From positions 1-64,000 of the forward strand of contig CAMBMO010000005.1 of assembly GCA_945868805.1 (NCBI GenBank): a stretch of DNA of 64,000 nucleotides. The letters are read 5' to 3'. Source of the stretch: Singulisphaera sp. GP187 (GTDB taxonomy: Bacteria > Planctomycetota > Phycisphaerae > Phycisphaerales > SM1A02). The notes under the pieces were generated by a model. That model was not told the origin of the DNA. It saw only the letters and a program-made list of their open reading frames with translations, and did not search any database. Positions 1 through 64,000 of this stretch are shown here, piece after piece; positions within the stretch are counted from its first letter, which is position 1, and each line of letters opens with the position of its first letter. The position numbers and the translations under genes were made by a program.

Positions 1-555
1 TACGGAAATGTCCCCCAAACTCGGGAGCGAATATTCATCGTCGGGTTCCTGTCGCCAGACGCTTTCGCCAATTTCGACTGGCCACAGAAGGTCAAACTGA
101 CCAAGTGTTTTCGGGACCTCTTACAAACAGGCAAGATTCCAGACAAGTACTACTACAACGGTAAGCCACTTTACGCAAAACTTCGCAAGGATGTAACGAA
201 GGAAAGCACTGTCTATCAATGGCGAAGGAAGTACGTTCGGGAGAACAAGAAGGGTGTCTGCCCAACGCTGACTGCCAACATGGGAACAGGCGGACACAAC
301 GTGCCCATAATTCTTGACGGCAGTGGCATTCGAAAGTTCACCCCGAGGGAATGCTTTCAACTTCAAGCTTTTCCACCTCGCTTCAAACTTCCTGAAATGG
401 CCGACTCCCGCCTCTACAAGCAAGCTGGCAATTCCGTCACGGTCAGCGTGATCCATCGGATCGCCACAAATATCAAGTCGGCACTTGATGGACGCAGCCT
501 AAAAAAACCGTTGGACCTCGACCTCTTTCAACATGCAGTTCGCTTCAACGCCTGA
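1..555 (+). CDS. DNA (cytosine-5)-methyltransferase, C-terminal part (5' end outside window)
   Basis: The reading frame is open from the first base and encodes 184 residues, so the catalytic N-terminal part lies upstream. The visible part carries the late C5-methyltransferase motifs: motif VIII (QTRER, residues 6-10), then a region matching the variable target-recognition domain, motif IX (RKFTPRECFQLQAFP, about 111-125) and motif X (YKQAGNSV, about 139-146). Family enzymes transfer a methyl group from S-adenosylmethionine to C5 of cytosine in DNA, either as part of a restriction-modification system or as solitary enzymes. No endonuclease gene is seen downstream; the next genes are an orphan antitoxin and broken genes, which suggests an accessory or decaying region. 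The catalytic PCQ motif cannot be checked because it is not in the window. Confidence 0.9.
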   Translation, partial: YGNVPQTRERIFIVGFLSPDAFANFDWPQKVKLTKCFRDLLQTGKIPDKYYYNGKPLYAKLRKDVTKESTVYQWRRKYVRENKKGVCPTLTANMGTGGHNVPIILDGSGIRKFTPRECFQLQAFPPRFKLPEMADSRLYKQAGNSVTVSVIHRIATNIKSALDGRSLKKPLDLDLFQHAVRFNA

Positions 556-728
556 TGAGGGTGGGAACCGACGGTCTCACTCACTCGAGATTCGGTAGCG
601 GAGATCGATTGCTCGAATCCGACGCAAACGAAACCGAATTGTCGCTCTGCAACAGGTCTTTGTCTTATGTATCTAACCGTATACACTGTATTCGCTTGGA
701 TACGCCATCCCCGTCTGGACCCAGCACC

Positions 729-1184
729 ATGACATCCAAACCCACACAATCTCCCTCCCGCCGAAAGAAGTCCGCCGCAATGCGTCGGCGCGTGCCAGTC
801 AAACTCACGCCATATGACAGCGTGAATTACCTGAAGTCTGATCGCGCGATCGCCGCGTACCTCAATGACGCGCTCGCGGATGGGAATCCAGCAGAGGTCC
901 TCATGGCATTTTCTCAAGTCGCGCGCGCACGAGGAATGTCACGCGTTTCCAAGGCTTCTGGACTCGGTCGCGAGAGTTTGTACAAGGCACTTTCGCCTCG
1001 ATCGAAGCCCCGCTTCGACACGATCTTCCGACTCGCACACGCGCTCGGTCTGAAACTCGTCGCAGAAGTGGCGTGTCGCGATCGTCCTGTCAATCACGAT
1101 CACCCCCCTACCTCCTCACCACCGCCATCACTGCTCCAGCGATCACAAGTCCGATGCTCGGCCAGAAGGTGCACATCGCCATGA
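729..1184 (+). CDS. Putative addiction-module antitoxin, HI1420 family (no toxin partner seen)
   Basis: This encodes 151 residues. Residues about 25-115 match the HI1420-type antidote family: a KLTPYDSVNYL start, AIAAYLNDAL, then a helix-turn-helix with ARGMSRVSKASGLGRESLYKALS and FDTIFRLAHALGLKL. Family members are DNA-binding antitoxins of HigB/RelE-like toxins, normally about 100 residues and preceded by the toxin gene. Here the 173 bases upstream are too short for a toxin, so it is an orphan. The C-terminal 35 residues or so (Pro/Ser/Arg-rich) are unlike the family and run antisense over another small gene, so the original stop was probably lost. The ATG at 729 was chosen; ATG at 780 would also include the conserved domain. 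Confidence 0.7.
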   Translation: MTSKPTQSPSRRKKSAAMRRRVPVKLTPYDSVNYLKSDRAIAAYLNDALADGNPAEVLMAFSQVARARGMSRVSKASGLGRESLYKALSPRSKPRFDTIFRLAHALGLKLVAEVACRDRPVNHDHPPTSSPPPSLLQRSQVRCSARRCTSP

Positions 1185-1287
1185 TTCCAAATCCAACTGG
1201 ATTTGGATCGCTCGTCCAACCCAGCGAGGCGAAGAAAATTGTCAAGAGCAATGGACCGCTGCCCAGAACGAACAGCCCGACGCCCAC
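1108..1287 (-). CDS. Small two-helix membrane protein, probably a 5'-degraded remnant
   Basis: The minus strand between about 1308 and 1108 encodes a hydrophobic peptide with two clear transmembrane stretches: WIVGVGLFVLGSGPLLLTI and an IMAMCTFWPSIGLVIAGAVM segment near the C-terminus, ending in Val-Val-Arg-Arg. No ATG lies in frame before a stop at 1363-1365; the GTG at 1285-1287 is the first usable start. The regular transmembrane pattern argues that this strand was coding and that the overlapping plus-strand antitoxin tail is spurious. No family is recognised. The lack of a proper start and its position between a truncated antitoxin and a truncated dehydrogenase suggest a remnant. Confidence 0.4.
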   Translation of the reverse strand: MGVGLFVLGSGPLLLTIFFASLGWTSDPNPVGFGIMAMCTFWPSIGLVIAGAVMAVVRR

Positions 1288-1325
1288 TATCCATCGTCCA
1301 AGGGTATGACCTGTAGGGAAAAGCA

Positions 1326-2177
1326 GTGCTCTGTGAGGGCACCGTTCTTCCCTACTCGAGGGTTACCGTTGCGCGATGCACTCACGTGGAAATCGCACGA
1401 ATTGTTACTTCCACTCGCGCTGTTCAAGCTGCCGTCATTCTCGGCGCCGGCGGGGGCAAGGTGATCGATTCTGTGCGCGCGGCTGCCGCACCCATGCGGG
1501 TTCCGTCCATCTCGTGCCCCACAATTGCATCGGCTGATTCGCCTTGCCGTGCAATTTCTGTTGTGTACACCGAGGCAGGTGTCGTTGAGTCGAACCCATT
1601 TCATCCGACGAATTCCGCGCTCGTGCTGGTGGACTCGCAGGTCATCATGCATTCTCCCGTTCGAACGTTAATCGCGGGAATGGGCGATGCTCTCTCGACA
1701 GTCTTTGAGGCCCGTGCGTGCATCGCATCAGGTAGCCCCACTAGGCGTCAAGGATTATGCACACTCGCCACGCTCGCGATCGCAGAGCTCCGCTCCAAGA
1801 CAGGTCTTGCGGATGGTGTCAGCGCACTTGCCGCTGCGCATGCCGTTCACAATGGACTCACGGTCGCGCCTGAGACACACGCCTTCATGCACGGCGAAAA
1901 GGCCGCCTTCGGAGTGATCGTCGAGCTCATGCTCGAAAATGCGCCGAATGCTTCGTTGAACGAGGCCCTGCGCTTCTCGAACTCGATTGGCCCACCCACC
2001 ACGCTCGCAGACATGGGCTGCGCGGGGATCTCGTCCGAGATGATCTCCCAAATCGCAGCGCGTGCGACCCGCGAGGGCGAACCGATCCATCACGAACCAT
2101 TCAAGGTCACTGCAGCTATGGTCGAGCTGGCGATTCAATCTGCTGATGCGGCAGGTCGCGACTTCCGTACGAAGTAG
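1326..2177 (+). pseudogene. gldA: Glycerol dehydrogenase, truncated and internally deleted
   Basis: The 283-residue product matches the iron-type alcohol dehydrogenase GldA from about family residue 60 onward. GAGGGK (nucleotide-binding), CPTIASADSPC, the metal-ligand segment AGMGDALSTVFEARA, AAAHAVHNGLT and FMHGEKAAFG are all present, so the Asp and two His metal ligands survive. The N-terminal part of the NAD-binding domain is missing, and about 30-35 residues normally found between the ARAC region and AAAHAVHNGL are deleted. Intact GldA is about 360 residues and oxidises glycerol to dihydroxyacetone with NAD. The only start is a GTG within non-homologous sequence. A non-functional relic is the most likely state. 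Confidence 0.75.
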
Positions 2178-2222
2178 ACGCCCTCGAACGCCATGTCGGC
2201 GTGCGCATGCGGCACGACACCC

Positions 2223-2771
2223 CTTCGATTCGTACTCGAGGCGAAACAACTCGAGTAGGTGCAGGTCCAATTTGTCCTTGATCTGGCCACTGGCCCGCTT
2301 GCTCGCGATGATGTCGCACAAATTCGCCGCCGGAAACACTCCCTCGCGCACTGCTCTCGCCTTCGCTCGCTCGAAACTCTCTATCCCGTCTGGCGCGAAG
2401 ACCAGGTCAAGGTCAAAGGGTCCGCTCTTGAGTTGTATGAAGCCCTTTCAGAGAATGATTTGTGACTTTATTTCGTCATCGAGAACAAATCCGAGACCAA
2501 GTATCGCAGTGATCATGCGGCTGCCCTTCTGCCGGGACTTCGCAGGGAACACATCGACATCTTGGGTGGTGCCTGGATACCCGAGCAGAATCGCGCCGCC
2601 CTTGCCGATAAAGAGGTACTCAACGCCTGCGCCATTAAAGGCTTCTGCAACCTCTTGAGCCTGGAGCGGATTGAACGGGGCACGCTCGCATCGTCGAGCA
2701 CCGGTCTGTACACACGGCAAAACCCGTATCACATTCGCGCTTCGATCGGGCGATCCATCTGACAGCGACAC
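2223..2771 (-). pseudogene. Nucleotidyltransferase-like protein (DUF6036/AbiEii type) interrupted by in-frame TGA
   Basis: The first 107 codons contain a minimal-nucleotidyltransferase core, YLFIGKGGAILLGYPGTTQD followed by VDV, which fits the G-x-GG...TTxDxD metal-binding pattern. An in-frame TGA at 2450-2448 follows KSQIIL. The same frame then continues with KGFIQLKSGPFDLDLVFAP, ANLCDIIASKRASG and KDKLDLHLLELFRLEYES, which is the expected second half of such proteins, including the late DLDLVF strand. Because both halves share one frame, a single CGA-to-TGA change explains the break. Beyond about 2223 the frame runs on antisense to gldA without family-like sequence. Relatives include toxin or abortive-infection nucleotidyltransferases, but that role is not established here. 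Confidence 0.65.
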
Positions 2772-2869
2772 TGCTCGCGGAATGCGCGATCTTCGCCATC
2801 TTCACGCTCGCTGATGTGGGTCGAACTCATGGCTGCCACAAATCGTAGCACGACAGCGAAGGTCCAAAG

Positions 2870-3796
2870 TCACCAGTCGAGCCGACGCCTACTCTCAAAC
2901 TTCCGCGCATCGCCGGTGATCGGATCTCGAAATGAGATCTCGCGAGCGAGCAATTGCAGCGGTCTCGAAAAATCTTCGAGTGCCTCCCCTTTCGGCTCTG
3001 CCAACATGTCTGGATACATCGGATCGTTCACGATCGCGATCCCGAGCGCAGCGGAGTGAACGCGAAGCTGATGCTTGCGGCCTGAGATCGGGCGGAGTCG
3101 GTAATGCGAAACGTCCGCCCGCGACTCGATCATCTCGATGTGCGTCGTCGAATTTGGATCCCCTGGCACTTCACGCATACGCATGAAGTGATCATCGGCA
3201 ACGAGTCTGCTCGAATGGGTACGCGGGAAAGTCAACGAAGGATTTACATGTCCGATGGACTCGTAAACCTTTTCAACCTCACGCGTGCGGAAGAGTGATT
3301 GATATGCGTCGCGCTCGCTCTCACCGACGGAGAACACGACGACACCCGCGGTGCCGCTGTCGATTCGGTGGATCGGGACAAGCGTGTCGATTTCAGTTCG
3401 CTTCTTCAGTCGCACGAGCAAAGTCTCTTGCAAGAATCTCCCCGACGGAATGACAGGTAGAAAATGCGGTTTGTCCGCGACAACGAGGTGGTCATCCTGA
3501 AAGATGATCGCTTCGTCGAATGGGATGCGCGGTTCCTTCTCAATCGTTCGGTAATAAAAGACGCGAAGATTCGCTCGGTGTGGCGTCGCCAGGGTGACAG
3601 TCGCTCCGAATTCATCGACGACCTCCCCCTGCTCCATGCGTTTGTGCCACTGCTCGATCCCGATTGCCGGAAACTTCTCCGCGAGGCACTCCGCAATCGT
3701 CGTCCACGATCCATCGGAAAGCACCGTACTGCTAGGACCGACGCCATCACGCGTCGGGGGTGGACTGTGGCGCACACCTGCAATAGCTCTGATCAT
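2870..3796 (-). CDS. RluA-family pseudouridine synthase
   Basis: The 308-residue protein has the RluA catalytic loop PIHRIDSGTAGV (family HRLDxxTSG), with the catalytic Asp in HRID. Other family segments are IIFQDDHLVVADKPHFLPVIPSG at the start of the domain and SGRKHQLRVHSAALGIAIVNDPMYP at the end. Such enzymes isomerise uridine to pseudouridine in rRNA or tRNA; the target cannot be told from sequence. An S4-like N-terminal part (about residues 30-65) precedes the catalytic domain. The ATG at 3796 is favoured because a promoter-like pair ends 6 nt before it, and the divergent membrane gene begins 37 bases away. Confidence 0.88.
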   Translation of the reverse strand: MIRAIAGVRHSPPPTRDGVGPSSTVLSDGSWTTIAECLAEKFPAIGIEQWHKRMEQGEVVDEFGATVTLATPHRANLRVFYYRTIEKEPRIPFDEAIIFQDDHLVVADKPHFLPVIPSGRFLQETLLVRLKKRTEIDTLVPIHRIDSGTAGVVVFSVGESERDAYQSLFRTREVEKVYESIGHVNPSLTFPRTHSSRLVADDHFMRMREVPGDPNSTTHIEMIESRADVSHYRLRPISGRKHQLRVHSAALGIAIVNDPMYPDMLAEPKGEALEDFSRPLQLLAREISFRDPITGDARKFESRRRLDW

Positions 3797-3802
3797 CGTG
3801 AG

Positions 3803-3830
3803 AGCGTAGTCTGCGCGAAAAGGGATTCAA
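3803..3830 (-). promoter_or_regulatory. Predicted promoter of the pseudouridine synthase gene
   Basis: On the minus strand, TTGAAT (3830-3825) and TACGCT (3808-3803) are spaced by 16 bases, and the start codon follows the -10 box after 6 bases. Transcription would begin at or next to the ATG, giving a leaderless mRNA. No Shine-Dalgarno sequence is present. This is inferred from position only. Confidence 0.45.
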
Positions 3831-3833
3831 CAA

Positions 3834-4252
3834 ATGAACAAACGATTTTTCAGCGCAACAGCCGCGATTTTTATCGTGTGGTTCATTGGGCGCTGCTTGA
3901 TTCACCACTGGCTTCTCTACGACGAATACGCCAAGCTTTCCAACTTTTTTCGGCCCGACGCCGACATTGAACAACTCGTGCCATTCTCGATCTTTGCTCA
4001 CTTGGCTCTTGCAGGGGCGTTTACATGGATTTACGTGAAGGGACTCAGCACCGACGGCACCGTGTCATCGCTCGGCCAAGGAATCCGCTACGGAGTCGTG
4101 ATCGCCTGCTCATCGTCCCGACCTACACGCTGAACTATGTCGGCCAGCCGATTCCTGTAGTGATGGCAGTGAAGCAGATCGCATTCGACGGAATCTTCGT
4201 TGTCGTGCTCGGCGTGATCGTTGCGGTCGTCTCTCGAAAGCAAACTCGCTGA
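3834..4252 (+). pseudogene. Small multi-pass membrane protein, frameshifted copy of the next gene
   Basis: The first frame gives MNKRFFSATAAIFIVWFIG and continues through GAFTWIYVKGLSTDG and LGQGIRYGVVIA, then runs into a stop at 4133. The shifted frame resumes with LIVPTYTLNYVGQP, VKQIAFDGIFVVVLGVIVAV and a stop at 4252. The intact downstream paralogue (4308-4742) aligns across both frames, for example LGQGLRFGVAVAF and VIKQIVFDSLLTVLLGVLVA. The frame break lies close to 4108. Unless it is a sequencing error, this copy is inactive. A weak ribosome-binding site (AGGG, about 3821) precedes the ATG. Confidence 0.7.
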
Positions 4253-4307
4253 GTGAGAGTCGCTCGAAGCGCGAAGATCGTACTCTGTCAACCCAAGGAG
4301 ACATCAC

Positions 4308-4742
4308 ATGATTAAGCGATTCCTCATTGCATGGCTCGTCGTCTTTGTCGTGTGGTTTATTGGCAGTCAACTCGTCCATGGAGGCTTGCTCCATGAGGAC
4401 TACGGCGCGCTGCCGAACCTCTTCCGAACCGAGGAGGAGATGATGAAGCGTTTCCCGATCATGGTGCTCGCGTACATCCTGCTCGCGGGCGCATTCGTGT
4501 GGATTTATTCGAGAGGCATCAGCGAGAAGCCGTGGCTCGGTCAAGGGCTGCGCTTCGGCGTCGCGGTCGCGTTTCTCGGAAACATCACCACGTACATGAT
4601 CTTCTATGTCGTTCAGCCGATGCCAGGATCGATGGTCATCAAGCAAATTGTGTTCGACAGTCTGCTGACCGTGCTTCTTGGAGTCCTCGTCGCGTTCGTT
4701 TATAGAAGGAAGCACTCGCAAGCGATTGCGTTGGATCGATGA
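4308..4742 (+). CDS. Conserved small integral membrane protein (four predicted helices)
   Basis: This is 144 residues with about four hydrophobic helices: FLIAWLVVFVVWFIGSQLV (about 4-22), IMVLAYILLAGAFVWIYS (about 48-66), FGVAVAFLGNITTYMIFYVV (about 82-101) and IVFDSLLTVLLGVLVAFVY (about 112-130). A good Shine-Dalgarno sequence (AAGGAG, 4295-4300) lies 7 bases before the ATG. It is the intact partner of a tandem duplication with the frameshifted gene upstream, and its stop overlaps the start of the cvfB-like gene in an ATGA arrangement, so the two are probably co-transcribed. No family function is recognised. Confidence 0.8.
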   Translation: MIKRFLIAWLVVFVVWFIGSQLVHGGLLHEDYGALPNLFRTEEEMMKRFPIMVLAYILLAGAFVWIYSRGISEKPWLGQGLRFGVAVAFLGNITTYMIFYVVQPMPGSMVIKQIVFDSLLTVLLGVLVAFVYRRKHSQAIALDR

Positions 4743-5578
4743 CTGTCCTTGGCAAGCGCAATCTTCTGTCCGTCGTCCGAGAAACGCCATCGGGGGTATA
4801 TCTCGATGGCGAAAACCTCGGCGAAATCTTGCTGCCACGACGCTATGTCGTGCGCGATCTATCGATCGACGACAAATTGGATGTCTTCATCTATCGAGAT
4901 TCAGAAGATCGCCTCGTCGCCACCACCGAGAAGCCTTACGCGATGGTCGGCGAGTTCGGATATCTCACAGTGAAACACGTCAATCCTCGCTTGGGGACAT
5001 TTCTCGATTGGGGACTGAGCAAAGATCTCCTCCTGCCGTTCATCGAGCAAGCAAAGCCGCTTGAAGCGGGCGACCGCGCGATCGTCGCCATCTGCATCGA
5101 TCCCAACACCGATCGGATCATGGCAAGCGGACGACTGATTGATCACCTCTCGAAGGATCCACCCATGTACAAGCCTGGCCAATCAGTGCGGCTGCTGGTC
5201 ATGAGCGAGAGTCCACTGGGGTACACAGCGATCATCGATCACGCACACCTTGGACTGCTTTACAAAACTGAACTTTCTGCACCACTGGCGGTCGGCCAGC
5301 GCATCGGCGGATTCATCAAAGAAGTTCGCGAAGATGGCAAGATCGACCTGAATCTCGACGCCGCTGGATATGCGCGAATCGCGCCGCTCACTGAACAAAT
5401 TCTCGCAGCACTCGAAGCGTCGGGAGGCCGACTGAACTTTGATGACGAGAGCACTCCCGACGAAATCCGCCTCCGTTTCGGCGTGAGCAAGAAGGCATTC
5501 AAACAGGCACTTGGAAATCTTTTTCGCGAGCGACGAATTGGATTTATGCGACCCGGGATTGAACTGCTCACGAGTTGA
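4739..5578 (+). CDS. cvfB: CvfB-family S1-like RNA-binding protein
   Basis: The 279-residue protein matches the CvfB (YitL) family in length and architecture: tandem S1-like beta-barrel modules (about 1-65, 70-140 and 145-205), with GEFGYLTVKHVNPRLGTFLDW in the second and KDLLLPF after it, and a C-terminal winged-helix module (about 215-279, IRLRFGVSKKAFKQALGNLF). CvfB proteins bind RNA; in staphylococci the homologue affects virulence gene expression, while the role elsewhere is poorly defined. The start overlaps the stop of the upstream membrane gene by four bases, supporting translational coupling. Confidence 0.85.
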   Translation: MTVLGKRNLLSVVRETPSGVYLDGENLGEILLPRRYVVRDLSIDDKLDVFIYRDSEDRLVATTEKPYAMVGEFGYLTVKHVNPRLGTFLDWGLSKDLLLPFIEQAKPLEAGDRAIVAICIDPNTDRIMASGRLIDHLSKDPPMYKPGQSVRLLVMSESPLGYTAIIDHAHLGLLYKTELSAPLAVGQRIGGFIKEVREDGKIDLNLDAAGYARIAPLTEQILAALEASGGRLNFDDESTPDEIRLRFGVSKKAFKQALGNLFRERRIGFMRPGIELLTS

Positions 5579-5670
5579 TCAGCATGAGGAAATCTTCAAA
5601 GGGAGAACTGCCGTTCGGCGGTACTCTCTTGATACGTTTCGAATGGTTCGGCACTTCGACGGAGACCTCT

Positions 5671-6786
5671 ATGAGTCACCTCTTTTCAACGATCGCACTT
5701 TGCATGATTGCCACCGTCGCGCACGCCGATGTTGATATCCCTGACGAGTGGTTTTTCGAGGGGGCGAATCGGCCGAAGGCACTTCGAAATCTCGAAGGTA
5801 AGCCTGCACCCGAACTCACCACCCAAGCATGGATCGGCGACGAGACATCGATTGCAGCGAGCAAGGGCAAAGTCGTGGTCGTTGACTTCTGGGCGACCTG
5901 GTGCGGACCGTGCATGAACGCGATCCCGGAGAATGTGAAACTCGTCAGCGAGAGCGAGGGAAAACCACTGACATTCATCGGCGTGCACGACGCAAATTTG
6001 GGCTGGAACAAGGCGCCAGACGCTGTGAAGAGCAAGCACATCAACTATCCAGTCGCGCAGGACAAGGGCGACTCCGCGAAGGCGTATCAAGTTTCGTTCT
6101 GGCCGACCTATGTCGTCATCGATCACGAAGGCATCGTGCGAGCCGCCGGGCTGATCCCTTCCAACGTTGCGAAGGTTGTGGAATTGCTGCTGGCGCAAGT
6201 CCCCGCGAGCGCACCAACTGGTGAAAGCTCGGAAGATTCCTACTTCGGTGGAGGTACACGACCGACTTGGCTGAAGGAGATCGAAGGAAAGTCGGCGCCT
6301 GCTCTCCCAGCCGATGCGAAGTGGATCGGGAGTCCGGTCACTCCCGAGCAGTGGAAGGGTCATGTCGCAGTTCTTCAGTTCTTTTCTCCGTCGGGCGCGA
6401 GTTCGATGAAGCAACTTGCCGACGTCGCGGCACTCGCGCCAGAGTTCGCGCCACAAGGCGTCGTCATCATGGGTGTCTGTGATTCCCGCGCGAATTGGGC
6501 GACGGCGAAGGCGGCACTCGATGCGCAGAAGGTCGCGGTGCCAGTCATGCAGGATCTTGCGGTTGCGGGTGTTGCTGGAAGTGAGCAGATCATCAAGTCT
6601 GGCGCATGGGCGACGGCGCTTGGCGTGCGAATTGCGCCCAATATCGTCGTCATTGACGCATCGGGAAAGGTCCGTGCAGCGGGAATCCGACCCGACAAAG
6701 TGAAGCGCCTCATCAACACAATTCTCTCAGAGCAAGTTGTCGCCGATCCAGTATCAACACTATCTGTACCAACGAATACTCCATGA
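5671..6786 (+). CDS. Exported double thioredoxin-fold protein (TlpA-like redoxin, second domain without cysteines)
   Basis: From the ATG at 5671 (GGAGA five bases upstream) the 371-residue product begins with a signal peptide (MSHLFSTIALCMIATVAHA). Residues about 40-200 form a TlpA/ResA-like domain with the redox motif WCGPC at 77-81 and the cis-Pro segment FWPTYVV. A second domain (about 215-365) repeats the fold, with VAVLQFFSPSGASSM where the CxxC should be and APNIVVIDASGKVRAAG later, so it has lost both cysteines. The first domain probably reduces disulphides outside the cytoplasm; the second may only bind a partner. A start at 5575 is possible but would add a non-signal extension. Its stop overlaps the MoxR start. 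Confidence 0.85.
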   Translation: MSHLFSTIALCMIATVAHADVDIPDEWFFEGANRPKALRNLEGKPAPELTTQAWIGDETSIAASKGKVVVVDFWATWCGPCMNAIPENVKLVSESEGKPLTFIGVHDANLGWNKAPDAVKSKHINYPVAQDKGDSAKAYQVSFWPTYVVIDHEGIVRAAGLIPSNVAKVVELLLAQVPASAPTGESSEDSYFGGGTRPTWLKEIEGKSAPALPADAKWIGSPVTPEQWKGHVAVLQFFSPSGASSMKQLADVAALAPEFAPQGVVIMGVCDSRANWATAKAALDAQKVAVPVMQDLAVAGVAGSEQIIKSGAWATALGVRIAPNIVVIDASGKVRAAGIRPDKVKRLINTILSEQVVADPVSTLSVPTNTP

Positions 6787-7793
6787 CTTCACACCCAACT
6801 CCCAGCCTTTCTTTGGTCGCTCCAACTGTTGGCGCATGCCCTTTCGCGGACATCGTCCGCACGCATGTCGCACGAACCGTCGTCGGACAACAAGTAGTCG
6901 TCGAGCGGGTGATGATCGCGCTCTTGACGGGCGGACACTTGCTACTTGAAGGCGTTCCAGGAATCGCCAAGACACTCATTGTGCAATCGGTTGCGAAGGC
7001 GATCGACTTGAAGTTCTCGCGTGTGCAATTCACGATCGATCTCTTGCCGAGCGACATCCTGGGCTCCGAGGTACTGGACCAGAAGACGGGCGAGTTCCGA
7101 CTTCATCGAGGACCCATCTTCACAAACCTCTTGCTCGCCGATGAAATCAACCGTGCATCTCCAAAGGTGCAATCGGCTCTGCTCGAAGCGATGCAGGAGC
7201 GCAAGGTGTCGATCGGTGACAGTTCGCACGAACTTCCCGCGCCATTTCTGGTGATCGCGACGCAGAATCCCATTGAACAATCGGGGACCTTCGAGCTGCC
7301 CGAAGCTCAACTCGATCGATTTATGCTGCGCCATCGATTTTCCTATCCAACCCCTGAAGAAGAAACAGAAGTCGTTCGGCGCAGCTTGAAGTTGAAGCTG
7401 AAACGACAGGGCGATGGTGCAGTGCCAATGACAGCGTTTGATGCAATTGAAGAGGGCGCGCGATTACACCTGAAGGATTTGTCCAGCGCGATGGAGGCAG
7501 TCCAGAGTGTCCATGTCAGCGAGGTCTTCTTGCGCGACTGCGTCGACTTCGTTCAGCTGACGAGGCACCACAAGGACATCGAACTCGGTTGTAGCCCGCG
7601 TGCGGTACTCGCGCTGGTTCATGCATCGCGAGCGCGTGCGTATTTGCATGGCCGCGATTACACGATCCCAGAAGATTTCTTCGCGCTTGCTGAGGATGTC
7701 ATCTTGCATCGCATGCGCTTGACATACGAAGCCCTTGCGGTTGGGCGGAAACCACTCGATGTGGTCACGGAACTGCTCCGATCGCTCACATGA
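6783..7793 (+). CDS. MoxR-family AAA+ ATPase (cluster 1)
   Basis: The 336-residue protein has the Walker A motif GVPGIAKT (57-64), Walker B LLLADEINRASP (D120, E121) and the sensor segment IATQNPIEQSGTFELPEAQLDRF typical of MoxR. MoxR ATPases act as chaperones that activate VWA-domain partners encoded next to them. Here the ATG overlaps the stop of the thioredoxin-fold gene, and DUF58, two VWA proteins and large exported proteins follow on the same strand. The C-terminal AAA lid (about 240-336) is complete, with RHHKDIELGCSPRAVLALVHASR as the conserved lid motif. Confidence 0.95.
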   Translation: MTSHPTPSLSLVAPTVGACPFADIVRTHVARTVVGQQVVVERVMIALLTGGHLLLEGVPGIAKTLIVQSVAKAIDLKFSRVQFTIDLLPSDILGSEVLDQKTGEFRLHRGPIFTNLLLADEINRASPKVQSALLEAMQERKVSIGDSSHELPAPFLVIATQNPIEQSGTFELPEAQLDRFMLRHRFSYPTPEEETEVVRRSLKLKLKRQGDGAVPMTAFDAIEEGARLHLKDLSSAMEAVQSVHVSEVFLRDCVDFVQLTRHHKDIELGCSPRAVLALVHASRARAYLHGRDYTIPEDFFALAEDVILHRMRLTYEALAVGRKPLDVVTELLRSLT

Positions 7794-7806
7794 GCGACTG
7801 CGATTC

Positions 7807-8667
7807 ATGACGCCCCTCTTGCGCCCACCCGACGAACTGGCACGAGGCGACTTCGAAATGGTCGTTCGAAGGCTCGCCGATGATCTTGCATTCGGCATGG
7901 ACGCATCACGATTCGTCGGATCCGGAATTGAGTACGCGCAATCACGCCCCTATGCGTCTGGCGACTCGATCAAGATGATGGACTGGAAAATCACGGGGCG
8001 ACTGGGGAAGCCGTTCGTCAAGGAGTACGACACTCCAAAGCGCACCTGCGTGTACATCCTCCTCGACACTTCTGCGTCGATGGGCGTGTCGTCGACGACC
8101 ATCACCAAGCACGACCTCGGTGTCTGGATCGCATCGGCACTCGGGCTGATCGCGCAGCGCCGAATGAGTCCGGTTGGCGTGATCGGCGGCGGAGATCGAG
8201 AGACTCGCTTGAAGCCGAGCCTCAATCGGGGCGAATTGTGGCAAGCACTTGATCCGCTTCGCGCGACAAGCCTGCATGAAGGAACTCGGCTTGGAAGTCG
8301 ACTTCGCGAATTGGACCTGCGCGCGAGACGATCAAGCATCTTCGTGATCCTGAGCGACTTGCACGATCCAGATGCACTCCCCGCCATCCGCCACTCAGCT
8401 CAGAAACATGACTGCATGGCGATTCATCTCGTCGATCCAGCTGAACGCGGCCAACTGCGCGCAGGGTTCTTCCGAGGACGAGAAGCAGAGAGTGATCGCG
8501 CGTTCGTCGCCCACGGTCGGTCAGCGTGGGGGCGCGAGAGTGAAGTTGCCACGGATCTCGCCACATGTGGCACGAGCTATCTGCGACTTCAGACGGATCA
8601 ACCGTTCATCGCTCAGTTGCGTCACTTTCTTTCCTGTCGACCGATGATGGGTGGAGGTCGCGGATGA
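7807..8667 (+). CDS. DUF58 domain protein (VWA-like fold, cluster 1)
   Basis: This 286-residue protein carries the DUF58 signature: SGIEYAQSRPYASGDSIKMMDWKITGR followed by KEYDTPKRTCVYILLDTSASMGVSS, the metal-ion-dependent adhesion-site-like DxSxS. DUF58 proteins accompany MoxR ATPases and VWA membrane proteins and are thought to be MoxR substrates or adaptors. The ATG at 7807 lies 13 bases after the moxR stop and gives the normal N-terminus (MTPLLRPPDELARGDFEMVV). The stop overlaps the next gene's ATG, so the cluster is tightly coupled. Confidence 0.9.
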   Translation: MTPLLRPPDELARGDFEMVVRRLADDLAFGMDASRFVGSGIEYAQSRPYASGDSIKMMDWKITGRLGKPFVKEYDTPKRTCVYILLDTSASMGVSSTTITKHDLGVWIASALGLIAQRRMSPVGVIGGGDRETRLKPSLNRGELWQALDPLRATSLHEGTRLGSRLRELDLRARRSSIFVILSDLHDPDALPAIRHSAQKHDCMAIHLVDPAERGQLRAGFFRGREAESDRAFVAHGRSAWGRESEVATDLATCGTSYLRLQTDQPFIAQLRHFLSCRPMMGGGRG

Positions 8668-9500
8668 TCGGCTCGCTCCTCGCGATCGTTTGCTTGATGA
8701 ACCTGGTCCCACCGACCAGAGCGACCGATCAATCTCCCACTCCACGTGGCATTACGGGGTCAGTAACGATCGCGCATACTGGCGAACTGCTTCGCGCGAA
8801 GCTCGATCAAGAACTTTCTTCGCCGCTCATTCTGAGGGTGACTGACCTCACGCCAGATCTCGCTCCAACCGCCGAGCATCGTTACCGAATCGATTTCATC
8901 GGGACGGTCGCCGGCACATTCGATCTTCGTCCGCTGATCTATCACCGCGATGGAACGCCCGCCATCGGACTCGCGCCCATGGATGCGACGATTATCTCCG
9001 AACTCCCTAAAAAGTTCGGCACAGATCTCTTTACGGTTTCGGCACAACCAGCATTCGCGATCAGCCACTACCGCACGGTCATTGCAGCCATTGCAATCAT
9101 CTGGATCGCGATACCGATCGTCGTCTTCGTGCGTCGATTGATACGAAATCGGCCAGTCGCTCTGCCGCCTCCACCTGCCTCCGCACCGACGCTCGCCGAT
9201 CAATTGCGACCACTCGTCGAATCTGCGATGACCGATGGACTCTCCACGCGCGATCAAGCGCGCCTGGAACTTCTCGTGATGGCATTCTGGAGCGAGCGAC
9301 GCGATTTCACATCGCTCAATCCTGCACAAGCGATCTCGAAACTGCGCGCCGATCCAGAAGCAAGCACATTGATCCTCGCGATCGAATCCTGGCTTCACCA
9401 ACGAGGAAGCGTCGCTCCACGACCCGCGCACGAACTTTCGACTCTGCTCGATCCATTTCGCGCGCATGGCCCGATCTACCTGGATGAGGGATCACGATGA
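8664..9500 (+). CDS. Exported single-pass membrane protein of the Bat-like cluster (BatD/DUF4381 position)
   Basis: The 278-residue product starts with a signal peptide (MIGSLLAIVCLMNLVPPTRA). It has a beta-rich external part, a transmembrane helix near the middle (TVIAAIAIIWIAIPIVVFV), and a helical cytoplasmic tail with ARLELLVMAFWSERRDF. In other Bat operons this slot between DUF58 and the VWA genes holds DUF4381 or BatD-type proteins; direct homology cannot be confirmed by eye. Both ends overlap neighbouring genes by four bases, which marks it as part of the operon. Confidence 0.75.
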   Translation: MIGSLLAIVCLMNLVPPTRATDQSPTPRGITGSVTIAHTGELLRAKLDQELSSPLILRVTDLTPDLAPTAEHRYRIDFIGTVAGTFDLRPLIYHRDGTPAIGLAPMDATIISELPKKFGTDLFTVSAQPAFAISHYRTVIAAIAIIWIAIPIVVFVRRLIRNRPVALPPPPASAPTLADQLRPLVESAMTDGLSTRDQARLELLVMAFWSERRDFTSLNPAQAISKLRADPEASTLILAIESWLHQRGSVAPRPAHELSTLLDPFRAHGPIYLDEGSR

Positions 9501-10399
9501 CATTTGCAACGCCGATGCTTCTTTTGCTCCTCGCGATTCCGGCACTGATGCTTTGTTCCATTCCCACTCGAGGCGCTGGACTTGTCATGCCGTTTGACCG
9601 TCAGACCCATCATCGCCGTCGCTGGATCTCGATTCTGGTTGGGGCGGTCGAATGCGCTCCGCCACTCTTGCTCGCAGCATTGATCGTGCTCCTTGCTGGC
9701 CCACAATCGATGCAGCAACCGAAGAACGCTCGCGAGTTGACCAACATTCAGTTCTGTGTGGATGTTTCAGGCAGTATGACATTCGAGGATCGATACACAA
9801 ATGCGCGCAAGGCAGTCGAAGACTTCATAAATCTCCGGGAGGGAGACGCATTCGGCCTGACGATCTTTGGTTCTCGGCAAGTTCGATGGACTCCGTTGAC
9901 CAAAGACCTCAACGCAGTCCGAAATGCCCTGCCATTCGCAGATCCATCGAGGCAGCCCAGTCACATGGGAGGAACGCTCATTGGCGCGGCTCTGCGCTTC
10001 TGTAGCGCGAACATGATCAACGAAGCTCAAGAGGGTGATCGGATGATCATCTTGGTCTCTGACGGCGCGAGTTCGGATCTGGACGGAGACGAGCCTTCAA
10101 ACATCGCCGATGAATTGAAGGATGCGAATATCACGCTTTATCACATTCACGTTGCGTCAGATCCGATCCCCGACGAGGTCATCGACATCGCTCGCGAAAC
10201 TGGAGGCGAAGCATTTCAGGCAGCCGATGCGACGAGTCTGCGCCGCGTCTTCCGACACATCGATCGGATGCGCCCCGCTCAGTTCCGCACGCTTGGAACG
10301 GTGCCCCTAGATCACTTTCAACCATTCGCGCTCGCGGGACTCGCCTTTCTCGCCATGCACATCGTCGGACTTTTAGGAGTGCGATACACGCCATGGTGA
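9497..10399 (+). CDS. VWA-domain membrane protein, BatA-like (cluster 1)
   Basis: This is 300 residues: an N-terminal helix (MLLLLLAIPALMLCSIP), a second helix with PPLLLAALIVLLAGPQSM, then a VWA domain from about residue 75 with the MIDAS motif FCVDVSGSMTFEDRY, and IILVSDGASSDLDGDEPSNI further on. A C-terminal helix (FALAGLAFLAMHIVGLLGV) closes the protein. BatA-like proteins are inner-membrane VWA proteins whose adhesive domain faces the periplasm. The stop region overlaps the next VWA gene. Confidence 0.88.
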   Translation: MTFATPMLLLLLAIPALMLCSIPTRGAGLVMPFDRQTHHRRRWISILVGAVECAPPLLLAALIVLLAGPQSMQQPKNARELTNIQFCVDVSGSMTFEDRYTNARKAVEDFINLREGDAFGLTIFGSRQVRWTPLTKDLNAVRNALPFADPSRQPSHMGGTLIGAALRFCSANMINEAQEGDRMIILVSDGASSDLDGDEPSNIADELKDANITLYHIHVASDPIPDEVIDIARETGGEAFQAADATSLRRVFRHIDRMRPAQFRTLGTVPLDHFQPFALAGLAFLAMHIVGLLGVRYTPW

Positions 10400-11430
10400 C
10401 CGATCTCACGATGCACCAGGTTTTCGTCTTTACCGCGATCGCCGTCGTCGTGTTGGTCGGGATCGGCGACTGGATGCATGCTCGTCGGGTGGACCGTGTG
10501 CGCCATCTTGCATTTGGCAAGACTGGGCGAGCGTCGCGTTGGACGATGGTCGTCGCGCCCTCGCGCGCGATCGCTTCCGGACTCGCCACCTGGGGACTGC
10601 TGGCTCTCGCCACTTTCAACCCAGTCGAGGTCGATCGAGCTCCTGCGAAGGTCGCATCGAATCATCTGCTCGTACTGCTCGATGTCTCACCGAGCATGCA
10701 ATTGAAAGACTCCTCGAATTCGAGTCCGACCGTAACCGCGATTGACGGCGAGAAAATCAGCCGAGCCACGCGAGCCGGCGACGTTGTGCAAGCGGTTCTT
10801 GATCGGCTCGACATGGAAAGGACGCGGATCACCATCGTCGCGTTCTATACAGATGCGCTACCAATCGTGCAGGACACCTTCGACAAGGAAGTCATTCGCA
10901 ATGCTCTCGATGGATTGCCGATGTACACCGCATTCGAAGCTGGGCCAACGAATCTTCAGAAGGGGTTGACTACGGCGTTCGAGATCGCGAGGGTCTGGCC
11001 AGCAGATTCTGCAACACTGTTGATCATCACCGATGGCGATGTCGCGACACCCGCACAAAGTGTGATTCCCAGCTCGATCGCGGACACGATCGTGATCGGC
11101 CTCGGAGATCCCGTCAAGGGCATGAATGTGAATGGTCACAACAGTCGTCAGGACACGATGGGACTGCGACAACTCGCCACAAGACTCGGTGGCTACTACC
11201 ACGACGGGAACCGAAAGCACCTCCCAAGCGAGGTCGTGAACGCGCTGACGATGATCGCTCCTCGAGCCGGCGGAGATTGGAGCGAACGCGATCTAGCTTT
11301 GCTCGCTACGGCGATTGGTTGCTCCACGCTCGCACTCATCGGCCCCCTGCTCGCGGCCTTTGGTCGGCCGATTGGATTCGCAAGCGCTCGACGTACCACC
11401 GTTGAAGAACGCAAGGAGGCACTCGCATGA
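10393..11430 (+). CDS. VWA-domain membrane protein, BatB-like (cluster 1)
   Basis: The 345-residue protein has N-terminal helices (QVFVFTAIAVVVLVGIGDWM and ASGLATWGLLALATF), then a VWA domain with LLVLLDVSPSMQLKDS, a MIDAS variant in which Pro replaces the usual Gly of DxSGS. LLIITDGDVATPAQ follows, and a C-terminal helix (LATAIGCSTLALIGPLLAAF) ends the domain. Paired BatA/BatB VWA proteins are typical of these operons. It overlaps the genes on both sides. Confidence 0.85.
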   Translation: MVTDLTMHQVFVFTAIAVVVLVGIGDWMHARRVDRVRHLAFGKTGRASRWTMVVAPSRAIASGLATWGLLALATFNPVEVDRAPAKVASNHLLVLLDVSPSMQLKDSSNSSPTVTAIDGEKISRATRAGDVVQAVLDRLDMERTRITIVAFYTDALPIVQDTFDKEVIRNALDGLPMYTAFEAGPTNLQKGLTTAFEIARVWPADSATLLIITDGDVATPAQSVIPSSIADTIVIGLGDPVKGMNVNGHNSRQDTMGLRQLATRLGGYYHDGNRKHLPSEVVNALTMIAPRAGGDWSERDLALLATAIGCSTLALIGPLLAAFGRPIGFASARRTTVEERKEALA

Positions 11431-12308
11431 TGCTCGCCCGACTTGCGTGGGGAATCTGGGCGATCGTTCCTGTCGTTGCAGTCACCTATCACTTTGGACC
11501 CGGGCAAGCTGCGTATGCCATCGACCGTGCCGCTCGTTTGCAAAACCAGGCGAGCGCATCACAGGTCGTCGCGCAACAGGCGCAAGAGATCGCATACTCG
11601 GCCCATCTGGTCGCCATCGACGCGAGACGTCTGGCATTTCTTGAACCAAGTGTTGAACATCAGGCGCAAGCACTTGATGCGACGACGAGCGAAGAACGCC
11701 TCTACGCCCACGCCGCCGATCTCTGGAAGGAGAGTGCGGATCGCCTTCAAGATGTGCTGACAACTCTGGGAGATGCATCTCCCAAGACGGCTCGCGACAT
11801 CCGATGGGCGCGAGCTCGCGCAAATGTTCGAGCAGGCGAGATCTGGACCGGCATCGAAGATCTCGAGGCACTTGTCAATGAACTGGAAGGTCTCGATGGG
11901 ACGGACGGCGAACACAAGTCGCCGAGCGCGTCCGACGCAGCATTCGCGCGTTCGGTGCGCGAAGAACTTGCGACGGCGTACTACTACGGAGCTCGACTTC
12001 TTCGACTTTCAGGAATGCCCGCGCAAGAGTGGCGCGTTGAATCCGGCAAGGCACGACAACACTTCCGATACCTCGCCGAAAGCGTCGACGATGAGCCAGC
12101 GAAAAACTATCAACGCAATCTCGAACTCGTCCTGAATCTTGAACAATCGAACTTGATGGATTTGCAGGGAAAACCACTCCCCAAAGAATCCCCTCGTGTC
12201 GGGAAAAATGGCGACCGGCCAGGCAATCGGCCTGGGAAATCGAAGCGTCCACCTCAGCAGGATGGTCGAGGTGCAGGCGGTGCGGAACAGATCCGTGACG
12301 GCTGGTAG
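11427..12308 (+). CDS. Membrane-anchored helical protein of the Bat-like cluster (BatC position)
   Basis: This 293-residue protein has an N-terminal membrane anchor (ARLAWGIWAIVPVVAVTYHF), then long Ala-rich helices that could be degenerate TPRs, with YAHAADLWKESADRLQDVLT and TARDIRWARARANVRAGEIW. It ends in a basic, Pro/Gly-rich tail. BatC proteins are TPR proteins in the equivalent position of Bacteroides operons, but sequence identity to them is not obvious. The start overlaps the upstream VWA stop in an ATGA arrangement. Confidence 0.7.
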   Translation: MMLARLAWGIWAIVPVVAVTYHFGPGQAAYAIDRAARLQNQASASQVVAQQAQEIAYSAHLVAIDARRLAFLEPSVEHQAQALDATTSEERLYAHAADLWKESADRLQDVLTTLGDASPKTARDIRWARARANVRAGEIWTGIEDLEALVNELEGLDGTDGEHKSPSASDAAFARSVREELATAYYYGARLLRLSGMPAQEWRVESGKARQHFRYLAESVDDEPAKNYQRNLELVLNLEQSNLMDLQGKPLPKESPRVGKNGDRPGNRPGKSKRPPQQDGRGAGGAEQIRDGW

Positions 12309-12338
12309 CCGTACAGTTGAATTTGACAAGGCATACCC

Positions 12339-12401
12339 ATGACCAACATGACCAACATGACCAACATGAAAAACATGAACAACATGAACAAAATGATGAA
12401 C
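12339..12401 (+). repeat. Nine-base tandem repeat, seven units, at the 5' end of the large exported protein gene
   Basis: Three exact ATGACCAAC units are followed by four variants (ATGAAAAAC, ATGAACAAC, ATGAACAAA, ATGATGAAC). Every unit begins with an in-frame ATG, so the array offers seven alternative start codons and codes for Met-Thr-Asn-like triplets ahead of the signal peptide. Confidence 0.95.
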
Positions 12402-15400
12402 TCAGTTTTTTCTTGCTCCTCCGTCGCCACGATTGTGTTGACTTGCGCGACACATGCGCTCGCACAGGTGCCACCACAGGCGTTGATGCCGTTGACGCCA
12501 GCGCAAGCTCGTGGAACGGTCCGCCTTTCGACTGGTGTCATGCCTGCGAAGTCAGGTGCGAGTACGCCGATCGCTTCCGACGACCCTGCGATCGCGGGAT
12601 TGGCGACGAATCCGCTCGTACCTCCGGGCAGCGCGCTCTCTCCCGAACAGGTCGACGATCTGCGACGCGAATACAACAGCGCGAGCGAGGCAGAGCGCGA
12701 ATCTCTTCGCGCCTACTTCCGCGACATGGATATCGATATCAAGAAGTTTCTCGGTGGGCCAGGCGAGAACTCCCAGCCAAATGCTCAAACGCTTGCTCAA
12801 GCCATTCGAACGGTTGAATTCACTCGAACGCCCCAGACTGTTCTCGCGGCACGATCGAAAATCGGCTTCGAAGTCGCGCCAAAGCCCGCATCGACCGACT
12901 TCGAAGCGACAGCGAAGTGGCTTCAATTGCAGGTCCTTGCAGGAGAATGGACGATACTCGGGGATTCTTTGCGTGAGCTTCCGACGGCCGATGCGATCGC
13001 GGTCTACACGCAGATCCTGCAGACCATCAATCGATCACAGCGTGGCGACCCCAATCAGAAGCCCGATCCCGGACTTCTCCCTGAAGAAGTGCTCGCCATC
13101 GCTGATGCAGCTCCCGAATCGCTCAGCGACTGGCAAGTCAACATTCTTGCACAGCTTTTGAAGGAAGCGGCGACGAAGTACAGCACGGCGGCCATGCTGA
13201 GCACACTGAACGCCGAGACTCGAATGTTTGGCCGTCAGGACACCGCGCACCGCGAGCGCACCGTGAAGTTTCTCGTCGCGGCGGGAATGGCGCTCGACGC
13301 AGCGACGTATTTCCCATCGCTTGATGAAGCACGGGCGAAGCTTGATGCGGTCGCGCTTTTCAATTATGGCCGATACCACGAAGATTTCGCCAAGAGCAAT
13401 CGCGCCGGAACGGAATCGGATTCGCACTTGCGCACTGCATGGGGGTTGTACTGCGAGACAGCGCTCGTCGAAAGCGCCGATGCCGCGCTGCGACAGGATG
13501 CGATGCGACGAGCCATTGACTTGCTGCCTTCAATGCCGCCGTCGCAAGCATCGAAGTGGCTCGAACGAGTCTTCGCCAATCCGATGCTTGCGCCGTCTGC
13601 GTTGGAAGTCATCGCACTCAAGGCCGTCTCACTTCGAAATAGTCAGCTCGATCTGCCCAATAGGGCTCAGACAATTCTGACGATGAAAGAGTCCGTCGAC
13701 ACGCTTCTTGCTCAGTCTGGTCTCGATATCAAACTCGTGCGCGTCCCACTTCGCATGCTGACGACGGCCCTCGTGGGAGAAGCAGAGTCGGCACTCGATC
13801 CAAATGGTGGCGGTGGAAGCCGCGGCGGGAATCGGCGGGGAGGCGTGGCGGGACCTCAGGAGATGCAACTCCTCCTTCGTGCGATGCCTGACGAACGGTG
13901 GATGGGTGCGCTGGAATCCAGTCTCGCAAGTCGTGCGTACCGCGCAGCCATCGACATCGCCACGGCCGCCGATGAAGTGGATGTTGCGATCGATTACCTC
14001 GCAAATGCCACCGAGCGATTTCCAGATCAAGCGGTTGACTTCGCGGATGATTTCCTTCGACGCTGGCAGGATCGACTCGCACCGCAACTCCAGGGAAATC
14101 CAGATGACATGATGTTCATCGGATTCGTGCGTGATGGGATGACATCCGCCCCACTCACCCGCGGGCGTCAACGAAGAAATCTCGATCGGCTCGCGCGGTT
14201 AATGCTGGTCTTGGATGAAATCGGCATCGATCCGAGGAAGTTGCCGATCGTGGCCGGCACTTTCAGCGCGTGCCATGGACGGACCGAGGTCTTCACGCGT
14301 GAGGGCATCACCAGCATCTTTGGTCCGATCGATCAACTCTCGGCTCCGACGGCGGCGAGCTTGTCTGATCAGATGCGTTCCGGACTCAGTGGCGAGTGGC
14401 GCGATCGCCGCGCACAGCAGACGGCTGGAATGAAGCGATCTCCCGCCGAGATCACCGAGATGGTCGAGCGCGGCTACGCCCTCGCGATCGAGTTGGTCGA
14501 TCAAGCGATCGCACAGCGACCGGAATCGTGGAAGTATGCCGTCACGAAAGCTGGACTGACCTACGACCGTGTCCAGTATGCGCAAGACCAGAAAAAGCAA
14601 GACTTTGCGCAGTACAACCAATATCGAAAGGAGGCGTTTGAGGCCTTCGCACAGACTGCGCTCCGATACTCCGAAGTCATCGGAAAAGGCGATCAGCGCG
14701 ACGATCCAAGCGTCTATCTTGCATGGTTTAGCGCCGCGGTTGGCGCGACCGAACTCAGTTACCTGACACGCGAAGATCTTCTCGTCGAGGGATCGCCACA
14801 GGATGACCAGATCGATCTCATACGCAAGTCGATCAAGCAACTTTCGCCTGATGCCGCCGATCGCCATACCGCGGCTTTCGCAAACGCGATCACGGATGCA
14901 CTCGCCAAACTCGATCCAGATGTGAAGCCACGAATCGTGCGTCATGCGATGCGAATCATTGGCGACAATCCTGCGGGCGCTGGACTGCGCAGGCTGACAG
15001 ACCTTTATCAGGATCTCATGAAGGACGAGATCAAACTGAGACTGGCGGTCGATGGTGACGATCGCGTCGGAACGAACGAACGATTCGGCGCGACCCTGAC
15101 CCTACGCTTCACAGCGGAGGTCGATCGAGAAACAGGTGGATTCAGTCGCTATTTGCAGAATGATGTCTGGGCGCGCGTCGGCAACTCCTATCGCCCGATG
15201 AACTACCGAGACTTATTGAAGAAGAGCCTCGAAGCGTCGTTCGGAGATCATTTCGAAGTTGAGAGCATTGGATTCTTCGAAGCGCTCGCGCCACCGCGCC
15301 CGGTGCGAGAAGGCGGTTCCGACGCGTGGCTCGAAAAGCCAGTCGCATATGTCGTCATGAAAACGAAAGACCCGAGTGTCGATCGCATCCCGCACATGAC

Positions 15401-16328
15401 GATGGACATGCACTTTAACGACAACTCTGGACCCGTCGTCCTGCCCATTCTCTCGAACGCGCCAACGATCGATGCATCCAAGTCGGGAGGGACACGGCCC
15501 ATGAAGAATTTGACGATCGCCCAAACCGTCGACTTGCGTGACAGAGAGAACTCCGAAAAAGATCGCGCCATCGTGCTCGAAGTGCAAGCCAAGGCTGATG
15601 GCATCGTCGCCGAAATCGGGGATCTCTTGCCTAACTATTCGACTGCGATCGAGGGATATGAAGTCACTGCCAATGGAATCGAAGCACGGCCGATGGTGCT
15701 GGTCGAATCGGAAGCGGGATCGTCTGGAATGCGTTCATACATGATGAGCCCTGTCGTTCAGAGGCAGGACTACATCGAGGCGGATGAAAGCGGCGCGTAT
15801 CGACTTCCAACCGAACGGTCTTGGGTGATCACGTACACGCCAACGATGACCCCGGTCGGAGCGGCATTCACATTTCCGACGCTGAACCCACGACTCTCGG
15901 GTGACCCGAAAACGACACTCGTCTCTCGACAGTTCGCGGACATGGATGTCGTCGTCGTCACTGAGCCATCCATCCCCATTCGTGCCTCGATGTGGAGCGC
16001 AACAAATTTGGTTCTCGGGTGTTGCGTCGCGGCGATCGTTCTTATCGGAACAATCGCCATTCGCCGGCGCAAACCAAAGACGACCTCGCAAGAGGGTGCA
16101 CGCGCGACGCGACTCACGCCCATGAGTGTCATCACAGAACTCCGCCGGATCGAGGGAGAGTGCGCACAGCGGCTTGACCCCTCCGACCGTGCGTCACTCC
16201 AAGCGCATATTTTTTCGCTCGAACAAGAGTATTTCGGCCCAGGCGACGCAAACGGCGCTCATGTCAACGGCGAGGCATCGGAGCAACTGCGGGGGGCACT
16301 CGATCGTTGGGCGCACGCAGCCAAGTGA
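12339..16328 (+). CDS. Very large exported membrane-anchored protein of the Bat-like cluster
   Basis: This encodes 1329 residues. After an unusual Met/Asn/Thr repeat (residues 1-21) comes a signal-like helix (MMNSVFSCSSVATIVLTCATHALAQ in parts), a long helical, probably TPR-like body (about 60-900), a beta-rich region (about 920-1210) with MSPVVQRQDYIEADESGAYR, and a C-terminal transmembrane helix (LVLGCCVAAIVLIGTIAIRRR) followed by a short cytoplasmic tail. The product is therefore largely periplasmic. AAGG nine bases before 12339 supports that start, although several later ATGs in the repeat would also keep the signal peptide. No named family is recognised; its place suggests a structural partner of the VWA proteins. 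Confidence 0.8.
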   Translation: MTNMTNMTNMKNMNNMNKMMNSVFSCSSVATIVLTCATHALAQVPPQALMPLTPAQARGTVRLSTGVMPAKSGASTPIASDDPAIAGLATNPLVPPGSALSPEQVDDLRREYNSASEAERESLRAYFRDMDIDIKKFLGGPGENSQPNAQTLAQAIRTVEFTRTPQTVLAARSKIGFEVAPKPASTDFEATAKWLQLQVLAGEWTILGDSLRELPTADAIAVYTQILQTINRSQRGDPNQKPDPGLLPEEVLAIADAAPESLSDWQVNILAQLLKEAATKYSTAAMLSTLNAETRMFGRQDTAHRERTVKFLVAAGMALDAATYFPSLDEARAKLDAVALFNYGRYHEDFAKSNRAGTESDSHLRTAWGLYCETALVESADAALRQDAMRRAIDLLPSMPPSQASKWLERVFANPMLAPSALEVIALKAVSLRNSQLDLPNRAQTILTMKESVDTLLAQSGLDIKLVRVPLRMLTTALVGEAESALDPNGGGGSRGGNRRGGVAGPQEMQLLLRAMPDERWMGALESSLASRAYRAAIDIATAADEVDVAIDYLANATERFPDQAVDFADDFLRRWQDRLAPQLQGNPDDMMFIGFVRDGMTSAPLTRGRQRRNLDRLARLMLVLDEIGIDPRKLPIVAGTFSACHGRTEVFTREGITSIFGPIDQLSAPTAASLSDQMRSGLSGEWRDRRAQQTAGMKRSPAEITEMVERGYALAIELVDQAIAQRPESWKYAVTKAGLTYDRVQYAQDQKKQDFAQYNQYRKEAFEAFAQTALRYSEVIGKGDQRDDPSVYLAWFSAAVGATELSYLTREDLLVEGSPQDDQIDLIRKSIKQLSPDAADRHTAAFANAITDALAKLDPDVKPRIVRHAMRIIGDNPAGAGLRRLTDLYQDLMKDEIKLRLAVDGDDRVGTNERFGATLTLRFTAEVDRETGGFSRYLQNDVWARVGNSYRPMNYRDLLKKSLEASFGDHFEVESIGFFEALAPPRPVREGGSDAWLEKPVAYVVMKTKDPSVDRIPHMTMDMHFNDNSGPVVLPILSNAPTIDASKSGGTRPMKNLTIAQTVDLRDRENSEKDRAIVLEVQAKADGIVAEIGDLLPNYSTAIEGYEVTANGIEARPMVLVESEAGSSGMRSYMMSPVVQRQDYIEADESGAYRLPTERSWVITYTPTMTPVGAAFTFPTLNPRLSGDPKTTLVSRQFADMDVVVVTEPSIPIRASMWSATNLVLGCCVAAIVLIGTIAIRRRKPKTTSQEGARATRLTPMSVITELRRIEGECAQRLDPSDRASLQAHIFSLEQEYFGPGDANGAHVNGEASEQLRGALDRWAHAAK

Positions 16329-16753
16329 AGCATTCGCATCTCGGCACAGCGCTCCTGACTTGCTTGGTTGTTGTTTCGGGCGTTGGGTGCAACACGGCTC
16401 CCGCACGACTCGCCGTGATCCGCTCGACCTATGAACCACCTGTCATCCCCGATGATCCACAGGGGCTCCACCAAGTGACGATGACATTCACGTTGAAGAA
16501 CTTCGGCAATGTCCCACTCAAGGTCAAGAGCCTGCGCGTGAGCACAAGCTCGACAATCACGAGTGATCCGAAGGTTCCGTGCGAACTTCCGGCGGGCGGG
16601 ACAATCGATGTTGCCCTCACCGCGAAGACCTTTGGTCAGTCGGTCACTCGTCACGCATGGGTCGATACCGAGAACGAACAACTCGAACTCAAGATTCGGG
16701 TCGATCCCCAGCGATTGCGTGAGGGTGCGAAAGCGACAAACCCAGGCCCATAG
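16325..16753 (+). CDS. Putative lipoprotein, DUF1573-like
   Basis: From GTG at 16325, overlapping the upstream stop, the 142-residue product has a lipoprotein signal peptide with lipobox SGVGC at about 20-24. The mature part is a single beta-sandwich like DUF1573 domains, with HQVTMTFTLKNFGNVPLKVK and a later strand DVALTAKTFGQSV. Such domains occur in envelope proteins of Planctomycetota and Bacteroidota and have no defined biochemical role. It closes the Bat-like cluster 1 before the padR promoter. Confidence 0.75.
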   Translation: MKHSHLGTALLTCLVVVSGVGCNTAPARLAVIRSTYEPPVIPDDPQGLHQVTMTFTLKNFGNVPLKVKSLRVSTSSTITSDPKVPCELPAGGTIDVALTAKTFGQSVTRHAWVDTENEQLELKIRVDPQRLREGAKATNPGP

Positions 16754-16759
16754 TCGCGC

Positions 16760-16788
16760 TTGACACTATGCCACGGCACGCATAGTAT
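16760..16788 (+). promoter_or_regulatory. padR promoter with palindromic operator in the spacer
   Basis: TTGACA (16760-16765) and TAGTAT (16783-16788) are exactly 17 bases apart. A perfect inverted repeat with arms ACTATGC (16765-16771) and GCATAGT (16780-16786), separated by 8 bases, lies across the spacer and -10 box. Bound protein would block polymerase, so autoregulation by the downstream PadR protein is likely. The start ATG at 16796 begins 7 bases after the -10 box, predicting a leaderless mRNA. Confidence 0.7.
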
Positions 16789-16795
16789 GTTGATA

Positions 16796-17155
16796 ATGAC
16801 TACTACGAAAAACCCCAAACCTCCAATCGATCGTGAACTCATGCGTGGTGCGGGACCAACGGCCATCCTGAAGTTGCTCGAGCGCCAAGAAATGTATGGA
16901 TACGAACTCGTCGAAGCGATCGACAAGCGCACCGATGGAATCCTTGCAATGGGACAGAGCACGCTCTACCCCCTGCTCTACAACCTCGAAGGTAAGGGAC
17001 TTGTCGCAAGCCGCTGGGACGAAACAGGCGCGCGACCTCGCAAGTATTACCGACTGACTGCAGCTGGCCACAAACGACTTGCGTCGGACACCCAGCAGTG
17101 GAAGTCTGTAGCACAGGCGATGGAAACGCTGGGAATCGTCTCGGCGATCGCATGA
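16796..17155 (+). CDS. PadR-family transcriptional regulator
   Basis: The 119-residue protein is a short (subfamily 2) PadR regulator. It has the winged-helix core with PTAILKLLERQEMYGYELVE, ILAMGQSTLYPLLYNLEGKG and the wing RPRKYYRLTAAGHKRL, followed by one C-terminal dimerisation helix. The ATG at 16796 was chosen because the earlier ATG at 16787 lies inside the -10 box. The HAAS-type membrane gene begins 7 bases downstream, and PadR/HAAS pairs are a common arrangement in which PadR represses its own operon. The promoter palindrome is the probable operator. Confidence 0.92.
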   Translation: MTTTKNPKPPIDRELMRGAGPTAILKLLERQEMYGYELVEAIDKRTDGILAMGQSTLYPLLYNLEGKGLVASRWDETGARPRKYYRLTAAGHKRLASDTQQWKSVAQAMETLGIVSAIA

Positions 17156-17162
17156 GATCAAC

Positions 17163-18920
17163 ATGACGACACCCACCACAACCGCACTCCCCCAAGAGAT
17201 TGTCGCACTCGTTGCAACAGTCGTGAAGCGAACAAAGTTGCGCAAGCGCGAACGAACGGACATTGAACGCGAACTGGCCGCGCACTTTCGTGACGGTCTC
17301 GATGCGGGCAAGGATGCGAGCACACTTATCGACGCGTTCGGCGACCCACGCGAATCGGCATTGCAACTTCGCGCTGGAGCGATCGCAAAGCGAACGCCAT
17401 TTGATCGGGCACTACGCCGACTGCTAGTCACAGCGTTATGGGCGACCTGGGCGTTCATCGGTCTTTACGGGATTGGCATCGCGTACTTGTGGGTGAACAA
17501 GCCGGTCATTTCGTTCAATCCAATGATTCGACTGCACGAATCGCTCCCGAAGGTCACAGAAGCGGAGCGCGCCTGGCCGATCTATAAGCAAGCGTTGATC
17601 CTGCTCGCGGATCCGTCAAGTCGGGCGGGGCAGAGCGAAAAACCATTCACGGGGTTGACATTCAACGACTATGGCGTGGAGGGGACACTTTCGATGGTGG
17701 GTGACGCGAACTGGGAGCGACAGTGCAAGATGATCGCGCAACGCGATGCAGGTCTCGAGCTTCTCTCGGTTGCATCGAAGAAGCCCGCGCTCGGGTACAT
17801 GCCCCACTACCAGCCGAAGGTGGAAGATGCAGAGATCTTTCCCTATGACGAATCGATTGCCTCGAAGACTCCACCAGAGTTTCCGATGTTCGCGGTCCAA
17901 CTGCCGCAACTCGATCACTTTCGATCTGCTGCGCGGCTGCTGGCATCGGACTCACTCCACGCTCTCGAACAAGACGACGGTGCGCGTTTCGTGCGGGACA
18001 TCTCAGCGATGATCGCAATGTCGATGCACACGAGTGAGGACCAGACCCTCATTTCCCAGCTTGTGGCAAGCGCGATGCGCACGATTGCATGTGAACGCAT
18101 TGTCATGGCAATCGAGTGGAAGCCACAATCACTCAAGGACGAACAACTCGTCCTCCTCGCCAGTCGCCTGCGATCAATCCCCGATGCGGCCTTCCAGGTC
18201 GAACTCTCCATCGAGCTGCTCATGCTTCAAGACATGCTTCAGCGGACATATTCGGATGACGGTCACGGCGACGGGTACTTCAACGCTGCGTATGGTGCTC
18301 ATCTGATCTCGTCGCTTGAGTCCATGTCATCGATTGAATCCAACGATTTCGGTCCGTCGGCAAAAACGATGGGTGTTCTGCTCTCACCTATCGGCGCAGC
18401 GCTGATGGCGACGCGAAAGGAAACCATCGACATGTGCGAGGCTCTGTACGACAAGTCAGAGCGACAGTCGAAGCTTCCACTCTGGCAACAGGATTTCGGC
18501 TACGAACAAGAGTTCTCGCAGCTAGTGACGCAGGACGCTGTTCGAAAATGGCTCATTCCGCGTCTCCTGATGCCGGTTGTTGGGCGGGCTGTCGCCGTGT
18601 GTCGGCGCGCAGAGGGTCATTCGATCGCCGCGCAGACTGCCATCGCACTTGAGCAATTCCGCCGTGCGCACGCAGGCAGTTGGCCGACCGCGATCAATGA
18701 ACTCGTACCCACTTACTTGGGCTCAGCCCCCGCCGATCCCTATACCGGGAAGCCGATTGGCTACACCCTCGCGGACGGTCATCCACTCGTGTGGAGCATC
18801 GGCGACAAAAAGTTCGATGAGTTCGGGAACATCGTGCAGAGTCGCAGCGAACGTGTCGACTGGATCTGGTTCAAGGGTGACGACGGACTGAAGCGGTGGA
18901 ATCCGAAGCCGAGCGAGTGA
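17163..18920 (+). CDS. Membrane protein with N-terminal HAAS-type domain
   Basis: Of 585 residues, 1-75 resemble HAAS/DUF1700-type domains found beside PadR genes, with LRKRERTDIERELAAHFRDG and LIDAFGDPRESALQL. A transmembrane helix follows (ALWATWAFIGLYGIGIAYLW, about 93-112). The rest is a large, probably extracytoplasmic helical domain with no recognised family, ending in a region like the pseudopilin-type C-terminus seen in planctomycete proteins (YTGKPIGYTLADGHPLVWSI). HAAS domains are thought to sense or transmit membrane state to PadR regulators. The gene is co-directional with padR at 7 bases. Confidence 0.75.
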   Translation: MTTPTTTALPQEIVALVATVVKRTKLRKRERTDIERELAAHFRDGLDAGKDASTLIDAFGDPRESALQLRAGAIAKRTPFDRALRRLLVTALWATWAFIGLYGIGIAYLWVNKPVISFNPMIRLHESLPKVTEAERAWPIYKQALILLADPSSRAGQSEKPFTGLTFNDYGVEGTLSMVGDANWERQCKMIAQRDAGLELLSVASKKPALGYMPHYQPKVEDAEIFPYDESIASKTPPEFPMFAVQLPQLDHFRSAARLLASDSLHALEQDDGARFVRDISAMIAMSMHTSEDQTLISQLVASAMRTIACERIVMAIEWKPQSLKDEQLVLLASRLRSIPDAAFQVELSIELLMLQDMLQRTYSDDGHGDGYFNAAYGAHLISSLESMSSIESNDFGPSAKTMGVLLSPIGAALMATRKETIDMCEALYDKSERQSKLPLWQQDFGYEQEFSQLVTQDAVRKWLIPRLLMPVVGRAVAVCRRAEGHSIAAQTAIALEQFRRAHAGSWPTAINELVPTYLGSAPADPYTGKPIGYTLADGHPLVWSIGDKKFDEFGNIVQSRSERVDWIWFKGDDGLKRWNPKPSE

Positions 18921-18924
18921 GTCA

Positions 18925-19272
18925 TCACGACCGACCGAAGAACATGAGCGCAAAGAAGGAAACAAAGACGATCCCATTGCTCGCGCCATTTGCGATCAGC
19001 CACAACCAATAAGGATTCAGATTGCGCGGCACCTTCCAGAAGCGCACGAGAATCCATCCTTCGAAGAGTGCGTTGACGAGCGTTGTCGCAATGAATGCAC
19101 CTGCGACGGTGATGATCCCGTCGTAGACCGTAAATCCACGGTTCAGATTGAGATTGAGCATCTGCTCAAATGGTCCAATGATCGTAAAGGTGACCATCAT
19201 CACGGGCACCGCCAGTGCTGCCGATGCGAGATTGACCGTGGGTACCGCAGCGATGGTCCGCCGCCAACTCAT
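18925..19272 (-). CDS. Hypothetical small membrane protein (three helices)
   Basis: This is 115 residues with three hydrophobic segments: LASAALAVPVMMVTFTIIGP (about 15-34), TVAGAFIATTLVNALFEGWI (about 55-74) and LWLIANGASNGIVFVSFFAL (about 89-109). It converges on the HAAS gene, with the stops four bases apart. No family is recognised, and no Shine-Dalgarno sequence is evident. Confidence 0.6.
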   Translation of the reverse strand: MSWRRTIAAVPTVNLASAALAVPVMMVTFTIIGPFEQMLNLNLNRGFTVYDGIITVAGAFIATTLVNALFEGWILVRFWKVPRNLNPYWLWLIANGASNGIVFVSFFALMFFGRS

Positions 19273-19492
19273 TGCAAACTTTCGCCGAGCGACCCAGCAT
19301 TCGATAGCAATGCCACCACCGATGACAGGTGACGCCGTCGATCAGATTGAGCGATCACTTCACCTGTTGACGGTCGGAGGCTGCTGCGACACTTCGCATC
19401 CTTTACTATCGCGCACATGGTGAGAGCATCGACGACCGGTCCTTCCACTTCCAGCGAGCCCCCGACCACCTGAGGAGGTTCTCGGGATCGCC

Positions 19493-20248
19493 ATGGACGA
19501 CTTTCTTCTTCCAATTCTCGCGCTCGCATTCCTCGTCGTGGGCGCGCTCTACTCGAGCGTCGGACATGCGGGAGCATCGGGATATCTCGCGATCATGGCA
19601 CTGGTGGGAATCGAGGCGACTGTCATGCGACCGACCGCCCTTGCGATCAACATTCTCGTGGCATCGATGGCAAGCGTGCAGTTCATGTGCGCTGGACACT
19701 TCTCGCTGAAGCAATTCTGGCCCTTCGCAATCTTGTCAATCCCCGCCGCATTTCTTGGTGCCACGATGCCAATTGGCGCGCGCCCACTCCAGCTTGCCAT
19801 CGGCGCGGTTCTCCTGCTGACCGCGATATGGATGGCACGGACAGCGATCCAACCAATCGCTTCAACCGCGCCGAAACCCCCGCCAACTTCGGTCGCAGTC
19901 GGCGCCGGTGGTCTCATCGGATTCATTGCAGGCATAACGGGCACAGGTGGAGGCATCTTCCTCAGCCCGATCTCGCTTTACTTCAACTGGGCCGACACCA
20001 AGCGCACCGCCGCGCTCGCCGCGATGTTCATTCTTGCCAACTCGATCGCTGGACTCTCTGGACTGGCAGTCGATGGATGGAAACCCGACTCTTCGCTCGT
20101 CGTTCTTGCAGGCGCTGCAGGAGTAGGTGGCCTGATCGGGTCACATCTGGGAAGCCGCCGATTCGGGAACCGCTCATTGCGATCCGTCCTCGCAGTCGTA
20201 CTGCTCGTCGCAGGGACGAAACTCCTCGTGACGGGGCTTGCGACATAA
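19493..20248 (+). CDS. TauE/SafE-family (YfcA-like) sulfite/organosulfonate exporter
   Basis: The 251-residue membrane protein shows the duplicated TauE/SafE pattern: an N-terminal half with LAFLVVGALYSSVGHAGASG and AIMALVGIEATVMRPTALA, and a second half with GGLIGFIAGITGTGGGIFLS followed by AALAAMFILANSIAGLSG. The family has about eight helices and moves sulfite, sulfoacetate or similar anions. It sits just upstream of the molybdenum cofactor genes; sulfite oxidases need this cofactor, so a functional link is possible but unproven. Confidence 0.88.
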   Translation: MDDFLLPILALAFLVVGALYSSVGHAGASGYLAIMALVGIEATVMRPTALAINILVASMASVQFMCAGHFSLKQFWPFAILSIPAAFLGATMPIGARPLQLAIGAVLLLTAIWMARTAIQPIASTAPKPPPTSVAVGAGGLIGFIAGITGTGGGIFLSPISLYFNWADTKRTAALAAMFILANSIAGLSGLAVDGWKPDSSLVVLAGAAGVGGLIGSHLGSRRFGNRSLRSVLAVVLLVAGTKLLVTGLAT

Positions 20249-20296
20249 GACGCTGCGAATCAAAATGTAGAATCCCCTCGTCCAACATCCCGCCCA

Positions 20297-21391
20297 ATGT
20301 CCACACTCGCACCGACCTCTCCATTTTCTCTGACGCAGTACGGACGTGCGACCAGCCGCGACGATGACCCTGCCAGCGACTCGGGCGCGTTCGAGCCCGC
20401 TCCGACTGAGGGACCCCTGCGCGATCGCTTTGGACGCATCGCCAACGACCTTCGGCTCTCGATCACAGATCGATGCAACTTCAGATGCTCGTACTGTCTT
20501 TCGCCTGACGCTCAGTTCTTGCCGAGCGAATCCCGCCTATCGACGCAAGAGATCATCCAACTCGGACGCACATTTGCGAGGCTCGGGGTGGAGCGACTCC
20601 GGATCACCGGTGGCGAACCGACATTGCATCCAGACTTGTGCGAGATCATTTCCGAACTCTCGCCGCTGTACGGCGATGTCTCGATGACCACGAACGGATC
20701 ACGTCTGACCGAGGCCACTGCAAAAGCGTGGAAGGCTGCCGGATTGAAACGAATCACCATCAGCATCGACTCGGTGGATCCCGCACGATTTCGAGCGGTC
20801 AGTCGATCAAACCTCGACCCTGCGGTCGTCATCGACGGGATCCGCGCCGCGATCGGAGCAGGATTAGGACCAGTCAAGGTCAATGCCGTCCTGCTCGTAG
20901 GTGTGAACGACGAAGACGCACCCGCACTCGCCGAACTCGCACGTGCGCTCGCGATCGAGATTCGCTTTATCGAGTTCATGCCGCTCGATGCGGATGGTTC
21001 TTGGAACACGACGCGAGTCGTTTCGAGCGCAAAAACGATCGAGCGAATCTCCGATGTCTTCCCGCTCATCGCAGAGGGGCGAGATCGACCAGACCGCACT
21101 GCAGTACGGTTTCGATTCGCGGATGGATCGGCGGGAAGTGTTGGAACGATCGCTCCCGTATCCGATCCGTTCTGTGGCGAGTGCAGCCGAATCCGCGTCA
21201 CACCAGACGGATTTCTTCGTCCCTGCTTGCTTGCAAATTCGGAGTGGCCCATTCGCCACTTACTGAAAGGTCGCGGGAGCGATGAAGCAATTGAGGCGGC
21301 GATTCGCGAGGCCATCTGGAATAAAGATCGAGGTGGCGCCTTGCGCATGGGGCCGATGGAGGGACGGACTATGTCCGCCATTGGAGGCTAA
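20297..21391 (+). CDS. moaA: GTP 3',8-cyclase, radical SAM enzyme of molybdenum cofactor synthesis
   Basis: This is 364 residues. The radical-SAM cluster motif CNFRCSYC is at 60-67, with three Cys as CxxxCxxC. The second Fe-S site is given by PFCGECSRIRVTPDGFLRPC near the C-terminus, and the protein ends in the Gly-Gly pair (SAIGG) needed for catalysis in MoaA. It converts GTP to the cyclic intermediate that MoaC turns into cPMP. An N-terminal extension of about 40 residues precedes the usual FGRIANDLRLSITDR start. TAGAAT at 20268-20273 may be its -10 box. The stop overlaps the convergent moaE stop by two bases. Confidence 0.96.
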   Translation: MSTLAPTSPFSLTQYGRATSRDDDPASDSGAFEPAPTEGPLRDRFGRIANDLRLSITDRCNFRCSYCLSPDAQFLPSESRLSTQEIIQLGRTFARLGVERLRITGGEPTLHPDLCEIISELSPLYGDVSMTTNGSRLTEATAKAWKAAGLKRITISIDSVDPARFRAVSRSNLDPAVVIDGIRAAIGAGLGPVKVNAVLLVGVNDEDAPALAELARALAIEIRFIEFMPLDADGSWNTTRVVSSAKTIERISDVFPLIAEGRDRPDRTAVRFRFADGSAGSVGTIAPVSDPFCGECSRIRVTPDGFLRPCLLANSEWPIRHLLKGRGSDEAIEAAIREAIWNKDRGGALRMGPMEGRTMSAIGG

Positions 21392-21795
21392 TGAACGGCA
21401 CGCTTCCAAATCGGAATGTCGAGCTTCATGCGGTCGATGAATTCAGCCATCGCACGCATGGCCTCAGTACGGTGGGCGGACTCGATCAACAATCTGAACG
21501 AGACCTCACCAACTCGAACATGTCCCACGCTATGCTCGACCGCGATCCGATGCAGTCCGTGAGCACGAAGTATGTCGCTTGCAAGCCGCTCGAGTTCGCG
21601 ATCCGCCATCGGTCGATACGCCTCGTAGTCAAGGGCGACGATCGTGCCATTTTCCTCTTGCGCACGGACGATTCCTTCGAAGATGACCGAGGCCCCGGTC
21701 GATCCAGCCGATCCGGCCACGCCATTTGTCGGCACGGCGCGATCGCTGCTTCCCCGCTTCAACGGTCCTTCGGTGATTTCGACGGTGACGCTCAT
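21388..21795 (-). CDS. moaE: Molybdopterin synthase large subunit
   Basis: This is 135 residues with MoaE landmarks: GASVIFEGIVRAQEENGTI, LDYEAYRPMADRELERLA, a His-rich HRIAVEHSVGHVRVGE segment, IESAHRTEAMRAMAEFIDRM and the C-terminal PIWKRAV with the active-site Lys. MoaE binds cPMP and, with the thiocarboxylated MoaD tail, inserts the dithiolene sulfurs. The ATG at 21795 overlaps the moaD stop (ATGA), which supports that start over the upstream one. moaD and moaE form a small divergent operon inside the otherwise plus-strand cofactor region. Confidence 0.93.
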   Translation of the reverse strand: MSVTVEITEGPLKRGSSDRAVPTNGVAGSAGSTGASVIFEGIVRAQEENGTIVALDYEAYRPMADRELERLASDILRAHGLHRIAVEHSVGHVRVGEVSFRLLIESAHRTEAMRAMAEFIDRMKLDIPIWKRAVH

Positions 21796-22040
21796 CCGCC
21801 AGAGACTAGCCCGATGACCGCGCATTCGTCCCCAGCGGCGACGATTGAATCCGCGGGGGCGAACCGCCCATTGACGGCAAGCCGAGCACCGCGCAGCGAC
21901 GATTCAATCGATGGATGCCGTATCGCTAGCGCATCGAGAACATCCCGTGCCGTCGCACGATCAGCCAGATCCACGTCGACGCAAGATGCGCCAATCGCAT
22001 CTCGCTCGGAACCGAAGAGCAGAACTCGTACAGTGATCAC
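21792..22040 (-). CDS. moaD: Molybdopterin synthase sulfur-carrier subunit
   Basis: From GTG at 22040 the 82-residue product starts ITVRVLLFGSERDAIGA and ends GDECAVIGLVSGG, with the C-terminal Gly-Gly that is adenylated and thiocarboxylated. The ubiquitin-like fold and length fit MoaD. An alternative ATG at 22058 would add six residues (MGYSPS) and overlap the divergent gene's ATG. Neither start has a clear Shine-Dalgarno sequence. No MoeB-type activating enzyme is present in the window. Confidence 0.9.
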   Translation of the reverse strand: MITVRVLLFGSERDAIGASCVDVDLADRATARDVLDALAIRHPSIESSLRGARLAVNGRFAPADSIVAAGDECAVIGLVSGG

Positions 22041-22056
22041 CGAAGGAGAGTAACCC

Positions 22057-22425
22057 ATGGCAGCAATCAAACACCCCAGGAAACGATCACCGAAGAACAT
22101 CCCGAGTGCGTACGGACGATTCGGTGCGGAACATTCACAGGTCCTCGATCGATACGAAGCGCTCGGCAAGGCCTGCGCGGACGCGGGACCTCTCGAAGCG
22201 AAGACGATCGCACTTTGCAAGTTGGCGATATCGATGGGTGCGGGTCTTGAAGGCGCAGCGCACTCGCACTGCCGAAAGGCGCTCGAAGCGGGATGGAAGT
22301 CAGACGAACTCATGCACCTCGCGATCCTTGGCACGCTCACGCTGGGCTTCCCAACAATGATGCGAAATCGAGGTTGGGTCGAAGATGTCGTCGCGGGTAG
22401 CGGCAAGAAGAACAAACGAACATGA
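22057..22425 (+). CDS. Carboxymuconolactone decarboxylase-like small protein without redox cysteines
   Basis: The 122-residue protein has the CMD/AhpD core EAKTIALCKLAISMGAGLEG followed by AAHSHCRKALEAGWKSDELM and LAILGTLTLGFPTMM. In AhpD-type enzymes this position reads CxxCxxxH; here Leu and Ala replace the two cysteines while the His is kept, so classic peroxidase chemistry is unlikely. GGAG nine bases before the ATG supports this start. It directly precedes moeA with a four-base overlap, which ties it to cofactor synthesis by location only. Confidence 0.8.
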   Translation: MAAIKHPRKRSPKNIPSAYGRFGAEHSQVLDRYEALGKACADAGPLEAKTIALCKLAISMGAGLEGAAHSHCRKALEAGWKSDELMHLAILGTLTLGFPTMMRNRGWVEDVVAGSGKKNKRT

Positions 22426-23651
22426 CACTGACCGCGACAAGCACCATCACTCCAGAGCAGGCTCTCGCCTCGCTCCTCGCTCCGATCTCACCCGTCGATC
22501 ACGAACAGGTCCCGCTCTCGATGGCGACGGGCCGAGTTCTTGCGAAGGCGCTCATCGCCGATCGACCGAGTCCAGCGATCGATGTGAGCGCGATGGATGG
22601 ATTTGCAATGCGACTGGCCGACATCTCGATGACGGCAATCCCGATCGCGGGGGAACTCAGCGCAGGCCAACCGCCGATGTCGCTTTCTCCACACACATGC
22701 CTGCGAATCGCCACTGGTGCAGCCATCCCGGTCGATGCCGACTTTGTTGTGCCACGCGAGCATGTGACGGAGAGTAAACACAGCATTGCCGTCCATCCGG
22801 ACCGTGTCGCAATGATTCGAGTCGGCGCACACATTCGGCGCGAGGGCGAAAACGCCTCGATCGGTGCATACATCCTTCAACCCGGGGCGGCGATTCACGC
22901 CCCCGCTGCCGCGGCCCTCGCGACCTTCGGCGTCTGCGATCCCGCTGTCTTTCGACGCGTACGAATTAGTGTCATCGTCACGGGCGACGAAGTCAATGAC
23001 GATCGAGGGCCGTCCGAACCGCCAATCAGTCCCCAAATCAAACCTTGGCTCGTTCGCGATAGCAATGGTCCAGCGATGACCGCCCTCTTCGCGTCCTTTG
23101 CCTGGGCCGATGTCCAGTCCGTCTCGCATGTGCGCGACGACTTGATCGCACTCTGCACTGCCTTGCAAGATGCCACGACAACAAGCGACATGGTGATACT
23201 CACCGGTGGGGTCGCCGTTGGTCACAAGGACTTTGTCCCCGCGGTGCTCGATGCCATCGGCGCACGAACACTCTTCCACGGAGTCGCGCAGAAACCAGGC
23301 AGACCATTCCTCGGAGCGTTCGCGGGGAATTGTCCTGTCCTCTGCCTTCCGGGGAATCCCGTGAGTGTGATGATCACTGCGCGTCGATATGCGATTCCAG
23401 TCGCACGCGCGCTCGCAGGGTTCTCGATACGGGAGGCCCCCGCCGAATCCGTCCGACTCATTGCGTCGATCGAAAAGCCATCGGCGCTCACCCAGTTCAT
23501 CGCCGTCCGACACATCGAACCTGGATTCGTGCGTGCACTCGAAATGCGCGGAAGCGGAGATTGCGTCGGACTTGGACCGAGCAACGGGTTTGTCGAGATT
23601 CCCGCCAACCAAACCGGAATCGGCCCTTGGAACTTCTTCAATTGGAACTAA
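22422..23651 (+). CDS. moeA: Molybdopterin molybdenumtransferase
   Basis: This is 409 residues with MoeA features: AIDVSAMDGFAMRLADI early, GAAIPVDADFVVPREHV in the middle, VIVTGDEVND, the MoCF motif MVILTGGVAVGHKDFVPAVL and GRPFLGAFAGNCPVLCLPGN PVSV. MoeA inserts molybdate into adenylylated molybdopterin. Its start overlaps the CMD-like gene and moaC follows five bases after the stop, so these genes form one operon. Confidence 0.95.
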   Translation: MTLTATSTITPEQALASLLAPISPVDHEQVPLSMATGRVLAKALIADRPSPAIDVSAMDGFAMRLADISMTAIPIAGELSAGQPPMSLSPHTCLRIATGAAIPVDADFVVPREHVTESKHSIAVHPDRVAMIRVGAHIRREGENASIGAYILQPGAAIHAPAAAALATFGVCDPAVFRRVRISVIVTGDEVNDDRGPSEPPISPQIKPWLVRDSNGPAMTALFASFAWADVQSVSHVRDDLIALCTALQDATTTSDMVILTGGVAVGHKDFVPAVLDAIGARTLFHGVAQKPGRPFLGAFAGNCPVLCLPGNPVSVMITARRYAIPVARALAGFSIREAPAESVRLIASIEKPSALTQFIAVRHIEPGFVRALEMRGSGDCVGLGPSNGFVEIPANQTGIGPWNFFNWN

Positions 23652-23655
23652 CTCA

Positions 23656-24150
23656 ATGAACCCGAAACACATTGAACTCACTCATCTCGACGGCGAGGGA
23701 CACGTTCGCATGGTCGATGTCTCGGCGAAGGAGCCAACGCATCGATCCGCACGCGCCGAGGCGATCGTTCGGATAAGTCGCGAACTCGCTGACCGTATCC
23801 GCACTGGGTCGCTGGCCAAGGGACCGATCGACGACGTCATTCGGATCGCAGCGATCACGGCCGCGAAGCGCACCGACGAACTCATTCCGCTCTGCCATAC
23901 GCTTCCACTCGACGCGGTCGATGTCTCGATTGAAACCTTTGATGACCGCGTGCGGATCGAAGTCTGCGTCTCGACCACTTCGCGTACTGGAGTCGAGATG
24001 GAAGCTCTCGTCGCTGCGTCCATTGGCGCGCTCACCCTGATCGATATGGGCAAGGCGATCGATCGATGGATGGTGATCGAATGCGTCCGGATGCTTGAGA
24101 AGCGTGGCGGTCGATCCGGGACTCTGATCGCACCCGACGCAAAGCCATGA
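23656..24150 (+). CDS. moaC: Cyclic pyranopterin monophosphate synthase
   Basis: From ATG at 23656 the 164-residue product matches MoaC: MVDVSAKEPTHRSARAEA near the start, KRTDELIPLCHTLPLD, the loop TTSRTGVEMEALVAA, and LTLIDMGKAIDRWMVI. MoaC rearranges the MoaA product to cPMP. Length fits the family (about 160). The longer upstream frame overlaps moeA and has no family sequence, so it was not used. The stop overlaps the mog start (ATGA). Confidence 0.95.
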   Translation: MNPKHIELTHLDGEGHVRMVDVSAKEPTHRSARAEAIVRISRELADRIRTGSLAKGPIDDVIRIAAITAAKRTDELIPLCHTLPLDAVDVSIETFDDRVRIEVCVSTTSRTGVEMEALVAASIGALTLIDMGKAIDRWMVIECVRMLEKRGGRSGTLIAPDAKP

Positions 24151-24665
24151 ACACGCCCAACGAAAGTGCGATTCGAGCAGTCGTGCTGACATCGAGCGAT
24201 CGGTGCTCGCACGGTCTGACGAGAGATCTTTCGGGTCCCGCCGTCGCCACATTCGTCCGGGAGCGACTGCATGGCGAGGTGGTGCATGTCGAGATCACAC
24301 CAGATGATCCGACTGCAATCGCGGAGTTCTTGCGTCGATGGAGCGACCCGCTGATGGCGATCGACCTCGCACTTGTCACGGGGGGGACAGGCTTGGGACC
24401 TCGGGACTTCACCCCAGAGGCCGCGATGCAGGTGATCGATCGCCCGCATCCAGGACTCATGGAACTCGCACGTGCGCGGTGCGGCGCGGATCATCCACGC
24501 GCGTTCTTGTCGCGTGGCGTCGCGGGCGCCACAAATTCGACGCTCATATTGACGCTCCCGGGTTCACCCAAGGGTGCGGTCGAGACGCTTGAAGCGCTGC
24601 TGGACATTCTTCCACATGCCGTCCGAATGCTGCGCGGTTCAACCGCTCCACAGGCGCACGCATGA
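24147..24665 (+). CDS. mog: Molybdopterin adenylyltransferase (MogA/MoaB type)
   Basis: This 172-residue MoCF-domain protein has LALVTGGTGLGPRDFTPEAA, the MPT-binding GGTG motif, and a C-terminal PRAFLSRGVAGATNSTLILT followed by LPGSPKGAVETLEA. These enzymes adenylylate molybdopterin before MoeA acts. It overlaps moaC upstream and mobA downstream by four bases each. Confidence 0.93.
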   Translation: MNTPNESAIRAVVLTSSDRCSHGLTRDLSGPAVATFVRERLHGEVVHVEITPDDPTAIAEFLRRWSDPLMAIDLALVTGGTGLGPRDFTPEAAMQVIDRPHPGLMELARARCGADHPRAFLSRGVAGATNSTLILTLPGSPKGAVETLEALLDILPHAVRMLRGSTAPQAHA

Positions 24666-25240
24666 CCACAACTCGCCAACGCGAATCGATCGTTCCCATC
24701 GTTCTTGTTGGCGGGAAGAGTCGCCGATTCGGACGGGACAAGCTTCGCGCTGCGATCGGTGATGAACTGCTCGTCCATCGCCCTGTTTCCGCGTTGCGCA
24801 TTGTGTTTGGCGCACGAGTCGCACTCGTTGGCGAGTGTCACGCCGATGTCGCGCAGCTCGGCGATTCGATCATCGTGGACAACTACCCGGGTCGCGGTCC
24901 CGCTGGAGGGATTCTCTCGGCACTCGAGCATAAACAGTGCTCGGTCTTTGTCGTCGCTGGTGACATGCCGACCATCGAACCCTCGCTCATTCGCGCGATC
25001 CTGCGCGAGGCTGACGAGAACATCGACGCGGATGCCATCATCGCCTCAAGCGCATTGGGTCCGGAGCCGTGCTTCGGTCTCTATCGAATCGGCGCCATCG
25101 ATGCGCTGCGAGACGCGGTGATTGCGCCTCGGGTCCCCTCACTGCAATCCGTGCTCGAATCACTTCGTACTCGACTCGTTGCTGCCGATGCGACATCGTT
25201 GGCGAACATCAACCAACCCGAAGACCTCGCGCAGTTCTAG
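24662..25240 (+). CDS. mobA: Molybdenum cofactor guanylyltransferase
   Basis: This 192-residue nucleotidyltransferase begins IVPIVLVGGKSRRFGRDKLR, the GGxSxRFGxxK nucleotide-binding loop. It continues with DNYPGRGPAGGILSALE, FVVAGDMPTIEPSLIRAIL and GPEPCFGLYRI. MobA attaches GMP to form the bis-MGD cofactor used by DMSO-reductase-type enzymes, so such molybdoenzymes are expected elsewhere in the genome. It ends the cofactor operon. Confidence 0.92.
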   Translation: MTTTRQRESIVPIVLVGGKSRRFGRDKLRAAIGDELLVHRPVSALRIVFGARVALVGECHADVAQLGDSIIVDNYPGRGPAGGILSALEHKQCSVFVVAGDMPTIEPSLIRAILREADENIDADAIIASSALGPEPCFGLYRIGAIDALRDAVIAPRVPSLQSVLESLRTRLVAADATSLANINQPEDLAQF

Positions 25241-25571
25241 TCCGTTCGAATCGCGCTTGGCCGCCCCCTCGCCACCACTCCAAAACTCTGTTGCGCTTCG
25301 TCGAATCTGTGCTATACTCGCAACACCCCGCCGGTTCACCTCAGGTCGAAGCATCTTTGCTCTCGACACTTCTCTGGGATTCAGCCGGCAACTGTGGAAA
25401 GCATCGGAAGCCTTCCAACAGTGCCATCAGGCTTGTTTCTGTTTCTTCCCGTTCTCCCGATTGGGTTCGACCGCGGCGGCATCAGACTTGTCCAAAACGC
25501 AGACACTCGGTCTCCGAATAGACCGAGCGTCAGAAGGTTGTTTTCATTTGTCAATAGATACAGCATCGACC
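25241..25571 (+). promoter_or_regulatory. Long leader region of the DEAD-box helicase gene
   Basis: These 331 bases lie between mobA and the likely helicase start and hold no convincing gene. A promoter candidate (25291-25318) would give a leader of about 245 nt. A hairpin can form from ACTGTGGAA (25391-25399) with TTCCAACAGT (25413-25422), with one bulged A. An in-frame extension of the helicase through this region is open but has low-complexity, non-family sequence. Long structured leaders are usual for cold-inducible RNA helicase genes, which is the best guess here. Confidence 0.45.
25291..25318 (+). promoter_or_regulatory. Predicted promoter of the DEAD-box helicase gene
   Basis: TTGCGC (25291-25296) and TATACT (25313-25318) are separated by 16 bases. 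The -10 box is the closest match to consensus in this intergenic region. Transcription would start near 25325. Confidence 0.5.
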
Positions 25572-26993
25572 GTGTCATCCCCCTCTCATTTCACCTCGCT
25601 CAATCTGGCGAAGGCGTTGCTCGAAGCACTCGCTGCTGAGGGATACACCATCCCGACGCCGATCCAGACTCAGGCAATTCCACCAGCCCTTGCTGGCCGA
25701 GACGTGCTCGGAATCGCCCAAACTGGTACTGGAAAAACCGCGGCATTCGCGTTGCCGATCCTGCATCAATTGCTCGGCAATTCTCCAGCAAACACGCCCC
25801 GCGCTCCGGGTCGATCGCCTCGCGCGTTGATTCTCGCGCCAACGCGTGAACTCGCCGCTCAGATCGGCGAAAGCTTTGCCGCATATGGTCGCAAGACGCA
25901 GATGCGACATGTCGTCATCTTCGGCGGAGTCAATCAGCGACCCCAAGTCAACGCACTGCGAAGTGGCGTCGACATTCTCGTCGCAACACCCGGTCGTCTG
26001 ACCGACCTCATGCAACAACGCCTTGTCGATCTGCGTTCGATTTCGTTCGCAGTGCTCGACGAGGCGGATCGCATGCTTGACATGGGATTCATCGAACCGA
26101 TTCGCCGCATCATGTCGGCCGTGCCGGCGAAGCGCCAGACCATGCTCTTTTCGGCAACGATGCCGAGCGAGATCAAACACCTCGCCGATTCGTTCTTGAA
26201 AGATCCAGTTCGTGTTGCGGTGACTCCAGTCGCCTCGACCGTCGATCGGATCTCGCAGCACCTCTATCAAGTTGGAAACACGCAGAAGATCCAATTGCTT
26301 CTGCACATTCTCAATCAGGATGGTTGCGACCGCACGCTCGTCTTTACGAAGACAAAGCACGGTGCCGATCGCGTCGTCAAGCGACTCGCGGCTGCCGGTG
26401 TGAATTCGCAGGCGATCCACGGAAACAAGGCGCAAAACCACCGAACCCGCGCTCTTGAGGCGTTTAAGTCCGGGAGTGCACCTGTGCTTGTGGCGACTGA
26501 CATCGCGGCACGCGGAATCGACGTCGACGGAATCACCCATGTCATCAATTACGACATGCCGATGGAACCTGAGTCGTACGTGCATCGAATTGGGCGCACC
26601 GCCCGCGCTGGAGCGAGTGGGATCGCAATCGCATTCTGCGCCCCTGAAGAGCGTGGACTTCTGCGCGCCGTCGAGAAATTGACGCGCAAGCAGATTCCGA
26701 TATTGGCGCTCCCGGCAAACCTCCCCGCAGTGCCGCAAGCACCAGCCGCGACTCGTGCGCCAGCAAATCCTCCATCTCGCCACATCAAGGGTCGAAGCCC
26801 GCACGCCCGTCGCATGCAGTCGCCACTCGGTGTTGACTCGCCCAATCAGGCCCGGCCGAGTGCGCCACAGGTTTTTCACCCGCATGCCCAGAGTGCAGCT
26901 CCGAAGTTGCCACATGCACATCAGATGCCACATGCACACCGAGGCCCGCATACCGCTGGAAGATCGACTTCGCGACGAGGTCGCAGGGGATAG
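25572..26993 (+). CDS. DEAD-box RNA helicase, RhlE-like
   Basis: From GTG at 25572 the product has 473 residues. All helicase motifs are present: the Q motif FTSLNLAKALLEAL and GYTIPTPIQTQAIP, motif I AQTGTGKTAAF, PTRELAAQ, DEADRML, SAT, then ATDIAARGIDVDGITHVINY and HRIGRTARAG. A short His/Pro/Arg-rich tail (HPHAQSAAPKLPHAHQM and a final RRGRRG) resembles the RNA-binding tails of RhlE. It unwinds short RNA duplexes, for example in ribosome assembly or RNA decay. A TTG at 25548 with AGAAGG ten bases upstream (25532-25537) is an alternative start adding eight residues. Confidence 0.92.
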   Translation: MSSPSHFTSLNLAKALLEALAAEGYTIPTPIQTQAIPPALAGRDVLGIAQTGTGKTAAFALPILHQLLGNSPANTPRAPGRSPRALILAPTRELAAQIGESFAAYGRKTQMRHVVIFGGVNQRPQVNALRSGVDILVATPGRLTDLMQQRLVDLRSISFAVLDEADRMLDMGFIEPIRRIMSAVPAKRQTMLFSATMPSEIKHLADSFLKDPVRVAVTPVASTVDRISQHLYQVGNTQKIQLLLHILNQDGCDRTLVFTKTKHGADRVVKRLAAAGVNSQAIHGNKAQNHRTRALEAFKSGSAPVLVATDIAARGIDVDGITHVINYDMPMEPESYVHRIGRTARAGASGIAIAFCAPEERGLLRAVEKLTRKQIPILALPANLPAVPQAPAATRAPANPPSRHIKGRSPHARRMQSPLGVDSPNQARPSAPQVFHPHAQSAAPKLPHAHQMPHAHRGPHTAGRSTSRRGRRG

Positions 26994-27022
26994 ACGGACG
27001 CCCACTTCGATAGTCTGCGAGC

Positions 27023-30000
27023 GTGAGTGACACGCCGATTGCAAAGCTCGAGCAGTTGACCCCGACGATCCAGATGATCCAGATGATCCCTGAGATCTTC
27101 GGCTCGACAGTGTGTACACATGCGCATCGAGTTGCTATCGACATTCCACCAGGAACGGGCAGGCCGTCTAGGCAAACGTGCACATATGCCCAGCTTGACC
27201 AGAAAAGTCGCGCGATCGCCCTGGCGATTGCAGCTGATCTCTGGGGAAGGCATGAACCGATCGTCGCAGTATTGCTCCCGCGAGATACGGCGAATCTGTA
27301 CGCGGCGCAGTTGGGAGTTCACCGAGCCAGCGGAGCATTTACGTGTCTCGATCTCAACTTTCCAGACGACCACATTCGGTCCATCATTCGCGATTCGGAT
27401 TCGCCGGTCATCTTGACCGACTCGATCGGTCGCGCGAGAATCGAACGAGCTGGACTCGCGCCGAATCAGCGCATCATCGATGTCGGTTCGATCTTGGATG
27501 ACGGGCGAACAAATGAGACTGCACGCCCCACCGATCCGCATTCGCTGGCATACGTCATCTACACCTCTGGGACGACCGGCGCTCCCAAGGGAGTCATGAT
27601 CGAACACCGCAGCATCGCCAATCTCGTGCGATCCGACATCCCACGCTTTGGACTCGATCACACTGACCGAGTCGCACAGTGTTCATCCGCCGCCTATGAC
27701 TCGTCGCTCGAAGAGACTTGGCTTGCGTTCGCGGTCGGAGCGACGCTCGTTCTGATCGACGACGAGACGATTCGACTCGGACCAGACCTCGTCGATTGGA
27801 TCAACCGAGAGTCAATCACGGTGCTCTGCCCCCCGCCGACACTGTTACGCACGCTGGGTTGTGCGAATCCGCAACGAGAGCTTCCATTGGTGAAACTTCT
27901 TTATGTCGGCGGTGAAGCGCTTCCTCAGGATCTCGCGGACTCTTGGAGTCGAGGTCGTCGACTCGAAAACGGCTATGGACCGACTGAGTGCACTGTAACG
28001 GTGGTGCGCACGCAGATCGTTGCTGGCGTTCCTGTGACGATTGGTCAGCCCGTCGAAGGCCACACCGCGCACATTCTGGACGAATCGCTCGACGAAGTCG
28101 CTCCAAGCGGACCGGGTCGCGGCGAAGGTGAGTTATGTATCGCAGGAATCGGTCTCGCACGCGGATACAGAAATCTTCCACTCGTCACGGCAGAGAAGTT
28201 CATCGACCATCCAAAGTTCGGCCGCATTTATCGAACCGGTGATCTCGTTCGTCGGACTGCACCGGGTGACATCGAGTACCTCGGTCGAATCGACGGGCAG
28301 ATCAAACTGCGCGGATACCGCGTGGAATTGTCGGCAATCGATTCGATCCTCGCTCAGCACGATTCTGTTCGCGAAGCTGCTTGCAGAGTGCAGGGAGAAG
28401 GCGCGGCGCGCATCGTCGTTGCCCATGTTGTCTTGCTGGATTCCATAACCGCGCCCCCGTGGGATGACATTCGCGATTCTGTCAGAAGGTCCTTGCCTTC
28501 GTACATGATTCCGAGCCGATTCGTGACGATCGATGCACTCCCGCGCACGGTCGGGGGCAAGATTGACCGAATAAGACTGCCAGAAGTCGATGCACCCAAC
28601 ACCAGCCATGTCCGGACCGACGAGACTCACACTCCTCAAGAGGCGATCATCGTCCATGCAATGGCAAACGCGCTCGCACGAGAAAGTTCGATCTCGATCG
28701 ACGCGGATTTTTTTGTCGATCTCGGTGGCGACTCGCTGAGTGCAGTCGGAGTCATCTGCGCTCTCCGCGCAAAGCCGTCGACTGCATCGCTAACCGTCAG
28801 AGATATCTATGAATGCCGATCCGTGCGCAACCTTTCGCACCGATTGGGGGAGCGATTGACCACCGCACCAACCCAAGAGCCGAGAGTTCGTGCAGGCACC
28901 CGTGCCAATGATCCGACGCTCGCAGCCATTGTGCAGTGCCTCGTTCTCGCGGCGATGCTGGTCGCATCTGGATCGATCGCCTACCTCTTGATTTTCGAAT
29001 TGATGCCGATGCTCGTCGCCGAATGGGGAATCTCATGGACGATCGCTATCACACCGATTTTCTCGATGATTGGGATTGTCGTGTACAGCGCCTTCGCTGT
29101 CGCGATGACCGTGATTCTCAAGCGCGTCTTGATCGGACATGCCCGCGCTGAGACCTTTCCTGTCTTCAGTGCTCCGTTCATCCGGCACTGGATCGTCCAA
29201 CAATCCGCTCGCACCATTCCGTGGGGATTGATCGAAGGAACGGTGATCGTGAGTGCGGTCCTTCGACTGTTGGGCGCACGCATCGGCGAACGTGTGCACA
29301 TTCACCGTGGTGTTGATCTGTTTCGCGGCGGATGGGACTTGCTCGCTATTGGCGACGATGTAACGCTTTCGCAGGAAGCGACGCTTGATCTTCTTCTGCT
29401 ACGGGACGGACAGTTGAGCGTTGGACCTGTCACAATCGGCGATCGATGTACGGTCGATGTGCGCGCTGGAGTCGGCCAAGGGGCACGGATGGAATCGGGA
29501 TCCTCGCTCGCACCACTCTCACACCTCTGTAACGGTGCGCGAATCCCTGCGGGTGAACTCTGGGACGGCGTGCCAGCGAAACGAACTGGCTTCGCGCATG
29601 AACATGAGCATGATCAAGCACGAGATCCGCGCGGGACGAACCTCAATCCTCATTGGCATGCGTTCCTCATGATTGCATCGCACTTTGGATTCGGACTCAT
29701 CTCTGCACTTTCATGGATGGTGATCGCGTGGCTCGTCGCTCCGCGCTTCGAATCGACGGATCCGAAGGTCATCGCCGTTCTGCTGCTTATCGGCACTCCC
29801 CTCGCTGTGATGACAACACTCTTCGCGCAAGCACTCGGTGTCCGCGCGCTCGGACGAACAAAATCGGGACAGATCAATCGATGGAGTCAGGAATTCATCA
29901 CAATCTGGGCGAAAACGCACGCCGTCGACTCTGCCGGTCGATGGCTCAGCGGATCGCTCTTCTGGCCGATCTGGCTTCGGATCGCCGGAATGCGCGTCGG

Positions 30001-31018
30001 ACGCGGATGCGAAATTTCGACGATCATCGATGTCCTACCCGACACGGTAACGATTGGCGATGGGTGTTTCTTTGCGGACGGGATCTACTTCGTATCGCCT
30101 CGTATTCACCGCGGCGTTGTCACCGTCGAGCACACATCCCTTGCTGAAAACACTTTCATAGGGAACCACGCAGTGATCACCGCCGGACATTCCTATGGGA
30201 AGGATCTCTTCATCGGTGTGAGCACCGTCGCCAACGGAATGCTCTCACCTGCAGGCAGTTCGTGGTTCGGACATCCCGCGATGGAACTCCCGCGCCGCGA
30301 AGTGGTCTCGATCGATCGAACGCTCACGCATAATCCGAGCGCCCTCCGATGGACCAATCGTGTGCTCTGGGAACTCGCGCGATTTGCACTCCCTCTCTTT
30401 CCCATCGCGGTCGGACTGGGTTGGTGGGGCGCGATCGATCTCGCGCAAACCTACTGGTCGCCGTTGGCCGTCGCACTCTTCGTGGCTCCGAGCGCAACGA
30501 TCGCCGCCTGCCTGACGATGATCGGCGCAATCATCGCGATGAAGTGGGTTCTGCTCGGGCGGGTTCGTCCAGGTCAACATGCCTTCTGGAGCTGTTGGTG
30601 TAGTCGATGGGACCTTCTCTTCGTCGCGTGGGGGTTTTACGCACGACGAATCCTCGATGGGATTGAAGGAACGATTCTCCTGACTTGGTTCCTTCGATGT
30701 ATCGGCGTACGCATCGGCCGACGTGTTGTTCTGGGCCGAGGCTTCACCCAAGTCGTCGATCCGGACATGTTGACCATCGACGACGATGCGACCGTCAACT
30801 GCAACTTTCAGGCGCACAGTTTTGAGGACCGAATTCTCAAGATCGACTATGTCCACATCGGGGCGGGAGCGACGGTCGGTCGTCATGCCGTGCTCTTCTA
30901 TGGAGTTCACATCGGCACGGGCGCGCTGGTCACGCCGCACAGTGTCGTCATGAAGCGAGAGCAAATCGAAACTGGTTCGATCTATTCAGGATGTCCTGCG
31001 AGTCGATTGAATTTCTGA
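27023..31018 (+). CDS. Pls/PosA-type nonribosomal peptide synthetase (A-PCP-membrane/left-handed-helix protein)
   Basis: This is 1331 residues. Residues about 30-520 are a complete adenylation domain: AYVIYTSGTTGAPKGVMIEH (A3), AAYDSSLEETW (A4), NGYGPTECT (A5), YRTGDLV (A7), GRIDGQIKLRGYRVEL (A8) and RTVGGKIDR with the catalytic Lys (A10). A peptidyl-carrier domain follows, with LGGDSL and the phosphopantetheine Ser at 571. From about 630 come six or so transmembrane helices alternating with three hexapeptide/left-handed-helix segments (about 755, 990-1070 and 1225-1331). This architecture is that of the terminal domain of epsilon-poly-lysine synthetase and relatives, which ligate one amino acid iteratively at the membrane. 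No condensation or thioesterase domain is present. The GTG start has TAGTCT six bases upstream. Confidence 0.9.
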   Translation: MSDTPIAKLEQLTPTIQMIQMIPEIFGSTVCTHAHRVAIDIPPGTGRPSRQTCTYAQLDQKSRAIALAIAADLWGRHEPIVAVLLPRDTANLYAAQLGVHRASGAFTCLDLNFPDDHIRSIIRDSDSPVILTDSIGRARIERAGLAPNQRIIDVGSILDDGRTNETARPTDPHSLAYVIYTSGTTGAPKGVMIEHRSIANLVRSDIPRFGLDHTDRVAQCSSAAYDSSLEETWLAFAVGATLVLIDDETIRLGPDLVDWINRESITVLCPPPTLLRTLGCANPQRELPLVKLLYVGGEALPQDLADSWSRGRRLENGYGPTECTVTVVRTQIVAGVPVTIGQPVEGHTAHILDESLDEVAPSGPGRGEGELCIAGIGLARGYRNLPLVTAEKFIDHPKFGRIYRTGDLVRRTAPGDIEYLGRIDGQIKLRGYRVELSAIDSILAQHDSVREAACRVQGEGAARIVVAHVVLLDSITAPPWDDIRDSVRRSLPSYMIPSRFVTIDALPRTVGGKIDRIRLPEVDAPNTSHVRTDETHTPQEAIIVHAMANALARESSISIDADFFVDLGGDSLSAVGVICALRAKPSTASLTVRDIYECRSVRNLSHRLGERLTTAPTQEPRVRAGTRANDPTLAAIVQCLVLAAMLVASGSIAYLLIFELMPMLVAEWGISWTIAITPIFSMIGIVVYSAFAVAMTVILKRVLIGHARAETFPVFSAPFIRHWIVQQSARTIPWGLIEGTVIVSAVLRLLGARIGERVHIHRGVDLFRGGWDLLAIGDDVTLSQEATLDLLLLRDGQLSVGPVTIGDRCTVDVRAGVGQGARMESGSSLAPLSHLCNGARIPAGELWDGVPAKRTGFAHEHEHDQARDPRGTNLNPHWHAFLMIASHFGFGLISALSWMVIAWLVAPRFESTDPKVIAVLLLIGTPLAVMTTLFAQALGVRALGRTKSGQINRWSQEFITIWAKTHAVDSAGRWLSGSLFWPIWLRIAGMRVGRGCEISTIIDVLPDTVTIGDGCFFADGIYFVSPRIHRGVVTVEHTSLAENTFIGNHAVITAGHSYGKDLFIGVSTVANGMLSPAGSSWFGHPAMELPRREVVSIDRTLTHNPSALRWTNRVLWELARFALPLFPIAVGLGWWGAIDLAQTYWSPLAVALFVAPSATIAACLTMIGAIIAMKWVLLGRVRPGQHAFWSCWCSRWDLLFVAWGFYARRILDGIEGTILLTWFLRCIGVRIGRRVVLGRGFTQVVDPDMLTIDDDATVNCNFQAHSFEDRILKIDYVHIGAGATVGRHAVLFYGVHIGTGALVTPHSVVMKREQIETGSIYSGCPASRLNF

Positions 31019-31027
31019 CTCCGCGCT

Positions 31028-32509
31028 TCACATCAGCAGTGTGCAAACCAGTGTGATCACGACGATGGCGCACAAGTTGAGCAGAAAACCGACGCGCATC
31101 ATTTCGCGCACCGGCACGAGGCCAGTGGAGTAGATGAGCGCATTGGGCGGAGTTCCCACTGGCAGCATGAATGCGAGACTCGCTCCAAGAACTGCGGTCA
31201 TCACGAGCTTTTCGGGAGCGATACCAAGTCCCGGTGCCATCGCACCAACGATTGGTACCGCCGTTGCAGCAAGCGCCGTATTCGATGCAATCTCGCTCGC
31301 GAAGATCAGCACAGTGGCGATCCCTGCAATGATCAACGGCTCTGGAATTCCACCAAGTCCAGTCACGCTTTGCGCGATCATCTGTGAGACTCCCATTCGC
31401 TGCATCGCTTCAGCCAGACTCAACCCCCCGCCAAAGAGGACGAATACTCCCCAAGGCAACCGCTCTGTTTGAGACCAAGGAACGATCGACTCGGTGCGTC
31501 CATGTGCGGCAGGAAGAATGAAGAGCACGACCGCTGCAACGATGGCGATCAATCCATCTTTCAAAATGAGATCCGGAACCAGTGCTTTGACGAAGGGCGC
31601 GGAAACCCACGCGATCACTGTCAAGGCGAAGACGATGATTGTCACTTTTCCAGCGCGAGTCAGCGATGTCGGAGCGGAAATCGCCACGATCGCTTCGTGG
31701 GGAGTCTTCAATTCACGCAAGGGAAAGACGAACCAGAAGATCAACAGCGCGCAACCCATCATGAGCACCCCGACTGGAAATCCAATCGACGCCCAGCGGA
31801 GAAAATCCATTCGTCCGCCATTTGAATTGATCCATTCCGCGCCGATTGGATTCGGAGGACTGCCCAGGACGGTCATCACTCCCCCGATGGTGGCGCCATA
31901 TGCGACCGCCAGAAGCACTGCGCGCTGGAAATTCTTCGCGGGTTGGCTCAAGGGATTCGAGGTCGCGCCAGTCACCGCGTACATCGCAACCGCAGCACTC
32001 GCCAGCGGAAGCATCATCGCTGCAGTCGCGGTGTTTGACACCCATGCGCTGATCGCTGCCGAGACCAGCAGGAAAGCGATGACGACGCGACGCGGCTCAT
32101 GCCCGACGCACCCAATCACCAACATCAAAAACTTGCGTGCGACGCCATGGCGTTCGAGTGCGATTCCGATGACACATCCACCGGCAAAGAGAAATATCAC
32201 GTCGTTGGCATAAGGCGAAAGAACCTGATCAGCCGTCGATGCCGTCAGAAGTGGCAGGAGAATCACAGGAAGTAGCCCCGTCACTGCAAGATCGACCGCT
32301 TGCATCGCCCACCAGATTGCCATCCATCCAAGGAGACCGATGACGACCGCCCCCGATGACGACAGCCCTGTTGTCGCGCCACCGGTGGGACGAAAGTAAA
32401 TCCAGAGCAGTACTCCAACAAATGGACCGAACCACAGAGCAACACGCTGCAACAGATTTCGTTTGTCGCCGTCGGATTCGCTCAGATTCTGCACGAGCAA
32501 AGAGTACAA
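31028..32509 (-). CDS. Divalent anion:Na+ symporter (DASS/SLC13 family)
   Basis: This 493-residue multi-pass protein has the two SNT signature motifs of the family, ISAWVSNTATAAMMLP and FASEIASNTALAATAVPI, in the two inverted repeats, plus PVGTPPNALIYSTGLV near the end. Relatives such as VcINDY import C4-dicarboxylates, citrate or sulfate with sodium. Substrate cannot be fixed from sequence. It lies three bases behind the OGT-like gene on the minus strand and converges on the NRPS gene. Confidence 0.92.
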   Translation of the reverse strand: MYSLLVQNLSESDGDKRNLLQRVALWFGPFVGVLLWIYFRPTGGATTGLSSSGAVVIGLLGWMAIWWAMQAVDLAVTGLLPVILLPLLTASTADQVLSPYANDVIFLFAGGCVIGIALERHGVARKFLMLVIGCVGHEPRRVVIAFLLVSAAISAWVSNTATAAMMLPLASAAVAMYAVTGATSNPLSQPAKNFQRAVLLAVAYGATIGGVMTVLGSPPNPIGAEWINSNGGRMDFLRWASIGFPVGVLMMGCALLIFWFVFPLRELKTPHEAIVAISAPTSLTRAGKVTIIVFALTVIAWVSAPFVKALVPDLILKDGLIAIVAAVVLFILPAAHGRTESIVPWSQTERLPWGVFVLFGGGLSLAEAMQRMGVSQMIAQSVTGLGGIPEPLIIAGIATVLIFASEIASNTALAATAVPIVGAMAPGLGIAPEKLVMTAVLGASLAFMLPVGTPPNALIYSTGLVPVREMMRVGFLLNLCAIVVITLVCTLLM

Positions 32510-32512
32510 AGC

Positions 32513-34276
32513 CTAGCCATGGATGCCACGTGTGCTCTCAACGCAGTACGCCCGCCACGCATCGCGAAGTGCTCCGTGAAACCGCCGCGCATACGCGACT
32601 TGGTCGCAAAGCGGAGACGCGCGTATTTCGCCACGCAGTCCAGCTCGAAGCGATGCGAGTCGCGCGCGGTCCGTCGCAAGTCCTGCAGCGATCGAAACGA
32701 ATTCCTCGGGCGTTTTCGCCACCCACTCTGGATGTCCCGCGGCATCCAGGAGAGACGCTCCGACACGTGCCGCGTGGCGATCTCCCGCGATCGTGACCAC
32801 GGGAACCCCCATCCACAGTGCCTCGCATGTCGTCGTTGTGCCGTTGTATGGAGTGGTATCGAGCGCGACATAGACGCGCGAGTACATCGACCAGTGCTCG
32901 TGCAATCCTGCCGTGTACGCGAGAAGATCGACTCGACTTTCGGCGATCCCAGCCACTCGTAACCGCTCGAGAAAGAACTCACGTGTCCCTGGATCGGCGA
33001 TGGACTTGCACTTGATCAAGAGGCGCGAGTCAGGAACTGCGCCCAGGACTGCCGCCCACAACGACATCGTTCGGTTCGTGATCTTCGCTGCCAGGTTGAA
33101 CGAACCAAAGGTGATCGCAGTAGTGGCAGTCGGGAGCGCAGGTTCGGGAGCGTCCGATGGTGGCGAATAGCAGAGGAAACAGGGATCAATTCTTAAAAGT
33201 CGTTCGGTGCAGTGCGCGTCGCTTCCTTCGACATCCGTCGTCGAATCGACAATTCGCCACCCGACAGCTGGATGCCCTGTCGTATTGGGATAGCCGATCG
33301 CGGTGATGATCACCGGAGCGGGCGCACTGTCGAGCGCACCCATCCGTCCTCCAGATGTGTGTCCACCCAATTCGACGAGGAGATCGATCTGCCGCGAACG
33401 GATGGCGCGGTCGAGCGCTGCGTTGTTTATCGCAACTGCATCGACCCATTCGTCAGCAAGAGTGATGAGTCGTGCCCGCATCATGTCCCCAGCTGGCGCA
33501 TGACCACTCGAGAAGACTGTCAGTTTGCATCCCGTGGGTCGATGGCGCATGAACGACTCGGCGAAAAAGGCAACCGAGTGCGTGCGCATGTCGCCTGAGA
33601 GAATTCCAATGTGCAGTGGACGGTCGGGAGATGGGTCGGTGTGGGCTGGCGGCTGGATACTTCGAACGCACTGTGCATACTCTCGGTGCGCCTGCTCAAC
33701 ATCGCCCGTGGGGGCATCGGAATAGTTTCGCGCCATCAGGAAACTCGACCGCAGACCCGAATCGAGCGGATGTTTGGCGATGGCACGAGAAAACTCGGCG
33801 AGTGCCTCGTCGATGCGACCGCAGTCCTTCAGCACGCTCGCGAGATTTCTCGAAAGTTCGGGCCAGTCCGGATTAAGCGCGAGACCGCATCGGCCTGCCT
33901 CGATTGCACCGACCGAATCTCCGACCTCCGCACATGCCAAGACGAGCCCGAGGTACGCGCGCGAGTATGTTGGATCGAGTTCAATCGCCTTGCGCCACTC
34001 TGCGGCTGCATCGCGTGGACGACGCGCACTCAAGAGGGAATTCGCATAGTTGTTCCGGTATCCGGCGACATTCGGTGCAGCTGCGACCGCGCGCCCGAGA
34101 TGATGTATCGCCTGCGCGACCTCCCCGGCTTGTAGCAACAGCATGCCGAGGACTTGCGCAGCATCGAAATCGTTCGGCTTTCGCTTCACGAGCAACCGCA
34201 TCGACGCCAACGCCGATCCAATCCGACCCTCCTGCGCATCGTCCAGTGCGCGTTGAAGCGTGGAATCGGAGGCCAT
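32513..34276 (-). CDS. TPR protein with O-GlcNAc-transferase-like (GT41/SPINDLY) catalytic domain
   Basis: Of 587 residues, about 1-190 are tandem TPRs (for example ARPRDAAAEWRKAIELDPTY and AYLGLVLACAEVGDSVGAIE). The rest matches GT41 glycosyltransferases: HIGILSGDMRTHSVAFF, IDLLVELGGHTSGGRMGALD, APVIITAIGYPNTTGHPAVG, FGSFNLAAKITNRTMSLWA and VDTLPYNGTTTT-like ALDTTPYNGTTTTCEALWMG. Such enzymes add GlcNAc or another sugar to Ser/Thr of proteins. ATG 34276 is preceded after six bases by TAGGAT (34288-34283). No target protein can be named. Confidence 0.88.
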   Translation of the reverse strand: MASDSTLQRALDDAQEGRIGSALASMRLLVKRKPNDFDAAQVLGMLLLQAGEVAQAIHHLGRAVAAAPNVAGYRNNYANSLLSARRPRDAAAEWRKAIELDPTYSRAYLGLVLACAEVGDSVGAIEAGRCGLALNPDWPELSRNLASVLKDCGRIDEALAEFSRAIAKHPLDSGLRSSFLMARNYSDAPTGDVEQAHREYAQCVRSIQPPAHTDPSPDRPLHIGILSGDMRTHSVAFFAESFMRHRPTGCKLTVFSSGHAPAGDMMRARLITLADEWVDAVAINNAALDRAIRSRQIDLLVELGGHTSGGRMGALDSAPAPVIITAIGYPNTTGHPAVGWRIVDSTTDVEGSDAHCTERLLRIDPCFLCYSPPSDAPEPALPTATTAITFGSFNLAAKITNRTMSLWAAVLGAVPDSRLLIKCKSIADPGTREFFLERLRVAGIAESRVDLLAYTAGLHEHWSMYSRVYVALDTTPYNGTTTTCEALWMGVPVVTIAGDRHAARVGASLLDAAGHPEWVAKTPEEFVSIAAGLATDRARLASLRAGLRGEIRASPLCDQVAYARRFHGALRDAWRAYCVESTRGIHG

Positions 34277-34365
34277 AAAACGATCCTAGTGCCAATTCAA
34301 CTTTGGGCTCTTCCAGAGAGTCTGATCGACTGGGCAGGCCGATGTCCCGCGATAGAATCCAACAC

Positions 34366-34632
34366 ATGCCACACACACAACTGACTCTCAAGCAAATCTT
34401 TGCCCACCCCACATCTCACAACATTCACTGGCGTGAAATCGTCAAGATGTTTGAGGGGTTGGGAGGAACCACCGAAGAGACCAAGAAAGAACACCTGAAG
34501 GTCAAGCTCAATGGCAAGGAGATGACCTTCGTTGTTCCCCATCACGGTCATCACACGCTCGATAATAACGACGAGATTGGGCACATCCGTCGCTTCCTGA
34601 AGGAATGTGGATTTGCGCCACCAGGGCATTGA
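34366..34632 (+). CDS. Small protein, possibly HicA-like fold
   Basis: From ATG 34366 the 88-residue protein begins MPHTQLTLKQIFAHPTSHNI and contains WREIVKMFEGLGGTTEETK, LKVKLNGKEMTFVVPHHGHH and EIGHIRRFLKECGF. The helix-strand-strand-strand-helix order and the His after the strands recall HicA-type dsRBD-like proteins, but no HicB partner lies beside it, so a toxin role is not supported. TAGAAT at 34353-34358 lies seven bases before the ATG and no Shine-Dalgarno sequence is seen, suggesting a leaderless message. Confidence 0.7.
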   Translation: MPHTQLTLKQIFAHPTSHNIHWREIVKMFEGLGGTTEETKKEHLKVKLNGKEMTFVVPHHGHHTLDNNDEIGHIRRFLKECGFAPPGH

Positions 34633-34713
34633 GTTCGACCTCGGTCACGAAGGGAAAACGATTGTCCAGGCACCAAATTCTGGGGGCGAGACTCAGGGAT
34701 TTTGAGAATTATT

Positions 34714-34741
34714 TTGGATGGGACGAGGTTTGAAGTATGTT
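34714..34741 (+). promoter_or_regulatory. Predicted promoter of the lectin-dockerin gene
   Basis: TTGGAT (34714-34719) and TATGTT (34736-34741) are 16 bases apart, and the ATG at 34748 follows the -10 box after six bases. This predicts a leaderless mRNA. Confidence 0.5.
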
Positions 34742-34747
34742 CCATGA

Positions 34748-35803
34748 ATGAAGTCCATCCCCAATTCCTTCTCTGTTCGATCCATCCTCGTCGTTGCAGT
34801 TTGTGGAACGGGGTGTTCATTCGCTGGTGCGCAATCCGCCAATAACGACTGCAATGCGCCCGAGGCGATCTCTGGATACGGCGTGACCGGATTCACTACC
34901 GTTGGCGCTACGACCGATGGTATTGCCGCCCCAGCATGCCTCTTCTTCAGCGTGACTCAGATTTTCAACGACATTTGGTATTGCTGGACTGCCCCTACGA
35001 GCGATCTCGTCACAATCAGTCTCTGCGGAGCAAGCTATGACACGAAGCTCGCGGTGTATGGCGTTTGCACTCCCTGCCCCGATCCGTCGCTCGTGATCGC
35101 CTGCAACGACGACTTTTGCGCATTGCACTCATCCCTCACTTTTGTCGCGACCGGTGGGCAGTCGTACACACTCCGTCTCGGCGCGTATGCAGCCACTGGA
35201 ACTGGTACCGGCAATATCACAATCGCATCAGGATGGTTGCATGAAGCGGTCAATCCTGCGAACAACCATCGTTATGTCGCGTATGTGACGACATCGTGGA
35301 ACGCCGCAGAAGCGACGGCTGTCGCTGCGGGTGGACATCTCGCGACGCTGAACGACGCCGAAGAAAACGCGTGGATCCAAGCCAACTTCGGAACGATCGG
35401 CGGCACCGATCGACGAAGCTGGATCGGCATCAATGACGCTGCCATTGAAGGGGTCATGGTCTGGTCGAGTGGCGAGACGGTTACGTACACAAATTGGAAC
35501 CCAGGCGAACCGAATAATGGGGGTGCTGGCGAGGACTACGTTGAATTTCTCGGAAGCAACGGGAAGTGGAACGACTTGAATCTCGCTGGGGCAGGACTCG
35601 CGCACATTGGTATCGCAGAATTGGGAGTCGCCGCACCCCTATGTCCCGCAGATTTCGACCAAGACGGCGTCGTCGGCGGATCGGACATCGCAGTGATTCT
35701 GAGCAATTGGGGTGGAGGTGGCGCGGGCGATCTCGACGGCGACGGAGTGGTCGCCGGCCCGGACTTGACGACCCTGCTGAGTGCATGGGGCGTTTGTCCG
35801 TAA
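34748..35803 (+). CDS. Secreted C-type-lectin-like protein with C-terminal dockerin-like repeat
   Basis: This is 351 residues. A signal peptide (SILVVAVCGTGCSFAGAQ, ending about 29) is followed by a beta-sandwich pre-peptidase-like region with Cys-rich loops (about 35-155) and a C-type lectin fold (about 165-295) with ATLNDAEENAWIQANFG, RRSWIGINDAAIEGVMVWSS and TYTNWNPGEPNNGGAGEDYV. The EPN and WND (GKWNDL) calcium/sugar-binding motifs are kept. The C-terminus (about 299-351) has two dockerin-like calcium loops, DFDQDGVVGGSDI and DLDGDGVVAGPDL, a module very common at the end of Phycisphaerae exoproteins. It probably binds surface carbohydrate. Confidence 0.88.
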   Translation: MKSIPNSFSVRSILVVAVCGTGCSFAGAQSANNDCNAPEAISGYGVTGFTTVGATTDGIAAPACLFFSVTQIFNDIWYCWTAPTSDLVTISLCGASYDTKLAVYGVCTPCPDPSLVIACNDDFCALHSSLTFVATGGQSYTLRLGAYAATGTGTGNITIASGWLHEAVNPANNHRYVAYVTTSWNAAEATAVAAGGHLATLNDAEENAWIQANFGTIGGTDRRSWIGINDAAIEGVMVWSSGETVTYTNWNPGEPNNGGAGEDYVEFLGSNGKWNDLNLAGAGLAHIGIAELGVAAPLCPADFDQDGVVGGSDIAVILSNWGGGGAGDLDGDGVVAGPDLTTLLSAWGVCP

Positions 35804-35813
35804 AAGCCGTCAC

Positions 35814-37049
35814 TCACTGCGAACTGGCGAATTCTCGGATTGACCACTGCGAGAGCACGACCGTTCCATTGATGAATCCGTGTACCAGCATCGGTGCCCA
35901 GAGTCGACCGGTTCGTGCGTAGAGCCAGCACAAGAGGACTCCCGTGATGATGACACTGAGGCTTCCATCGAATCCATAACCGTGAACTGACGCAAAGACG
36001 AGCGACGATCCCAATGCCGCCGGCCAGAATCCCCAGCGACCATACAGCCCACCGAAGAGGATTCCGCGAAAGATGATTTCTTCGACGATGGGTGCTCCGA
36101 CAACCGCATCGAGCGAAGTCGTGACCGCAGCTGCGCTCGACCCGAAGAGAAGTCGTTCATCGAGCGACTCCCACCAAACTTGCGCGGCGGGCGCGTGCGC
36201 ATAGAAAGTTGAGAGCGTCGCAAGCACGATGCCGTCGATACCGATGATCGCCATCACCATCGCGATGGTTCCGCTGACACTCATCCTCGAAATCCGAGAG
36301 CCGAAACCGAATGCGTCCAGCATCAATCCATTCGGACGAACGCAAAAAAACCACGCAACGCAAACCACGACAGGGATCGCTAACAACATGGCTCCAGCAC
36401 CGAGCACCTCAAACCACGACTCTGGAACCGAAGCGATCCCGACCGAAACCATCACGATGTCGAGCGCAATGAATGCGTAGAGAAACGTGGCGGTTCCGTA
36501 CCACGCACCGGCAACTGGCATCGAAAGCGACGATGGACGATTGACCATCGATTCGGTCGCACGCTTTCCGACGAGGACGATTGACCATCCGACGGCAAAC
36601 AGCATGGTGGCGAGCACAAAGATGCTTGGTGCGATCTGTAACCAGCGACTCATTGGCGAGAGCGCGCTCAGATCCCGGTCTGGATCAAATTCAGAGAGTG
36701 ATTCTTCGATCAGAGCGTCCAGCGCGGGAACCTCATCGATCGCACCGAGCGCTATCGCTTCGTCACGCAACTCGGTCCAACACTCCCCTGCCTCACGAGC
36801 ACTTGCGTCAAAGTCAATCGTTATCAACGGATCAATCTGGGAAATCGTCCCGTCCCGAATGATCCGCGCTTCGTACGCATTGATCGTGGCAAGTGCCTCG
36901 ACTGGATCTGCGAGAGTGTCCCATGGACCTCCCGTTGCGGAGTAGGTCAGCACGAGGCAGATGTCCCAGAGTGCAAGCGCGGCACAGATTGCCGCGACCA
37001 CGACAGCGAGCGGGTGCGCTGGCCTGAACGCGCGCCTCACCTCGTTCAA
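35814..37049 (-). CDS. CPBP-family intramembrane metalloprotease
   Basis: This is 411 residues with several membrane helices. The C-terminal CPBP (Abi) domain has EEIIFRGILFGGLYGR (motif EExxxR), ASVHGYGFD with the first conserved His, and APMLVHGFINGTV with the last. Relatives cleave CAAX-type or other membrane substrates. The N-terminal 150 residues contain an extra soluble region between helices 1 and 2. The annotated start is TTG 37049; a GTG three codons later is also possible. The winged-helix gene ends 28 bases upstream on the same strand, so they may be an operon. Confidence 0.85.
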   Translation of the reverse strand: MNEVRRAFRPAHPLAVVVAAICAALALWDICLVLTYSATGGPWDTLADPVEALATINAYEARIIRDGTISQIDPLITIDFDASAREAGECWTELRDEAIALGAIDEVPALDALIEESLSEFDPDRDLSALSPMSRWLQIAPSIFVLATMLFAVGWSIVLVGKRATESMVNRPSSLSMPVAGAWYGTATFLYAFIALDIVMVSVGIASVPESWFEVLGAGAMLLAIPVVVCVAWFFCVRPNGLMLDAFGFGSRISRMSVSGTIAMVMAIIGIDGIVLATLSTFYAHAPAAQVWWESLDERLLFGSSAAAVTTSLDAVVGAPIVEEIIFRGILFGGLYGRWGFWPAALGSSLVFASVHGYGFDGSLSVIITGVLLCWLYARTGRLWAPMLVHGFINGTVVLSQWSIREFASSQ

Positions 37050-37077
37050 TCAGCGGCTCCCCTTGGAATCGGTCGCG

Positions 37078-37773
37078 TCATGCGTTCGTTGGTGCCACTT
37101 CGATCACCGCCAGTGGAAACTGACCGTCGCCTGCAGGCTGAATGAAACACCCAACATGCCAAGTCGCGCGCAGTTGATCGATCGTCTTCGAACGACCCCG
37201 ACGCACCTTCGCCTGTTCGAGCACATCTTGAATTTGCTGCTGAAGCTTCTTGATCCGGGCAACTTCCGATGCGTCCAGATTCTCCCATCGAAGTCCTCGC
37301 AGGAGCGATCCGCGACCAGTTGGGTTGAGATCATGCGCAAACGACGCTTGGCTTGTCGCGGTGTAGCCCGCCACGAGCTTTCCCAGTCGCTTTGACTCTT
37401 TCGCATTCTTCAGATTGCACTTCAGTTTGACCGAACTCTCGCTTGCAGCAAAGGACTCGCTCGTACTTCCCTCGATCGCGTGGATCAACCCCGCCCTGTG
37501 AAGAAGTCTGATGTGGTAGTAGAGCCCGGTGCTTTCCTGCCCGAAGATCTCGCTCAATTCTGGAACCGAGAGCGGTCCAATCGAACGGATCGCCTCAAAT
37601 ATTTCCATCCGACGGATCGATCGAACACCATTCCATGCCGAGACATCCGCGAGCGTCTTGCCTGTGGCGCGAGTGCCTGTGGTCCGAATGGCTGTGGTCC
37701 TAGCCGTGGAAGTGCGAGAATTGGAGGCGCGTGATTTTGGCGCACGATCAGACGGAACAACAGATGGAGGCAT
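37078..37773 (-). CDS. Winged-helix DNA-binding protein (ArsR-like)
   Basis: This is 231 residues. After a low-complexity Arg/Thr/Ala N-terminus (about 1-45, encoded by imperfect short repeats) comes a winged-helix domain with RRMEIFEAIRSIGPLSVPEL, FGQESTGLYYHIRLLHRAG and SSVKLKCNLKNAKESKRL. The fold fits ArsR/helix_turn_helix_5 regulators with an extended C-terminal region (about 130-231) ending in WHVGCFIQPAGDGQFPLAVI. No metal-binding cysteines typical of ArsR sensors are seen. TAACAT six bases before the ATG is a candidate -10 box. It may regulate the adjacent protease gene. Confidence 0.75.
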   Translation of the reverse strand: MPPSVVPSDRAPKSRASNSRTSTARTTAIRTTGTRATGKTLADVSAWNGVRSIRRMEIFEAIRSIGPLSVPELSEIFGQESTGLYYHIRLLHRAGLIHAIEGSTSESFAASESSVKLKCNLKNAKESKRLGKLVAGYTATSQASFAHDLNPTGRGSLLRGLRWENLDASEVARIKKLQQQIQDVLEQAKVRRGRSKTIDQLRATWHVGCFIQPAGDGQFPLAVIEVAPTNA

Positions 37774-37887
37774 TCCGTGATGTTAAGCATGACGAGCATC
37801 TGTGACTCTCAAGGGATTGATAGTTTTTGTGTTTTTTCGAATATCGATCACCGTCAACGATTCTGAATATCCTCCTAGACTCATCTC

Positions 37888-38769
37888 ATGTTGCGAATGC
37901 GATTGATTGTTGGAACGCTTCTGATTCTTGGATTGATCGCCATTGCGTGGCTCGATGCATCATCGCCAATCATCCGTCTCGGGCAGGGTCGCATCGGTCC
38001 TGGTCTCGTGTTGATCGCCGTCTGCATCTTTGCATTTGCACCAATTCTTGCGTGGGAATTCAATCGACTCACCTCAGCGAAATCGTCACGGAGCGGATTC
38101 TGGCTCAACTATCTGGCCATTTCACTTGGCATCGCGAGCGTAGGTATTTTGCCCGATTTGCTTCCAGAGCACTTGGTGATGCCGGCTGTGCTCACGTGCC
38201 CATTCCTCATTCTCTTCGTCTGCGCAATCATTCACGCTCGAACACGACAAATCGACGGATTTGTACAGTCGGTCGGCGCCGTGTTCCTTGGATACGCGGC
38301 CATTGGAGTACCTCTCGGGTTTTGGATACTCCTTCGGCATGATCGAGATGCTTGGACTCTCGCCGGCGCGATCTTGTGCGTCAAGAGTGCCGACATCGGT
38401 GCCTACTTCACGGGCATCTCGATCGGCAGGCACCGCCTGATCCCATGGCTCAGCCCTGGAAAGACATGGGAGGGCCTCGCTGGTGGGATCATCTTCAGTG
38501 GCTGTATTGGCGCGGCACTTGCGACACTCTCTGCATCTGCGCTTGCGATGAACGCGCTCGTCGACCCAATCGCAATTGCATATGGAGCGCTCGTCGCGGT
38601 CGTGCTGGGAGTCACGGGGACACTGGGAGACCTCCTGGAAAGCCTGCTGAAACGAGGCGCTGGAGTAAAGGATTCTGGATCCATCCTCCCCGGCATGGGT
38701 GGCCTTTACGATGTCTTTGACTCATTGCTCCTCGCCGGCCCAGTCGCATGGTGGATGTTGGCGAACTGA
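37888..38769 (+). CDS. cdsA: Phosphatidate cytidylyltransferase
   Basis: This 293-residue multi-pass protein has the CdsA signature at the C-terminus: KRGAGVKDSGSILPGMGGLY followed by DVFDSLLLAGPVA, with the preceding KSADIGAYFTGISIGRHRLI and LSPGKTWEGLAGG. CdsA makes CDP-diacylglycerol from phosphatidate and CTP for phospholipid synthesis. TAGACT (37876-37881) lies six bases before the ATG and no ribosome-binding site is visible. Confidence 0.94.
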   Translation: MLRMRLIVGTLLILGLIAIAWLDASSPIIRLGQGRIGPGLVLIAVCIFAFAPILAWEFNRLTSAKSSRSGFWLNYLAISLGIASVGILPDLLPEHLVMPAVLTCPFLILFVCAIIHARTRQIDGFVQSVGAVFLGYAAIGVPLGFWILLRHDRDAWTLAGAILCVKSADIGAYFTGISIGRHRLIPWLSPGKTWEGLAGGIIFSGCIGAALATLSASALAMNALVDPIAIAYGALVAVVLGVTGTLGDLLESLLKRGAGVKDSGSILPGMGGLYDVFDSLLLAGPVAWWMLAN

Positions 38770-38874
38770 CGTGCTCGAAACGAGCACGATTGCCAAGAAA
38801 TCTAGCCATTTTGATCGACATCTCTCTCGACACATTTGTCGGTTGGCGGTCGTCTGCTACCCTCAACAACCGTT

Positions 38875-39618
38875 ATGACGCTCATCGCAGATCTCGTCAG
38901 CCTCCACCAAGTCGACAGCCAAGGTCGCGCTTTGCGAATGCGGCTGGAATCGGCCGAGCACTTTGTTGCAGTACAGGAAAAGCACCGAGTCCAATTGGTT
39001 GGAAGACTCGAAGAAATGAAGAGTCAGATCCGTCAGCATCAGGCGACTGCCGGAAACCACGAGGCGGAGAGTGGATCAGTCAAGAATCGGCTTGAGACCC
39101 TGCGAGAACAACTGAATCAGAGCACGAATCCCAAGCAGTACGCCGCAGTGCTGAACGAGCTCAAGTTGCTCCAGACCCAGCGTGATGCGATCGACGATCT
39201 CACCATTGCGCAATTGGACAAAGTTCAGGAATCGCAGGGCAAGCTCGCGGAGATCGAGAAACTGCTCACGGAGCGCGTCAAAGTGATCGAAGCCGGACAG
39301 ACCGAACTCAAGACCTGCAAAGGCGAGGTCGGCGCACGACTCAGCGAGCTGGATCGGGAACGAACCGTCGCGAGCCAGCGGATTCCACAGCGCGACCTCG
39401 TGATTTTCAATCGAGCCGCCGATCTCTACGAGGGCGAGGCGATGGCCGAATTGGTCGCGATCGATGTGCGTCTGCGCGAATATGTCTGTGGCGCGTGCAA
39501 CATGGAATTGCCACCAGAGAAGTATGCCGCGTTGGCATCGAATCCAAATGTCGCGGTGACTTGCACTTCGTGCCACCGAATCCTGTACATGACCGAAGTC
39601 AATTCGTCGGTCGGTTGA
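38875..39618 (+). CDS. Coiled-coil protein with C4-type zinc ribbon
   Basis: From ATG 38875 the 247-residue product has a long two-stranded coiled coil (about 15-175; for example KSQIRQHQATAGNHEAESGS and LTERVKVIEAGQTELKTCKG) and a C-terminal zinc ribbon with YVCGACNMELPPEKY and VTCTSCHRILYM, giving paired CxxC motifs. This is the DUF164/zf-RING_7 family, widespread and of unclear role, perhaps in nucleic-acid or ribosome contexts. The ORF can be extended 13 codons upstream without family sequence. Confidence 0.88.
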   Translation: MTLIADLVSLHQVDSQGRALRMRLESAEHFVAVQEKHRVQLVGRLEEMKSQIRQHQATAGNHEAESGSVKNRLETLREQLNQSTNPKQYAAVLNELKLLQTQRDAIDDLTIAQLDKVQESQGKLAEIEKLLTERVKVIEAGQTELKTCKGEVGARLSELDRERTVASQRIPQRDLVIFNRAADLYEGEAMAELVAIDVRLREYVCGACNMELPPEKYAALASNPNVAVTCTSCHRILYMTEVNSSVG

Positions 39619-39624
39619 AGTGCG

Positions 39625-39656
39625 GGGGCAAGTCTCGGGGCAAGTCTCGGGGCAAG
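39625..39656. repeat. Twelve-base tandem repeat between convergent genes
   Basis: GGGGCAAGTCTC occurs twice in full and a third time for eight bases. It lies between the zinc-ribbon gene stop and the convergent zincin gene stop and is non-coding. It does not form an obvious terminator. Confidence 0.9.
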
Positions 39657-39699
39657 GCGCTAGTGCGTCGGGCTAGAGCGCTCGCGCAGCGAAGCCATC

Positions 39700-40131
39700 T
39701 CAGCCAAATCCCAGTCGCTCAAGGTCATCTTCTGATAGTCCGAAGTGATGTCCGACCTCGTGCAAGATTGTGATGCGAATCTCTCGTTGCACCGCAGTGA
39801 CCCCTCCAATCTCAGATCCGTCTTCATCGATCGTGGGTTCCCATCCCCCCGCGGCGTCAAGGATCCCACGCCGATAGATCTGAATCGTCTCCGGAAGCTG
39901 CCCGGACTCGCTCACGCTTCGCTCCGTGATCGCGGTTCCACTGTGAAGGCCACAGAGATCTTCGAATTCGGGATCCATTCCGAGTTCGCGCAGAAACGCG
40001 TCCGATGGAGCGTCTTCAACAATGAGTGGCGACTCTTCAAGCAGCAGATGGATCGACTGAGGTAAGTCTGCGAGCACGCCCTCGACGATTTCATCAAACT
40101 TCTCGCGCATGTGAGTCGACCAACGATGCAT
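39700..40131 (-). CDS. Zincin-type metallopeptidase family protein (DUF1025-like)
   Basis: From ATG 40131 the product has 143 residues (136 from ATG 40110, which starts MREKFDEIVEGVLADLP). It carries the HExxH zinc motif in ITILHEVGHHFGLSEDDLE near the C-terminus and TIQIYRRGIL in the middle, as in the small zincin (PF06262) family. Peptidase activity has not been shown for most members. It follows pyrD by eight bases on the same strand and is probably co-transcribed. The longer frame to 40518 is antisense-like within pyrD and was rejected. Confidence 0.88.
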   Translation of the reverse strand: MHRWSTHMREKFDEIVEGVLADLPQSIHLLLEESPLIVEDAPSDAFLRELGMDPEFEDLCGLHSGTAITERSVSESGQLPETIQIYRRGILDAAGGWEPTIDEDGSEIGGVTAVQREIRITILHEVGHHFGLSEDDLERLGFG

Positions 40132-40139
40132 TGGATTGC

Positions 40140-41072
40140 TCACGACAGGACTTGACCGACGAGCTGAGAGATCTGCGTGACTCCCTGATTGCGCGCCCAT
40201 TGATCGAGACCGCGCACGACTCGCAGTGGCGACTTGGGATCGACAAAGAGCGCTGTCCCCATTCCGATTGCCGTCGCCCCCACCAGGATGAGTTCCGCCG
40301 CGTCCTCCCACGACATGACTCCGCCGAGCCCGATGATGGGAACTCCAGCGGCACGTGCGACGGATGCGTACACATCGTGCACAATGCGCACGACGACTGG
40401 GTGAATCGCAGGACCTGAGAGTCCTCCCTTCCCATTCGATAATCGCGGACGGCGCGTTTCGACGTCGATCGCCATCGCCGGCATCGTGTTGCACAGTACA
40501 AGACCGTTCGCGCCACACTCGATCGCCATCGCCGACATCGCGATCGGGTCAATCATGTCCGGTGCGAGCTTCACAAACATGCTGGCACTCTTCACCGATG
40601 CACGCACCGCGGTCAGGAGTTCTCGCAATGACGCCGGATCGGCACCGAAGTGCCGTCCCGTGCTGGTATTCGGGCAGGAAACATTGACCTCGATCGCGCG
40701 AAATTCATGAGAAGCATCCAATGCACCCGCCACGGCGACATAGTCGTCAATTGTGTGACCCGCGACCGACGCGATCACGACCGTTCCACATGCCCGTACA
40801 CGTGACGAATCTTCTGCAAGAAAACGATCGACTCCCTTGTTGGCCAATCCGATCGCGTTCATCATCCCAGCTCGCGTCGGAATCACACGCCAAGGAGGGT
40901 TCCCATCGCGCGATTCTCGGGTAATGCTCTTCGTCGTAACCGCGCCGATTTCGGCAAGCGCAAAGATGTCGCCCAATTCGTCGAGATAGCCACATGTCCC
41001 CGCTGCGGCAATAACCGGATTGCGCAGTTCGATGCTTCCGAGCGAAGTCCGCAGTAGTGCCGGGAATCCCAC
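40140..41072 (-). CDS. pyrD: Dihydroorotate dehydrogenase, class 1 (B type)
   Basis: This is 310 residues. Catalytic Cys lies in IEVNVSCPNTSTG, which is the class 1 signature (class 2 enzymes have Ser). Other family segments are NPVIAAAGTCGY, GLANKGVDRFL, KLAPDMIDPIAMSAMAIECG and GVPIIGLGGVMSWEDAAELI. It oxidises dihydroorotate to orotate in pyrimidine synthesis. Class 1B enzymes use a PyrK electron-transfer subunit; none lies beside it here. The start is a GTG at 41072, and the divergent TPR-YggX gene begins 34 bases away. Confidence 0.93.
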   Translation of the reverse strand: MGFPALLRTSLGSIELRNPVIAAAGTCGYLDELGDIFALAEIGAVTTKSITRESRDGNPPWRVIPTRAGMMNAIGLANKGVDRFLAEDSSRVRACGTVVIASVAGHTIDDYVAVAGALDASHEFRAIEVNVSCPNTSTGRHFGADPASLRELLTAVRASVKSASMFVKLAPDMIDPIAMSAMAIECGANGLVLCNTMPAMAIDVETRRPRLSNGKGGLSGPAIHPVVVRIVHDVYASVARAAGVPIIGLGGVMSWEDAAELILVGATAIGMGTALFVDPKSPLRVVRGLDQWARNQGVTQISQLVGQVLS

Positions 41073-41105
41073 CGCATACTTGTAACAGATCTATGATCAT
41101 TCGAC

Positions 41106-41762
41106 ATGAGCACTCCAGAACGAATCGCACAGTTCGAAAAAATGACCGCCGCCGACCCCACAAATGAGATGGCGCATTTCAGTCTCGGCAACGCCTACCT
41201 CCAGGCTGGGCGACATGCAGAAGCCGCGGTCAGCCTCGAACGAGTTGTCGAATTGAGCCCTGGCATGAGCAAGGCATATCAACTTTGCGGACAGGCGATG
41301 ATCGGCGCGGGGTGGGTAGACAAGTCTGTCGAGATCCTCAATCAGGGGCACGCGACCGCGACTGCACGTGGTGACCGGATGGTGGAACACGCCATCGGAC
41401 AACTGCTGATATCCATCGGTCGAACTCCACCTGTTGCGGTTCGATCGACCGAAGCAAGTGCCGACGGCCTGCTTTCGAGTGGTGGATTCTGCTGTCGTCG
41501 GACCGGAAAGAATGGAACGAAAATGGAATCTGCTCCGATGCGCGGAGCGATTGGCGCATGGATCTTCGAAAACATTTCCGCAGAAACTTGGAAGGACTGG
41601 ATCGGCCAGGGCACGAAGGTCATCAACGAACTTCGACTCGACTTTTCGCGCGATCGAGACCAAGAGATTTACGACCAACACATGCGCGAGTATCTCGGAA
41701 TCGACGACGAAGTCTTGGCATCAATGAAACCAACTGCACCATCGATCGCCGAATCGAATTGA
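41106..41762 (+). CDS. TPR protein fused to YggX-like Fe(2+)-trafficking domain
   Basis: Of 218 residues, about 1-105 are TPRs (MAHFSLGNAYLQAGRHAEAA, SPGMSKAYQLCGQAMIGAGW). Residues about 125-200 match YggX: CCRRTGKNGTKMESAPMRG, IFENISAETWKDWIGQGTKV and INELRLDFSRDRDQEIYDQH, ending MREYLGI. Free-standing YggX is about 90 residues and protects Fe-S clusters from oxidative damage; its conserved N-terminal Cys is present in the FCCRR segment. The fusion suggests a scaffold that brings iron handling to a partner. TATGAT (41092-41097) lies eight bases before the ATG. Confidence 0.85.
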   Translation: MSTPERIAQFEKMTAADPTNEMAHFSLGNAYLQAGRHAEAAVSLERVVELSPGMSKAYQLCGQAMIGAGWVDKSVEILNQGHATATARGDRMVEHAIGQLLISIGRTPPVAVRSTEASADGLLSSGGFCCRRTGKNGTKMESAPMRGAIGAWIFENISAETWKDWIGQGTKVINELRLDFSRDRDQEIYDQHMREYLGIDDEVLASMKPTAPSIAESN

Positions 41763-41764
41763 CT

Positions 41765-43786
41765 TCAAACCCGGCGAAGCCAAACCCACCATTCGAGGCA
41801 GAGGACGGCGAGCGCGATGAGGAGCAACCAAGGCCACGCCGAGCTGTCGGTTGACGCTCCCGTATTCACCCCTGCGATCCGCTCCGTGGCAAACTTCACT
41901 TCGGTCGCCGCATCTGCGCGCCCCTCAACGCTCGAATTCATGTTGACGGCATACGCAATCGACGAAGGACCACTTCCGCCACTCGAAATCGGAGCCGTCC
42001 AGTTGATTCTGTAAATGCCACTCGATCGGAGTGGCCCCCACGAAATGCTCGAAGGATCCTGGGATGCGATCGCCACAGACTTTCCATTAGGGAGAAGCAT
42101 CGTCGCGTCCTTCGCACCTGCAGGCAACCGTGCCTTCGCAACGTCGCCTGGAATGAGCGGTTCGACCGCGACCGCGGTTCCACCCGCCGCAAGCCACGCG
42201 ATCGAATTGGCGAAGAAGTTCACGAAGCCACGCTGAAATGGCCAGTCGCTCTCCATCGGATCAAATGTCACATAGACAAACGACAATGGACCGCGATTGA
42301 GAGTGAGAATCATCGGACCTTCGCTCGCCTCGACGATGACATCGGTTTCACCGCCAGCGGCAACAGCCGTCATCGAAGTCACAAAGAGGTCGTCGAGGTT
42401 GACATACCGAAGCAATGGATGTTCGTCGCGAATACTGCTTGGTGTCGCAAATTCTTTCGTGCCATAGGACGAAATCCCAACTCCTATCGGAAGCGCATGA
42501 AAGATGAGATACCGCCCCCGTGCGATCGATTCTGGCATCGCGTCATCGAGAACAATCACATCAAACGCATCGGGAGCGTATGGATCGTCGCGCAACCTGC
42601 CATTCCAATCGTCCAAAGAAAACACTTCGAGCAACTTGAGCGGCATCCCCTCGAGAAGCGACTTCATCACAAACGACCCGCGCCCAACCAATGCGATTCG
42701 AAGCGCCTCTGGAGGAGACGCGACGACTGCGGCGCGGTCGTCGGCGACAAGGGCGTCGTGCGTGGCAAGTCGGACTTCGATCACTCCCCCTTGGGGTAGC
42801 GCGAGCGATGGGAAAACCACCTGCGTCTCTCCTGGCAATCGAACGGCGAGCAAATCATTGTCTTGCGCTCCTGGGACATCGACTGGCTTCGGAGTGACCG
42901 CTCGCAACCGGCCATCAACGACAACCTCGAGATCTCCTGCATATGGTTGCGGCTGCCAATTCACCACCCGTGCGAAGACCTGGACTTCGTCAGGACGATC
43001 GGGAGTTCGTGCCGCAGCGACCGCCGCGATTCCGACATTGGCAGTCGTCGGCTTCCCGATACTGTGAAAGACCACTCGCTCGCCCCCTCGGAGTGTCGTC
43101 CGGTCGAGGTCCGCGATTCGGCCATCGGAGAAGAGTTCGTATGAAGGGGGATCCGCAATCGACGCCTTCTGTTCATCAGGATTCGTCACCGTTGTAAATG
43201 CACGGGCGAGTTCGAAGGCATCTGTCAGCGTCGTCGTCTCGTCCGTGGATTGGATTGCATTGACTGCCTCAATTGCTTGCGCGAGGTTGTCTGTGAATGG
43301 ACAGAGGACTTGAGCATCCTTCGCGAATGCGACCACCATCACGGAAGGCGAGGGTCCAGCAAAGAGTCCGCCACCATGAAGTGAGCGCAGTCGATCCGAA
43401 GCGAGCCGTTTCGCCTCCTCCAAGCGAGTGAGATCCGCCGGGGCATCCTTGGCGTTCATCGATCCGGAACGGTCGATCAGGAAAACCACTCGACTCGCCG
43501 ACGACTCTCCCAAATCGATCTGTGGCTGCGCGATCGCGAGAATCAGCATCGCCAGAGCAATCAACTGCAAGAGCAGAAGCCATGAAAACCTCAAACGCTG
43601 GAAGGGCGCGTTCGCGCGCAGATCCTGTGTCGCACGTTTCCACATCATCGTGCTCGGGATCACCCGGCGGGTACGCCGAAGCCTCAAAAAATAGAGCGCC
43701 AGCAGCGGCGGAATCGTCGTGAGGCCAAGGATCGTCGCGGCGACGGGGGCAAGCCACGCAACGGCGAGGAGCGACGTTTGCGTCAC
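41765..43786 (-). CDS. BatA-like membrane protein with VWA domain (cluster 2)
   Basis: This is 673 residues. The N-terminus is the aerotolerance-regulator type with two helices (ATILGLTTIPPLLALYFLRL and LLLLQLIALAMLILAIAQP). The VWA domain begins VVFLIDRSGSMNAKDAP with an intact MIDAS. A central beta-rich region and a C-terminal helix (AWPWLLLIALAVLCLEWWVWL) follow. It is the last gene of the minus-strand cluster, overlapping the DUF58 gene by four bases, and converges on the TPR-YggX gene. Confidence 0.88.
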   Translation of the reverse strand: MTQTSLLAVAWLAPVAATILGLTTIPPLLALYFLRLRRTRRVIPSTMMWKRATQDLRANAPFQRLRFSWLLLLQLIALAMLILAIAQPQIDLGESSASRVVFLIDRSGSMNAKDAPADLTRLEEAKRLASDRLRSLHGGGLFAGPSPSVMVVAFAKDAQVLCPFTDNLAQAIEAVNAIQSTDETTTLTDAFELARAFTTVTNPDEQKASIADPPSYELFSDGRIADLDRTTLRGGERVVFHSIGKPTTANVGIAAVAAARTPDRPDEVQVFARVVNWQPQPYAGDLEVVVDGRLRAVTPKPVDVPGAQDNDLLAVRLPGETQVVFPSLALPQGGVIEVRLATHDALVADDRAAVVASPPEALRIALVGRGSFVMKSLLEGMPLKLLEVFSLDDWNGRLRDDPYAPDAFDVIVLDDAMPESIARGRYLIFHALPIGVGISSYGTKEFATPSSIRDEHPLLRYVNLDDLFVTSMTAVAAGGETDVIVEASEGPMILTLNRGPLSFVYVTFDPMESDWPFQRGFVNFFANSIAWLAAGGTAVAVEPLIPGDVAKARLPAGAKDATMLLPNGKSVAIASQDPSSISWGPLRSSGIYRINWTAPISSGGSGPSSIAYAVNMNSSVEGRADAATEVKFATERIAGVNTGASTDSSAWPWLLLIALAVLCLEWWVWLRRV

Positions 43787-44688
43787 GCCAACAACCCTCG
43801 TCGCCGCAGATAGTCAAGCAACAATGTCTCGAGGTCAAGTGAAGTCTCGACGACCTGATGGGTGATGCTCCGACGTACCGAAAAATCTCGCAGCCCCGCG
43901 ACATACGTCTCGAGCGAAGCGCGGTACTGCGTCAACACCGATGTCGACGCAGTCACTTCGGTCTCCTTGCCAGTTTCACTATCTATCAGGCGAAGATCTC
44001 CTGCGACGCCGTGGCGAGCGGGATCCATTTCTTCTGGCGCCAGCAACTGCAGAGCGAAGACATCGAAACCGCGCCCCGCGACATATGCGAGTCCCTTCTC
44101 GTATCCATCGGGGTAAAGAAAATCGCTCAGGATCAAGAGGACTCCTCGCCCCTGCCCGCCGAGAGCGATCGTGCGCATCGCATCGGAGAATCCCTCCGTT
44201 CCCTCTGCGGTGCGACTGAGAATCCACTGACCCATCTCGCGCGTCCGTCGTCGACCGCGCATACCGGTCAGTCGCTCGATCCGTTCCGCCCCGAATCCAA
44301 AGAGACTGACTCGATTGTTGTTGACAAGTCCGATGTATCCCAGTGCCATCGCCAAACGACGGGCGTAATCGAACTTATTGGGAGTGCCCCCATCCATCGA
44401 CTGACTCATGTCGATGGCGATCACCATCGACAAGTCCTCCTCTTCAAGAAACAACTTCAGAAAGAGTCGGTCCAATCGCGCATAGATGTTCCAGTCGACG
44501 AAACGCAGGTCGTCCCCGTGTGAATAATTCCGAAAGTCTGCGAATTCAACAGACTGACCGCGTCGACGACTGCGACGTTCTCCCTGAATCTTTCCGGTGA
44601 AGATCTTGCGACTGATGACATCAAGCCGATCCAATCGAGCCATCAGTCGCGAATCAATCAGGTCATCAACTTTCGTGAGACGGCTCAT
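43783..44688 (-). CDS. DUF58 domain protein (cluster 2)
   Basis: From ATG 44688, overlapping the moxR stop, the product has 301 residues. It shows the DUF58 block RRGQSVEFADFRNYSHGDDL followed by RFVDWNIYARLDRLF and KLFLEEEDLSMVIAIDMSQSM with a DxSxS MIDAS-like motif. It is the paralogue of the cluster 1 DUF58 protein but closer to the standard family sequence. The upstream extension in the same frame is antisense-like moxR sequence. Confidence 0.92.
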   Translation of the reverse strand: MSRLTKVDDLIDSRLMARLDRLDVISRKIFTGKIQGERRSRRRGQSVEFADFRNYSHGDDLRFVDWNIYARLDRLFLKLFLEEEDLSMVIAIDMSQSMDGGTPNKFDYARRLAMALGYIGLVNNNRVSLFGFGAERIERLTGMRGRRRTREMGQWILSRTAEGTEGFSDAMRTIALGGQGRGVLLILSDFLYPDGYEKGLAYVAGRGFDVFALQLLAPEEMDPARHGVAGDLRLIDSETGKETEVTASTSVLTQYRASLETYVAGLRDFSVRRSITHQVVETSLDLETLLLDYLRRRGLLA

Positions 44689-45719
44689 TCTTGCGCCTCC
44701 GAAGGCACGAGTCGAACGATTTCGTCGATGATGGCGTCGCAGGTCATTCCAGCAGCCTCTGCCTCGAAACTGCGAGCGATGCGGTGTCGAAGCGCTGCGC
44801 ACGCCAATGATGCGATGTCCTGGGTGCTGACTGCGCATCGACCGGCAAAGAGCGCGCGAACCTTCGCGGCGGAGATCAACGCCTGCGCGCCACGCGGGCT
44901 TGCCCCAACGACAATCATGCGATCAAGTTCGCTCAGACCCCAATCCCCACCAGGATGCGTTGCGAGAACGAGCCGAACGGCATAGTCCTGCACATGCGGG
45001 GCGACGAGCACTGCACGCGCGAGGAGCTGGGCATCTTGGATCTCGCGACTTCCGATCACGAGCTTGACCGACGACTCGGCAACTGAATGACCAGTCGTTC
45101 GTTCGATGATTTGCGCGATGTCCGCCCGCTTCGCGTATGGAACGATCACCTTGAGCAAGAATCGATCCAGCTGTGCCTCGGGAAGTGGATAGGTGCCCTC
45201 TTGCTCGAGCGGATTCTGGGTCGCGAGAACGAGGAACGGTCGTTCCAATCGCCGTGTCTCGCCACCGACGGTGATCGCACGCTCCTGCATCGCTTCGAGC
45301 AACGCCGATTGACTCTTGGGAGAAGCTCGATTGATCTCGTCCGCGAGGATGAGCTGCGCAAAAAGTGGACCCTTCCGAAACTGGAACTCGCGGTGACCGC
45401 TCGCCTGATCTTCGACGACGATTTGCGTGCCGAGAATGTCCGCTGGCATCAGGTCGGGGGTGAATTGAATACGCGAGAATTTCATTCCCAAAGCTTGCCC
45501 AAGTGTTCGAACGAGGAGCGTCTTTCCCAGACCAGGGACTCCTTCGAGCAGGACATGTCCATCCGCGAAGAGCGCGATGAGCACCTGCTCGACGACTTCG
45601 GTTTGTCCGACGAGCACTTGCCCGATCTCATGCCGCAGAGAATTCGCAACGCCACGAAACTGTGCACACGCCTCGCGCACCGACTCGACCGAATCCCACC
45701 GTTGTTGCACCGCGGTCAT
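44685..45719 (-). CDS. MoxR-family AAA+ ATPase (cluster 2)
   Basis: This is 344 residues with Walker A GVPGLGKT, Walker B LILADEINRASP and the sensor LATQNPLEQEGTYPLPEAQL followed by DRFL. ATG 45719 overlaps the stop of the 992-residue VWA gene, giving a coupled operon. It is a second MoxR in the window; cluster 1 has GIAKT where this one has the more usual GLGKT. Confidence 0.95.
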   Translation of the reverse strand: MTAVQQRWDSVESVREACAQFRGVANSLRHEIGQVLVGQTEVVEQVLIALFADGHVLLEGVPGLGKTLLVRTLGQALGMKFSRIQFTPDLMPADILGTQIVVEDQASGHREFQFRKGPLFAQLILADEINRASPKSQSALLEAMQERAITVGGETRRLERPFLVLATQNPLEQEGTYPLPEAQLDRFLLKVIVPYAKRADIAQIIERTTGHSVAESSVKLVIGSREIQDAQLLARAVLVAPHVQDYAVRLVLATHPGGDWGLSELDRMIVVGASPRGAQALISAAKVRALFAGRCAVSTQDIASLACAALRHRIARSFEAEAAGMTCDAIIDEIVRLVPSEAQE

Positions 45720-48694
45720 GACCGGCCCCCACCATCTCTGTTGTCGCCACTCTCGTCTTCGCTTCGATCGTGTGCACGACGCTTTGCGCGTCGCAATCGA
45801 TCCATCGGAGACTCTGAATCCCCATCCACGGCGGGTTCGTTCGGCTCGTCTTTCGTGGACGGGGGCGATGCGTTCGGTGGACGTGCCATCGGTGTTGTGG
45901 ATCCCGTCGGCACCGCCGTCGACTTCTCTGAACTCTTCCCATCGATCCTGTCCTTCGCAGATTCGCTCGATCCTCGTCGTGCTTTCTTCCAAGCGGAAAC
46001 CATCTCGCCACCCGTTCCCTTGGCACCACCAAATGCCTGCTGCGCGATGTCGCGCGCCGCCGCGCCATCGAAGACCAATCTGCGAACCGCAACATCGATC
46101 ACGAGAAGTGCCGCAGCGATGATCGCCAAGATGTCCCAAATCCGTCGAACACTTTCGGGTCTTGTCAGCCCCTTTCGATCGAAGAGGTCGACGACTCCAA
46201 GGTCGCTCTCGCGTAGAACTCTTCCGCCCGTCTCCTCAGCGATGGCGCGCAAGAGCGCGGAATTGTCTCGGCTCGTTCGAAACTCTCTTGGGTAGGCGAG
46301 CGAGACCGCACCTTGGATGGATCCTCCAGTCCGAGCGCCGTTGGAGTCAATCATTCCAACATCGACGAGATACGAACCCGTTTCGCTCGCTTGAAACTTT
46401 CCTCGATAACGACCAGGACCGACTTGCTCCAGCGCGAGCGGAATGATCGACCCATCGGGCTGAACGACCTTCGCATCTGTTCTCATGAAGTTGACGAGAC
46501 CCGACTCACCGCCGATCGCTTCCAACTCGACCGTTGCCTCCTCGCCGTCCAAGCTCGTCTTGAGGAGAACATTCGACGGAGTCGCAGGTCGCATCAACCA
46601 ACGTGCCGTTCGCTCCCACATCGCCTGAAAACCTGCCCAACTCGGCCACGCCGCTCCCCACCGCCCGCTCAGGTCGCTCGTGAAGACTGCCGATTTTCCG
46701 AGGCCGTAATTCCAATAGGCGAAGATCGGGTCATTGCCCTCAGTGGTCTTGTTCAATATCGGTATCTGAGCAAGACCTTCGCGCGCAACAGTGAGGACAT
46801 ATCCCTTCACCATCGGTACTGCCGAAATCCCCTCGACTGGACCTCCAAGCACTGGCGAAACGACAGGCTGAAACTCTCCTTCGACAAGCAGGTTTCGCGA
46901 GACCATCGAAGCTTCCTTGATGAAGATCTTCGGCAAGAGTTTCGGATTCGTCACGTTGTAGAAGTTGCCGCCCGTCAACTCAGCCATCGCCTTCATATTG
47001 ACAAGGCTCTCGGCCGAACCATGGCCAGCGAGCATGACGGTCGTGATCGTGATCTTTGCTGCCTTGTACTGATCGAGAAGTGCCTGCGAGGGCGGGGTGG
47101 GATCCCCGTCTGAAATGACGATCGCATGCCGCTGTCCTGCCTTGACCTTTGTGAGTCCTTCGAGTGCCACGGTCATCGACGCGTGAAAGTCTGGCATGTC
47201 ACCCACCGTCATACTGCGAGCTGCGCTGATCGCGGCACTCTTATCGCCTGCGATTTGCATCGGGAAGTACCACGATGCTCCATTGACTCCTCCCCCCTTC
47301 GACCCGTATCCGAAGACGACGATTCCGACATAGTCGAGCCGCGAGAGTGCTTCGATTGCACTCACGACGACCTGCTCGCTCCAATAGTTTGCCTGTGGCA
47401 TCTCGCAAGAATGCATCACGAGCGCGAGTGCTCCACGTGGCAACTCGCGAGTCGCGGGTGGGTTCAGCTTCACTGGAAGTGCCTTCGAGGTTTCGCTGTC
47501 GATCCAACCACCCGCCCCGAATGAACTGTCGCCACCCACCATCAGCAATCCACCGCCGAGATCGTGTACATACGCGTGCAGCAGTCGATCGGTCGAATTG
47601 TCGATCTCAGATCGCGACATATTCACCAGGATGATCGAGTCGTACCCAGCCAGAAACGCAGCACCTTCCGCAAGCCGATCCGGATTCGCAACATCAACCG
47701 AGAGACCTCCGCTTCGAAGCGCGGATATGAGCGATTCGCCTTCACGGCCATCCTTGTCGATGACGAGAATTCGCCCCTCACCTGAAACGAAAATCGAGGC
47801 GGCGCCCTTCTTGTTCTCGACGACGCCGTCGGTGCTCGCGGCATCGGGTTCGAAGACAGCCTCGTAGCGCTGTGCTCCGCTGGAATCCAGACTCATCGGC
47901 ACTTCAAACGTATTGGGGCCGGGTTTGAGTTGAACGACAAGCCCATCGCCCGCCGTCGTCGAATCGAGATCGATCGGCTTGCCATTCTCCTTGACATAAA
48001 GCGTCCCAGTCGCGCCGCCCTGACTGCGAATGAACAATTTCAAGTCAGCTGTTTGCCCCAAGCGCGCACGTGTCGGCGCGCGAATTCCCTCGAAGATCGT
48101 GACCCCGGACTGCGTGTATTCGATCGGATAGACGTCGATCGGGATCCCATTCGCCTTCGCAAGCGCTGCCGCCTCGCGAAGACTTCCTGCTGTTTCGTTT
48201 CCGTCCGAGACGAGCAGCATTCGATTCATCGTGTCAGAGGGAAGCAATGCAAGTCCTCGCCGAACCCCCAGAGCGAGCGCAGACCCGTCCAATTCGCCGC
48301 CGTGACCGCCGAAGGCGACTTCCCCTCCGATGGAGGGTAATTCTGCGACGATTGGATCGCGTGCGACCGTCACAACACCAATTCGGTCGTCGACATTTGT
48401 CGGCGACCTCGTCGCCTTTTGGAGCGCCACTTCGGCGCGCGCGAGCGATTCGCTCGGAATCGACCTGCTGACATCGGCAACGACGAGCAATGTGACGCCC
48501 TCGCCCTTGCGCACGATCGACGGCTGGGCGAGACTGAGCGCGAGAATTGCCACGAGCACGCTTCGTGTGATTGTGCTTACCCAAACACGCGCAGAGCCAA
48601 TCGCGTGCCGGCGTCGCCAACTCATCCACCAGAGGATCGGCAGGACGCAGAGAATCAGGAGCGCGATCGGTCTTTCAAAGCCAATGGGAATCAT
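45716..48694 (-). CDS. Large VWA/GATase1-like membrane protein (cluster 2)
   Basis: This is 992 residues. Two N-terminal helices (IALLILCVLPILWWMSW and SVLVAILALSLAQPSIV) are followed by a first VWA domain (LLVVADVSRSIPSESL). A class-I glutamine-amidotransferase-like fold comes next (about 300-420, with YDSIILVNMSRSEIDNST and GGLLMVGGDSSFGAGGW), then a second VWA region (HAIVISDGDPTPPSQALLDQ) and a C-terminal helix (ILAIIAAALLVIDVAVRRLV) before a charged, probably disordered tail. This layout is known from planctomycete and myxobacterial Bat-type operons. The amidotransferase Cys-His pair is not evident, so that domain is likely structural. Confidence 0.85.
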   Translation of the reverse strand: MIPIGFERPIALLILCVLPILWWMSWRRRHAIGSARVWVSTITRSVLVAILALSLAQPSIVRKGEGVTLLVVADVSRSIPSESLARAEVALQKATRSPTNVDDRIGVVTVARDPIVAELPSIGGEVAFGGHGGELDGSALALGVRRGLALLPSDTMNRMLLVSDGNETAGSLREAAALAKANGIPIDVYPIEYTQSGVTIFEGIRAPTRARLGQTADLKLFIRSQGGATGTLYVKENGKPIDLDSTTAGDGLVVQLKPGPNTFEVPMSLDSSGAQRYEAVFEPDAASTDGVVENKKGAASIFVSGEGRILVIDKDGREGESLISALRSGGLSVDVANPDRLAEGAAFLAGYDSIILVNMSRSEIDNSTDRLLHAYVHDLGGGLLMVGGDSSFGAGGWIDSETSKALPVKLNPPATRELPRGALALVMHSCEMPQANYWSEQVVVSAIEALSRLDYVGIVVFGYGSKGGGVNGASWYFPMQIAGDKSAAISAARSMTVGDMPDFHASMTVALEGLTKVKAGQRHAIVISDGDPTPPSQALLDQYKAAKITITTVMLAGHGSAESLVNMKAMAELTGGNFYNVTNPKLLPKIFIKEASMVSRNLLVEGEFQPVVSPVLGGPVEGISAVPMVKGYVLTVAREGLAQIPILNKTTEGNDPIFAYWNYGLGKSAVFTSDLSGRWGAAWPSWAGFQAMWERTARWLMRPATPSNVLLKTSLDGEEATVELEAIGGESGLVNFMRTDAKVVQPDGSIIPLALEQVGPGRYRGKFQASETGSYLVDVGMIDSNGARTGGSIQGAVSLAYPREFRTSRDNSALLRAIAEETGGRVLRESDLGVVDLFDRKGLTRPESVRRIWDILAIIAAALLVIDVAVRRLVFDGAAARDIAQQAFGGAKGTGGEMVSAWKKARRGSSESAKDRIDGKSSEKSTAVPTGSTTPMARPPNASPPSTKDEPNEPAVDGDSESPMDRLRRAKRRAHDRSEDESGDNRDGGGRS

Positions 48695-48800
48695 CGCAAT
48701 ATCGTTAGGTTAGCGGGATGGCAGAAGCTCACACGACGAACTGGCGATCCTCGCGCACTGTCGATCGCAGGTCACTCTCGATGGCGGTGATTTGTTTTTT

Positions 48801-51383
48801 TCACTCCTCCGCAAGCTTGTCGCTCAAAAGCGCATCGAGGCGCATCGACTGAATTCGCCCGTTCGCAGAATCAACTACATAGAGTCGGTCACCATCGTGC
48901 TGCACTGCCCATGGCGCGTTGAGCCGTCCGATCGAGTCTCCACCGCCGCCCCATACACCAAGGCACTCTCCCGAGAGCGGGTCGATTCGCTGCACTCGAC
49001 AATTTCCGAATTCGGCGACGACAACGCTCCCATCGTCCAGAACATCCACCCCGTATGGATATGCAAACTCGCCCCGACCTCTCCCCGCCACACCAAAGGA
49101 ACGCTTGAAGGTGCCACGATCGGTAAAGACTTGGATTCGATGATTGCAGGCATCCGCCACAAACAGTTCCGATCCATCTTTGGAAAATGCCATCGACTGC
49201 GGGCGGGCGAATGCGCCATCCCCGACTCCTGCTCCACCGAACTGCGACGAATATCTCCCGTCGGCATCGAAAATTTGGATTCGATCATTCCCACCGTACT
49301 CGCTCACGAAGATTCGACCATCTTTGGCAAATGCGATATCGGCTGGATAGACAAACTCTCCAGGAGATCGACCATACGAGCCGAAAGCACGCTTGAACTG
49401 GCCATCGCGGTCGAAGATGCTCACTCGATGTTCGTGCGTATCGGCAATATAGATCAGTCCATCTGGGCTGATGGAAATCCCGGTGGGTTTGCCACTCTTG
49501 AATTGAGGCATCGACCATGACAACTCGAATGCGCCGTCGCGTGCGAAGCGCTGCACACGCGCGCTTTTGTCGATCACAAAGATCGCACCATTCCCCGGTT
49601 CGACCGCGAGCGCACGTGGTGATTGGAATCGCCCTTGCGTCCGCCCAGGTCGACCAATCACTCGTTCCGTTGGAAGTCTGACCGTCGCCTGGCTGGTCCG
49701 ATCGTCCGAAGTTTCATCGACGGTTCCACTGCCACATCCCACCAGGAAGATTGTTGCGATCATGAACGGGAGCAAGCGCACGCCGACCCGTCGCGAACGA
49801 TCAATCCCGCAGAACACAATCAACGTCAGCGAAGCGCAGAGTGCGGCAAGCCCCGCCATCCACGGCAGAGCGACACACACAGCGGATGGATCTTGATAGT
49901 GGATGGCGTTGAGCAGAGTGGCGGCGATCCAGTCGATCCCGGGTGGCTCCAGACGCGCGGCAACTGCAGTCTCGGTCGCGGCAAGACCTGCCGTGACGAG
50001 CACCCCTCCAAGAAACGCGCTGATCAAGATCGGTCGTCCCATCAACACGAAATCCCGCACTCGCCGACCGTGGACGATCCAATCTTCTCGCTCGCTTCGT
50101 GCGAGCCCCGCGCCACACCACATTCCGATGCCCATTGCGACAGCACTGAATCGTGCGGCCTCCGCACAAGAAACAATGAAGAACGAGTCGTACAGAACTC
50201 GCATAAAGCTCGTCGATCTGAACATCGACGCCATCGAGAGTGCGGCGATCGTCGCAGGCATCGCGAGTGCAAGGAGTGCGAGTGCGAACAACGGCGCGAG
50301 AACCAGACGCGCACCAACCATGATGAATGCGGCGCCGGCGAGAGCGATGCAGCCACCTCCCAATCCGGCGACAAGTGCCATGACGATCGCATTGCTCGCA
50401 GCACGAGAGTGAAGCGCGACGAACGAGCCTCCCGATCCAGTTGCATGTCCATCCGTCGCGAGCAGAAGAATGGGGAGAAGCGTCCCCACTCCAACGAAGA
50501 TGAGTATCGCCACGGCACCGATCCAGCGACGCCGCGACTGCGACGACCCAATGACGCCAGCAAGATCTCCCTCGCTCACGGAACGCGTCGTGGCAATCGC
50601 GCGCACAACGAGAACTGCCGCGATCGCGCTTGCGATCAACGCAACGAAGAGTTGCGGTATCGCTGCAATCAGCACTTGGCGAATCGTTGCACCCGAGGCA
50701 TCGAATGCCCTCAATTCTGCAGTCAATGTCGATACTTGCGCGGCGTCGAATGCGGTCGTCTCCCCGAAGAGGACGAGCGAAATTGCGACCACCGCAACGC
50801 CGAGTGCCCCGCGGTCGGCGCGCCAAGCGGCCGCAAATCGATCTCGTCGCGACCCTCCATCGAGAGAGAGCAGGACCCGAGTCTGCGCTTCGATGGCTGA
50901 ACTTCGCAGACTCAGCACACATGCGGCGATCGGCCAACTCCACGCGACTAACGACAATCCCAGCGTCGCTTCTCGAAGCGGTTCGAGCAGATCGTGGGTG
51001 ATTGCATAATCCGCAATCGCATTCCCCGGCCTGAGGAGTCTCCACCAACAAAAGAAGATCGCGTACGAAGGAATCAGTCCAGCGGCAAGAACGATCGCCG
51101 GAAGAATCCGCGCACGGCGGCGAAGAAACCGACCTGGAATCCAACCCACGATTGCCGCAAGCACTGCGACCGAGAGTGACCAAGCGATCGAACGAATGAG
51201 GAGTGTCGAAGGATCTGCGATCGCATCTTGCACACCTTCGTTCGGCTCTGATGCGGATCGAAGAATGACTGCGAAGAGTGGCGTGACGACTAGCAATCCC
51301 ATCAACGCGATACCGGGCGCCGCAACAATCGCCACGGCCAGGGGCATCCGTGCTCGTGTCACTTGCTTCCCTGCGCAAGACAC
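48801..51383 (-). CDS. ABC transporter permease (FbpB/ThiP-like) fused to a six-repeat NHL beta-propeller
   Basis: Of 860 residues, 1-530 form two permease halves with about twelve helices (for example IALMGLLVVTPLFAVILRSA, LTLIVFCGI at the end), resembling ferric-iron or thiamine permeases but with degenerate EAA loops. Residues 533-550 read like a lipoprotein signal with lipobox LVGC (Cys 550). Residues about 570-850 hold six NHL repeats, e.g. PTGISISPDGLIYIADTHEH and RPQSMAFSKDGSELFVADAC. There is no stop between the halves. In-frame GTG (49781) and ATG (49763) codons before the lipobox could start a separate lipoprotein. The GTG start at 51383 overlaps the substrate-binding gene. No ABC ATPase gene is nearby. 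Confidence 0.8.
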   Translation of the reverse strand: MSCAGKQVTRARMPLAVAIVAAPGIALMGLLVVTPLFAVILRSASEPNEGVQDAIADPSTLLIRSIAWSLSVAVLAAIVGWIPGRFLRRRARILPAIVLAAGLIPSYAIFFCWWRLLRPGNAIADYAITHDLLEPLREATLGLSLVAWSWPIAACVLSLRSSAIEAQTRVLLSLDGGSRRDRFAAAWRADRGALGVAVVAISLVLFGETTAFDAAQVSTLTAELRAFDASGATIRQVLIAAIPQLFVALIASAIAAVLVVRAIATTRSVSEGDLAGVIGSSQSRRRWIGAVAILIFVGVGTLLPILLLATDGHATGSGGSFVALHSRAASNAIVMALVAGLGGGCIALAGAAFIMVGARLVLAPLFALALLALAMPATIAALSMASMFRSTSFMRVLYDSFFIVSCAEAARFSAVAMGIGMWCGAGLARSEREDWIVHGRRVRDFVLMGRPILISAFLGGVLVTAGLAATETAVAARLEPPGIDWIAATLLNAIHYQDPSAVCVALPWMAGLAALCASLTLIVFCGIDRSRRVGVRLLPFMIATIFLVGCGSGTVDETSDDRTSQATVRLPTERVIGRPGRTQGRFQSPRALAVEPGNGAIFVIDKSARVQRFARDGAFELSWSMPQFKSGKPTGISISPDGLIYIADTHEHRVSIFDRDGQFKRAFGSYGRSPGEFVYPADIAFAKDGRIFVSEYGGNDRIQIFDADGRYSSQFGGAGVGDGAFARPQSMAFSKDGSELFVADACNHRIQVFTDRGTFKRSFGVAGRGRGEFAYPYGVDVLDDGSVVVAEFGNCRVQRIDPLSGECLGVWGGGGDSIGRLNAPWAVQHDGDRLYVVDSANGRIQSMRLDALLSDKLAEE

Positions 51384-52546
51384 GATTGACGCAAGAGTGC
51401 AACGGATGAATCGATCGATTCGAGAGTCATCGCTTCGTCGTATTGGAATGGATCCTCGACTGCGTCGATGCGAATTCGCAAGACTTCTGGTTGCATCAGC
51501 GCAAGATTTGCGGGTGGTGGAACAAGTGGTTGCGTCGCTCCGCCAGATTCCAGATCGATCGCCTCAATTTCAGCCACGATGAGGTTTCCAGATCGCGAAT
51601 CGTGCATCCACTTTGTCACCATTGGTTGCAGCAGAAAGAGGATCAACGCATTCGCTTCGACGGGATTGGGGGCGCCAGCAACCAGTGAGACGCTGTTGGG
51701 AACGCGCATTGGGCCACCGCCGACTTCTCCCAGTGGAAACTGCCGAATCGGAATCATCGCGAGATTCGCGCCATTGGCAACCGCCGCGTAGACATCGTCT
51801 GAGTCGGTCAGTCCGAACTGCGCCTGCCCACGCACGACCGCATCAACGACGGCGGCATTTCCACCCGAGAGAATCAGCGGTCGATTGGACGAAAATCCTA
51901 CGAGCCACTTTGCAAACGATCCGGCTTCGCGCGATTCCATTCCAGATGCGAATGCACCAATGTGTCCTCGAGTTGTCCCGAACCGCGGGTCCGCAATCGC
52001 GATCGACGGTTTGGATACAAATCGTCCAAGCTCAAGCGCAAGCGGGCTTGCAAGATCAATCATCGACTTCGGCAATTGTTCTGAACTGGTCTGACGAGGG
52101 TCATAGACCAGAACCCGAATCCGCGGAGCGAATCCATACCACTTCCCCGCCTCGCCGCGTAGGAAATCGGGGAATCGATCTCCACGTTGTGATCGCCATG
52201 CGGTCATCACACCCTCGCGTCCAAGCTGTGCAGGGGCAAAGCATTCGCCCGACCAGAAGACATCAGCACGTGGTGCGTCTCGTTCGTCGCGAAGCATCGC
52301 GGCCAGCGCGGTCGTCTTTGCGTTCTCCCCGTCATACCTCGCACGAACTGCGATTCCAGACTCAGCGGTGAATGCGTCGAGGATTGGGCGAGCAATCGCC
52401 TCGTCGGTGCTGACATAGACGACGACCTCCCTCGCAGGAACTTCGCCCCCCGCCTCAGGCAAACCTGACGCGCCCTCGCCTTGCCCGCATCCGACAAGGG
52501 AAAGCGCCACGATCACCGAGGACGAATACTGAATGCATCGCTTCAT
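51359..52546 (-). CDS. ABC transporter substrate-binding lipoprotein, ferric-iron (FbpA) type
   Basis: From ATG 52546 the product has 395 residues with a lipoprotein signal (SSSVIVALSLVGC, lipobox LVGC). It has the periplasmic-binding fold of the iron/thiamine group: VVVYVSTDEAIARPILDAF, FWSGECFAPAQLGREG, PSIAIADPRFGTTRGHIGAF and GLTDSDDVYAAVANGANL. It would deliver its ligand to the permease encoded just downstream with a 25-base overlap. Metal-ligand tyrosines of FbpA are not clearly conserved, so the ligand is uncertain. Confidence 0.85.
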   Translation of the reverse strand: MKRCIQYSSSVIVALSLVGCGQGEGASGLPEAGGEVPAREVVVYVSTDEAIARPILDAFTAESGIAVRARYDGENAKTTALAAMLRDERDAPRADVFWSGECFAPAQLGREGVMTAWRSQRGDRFPDFLRGEAGKWYGFAPRIRVLVYDPRQTSSEQLPKSMIDLASPLALELGRFVSKPSIAIADPRFGTTRGHIGAFASGMESREAGSFAKWLVGFSSNRPLILSGGNAAVVDAVVRGQAQFGLTDSDDVYAAVANGANLAMIPIRQFPLGEVGGGPMRVPNSVSLVAGAPNPVEANALILFLLQPMVTKWMHDSRSGNLIVAEIEAIDLESGGATQPLVPPPANLALMQPEVLRIRIDAVEDPFQYDEAMTLESIDSSVALLRQSCLAQGSK

Positions 52547-52593
52547 TTTTTGGCTGGTCGAATCCGCTGGTCGAATCCGATGGACTCTCACGC

Positions 52594-54408
52594 TCAATCT
52601 TTTGTCGCCGGTGTGGTTGCCGGCGTAGTTGCCGGGGCGACAGTCGGAGCAGGCTGACCGCTCTTCGCATCGATCTTCTTCTTCAGATCTCCGAAGTAGT
52701 GCTTGTGCACCTCGCGCAGATTCGCTGGAACGGGATCCTCTTCAGTTCCCTCTTCGTATCCACGACCGATATCACCCGAGAGTTGCTGAAGTGTCGCACG
52801 GCTTTCTCCTACGACGGGAGGAGCGTCGACGAGTTGCCGCGCGATGACCTCGCCGCCAGTCGACTGAACTTTCTCCTTGCGAGCCTTGGTGCCCGTCGCG
52901 GACTTCTCTTTGGTGCGTTCACCACCAGTCCCCAATCCACCCTTGTTGTTCATGTTGGATGTCCCCGGAATAGTCGAGGGGCGATCGCTTTGGCAACTAC
53001 TTTGACACTGCGATCTCGCGGACTCTGCGTCTTTCATCAACTCGTTCAGCATCTCCATTTCGCTCAAGGCATCAGACGCCATCTCGCCGCCGTTTTCAGA
53101 ACTACCTGGCGCCCCCTCCGACGGCTCGCCACCATCGGATGACTTCCCAGCACCGTTTCCAGGCTTCTTCCCACCGTTCTTGCACTGCGAGCACATCGAT
53201 TCACATGCCTTGGCGAGCTTGTCCAGTTTCTCATTCGCGCTTGACTGCGCTTGAAGCGCCTTCTTCAGCGCCTTCTTTTGTTCCTCATTCAAGTTCTTCG
53301 CCGCTTCGATCGCCGACTTCGCCGCGTCGGGGTTCTTGGCGAGTGCGCCGTCGAGTCCTGCATTCTCAAGAGCCTTCTTGAGCGCATCATTCGCTTGCGC
53401 TGCATCCTTGAGTTGTCCCGCGAGATCCTTCAGCTGCTTTGCCAGCTCCTCTCGAGTTTTCGGATCGAGCTTGCCGTCTTCGACTTGTTTTTGAAGTTCC
53501 GCGAGCGCCGACTTCGCCATCGCCGCATCGCCACGCTTGAGTGCCTCGCCGAGCTGCTTCAGTGGACCCGCTTTCGAGGGCTCGATTCGACTGAGCGCAT
53601 CTTTCATCGCTTCGAGTTGCTGAGCTTTTTCCCCAGCGAGCAGATCGTCGAGTCGCTTCGCGAGATCGTTCACTTGCCGAGTCGTTTCGCGACGCACTTC
53701 CTCCGGTGTCGCCAACTTCTCGTCGGTGAGCTCGTTCCCCAACTTCTTGTCCGAGTCTGATTCTCCCACCGCCCTGCTCAATTCGGGATTCGTCTCGATC
53801 TTGGATTGCAGCGAATCGATCTGCATCTTTGCCGCATCGCGAGCTGCTTGAAGTTCCGCATCGCTGAGCGCACTCTGAACCTGCGCATTGCCGAGCGAAA
53901 GCCCCGGCACGAACCACCAGACCGCGCACGAGATTGCCACGAGCGAGGGACCCGCCCACCAACGCCTCGGTCTTTCAATGGGGATAGCTCGATTGAGTGC
54001 TTCGAGCATTCGACGGTCACGAGCGATGGTCAGACCATCCTCGATGGCAACTTGCGCAAAGGGATCGGTGCGACCTGCAACCGCGACGGCAGTCGAGAGT
54101 CGATCGTGCAATCTGAGCCGCACATCGACAACCGAAGCGACCGCAACATCTCCACCCATGCTCGTTCGCGTGAGAACAGCCCAAACGAAAACGCCGATTA
54201 TCACGACCGCCAAGATCGCCACAAACCACATTCCTCGCTCACCTGCGGGTGACCACCATGGCGCGATCAGCTTTGCGCACCCAGAAACAACGGCGAGTAA
54301 CGCACCGGCCCAGATCGATACCCTCGTAACCGATCTCAGGAGTTCCCCGCAAACGAGGCGTCTCCGAGCGCGGGCCACGACTGTCGAGATTGGATTGAGA
54401 TTCGACAT
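52594..54408 (-). CDS. Membrane-anchored coiled-coil protein (DUF4175-like)
   Basis: From ATG 54408 the product has 604 residues. Two N-terminal helices (VSIWAGALLAVVSGCAKLIA and MWFVAILAVVIIGVFVWAVL) are followed by a third (LVAISCAVWWFVPGLSL) and a very long Lys/Glu/Ala-rich coiled coil (about 190-430; LKQLGEALKRGDAAMAKSAL). A Gly/Ser-rich segment contains CxxC-type cysteines (ESMCSQCKNGG). The C-terminus repeats ATTPATTPAT. Architecture resembles DUF4175 proteins found in MoxR/VWA operons. The longer frame to 55104 is antisense to the next gene and was discarded. Confidence 0.75.
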   Translation of the reverse strand: MSNLNPISTVVARARRRLVCGELLRSVTRVSIWAGALLAVVSGCAKLIAPWWSPAGERGMWFVAILAVVIIGVFVWAVLTRTSMGGDVAVASVVDVRLRLHDRLSTAVAVAGRTDPFAQVAIEDGLTIARDRRMLEALNRAIPIERPRRWWAGPSLVAISCAVWWFVPGLSLGNAQVQSALSDAELQAARDAAKMQIDSLQSKIETNPELSRAVGESDSDKKLGNELTDEKLATPEEVRRETTRQVNDLAKRLDDLLAGEKAQQLEAMKDALSRIEPSKAGPLKQLGEALKRGDAAMAKSALAELQKQVEDGKLDPKTREELAKQLKDLAGQLKDAAQANDALKKALENAGLDGALAKNPDAAKSAIEAAKNLNEEQKKALKKALQAQSSANEKLDKLAKACESMCSQCKNGGKKPGNGAGKSSDGGEPSEGAPGSSENGGEMASDALSEMEMLNELMKDAESARSQCQSSCQSDRPSTIPGTSNMNNKGGLGTGGERTKEKSATGTKARKEKVQSTGGEVIARQLVDAPPVVGESRATLQQLSGDIGRGYEEGTEEDPVPANLREVHKHYFGDLKKKIDAKSGQPAPTVAPATTPATTPATKD

Positions 54409-54493
54409 AAGTTCAGGAGCGGTATCAGCGATGACTTGCGACACTTCAATTTGTGATTGGTCTGGGATCGATTCTTTGTTTAGGATAGCCCGA

Positions 54494-55759
54494 ATGCCCC
54501 TTTCAGCCACATCCATGTTGCGACTTCTCTGCGTGTACGGCACGATCTCTCTCGGGACCGTCGCGTTTTCACAGGCATCGACCGAATCGCAGAATCTAAC
54601 GAAGGTTGCAACGAAGACACCGCCACCCACGCTTGCGCAGATTCTCGCTGACATGAAGGCCAAAGCAATCGCGCTGAAGACGCAGGCAACCACTCTGAAC
54701 GCGACCATCGCGAAGAAAAAGGTTGCTGAGTCATCCGAGGCTTTGAACACGCCGGTTGAAATTGCTCCCAAACCGACTGAGCAATCCGACGAGGAGGTAG
54801 CGGTGTCGCAGGAGACGGCGTCCGCTCCGTTGGTGATTGTGGTGGAGCTTGACGCAGAAGTCGCGCCAGAAGTCGCGCCAGAAGTCGCGCCACCTGCCGA
54901 ACCTACTCCGGAGGCTGACCCTGCCACCACCGATGACCCAGATTTGGGCATGGATCCAGTGGCGCAACCTGATCCGATTGCCGAACCAGTTACAGATCCA
55001 GTTGCTGAAGCGTTATCCGAAGTACCAATGGACCCTCCGTCCGAATCAGAACCGACGATCGAACTCGTCATCGAAATCGCACCCGAGGGTGATCCAGCGA
55101 TCACTGCTGAACTTCAATCGTCTGAAGGCGCGACTGCGCAACCACTCGTCATGAGCTTGGTTGTCCTAGATCCGTTCGCGAATCCTGCGACATTCCTCGC
55201 CGAAATCGCCCGACGATATTCGGCCCATTTCGGTTCGAAGCCGATCTCGGCTCCGGTCAACATATTTGACTTCGATGACTTCTCGATCGAACTCCAGCGG
55301 TGGTCGCAGAAGCAGAACCGAATTCTCTGTCAGCCCGTTGCTTGGACCGTTCGAGTGATCCGCACTGAAGCAAGCAAGAATTCCTCAGAACGGGTGCTCG
55401 TCAGTTGTCAGGCAGTCTCTGCCGATGGCGCGATTGTTGGGGATCCGTTCATCGCCGAGATGGATCGGTCATCCACTGCCGACATGATCCAAGCGAATCC
55501 GCGCGCAACGATATTCACATTGGAAGGGACGATCGATTCTCGCCTCGCGTTTTCTGCGGAGCATGAAGCGGACGGAGAGTGGACCCGCAGTGGTGCTTTC
55601 GTCGCCCCCTACTGCGTTTCGAACTGGGTCGTGAATGGTCAACGCCTCAGCCTTGCGACTGCGACAGCAACGCCCGACGCTGAGATTGCTGTTGAGATAG
55701 ACGAACAGCCAACCGAGTCAGCCGAGAAGCCAACTGAGGTCGCACCGAGCGACGAGTGA
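54494..55759 (+). CDS. Exported protein with Glu/Pro/Ala repeats, function unknown
   Basis: From ATG 54494 the 421-residue product has a signal peptide (MLRLLCVYGTISLGTVAFSQ) and a linker rich in Val-Ala-Pro-Glu (about 115-215, including three exact VAPE units). A C-terminal globular domain (about 225-400) follows, with PATFLAEIARRYSAHFGSKP and FDDFSIELQRWSQKQNRILC. The upstream part of the same frame is antisense to the coiled-coil gene and is not used. TAGGAT (54481-54486) ends seven bases before the ATG, another leaderless candidate. The stop overlaps the BFD-like gene. No family is recognised. Confidence 0.7.
   Translation: MPLSATSMLRLLCVYGTISLGTVAFSQASTESQNLTKVATKTPPPTLAQILADMKAKAIALKTQATTLNATIAKKKVAESSEALNTPVEIAPKPTEQSDEEVAVSQETASAPLVIVVELDAEVAPEVAPEVAPPAEPTPEADPATTDDPDLGMDPVAQPDPIAEPVTDPVAEALSEVPMDPPSESEPTIELVIEIAPEGDPAITAELQSSEGATAQPLVMSLVVLDPFANPATFLAEIARRYSAHFGSKPISAPVNIFDFDDFSIELQRWSQKQNRILCQPVAWTVRVIRTEASKNSSERVLVSCQAVSADGAIVGDPFIAEMDRSSTADMIQANPRATIFTLEGTIDSRLAFSAEHEADGEWTRSGAFVAPYCVSNWVVNGQRLSLATATATPDAEIAVEIDEQPTESAEKPTEVAPSDE
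54857..54892 (+). repeat. Three exact 12-base repeats coding for Glu-Val-Ala-Pro
   Basis: GAAGTCGCGCCA occurs three times in tandem, in frame with the exported protein gene, and lies in its Pro/Glu-rich linker. Confidence 0.95.
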
Positions 55760-56013
55760 TGGATCCCGACGATCATGTTTGCCTCTGCTTTCGAGTCAGC
55801 CTTCGAAAATTGAACACATACCTCGATTGCGAACGCCCCCGTGTCGCGAGTCAGCTCTCCGAGTGCTTCGGAGCGGGAACCGGATGCCACTGGTGCGTTC
55901 CATTCCTTCAGAAGTTGCACCACCAGTGGGAAGCGGGCGAAAGCCCGGTCATGACGGATGAGCCAAGCGAGTACGCACGACAGCGCGAGGAATATCGTCA
56001 GGCGAAGCCGTAG
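55756..56013 (+). CDS. BFD-like [2Fe-2S] protein
   Basis: The 85-residue protein has the bacterioferritin-associated-ferredoxin pattern CLC (Cys 9, 11) and GCHWC (Cys 44, 47), i.e. CxC-x32-CxxC, with the helix-turn region LSECFGAGTGC between. BFD proteins help release iron from bacterioferritin; related domains occur in nitrite reductases. It lies immediately upstream of the feo genes, fitting iron handling. The GTG at 55756 overlaps the upstream stop; the next codon is ATG (55759) and may be the true start. Confidence 0.85.
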   Translation: MMDPDDHVCLCFRVSLRKLNTYLDCERPRVASQLSECFGAGTGCHWCVPFLQKLHHQWEAGESPVMTDEPSEYARQREEYRQAKP

Positions 56014-56061
56014 TAGTTCCCAACCATCGATCTTGATTAGAAAATGCGACTTTGGAGTGAT

Positions 56062-56090
56062 TTGATATTGAGACTGAGTCTCAATACCAT
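56062..56090 (+). promoter_or_regulatory. feoA promoter with Fur-type palindrome
   Basis: TTGATA (56062-56067) and TACCAT (56085-56090) are exactly 17 bases apart. The spacer is occupied by the perfect palindrome ATTGAGACTGAGTCTCAAT (56067-56085). Its size and place fit a Fur-family operator that shuts off iron uptake when iron is plentiful. The feoA ATG follows the -10 box after six bases, predicting a leaderless mRNA. Confidence 0.8.
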
Positions 56091-56096
56091 CTCTCG

Positions 56097-56357
56097 ATGG
56101 CATTTGCACCGATCAGAATTCCGCTCAGTCAACTCGCGCGCGGGCAGCGAGCGATGGTGGAATGCTCGGCGCTTGACGCACTCCCGAGCGAGCACCGATG
56201 CCTCCTCGCCGCGATGGGATTGGGCGAAGCTTGCGAAATTCGAGTGTGCCGACCAGGCACGCCGTGCATCGTGCAGATTGATCGAACCAGATTGGGGCTC
56301 ACTCGCGAGATCGCCGACCGAATCATGGTGACTCCAATCGAATCGAACTCGCCGTGA
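56097..56357 (+). CDS. feoA: Ferrous iron transport accessory protein FeoA
   Basis: The 86-residue SH3-like protein has the FeoA pattern IPLSQLARGQRAMVE, LAAMGLGEACEIRVCRPG and DRTRLGLTREIADRIMV. FeoA binds FeoB and supports Fe(II) uptake. It follows the Fur-type promoter and its stop overlaps feoB by four bases. Confidence 0.93.
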   Translation: MAFAPIRIPLSQLARGQRAMVECSALDALPSEHRCLLAAMGLGEACEIRVCRPGTPCIVQIDRTRLGLTREIADRIMVTPIESNSP

Positions 56358-58309
56358 TTGCGCGCGTTGCGTTGCTTGGGAACCCGAATTCGGGAAAGAG
56401 CACGCTCTTCAATCGACTCTGCGGTCTTCGCACGAAGACAGCGAACTTTCCTGGAAGCACAGTTCAGCATCAGACAGGGAGATTTGCGACCGCCACGGGA
56501 GTCGAAATCGACCTGATCGATTTGCCGGGGATTTACAGTTTGATGTTGGAGATGCCAGAGAGCAAGCTCTGCACGGATTGCCTCGAGGGAAGAATTGGCG
56601 ATGGGCGCCCCGATGCGGCACTGATCGTGCTCGATGCGAACAACCTCGCCCGACATTTGCAATTCGCCGCGAGTGCGCTCCGGCGAGGACTTCCGAGTGT
56701 CGTCGCCATCAACATGGTCGACCTCGCGAAGCGTCGCGGATTGGTCATCGACGAGAAACTCGCATCGCAGACGCTTGGCGTTCCGGTCGTCGCAATCTCC
56801 GCTCGAACTGGTGAGGGAATCGATCGATTGGTCGAACAACTGACTCGCACCGTATCCGGTGGATCCGTTGCGAATCCTGATCGCCCATTCCCCGAGTCCG
56901 AACCTGGATCGATCAAGAGTGCAATCTGGGCCGCCGAGACATTTGGACGGATTGCGGCTCATCCTCCCGAAGTCGAAGCGGATGGAATGACGGTGCACGA
57001 CCGACTCGACGCTGCATTCACACACCCTCTGCTCGGAATCATCTGTTTCGCGCTCGCAATGTCGCTCCTTTTCGCCTCGATTTACTGGCTCGCGCAATTT
57101 CCGATGGATGCAATCGACGCAATCTTTGGATGGGTCGGTCTTGAGATCACATTGTTCCTTCCCGCTGGAGTCCTTGAGGACCTCTTGGTGAATGGCGTCG
57201 TGGGCGGTCTCGCCGCGACCGTTGTCTTTTTACCGCAGATCGTCTTGCTCTTCTTCCTGCTCGCACTGCTCGAAGATTCTGGATACCTCGCGAGAGCGGC
57301 TTTCGCAGTCGACCGCACGATGCGCAGATTTGGATTGCCTGGACAGGCCTTTATGCCCCTGCTCTCCTCCCACGCTTGCGCACTTCCGGGCATCATGGCG
57401 ACTCGGCTGATCCCGAATCAACGAGATCGGCTCGCGACCATTCTCGTCGCACCGTTTATGAGTTGCAGTGCGCGCGTTCCGGTCTATGCGTTGCTGACGA
57501 GCGTGCTCTTTGCCGGGCGACCGATCCTCGCGGGGTTGGCATTCACCGGTTGCTATGTCCTCGGTGGAATTGCAGGGCTCGCGACATCGGCGCTCTTGCG
57601 ACGGACGATTCTTCGAGGACCGAGCACTCCGATGATGCTCGAATTGCCTGACTATCGAATTCCAAGCATTCGAAACGCCCTCGTCGTCTCCATCGACCGC
57701 GGGTACTTTTTCCTCAAGAATGCGGGAAGCGTGATCCTCGCGATCGCGATTGTGATGTGGTGGTTGAGCGCCTATCCAAAGTCTCCGTTCACCCAGGAGA
57801 GCATCGCGCTTCAAGCACGTGCGAGCGAAGTGGTGCAATCCGACCCAGCCGCTGCCGAGGACCTCCAACTTCAGGCGCGCCGTTTCGATGAGCGTGCGCA
57901 GCAAGCGCACTCATTCGCAGGGAAAATCGGGGGAGCGCTACAACCTCTTTTTGCGCCGATTGGACTTGACCGACAATTAACAGTCGCGGTCCTAACAAGC
58001 TTTCTCGCTCGAGAAGTGTTCATTACAACAGTCTTCGTCCTCGCTGGAGCGGGTGCCGACGCAGACTCCGAGGATCAGGGAACTCTCGCAACGATTCGAA
58101 GCGCCACTCGAGAGGGCGGACTTCCGCTCTTTACCCTGCCGACTTCCGGCGCTCTGCTCGTCTTTTTCGTGCTCGCGATGCAATGTCTCCCCACCCTCGT
58201 CGTCGTCCGGCGGGAGACGGGATCCTGGCGATGGCCACTGCTGCAATTTGGATACATGTCGGTGGTCGCCTACCTGGCGGCCTTCGTCACCTATCGTTTG
58301 ATGTCATGA
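56354..58309 (+). CDS. feoB: Ferrous iron transporter FeoB
   Basis: This is 651 residues. The N-terminal G-protein domain has LLGNPNSGKSTLFNRLCG (G1), DLPGIYSL (G3), AINMVDLAK (G4) and ISARTGEG (G5). After a linker, Gate motifs and helices follow, with HACALPGIMATRLIPNQRD, SCSARVPVYALL and FLAREVFITTVFVLAG. It imports Fe(II) across the inner membrane. The start is a TTG/GTG-type codon overlapping feoA. Confidence 0.96.
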   Translation: MIARVALLGNPNSGKSTLFNRLCGLRTKTANFPGSTVQHQTGRFATATGVEIDLIDLPGIYSLMLEMPESKLCTDCLEGRIGDGRPDAALIVLDANNLARHLQFAASALRRGLPSVVAINMVDLAKRRGLVIDEKLASQTLGVPVVAISARTGEGIDRLVEQLTRTVSGGSVANPDRPFPESEPGSIKSAIWAAETFGRIAAHPPEVEADGMTVHDRLDAAFTHPLLGIICFALAMSLLFASIYWLAQFPMDAIDAIFGWVGLEITLFLPAGVLEDLLVNGVVGGLAATVVFLPQIVLLFFLLALLEDSGYLARAAFAVDRTMRRFGLPGQAFMPLLSSHACALPGIMATRLIPNQRDRLATILVAPFMSCSARVPVYALLTSVLFAGRPILAGLAFTGCYVLGGIAGLATSALLRRTILRGPSTPMMLELPDYRIPSIRNALVVSIDRGYFFLKNAGSVILAIAIVMWWLSAYPKSPFTQESIALQARASEVVQSDPAAAEDLQLQARRFDERAQQAHSFAGKIGGALQPLFAPIGLDRQLTVAVLTSFLAREVFITTVFVLAGAGADADSEDQGTLATIRSATREGGLPLFTLPTSGALLVFFVLAMQCLPTLVVVRRETGSWRWPLLQFGYMSVVAYLAAFVTYRLMS

Positions 58310-58584
58310 GCGCGTTTCCCATCGGAGATTGGCAATTCTGGGTTGCGACAGGCATAGCCCTCATCGCGCTCTGGTTCACGATCCGACCGATGATGCCACG
58401 CCGAGGTAAGTCGCCTGCGTGCCCCAGTTGCCCAACGACTGCTGGGGAGAAACCGACGCGACCCACGCTTGCCAAACTGACGATGGACGGCACTGAGATC
58501 CCGATGATCCAGAAGGTCCCGATGATCCAGAAGCGCGATCACGATCCTGCGAAGTCTCCTTCCAAGTCTCCTGCGAAAAACTAG
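58306..58584 (+). CDS. Small membrane protein encoded behind feoB (FeoB-associated type)
   Basis: The 92-residue product has one N-terminal helix (WQFWVATGIALIALWFTI), a short Cys motif (ACPSCP, about 38-43) and a basic tail containing two IPMIQK/VPMIQK repeats and two KSP repeats. Position and topology fit FeoB-associated Cys-rich membrane proteins, although it has only two cysteines. ATGA overlap with feoB and convergent overlap with ispD (stops share three bases). Confidence 0.75.
   Translation: MSAFPIGDWQFWVATGIALIALWFTIRPMMPRRGKSPACPSCPTTAGEKPTRPTLAKLTMDGTEIPMIQKVPMIQKRDHDPAKSPSKSPAKN
58498..58533 (+). repeat. Eighteen-base direct repeat in the small feo membrane gene
   Basis: ATCCCGATGATCCAGAAG is followed at once by the same sequence with one change at the first base. 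It codes for IPMIQK and VPMIQK. The core GATGATCCAGA also occurs in a short repeat near the start of the NRPS gene (27067-27090). Confidence 0.9.
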
Positions 58585-59372
58585 AACCGTTTGTGTGCAG
58601 GGCGTTGCTCCTGGACACGGTGTCCGAGGATCGCACGAATGATCGACAAGTCCGTAGGGGTCGTCACCTTCATGTTGCGAGGATCGCCTTCCACCACGAG
58701 AACTGGCTCACCCAATCGCTCCACCAACATTGCATCGTCAGTCGCATCTGAGAGATCGTCTTGCGCATACGCACGGCGCAAGAGTTCTGCTGAAAAGATC
58801 TGAGGTGTCTGGATCGCCATCAAGCGCGTGCGATCGATTGTCGCTTCAACCCTCCGACCCCGCACTGATTCACGCCCCGCGTCTCCAAGAATCGCATCGG
58901 CGACAGCTTCGTCCGGAGCCGCCGCGAATGTCTCGGTCGTCACTCGTTTGAGAGTCGAACGAATCGGGTCACCAGGAACGACAGCTGAAGCGACTCGCGC
59001 AGCGTCGATGAGTCTCGTCAGAAGCGCCTCGTTCAATCCAGGCCTCGCCGCATCGTGTACCGCAATGTGTGTGCACTCCTGAGGCACCGCCGCGATCGCA
59101 TTTCGCACGCTTTCCCATCTTTCCGCTCGTCCGCCCGCGACGATGATCACGCCGTGAAATCCGAGTTGTGCACCGTAGCGCCCACGAAACTCGTCGATTG
59201 ATTCCGGCGGCGCGGCAACGATGATCGTCGCCACTTCTTCGCGCTTCGTGAATATCTCAACTGTCCGCAGGAGAAGTGGTCTTCCCCCGAGATCCTCTCC
59301 TAACTTGTCTCCACCGAAGCGGGTCCCCTGCCCGGCCGCTGGAATGATCACCGCCACCTTGAAATCGCTCAT
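58581..59372 (-). CDS. ispD: 2-C-methyl-D-erythritol 4-phosphate cytidylyltransferase
   Basis: This is 263 residues with the IspD signature: VIIPAAGQGTRFGGDKLGED near the start, IAVHDAARPGLNEALLTRLI, the TIDRTRLMAIQTPQIFSAEL segment and DDAMLVERLGEPVLVVEGDP then NMKVTTPTDL at the end. It makes CDP-methylerythritol in the non-mevalonate isoprenoid route. ATG 59372 overlaps the hsp70 stop (ATGA). A stretch about 30 residues longer than the E. coli enzyme is spread through the middle. Confidence 0.94.
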   Translation of the reverse strand: MSDFKVAVIIPAAGQGTRFGGDKLGEDLGGRPLLLRTVEIFTKREEVATIIVAAPPESIDEFRGRYGAQLGFHGVIIVAGGRAERWESVRNAIAAVPQECTHIAVHDAARPGLNEALLTRLIDAARVASAVVPGDPIRSTLKRVTTETFAAAPDEAVADAILGDAGRESVRGRRVEATIDRTRLMAIQTPQIFSAELLRRAYAQDDLSDATDDAMLVERLGEPVLVVEGDPRNMKVTTPTDLSIIRAILGHRVQEQRPAHKRF

Positions 59373-61318
59373 GAAGTGCTCCCTGTATTCGACCGACCTT
59401 GGTTCGATCCCATCGTCCGCAAACTCGTCGAAATCGACTGCTCGTGCATAACGACGCTCGCGCGATCCAATTCCTCTTTGGCACGTTGAAAGGCATCGGC
59501 ATCGACCTCGCGTGGCGATCTCTCCGCCAGCGATATGTAGCCCTTGAGCGTCGAGATCAATCGCTCGAGCGAATCCACATACTCGGGCGAGAGCTCCCCG
59601 CGAACTCGGGTCAGCGCATCACCGATCCACTTGATGTCGAGCAATGAATGGACCGACAAATCGACGACTCGATGTTGATGCATGTCCGAACGCGCGTTGA
59701 CCACGCTTTCACGTTCGATGCGATCGATGTCTTCGCTGGTCAAACCGAAGCTCGGTACGACTTGCACGGTGGCTCGTCGCCCGCTCCGGCGCTCACCTGC
59801 GGTGACCTGCAAAATTCCATTTGCGTCGACGATGAATTCGACTTCGATCTGAGGAATTCCCGCCGGCATCGGAGGAATGTCGCGCAGTTCGAATCGCGCA
59901 AGCGAACGGCAGTCGATCGCCATCTCCCGCTCGCCCTGCAAGACATGCACTTTCACATGAGTTTGATTGTCGACGCTCGTCGAAAACATCTCCCTCGCTC
60001 GCGATGGAATCGTCGCGTTTCGAGTCAGGAGTTTCGCGACAGCGCCTCCAACCGTCTCGATTCCCAATGAGAGCGGAATCACATCGAGCAGGAGGACATC
60101 ACGGCGAGTTCCTTGCAAGATGGCCGCTTGGGTCGCCGCGCCAAGGGCAACAATCGAATCTGGATCGATTGCCGTGTAGGGATCCAAGTTGAAGAAATCG
60201 CGCACCCTGCTCCGCACGAGTGGAATTCTTGTCGATCCACCAACGAGTACGACTCGGTCGATCGCGGGATCGCCCGCGTCCCGCATCGCACGTTCGCACG
60301 CTGCGACTGTGCGCTCGACGAACGGACTTGCAATCAGCTCAAACTCCGACCGTGTCACCGTGCGTTTGAACTGAAGACCTTTGCCCAGATCTACTTCAAG
60401 ATCAATGGTCTCGCGCTGAGAGAGCGCGATCTTTGTCGACTCGGCAAGATCGCGCAAGCCTTGAAGTGCGAACGAGTCCAGGGTGATTTCCGCGGTACGC
60501 CCCGAGTTCGTCACGACACCTCCGATGAGCGACTGCGCGAGCGCGTGATCGAGATCATCTCCGCCGAGTCTCGTATCGCCCGCAGTTGCGATCACCCGGA
60601 ACAGGTCGCCATCGCCCGCGACCTCTTCCGGAACGATCTCGAGGATGGAGACATCGAATGTTCCGCCGCCGAAGTCGTAGACAGCGATTGTCTTCGCTTC
60701 ACGGTGCCGACCAATCCCATAGGCGAGAGCGGCGGCAGTCGGCTCGTTGACGATGCGCACCGCGTCCAATCCGGCCAGACGCGCTGACTCTCGTGTCGCC
60801 TGTCGCTGGCCATCGTCAAAATAAGCAGGAACGGTGATGACCGCCCGTCTGACTTCGCACCCAAGTCGCGACTGAGCGATGTCACGCAACTCGCGCAGGA
60901 TGAGAGCGGCGACTTCTTGCGGAAGGACAACAGCTCCTCCCACAGATATTGCGGCAAGCCCACTCGTACCTCGGACCACATCGAATTGGAATCCGCCAGG
61001 AGTTGCGATCGCCTCTTCGAACGATCGTCCCATGAGTCGCTTTGAACTCAGCACAGTGTCGCGTGGAAATTCTGACGCATTCCGACGTGCCTTTGAGCCG
61101 ATTTCGACTGGAATTCCGTCTCGATATCGCACCACCGATGGCAGCAATCTCTCGCCCGAATCGCTTTCGAGGATTCGAGGACCTGCGTCGTCGCAGTACG
61201 CCACAAGCGAATGAGTCGTGCCCAAATCGATTCCGACGATTGGATCCCCTTCTGGGTCTGAAAGCGAATCGGAGAGCGAATCAGAATTCGGTTCGGGTGC
61301 AGGACGTGACGCGGACAT
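59369..61318 (-). CDS. Hsp70-family chaperone (DnaK/HscA-like)
   Basis: This is 649 residues with the Hsp70 phosphate and adenosine motifs VGIDLGTTHSLVAYC, YDFGGGTFDVSILE and VVLVGGSTRIPLVRSRVRDF, and a substrate-binding domain with IPSRAREMFSTSVDNQTHVK and GILQVTAGER. The C-terminal lid is present but the acidic DnaK tail is absent. An N-terminal Ser/Asp/Glu extension (about 27 residues) precedes the ATPase domain. The absence of dnaJ/grpE beside it and some divergence suggest an accessory, HscA-like or planctomycete-specific paralogue. TAGAAT lies nine bases before the ATG. Confidence 0.9.
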   Translation of the reverse strand: MSASRPAPEPNSDSLSDSLSDPEGDPIVGIDLGTTHSLVAYCDDAGPRILESDSGERLLPSVVRYRDGIPVEIGSKARRNASEFPRDTVLSSKRLMGRSFEEAIATPGGFQFDVVRGTSGLAAISVGGAVVLPQEVAALILRELRDIAQSRLGCEVRRAVITVPAYFDDGQRQATRESARLAGLDAVRIVNEPTAAALAYGIGRHREAKTIAVYDFGGGTFDVSILEIVPEEVAGDGDLFRVIATAGDTRLGGDDLDHALAQSLIGGVVTNSGRTAEITLDSFALQGLRDLAESTKIALSQRETIDLEVDLGKGLQFKRTVTRSEFELIASPFVERTVAACERAMRDAGDPAIDRVVLVGGSTRIPLVRSRVRDFFNLDPYTAIDPDSIVALGAATQAAILQGTRRDVLLLDVIPLSLGIETVGGAVAKLLTRNATIPSRAREMFSTSVDNQTHVKVHVLQGEREMAIDCRSLARFELRDIPPMPAGIPQIEVEFIVDANGILQVTAGERRSGRRATVQVVPSFGLTSEDIDRIERESVVNARSDMHQHRVVDLSVHSLLDIKWIGDALTRVRGELSPEYVDSLERLISTLKGYISLAERSPREVDADAFQRAKEELDRASVVMHEQSISTSLRTMGSNQGRSNTGSTS

Positions 61319-61369
61319 CGTCCGTCGATTCTAGGTCGAGACCTCCCGCTTAGCCGTGCGTTCTCGTTG

Positions 61370-61948
61370 TCAAGGTCGATCGCACTCTCTTCTGTCCGCG
61401 AACAACAGTTCTCGGAGCTTCGCAAGGGCACGATGCCGCCGGACTCCCAAGGCACTCTCTTCGCCGCGGAGCGTGTGCGCACCATCGATCCGCCGAACAT
61501 TTTCGGCGCAGAGCAGTCGCAGGAGATCCTGCTGCGCAACTGGCAATCGTCCGATGGCTCGAAGAACCTCTCGGATCTCATCCGATCGACCAGTGCAACG
61601 CGCCGAGTCTGGATCTGAACACGCCGGCTCCGACCCGCCGACGCATCCGCGCCGACAGGCGCGAAATGTCGAATCGTGGTGACGCCGTTCGATTTCGATC
61701 GTGCGGAGGAGCCTGCGCCGAACGCACTGAAAGAGATAGGCGCATCCGAGCATCGCTTCTTGGGATGCTCCCGATGCAGGCATTCGCTCGAGGAGCTGCG
61801 CAAAGATCTCTTGGAGAGCATCTTCGATCGTCGGCATCGAGTGTCGCCCGTTCAAGAGATGAACAATGCGTTCACGGTGCTGCCGATACGCGATCTCGAG
61901 TCGTAGCCCCCACTGTTGGGCCACGTCGTCGCAATGATCTTCGATCAT
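61370..61948 (-). CDS. ECF-like RNA polymerase sigma factor
   Basis: From ATG 61948, preceded by AAGGAG (61960-61955) at six bases, the product has 192 residues. Region 2 is seen in RIVHLLNGRHSMPTIEDALQ and EIFAQLLERM, region 4 in EVLRAIGRLPVAQQDLLRLL and ALGVRRHRALAKLRELLF. The strong Shine-Dalgarno sequence contrasts with the leaderless pattern around it. No anti-sigma gene is adjacent; the Hsp70 gene lies 51 bases downstream on the same strand. Confidence 0.8.
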   Translation of the reverse strand: MIEDHCDDVAQQWGLRLEIAYRQHRERIVHLLNGRHSMPTIEDALQEIFAQLLERMPASGASQEAMLGCAYLFQCVRRRLLRTIEIERRHHDSTFRACRRGCVGGSEPACSDPDSARCTGRSDEIREVLRAIGRLPVAQQDLLRLLCAENVRRIDGAHTLRGEESALGVRRHRALAKLRELLFADRRECDRP

Positions 61949-62088
61949 TTCTGACTCCTTTGTTTGAGATATCAGGAGCCTACGACTCAATCGAACGCGT
62001 GCAAAAAGAACGCCACTTTTTCGCTCATCGTCATTGCCTCGATCGACCTCTGCGAAATTCAGCAACTCCCATCAGGATCCCAGCGTCG

Positions 62089-62679
62089 TCACTTCGCTTG
62101 CTTGCCCGCCTCGGGCAGGCGATCAAGTGCGCGCTCGAATCGCACGTTCGCAACCTTGGTGAGCAGGTCGGTCACCGCCTTCACCGATGGATCCTCGCCT
62201 ATGACAACAAACTGCTGGCGCCCGCCCTCCCACGAAACTGCGATGTCCGCGACCAGTTCGCCATCATCGGGCGTTCCCGTCGGGGGCGTCGTTGAAAACC
62301 AGCCGCCACCGCGAGCCAATTCGAGGATCTCGCTGCACTGCTTTGGACTCAAATCTGTCTGCCAAAATGTCTTCAGGGTGAGCGCTGTCACCCCGGCTCC
62401 GTACGCGAAAACCCCTCCATCGACCGTGAAATACTGATACTGCGAGCTCTTTGGCTGTCGTAACCAGATCGCAAAGCCGATTCCGCACTCCCCAAGGGCA
62501 TGCACTTGAGTCGGGAGGGTATTGCAAGATGGCGGGAGTGCCATGAGTGAGAGGAGTGGGAGGAGTGGGAGGAGTGGGAGGAGTGGGAGGAGTGCCAGAC
62601 GCGTCAGAGCAGCCACGACGAGGGTTCGAAGTCCCACTCGCTTGCTCGCGCCGACCATCAAGCGCATCGCAGAGTTCAT
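62089..62679 (-). CDS. Exported hypothetical protein with a repeat-built signal peptide
   Basis: This is 196 residues. The hydrophobic core of the N-terminal signal (about 25-47) is LLPLLPLLPLLPLL, coded by a nine-base tandem repeat. The mature part is a small domain with VDGGVFAYGAGVTALTLKTF, a conserved-looking ARGGGWFSTTPPTGTPDDGE and IAVSWEGGRQQFVVIGEDPS. No family is recognised. Its start overlaps the stop of the lipoprotein gene upstream (ATGA), so they are co-transcribed. Confidence 0.7.
   Translation of the reverse strand: MNSAMRLMVGASKRVGLRTLVVAALTRLALLPLLPLLPLLPLLSLMALPPSCNTLPTQVHALGECGIGFAIWLRQPKSSQYQYFTVDGGVFAYGAGVTALTLKTFWQTDLSPKQCSEILELARGGGWFSTTPPTGTPDDGELVADIAVSWEGGRQQFVVIGEDPSVKAVTDLLTKVANVRFERALDRLPEAGKQAK
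62551..62595 (-). repeat. Nine-base tandem repeat (five units) inside a signal peptide
   Basis: GAGGAGTGG on the plus strand is repeated five times, the last copy with one mismatch. Read on the minus strand it codes for Pro-Leu-Leu units. Gain or loss of a unit keeps the frame but changes the length of the signal-peptide core. Confidence 0.95.
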
Positions 62680-63302
62680 GGAGAAGAGGTCGGCGACTTG
62701 GCGAATGAGAATGGGGGTGCCTTTGTGAATCCGTCATACGGATTCGGCCCGAAGTCGTATCGATGGGGCAGGTTCCGATCGGCCGCACGGTCGGTCGACC
62801 ATGCCAAGTCGCAGAGGCTCCTCACAAGTGCCACCGCATGCGGATCCGGCAGCTCCGTGGTAGTGAATCGTCGCACATACCACCAGTCGGTTCCATCGGC
62901 GTGGAAACAGAGGATGTAGACCACTTCGTCCCGCGCAGGGCGAACCGATCCTGGCCAGATGTCGATCGACGACGTCGACGGATCCGCCCATCCTTCCTCG
63001 CAGACCAGTTTCCAGAACCCATCCATCTGACTTCGATAAAGCCAGCGGGACGGCAATGGCCTCGTCGAAAAATCGAGGCTCTCCCCGTAATCGCTGTGCA
63101 GACTCCCGTCAGCAAGAACCGTGAATTTCCCTTGACGAAGATGCGCTTGGGGCAAATCCTTCGCCCCGCTTCCCGTCAAGATCGTCACATCGACCGAGAA
63201 ATCACGCGGCGTTTTCGGCGACTCGACTCGCGCTGATCTGACATCAGTACATCCGACGATCAAACACGCAAGCGTCGCGCAGAGTGCAATTCGCGCGATC
63301 AT
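62676..63302 (-). CDS. Hypothetical lipoprotein
   Basis: From ATG 63302 the product has 208 residues with a lipoprotein signal (MIARIALCATLACLIVGC, lipobox LIVGC). The mature part holds WKLVCEEGWADPSTSSIDIW and YILCFHADGTDWWYVRRFTT, with regular beta strands. The upstream 24 codons in frame lack signal-peptide character and were excluded. No family is recognised; it is paired with the preceding exported protein in a two-gene unit. Confidence 0.7.
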   Translation of the reverse strand: MIARIALCATLACLIVGCTDVRSARVESPKTPRDFSVDVTILTGSGAKDLPQAHLRQGKFTVLADGSLHSDYGESLDFSTRPLPSRWLYRSQMDGFWKLVCEEGWADPSTSSIDIWPGSVRPARDEVVYILCFHADGTDWWYVRRFTTTELPDPHAVALVRSLCDLAWSTDRAADRNLPHRYDFGPNPYDGFTKAPPFSFAKSPTSSP

Positions 63303-63419
63303 GCGAAACTCCCGCGACCACTCTGGCCCATGCCACCCGTTCGGGCAGTTCGTCATGACTTGCACCTTCGCCATCGCTCAAGAGTAGCACGAGGGAGCAT
63401 TCGGTAGCCTTGGCGCGAC

Positions 63420-64000
63420 ATGCGAACGAGCGCAAACTGGATCAACCAATACCTCTCCTCGCCGGCGACAGCGCAAGAGCAGGCTGAAGTGCTGACCTCG
63501 GTTGGATTTCCGTGCGAGTCTTCCGAAAGCATCGCGGGCGGCGACACCGCGCAAGAGGTCGAGACGACGAGCAATCGTGGAGACTGCCTCTGCCACCTCG
63601 GGCTCGCACGCGAAATCGCTGCCGCCACAAGTCGAACCATTCGGTTGCCTTCGACGGCTGCGATTCGCTCGAGTGAACGAGCATCAGTCGCGATCAAGGT
63701 CGAAAATCACGAGCCATCGCGCTGCCCCCGCTACACGGCGCGCGTCGTCCGAGGGGTCAAGATCGCACCGAGTCCTCAGTGGCTGAGAGATCGTCTGATC
63801 GCGATTGGACAAACGCCACGTAACAATGTGGTGGACTGCACGAATTTCTTGCTCTTTGAGTATGGGCAACCCACCCATGTCTTCGATCTCGCCACATTGC
63901 GCGGCGGGACGATCCATGTGCGAAGCGCCGTCGCCGGAGAGACCTTTCTTCCACTTGGAGAGGGATCGAAGGCGATCACTCTCGACGGAAACGAACTGGT
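63420..64000 (+). CDS. pheT: Phenylalanyl-tRNA synthetase beta subunit, N-terminal part (continues outside window)
   Basis: The frame is open from ATG 63420 to the window end (193 residues). It starts MRTSANWINQYLSSP, then QAEVLTSVGFPCE, and goes straight to TTSNRGDCLCHLGLAREIAA, which in other bacteria (TPNRxDCLxxxGxAREVA) lies near residue 165. The following B3/B4-type segment (RYTARVVRGVKIAPSPQWLR, NNVVDCTNFLLFEYGQPTHV, FDL) is normal. About 110 residues that usually form the EMAP-II-like tRNA-binding OB domain are therefore missing. TAGCCT (63405-63410) is a -10 candidate nine bases before the ATG. A pheS partner is not in the window. Confidence 0.92.
   Translation, partial: MRTSANWINQYLSSPATAQEQAEVLTSVGFPCESSESIAGGDTAQEVETTSNRGDCLCHLGLAREIAAATSRTIRLPSTAAIRSSERASVAIKVENHEPSRCPRYTARVVRGVKIAPSPQWLRDRLIAIGQTPRNNVVDCTNFLLFEYGQPTHVFDLATLRGGTIHVRSAVAGETFLPLGEGSKAITLDGNEL

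Follow-up and report, generated by a model that had tools for sequence, protein, structure and literature searches.

Enzymes of the Pls/PosA class make cationic antimicrobial polymers, one of which is used as a food preservative. The window analysed here, a stretch of 64,000 nucleotides of planctomycete origin, contains a gene whose product resembles this class, and it raises the question of which amino acid the enzyme would activate and what it would make from it.

Domain architecture of the synthetase

The gene (27023–31018; this and all features below lie on the plus strand) is a single open frame with a GTG start that encodes a protein of 1331 amino acids. A Pfam search of this frame returned AMP-binding at residues 48–382, AMP-binding_C at 439–513 and PP-binding at 546–608, and a search of NCBIfam placed the adenylation-domain model TIGR01733 at residues 54–453 (346 bits, cut-off 317.4). 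We assign the adenylation domain, in which the specificity residues could be aligned, to residues 48–513 (27164–28561) and the carrier domain (PF00550) to residues 546–608 (28658–28846), with S571 as the phosphopantetheine serine; this serine is invariant in the clade described below and in nine Pls/PosA-type enzymes with other specificity codes. The remainder of the protein forms a terminal membrane domain of three repeats (28934–31000), giving the order of single adenylation domain, carrier and C-terminal terminal domain that is shared by Pls, the epsilon-poly-L-lysine synthetase, and PosA, the delta-poly-L-ornithine synthetase. In an AlphaFold2 model of residues 626–1331, built from a 10-row alignment (pLDDT 78.3, pTM 0.82), long helices are predicted to lead into a left-handed beta-helix in each repeat. 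The three beta-helices are modelled at about residues 750–861 (29270–29605), 988–1085 (29984–30277, where pLDDT falls below 50 in part) and 1227–1325 (30701–30997), the last overlapping the one hexapeptide stretch that Pfam reports in the synthetase (residues 1277–1309). The best PDB matches of the model are hexapeptide transferases and gamma-carbonic anhydrases. The arrangement set out in the original prediction, an adenylation domain, a carrier and a membrane terminal part with three left-handed-helix segments, is thereby borne out.

The terminal domain aligns end to end with the curated model TIGR02353 (residues 638–1326, model positions 3–695 of 695, E 4.7e-105), yet its score of 352.5–355 bits lies below the curated cut-off of 423.1. 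For comparison, a Streptomyces relative scores 356.1 bits and one enzyme with another code 772.6 bits, and the cut-off was exceeded in none of 41 related genomes. Since its score is under the cut-off, we regard the synthetase as a divergent relative and not as a curated member of this family. The suggestion of a Pls/PosA-type enzyme, for which a TIGR02353 match had been proposed as the check, therefore holds for architecture and full-length alignment (352.5 bits), but the curated cut-off is missed and the enzyme falls in a clade of its own. Beyond residue 610, 21 positions are common to the synthetase clade and all nine enzymes with other codes; the terminal-domain residues shared with all nine include D1019, N1048, Q1263 and H1265. 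The last two, which are conserved in at least 97% of the clade, form a Q1263-x-H1265 motif (30809–30817) whose conservation makes them candidate catalytic residues. The full-length terminal match, the three predicted helix/left-handed-helix repeats and these invariant residues are features held in common with Pls and PosA.

Condensation, epimerase and thioesterase domains were absent from the open frame in the Pfam search, and the synthetase's own genome (95.8% complete) yielded no condensation domain either. Querying this genome with the whole protein at E <= 1e-60 returned the synthetase gene as the sole match (three of eight first-look candidates were scored), and one ACPS-type phosphopantetheinyl transferase is encoded there. 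We identified no product, and no exporter or resistance gene adjoining the synthetase gene. The lack of these three domains in the frame and the stand-alone position of the gene in this genome are in line with what had been predicted.

A nearly invariant pocket in a separate clade

Ten residues of the adenylation domain (D226, S227, E230, C269, Y294, G296, G317, V325, T326 and K513) give the code DSECYGGVTK, their positions having been located by GrsA motifs rather than by a computed GrsA alignment. Our alignment thus reproduces the code originally read from the sequence. The acidic residue that had been noted at position 239, as in pockets for cationic amino acids, is present, with Asp 235 and Glu 239 corresponding to D226 and E230. 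The same mapping applied to an Acinetobacter homologue yields DMEHNGTVSK, the PosA code as printed in a published study (PMC10522769).

DSECYGGVTK is identical in 60 of the 64 complete codes of a clade whose members, going by their record titles, come from at least five phyla. In our tree the branch of this clade has a support of 100, opposite the nine Pls/PosA-type enzymes with other codes, to which the synthetase is about 28–33% identical and one of which bears the published PosA code. Judged by its sequence, the synthetase is a stand-alone, membrane-anchored enzyme that belongs to the Pls/PosA superfamily and, within it, to a distinct sub-family spanning several phyla. Two positions set its pocket apart from those of Pls and PosA: all 64 clade members have Gly at position 322 and an aromatic residue at position 299, whereas the 12 enzymes with other codes all have Thr or Ser at the former and none has an aromatic residue at the latter. 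In PosA, the hydroxyl residue at position 322 contacts the side-chain amine of the substrate; this contact residue is missing from the clade.

An adenylation domain with exactly this code has been assayed. According to the published study, the Bdellovibrionales homologue OFZ39577.1 shares the ten-residue code and the overall architecture of our synthetase, and its isolated adenylation domain, Bdello_A, the one homologue assayed, did not prefer any of four diamino acids and activated L-arginine modestly, the authors suspecting a larger analogue as the true substrate (PMC10522769). A pocket for an uncharacterised monomer had already been flagged in print. What is new here is that this pocket hardly varies among members from at least five phyla, as named in the record titles, and that many clade members have a SET-domain gene in tight coupling with the synthetase gene. 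Together, these two observations narrow the question of the substrate down to a few compounds.

A SET-domain gene is coupled to the synthetase in many relatives

Among 61 clade loci that could be checked, 40 carry a small type-1 SET-domain gene directly upstream of the synthetase gene, at estimated gaps of -82 to +44 nt, whereas such a gene is absent from the fetched flanks of all 12 loci with other codes. A profile search of 181 family genomes (threshold at least 91 bits) found type-1 SET in 41 of 56 genomes with the synthetase compared with 1 of 125 others, two further genomes matching at 61 and 59 bits; the count for SET genes of any kind, which mixes types, is 49 of 56 versus 16 of 125. 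A Fisher value for the association takes no account of how closely the genomes are related and was set aside. On four near-identical Streptomyces plasmids, the SET gene lies 10–14 kb from the synthetase gene. The coupling is not universal, however, since 21 of the 61 loci have no adjacent SET gene. Sixteen of the 20 synthetase genomes in this category were searched whole (the others being G083, G002, G186 and G099), and type-1 SET was found in one, G248, on another contig. In the window's own genome, 95.8% complete, no type-1 SET adjoins the synthetase gene or occurs elsewhere. The expectation that the gene stands alone thus applies to this genome but not to many of its relatives. The SET protein that the genome does encode was rejected as a substitute supplier: its scores (278 bits to the type-2 profile, 46 bits to the type-1 profile) place it in a different type, and SET proteins of that type also occur in genomes that lack the synthetase.

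The best PDB relative of the linked SET proteins, for three queries, is BurB, a SET-domain methionine S-methyltransferase that converts free methionine to S-methylmethionine (PMC12542666) and is likewise associated with a synthetase, one whose substrate is a sulfonium acid (PMC7496086). Five BurB-like positions (Q75, H81, T127, E128 and F135) are kept in 12–13 of 13 linked SET proteins. The relationship is nonetheless distant: the match to BurB scores 59.2 bits and that to histone methyltransferases 56.2 over the whole sequence, and 55.2 and 55.7 bits, respectively, for the best domain. A structure prediction for the linked SET (pLDDT 47) was left out of the argument. The genomic linkage and the likeness to BurB hint at a possible methylated, cationic monomer in the sub-family.

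Candidate monomers and proposed mechanism

Comparison of sequences establishes the architecture, the pocket and the placement of the synthetase in its clade. We propose, with a probability of roughly 0.6, that this Pls/PosA-superfamily enzyme adenylates a bulky cationic alpha-amino acid and forms a short homo-oligomer through its terminal domain. The adenylation domain would activate the amino acid and load it onto the carrier; the units bound there would then be joined by the terminal domain in the membrane, to which polymerisation is attributed by analogy with the characterised relatives. We count in favour the domain matches and the three-repeat model, the retained D235 and E239, the shared terminal residues, the 60 identical codes among 64, the clade support of 100, the Bdello_A assay and the ACPS-type transferase. 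On the other side are the sub-cut-off TIGR02353 score, the absence of an exporter or resistance gene next to the synthetase gene, the want of a primary side-chain amine in arginine and S-methylmethionine, and the modest activity of the assayed homologue, an isolated adenylation domain.

Lysine-like amino acids, the usual substrates of this class, are probably not accepted by the sub-family pocket. From the pocket and the reported assay of Bdello_A, whose code is identical, we infer that the monomer is cationic but is not Lys, Orn, Dab or Dap. An ordinary homopolymer synthetase for Lys, Orn or Dab, which the architecture and the acidic residue at 239 would suit and which had been the plain reading of a basic pocket, is very improbable, given the reported assay of the identical code (PMC10522769) together with Gly322 and the aromatic residue at 299, which distinguish it from 12 of 12 others. 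The two leading candidates, on an equal footing, are L-arginine and an amino acid bearing a methylated sulfonium or ammonium group. L-arginine or a close guanidino analogue, assembled as an alpha-linked oligomer while the SET protein has another role, for example in protein or product modification, is a possibility that we hold tentatively: it is always available in the cell, SET-less members keep DSECYGGVTK, and its activation was assayed directly with an identical code (PMC10522769). That activity was modest, though, with the authors looking to a larger analogue; arginine offers no primary side-chain amine for isopeptide bonds, and the SET coupling would be left unexplained.

Possible but rather doubtful is the reading in which the synthetase activates a fixed-charge amino acid supplied by the coupled SET enzyme, which would methylate a free amino acid: in the first place methionine, giving S-methylmethionine, and otherwise lysine, giving an N-methylated derivative. 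The upstream SET genes, their near-confinement to synthetase genomes, the Streptomyces plasmids, the BurB-like residues and the aromatic residue at 299 in all 64 members are consistent with it. It is weakened because the window genome, like most other SET-less members searched whole, has no type-1 SET and keeps the same code. Moreover, BurB scores barely above histone methyltransferases, the known sulfonium adenylation domain takes DMSP and not S-methylmethionine (PMC7496086), and arginine is the activity reported for Bdello_A, S-methylmethionine not being named as assayed in the text consulted (PMC10522769). We consider it unlikely that the sub-family as a whole builds peptides or polymers from a methylated amino acid with a permanent charge, with S-methylmethionine as first candidate, a BurB-like SET supplying the monomer in most members and the window species having lost its SET and drawing the monomer from elsewhere. 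If true, this would mean that a fixed-charge peptide, such as a poly-sulfonium, exists in nature, and it would be a further example of a peptide synthetase supplied by a SET enzyme. Neither arginine nor S-methylmethionine has a primary side-chain amine, so the isopeptide linkage found in the known polymers could not be formed without some change in the chemistry. The lack of this amine would suit an enzyme that passes one activated residue on to a different acceptor, such as a lipid, small molecule or surface group, and forms no polymer, and the terminal helices have an acyltransferase fold; we nevertheless think such a transfer improbable, as the invariant terminal residues also occur in members of the polymerase family, among them one that bears the PosA code, and no acceptor pathway was seen adjoining the gene.

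Distribution and neighbours of the linked SET genes

When the synthetase tree is labelled for an adjacent SET gene, the label changes 13 times; this number is an overestimate, because L039 counts as lacking SET although part of a SET gene lies at the edge of its contig, and the upstream sequence of L140 is just 440 nt long. A class I methyltransferase gene upstream of SET is largely confined to a single genus group, L005, L068 and L069 showing looser matches; we took it for local synteny and did not retain it as a partner. A scan of viral contigs with the SET profile returned one distant locus.

A variant of the Pls/PosA-type synthetases

The synthetase gene (27023-31018, plus strand) is an intact frame of 1331 codons with a GTG start. 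Profile searches identified a carrier domain and an adenylation domain whose score exceeds the TIGR01733 cut-off, and the predicted structure of the terminal domain (pTM 0.82) contains three repeats, each with long helices and a left-handed beta-helix, the closest folds to this model being hexapeptide acyltransferases and gamma-carbonic anhydrases. The profile matches and the three-repeat model bear out the stand-alone architecture of adenylation domain, carrier and three-segment terminal part in the original prediction, which had also claimed that a condensation domain is absent; none was found across the window genome, which is 95.8% complete and comprises 47 contigs totalling 2.5 Mb. This genome encodes one phosphopantetheinyl transferase, of the ACPS type. 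Comparison of the terminal region with TIGR02353, proposed as a check, gave a divided answer: it aligns end to end (positions 3-695 of 695, E 4.7e-105) but scores 352.5 bits, under the curated cut-off of 423.1, and no match over this cut-off was found in 41 related genomes. By the curated cut-off the synthetase is outside the Pls/PosA equivalog family; despite this score it most likely works like an enzyme of that family, and it is a new variant of the Pls/PosA kind. The observation itself stands, and its interpretation as an enzyme polymerising a single amino acid is supported in part.

Distribution, specificity code and substrate pocket

Whole-protein matches at E <= 1e-60 were obtained in 57 of the 181 family genomes, or 56 after dropping G078, in which the match covers the adenylation and carrier part only. 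Terminal-domain matches at E <= 1e-40 occur in 15 of 392 sampled genomes of the phylum, the weakest of which (genome G437) is too short for placing. Record titles also assign relatives to Verrucomicrobia, Chloroflexi and one alphaproteobacterial MAG, and four Streptomyces plasmids carry relatives as well. A verrucomicrobial phylum sample yielded matches in 5/387 genomes, two in the clade of the window synthetase (one being the centre of that search) and three with other codes.

The predicted code D-S-E-C-Y-G-G-V-T-K was recovered by a mapping that, applied to an Acinetobacter homologue, also yields the published PosA code. Leaving out three truncated rows, it is exactly DSECYGGVTK in 60 of the 64 clade members with a complete code, the deviations being Phe (two) or Trp (one) at position 299 and Val (one) at 331. 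In an unrooted tree of 65 rows, built by a quick method with SH-aLRT as the only support measure and without 10 rows that were too short, 56 clade rows split from 9 other-code enzymes with a branch support of 100. Terminal-domain residues common to both groups include D1019, N1048, Q1263 and H1265. Three close relatives of the window protein in one genus group (g45; loci L080, L081 and L082) have longer frames (1423-1600 aa), the carrier and terminal domains being separated by additional residues; none of the three has a SET gene close by.

Position 299 is aromatic in 64/64 clade members versus 0/12 other-code enzymes, and position 322 is Gly in 64/64 versus Thr or Ser in 12/12. Such a pocket, which retains the acid, gains an aromatic residue and drops a hydroxyl, would fit a bulky cation offering few hydrogen-bond donors. 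A Bdellovibrionales homologue described by Patel and Gulick (PMC10522769) has an identical code; its isolated adenylation domain showed no preference for four diamino acids and was modestly active with L-arginine. Words starting planctomycet, verrucomicrob or methylat are absent from the main text of that article.

A SET-domain gene linked to the synthetase

Neighbour comparison revealed that in many relatives the gene immediately upstream of the synthetase encodes a small SET-domain protein (type 1); a different SET protein, type 2, is present in the window genome as well as in some of the genomes without the synthetase. Among 67 clade loci, 61 were checkable (at least 400 nt upstream, or SET visible), and type-1 SET is adjacent in 40 of these, counting a contig-edge fragment (L039), two short frames (L004, L069) and one gene 463 nt from a truncated frame (L079). 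Where the spacing was measured, the SET stop lies an estimated -82 to +44 nt from the start of the synthetase. One locus has two tandem type-1 genes directly upstream (L056:6569-7957; 232 and 146 bits), the second copy farther off, at 688 nt. In genus group g42 (L054, L055, L057 and other loci) the SET gene is itself immediately preceded by a gene for a class I methyltransferase; L005, which lacks a SET, has a looser relative of that methyltransferase gene upstream of its synthetase.

A profile search at >= 91 bits detected type-1 SET in 42/181 family genomes, namely 41 of 56 with the synthetase versus 1 of 125 without. In this single exception, G135, the SET gene ends 56 nt from the contig end; two synthetase-free genomes matched weakly, at 61 and 59 bits. 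In G180, type-1 SET was found on a stretch of contig from which the synthetase is missing. In Streptomyces the SET gene is 10 to 14 kb downstream of the synthetase. A search of 72,556 plasmid records found four carrying a SET >= 90% identical to it, and these are the same four that carry the 48% identical synthetase; as near-copies they count as about one case. On one of these plasmids (Streptomyces sp. NBC_00648), a PucR-type regulator is upstream of the synthetase, and after it comes a series of hypothetical genes on the same strand as the synthetase (L093:11313-17982), five of which were tested and gave no Pfam match at E 0.01.

No SET was found in the fetched flanks, some of them short, of twelve other-code Pls/PosA-type loci. 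The window genome lacks type 1; its only SET gene is type 2 (G000:C14:59456-59746; L091, L095), far from the synthetase and also found in family genomes without one. Searched in full, 15 of 16 further SET-less or window genomes gave no type-1 SET either, and their codes are unchanged.

Possible role of type-1 SET and candidate monomers

The best PDB relative of type-1 SET in three queries was BurB, a methionine S-methyltransferase that converts free methionine to S-methylmethionine (PMC12542666). Against the profile BurB scored 59.2 bits and the runner-up, a histone methyltransferase, 56.2; for the best domain alone the scores were 55.2 and 55.7. Q75, H81, T127, E128 and F135 are conserved as in BurB in 12 or 13 of 13 type-1 SETs, whereas the one histone enzyme, as aligned, has no H, TE or F at these positions. 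Type-1 SET is a putative relative of BurB, with moderate support from sequence comparison; a predicted SET structure was of too poor quality and was discarded. In B. thailandensis the BurB pathway feeds a synthetase whose adenylation domain takes the sulfonium acid DMSP, not S-methylmethionine (PMC7496086). Since genomes lacking it, that of the window included, keep an unchanged code, type-1 SET is not a strict requirement, and arginine stays an equal candidate as monomer. The literature searched, with most subscription journals outside its coverage, held no report of a SET and peptide-synthetase pairing.

Genomic surroundings

Upstream of the window synthetase, on the same strand and 29 nt away, is a DEAD-box helicase gene (25122-26993) that follows molybdenum-cofactor genes. 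The downstream neighbours, a sodium:sulfate symporter and a TPR/GT41 (O-GlcNAc-transferase-like) gene (32513-34276), run on the opposite strand. Within the genus, five other genomes have the same TPR/GT41 gene close to the synthetase, and in one of them (G016) the symporter and helicase also adjoin it; a gene encoding a C-type lectin domain (34748-35803) likewise has relatives close to the synthetase in other members of the genus. The synthetase gene thus appears to have occupied its site for a long time.
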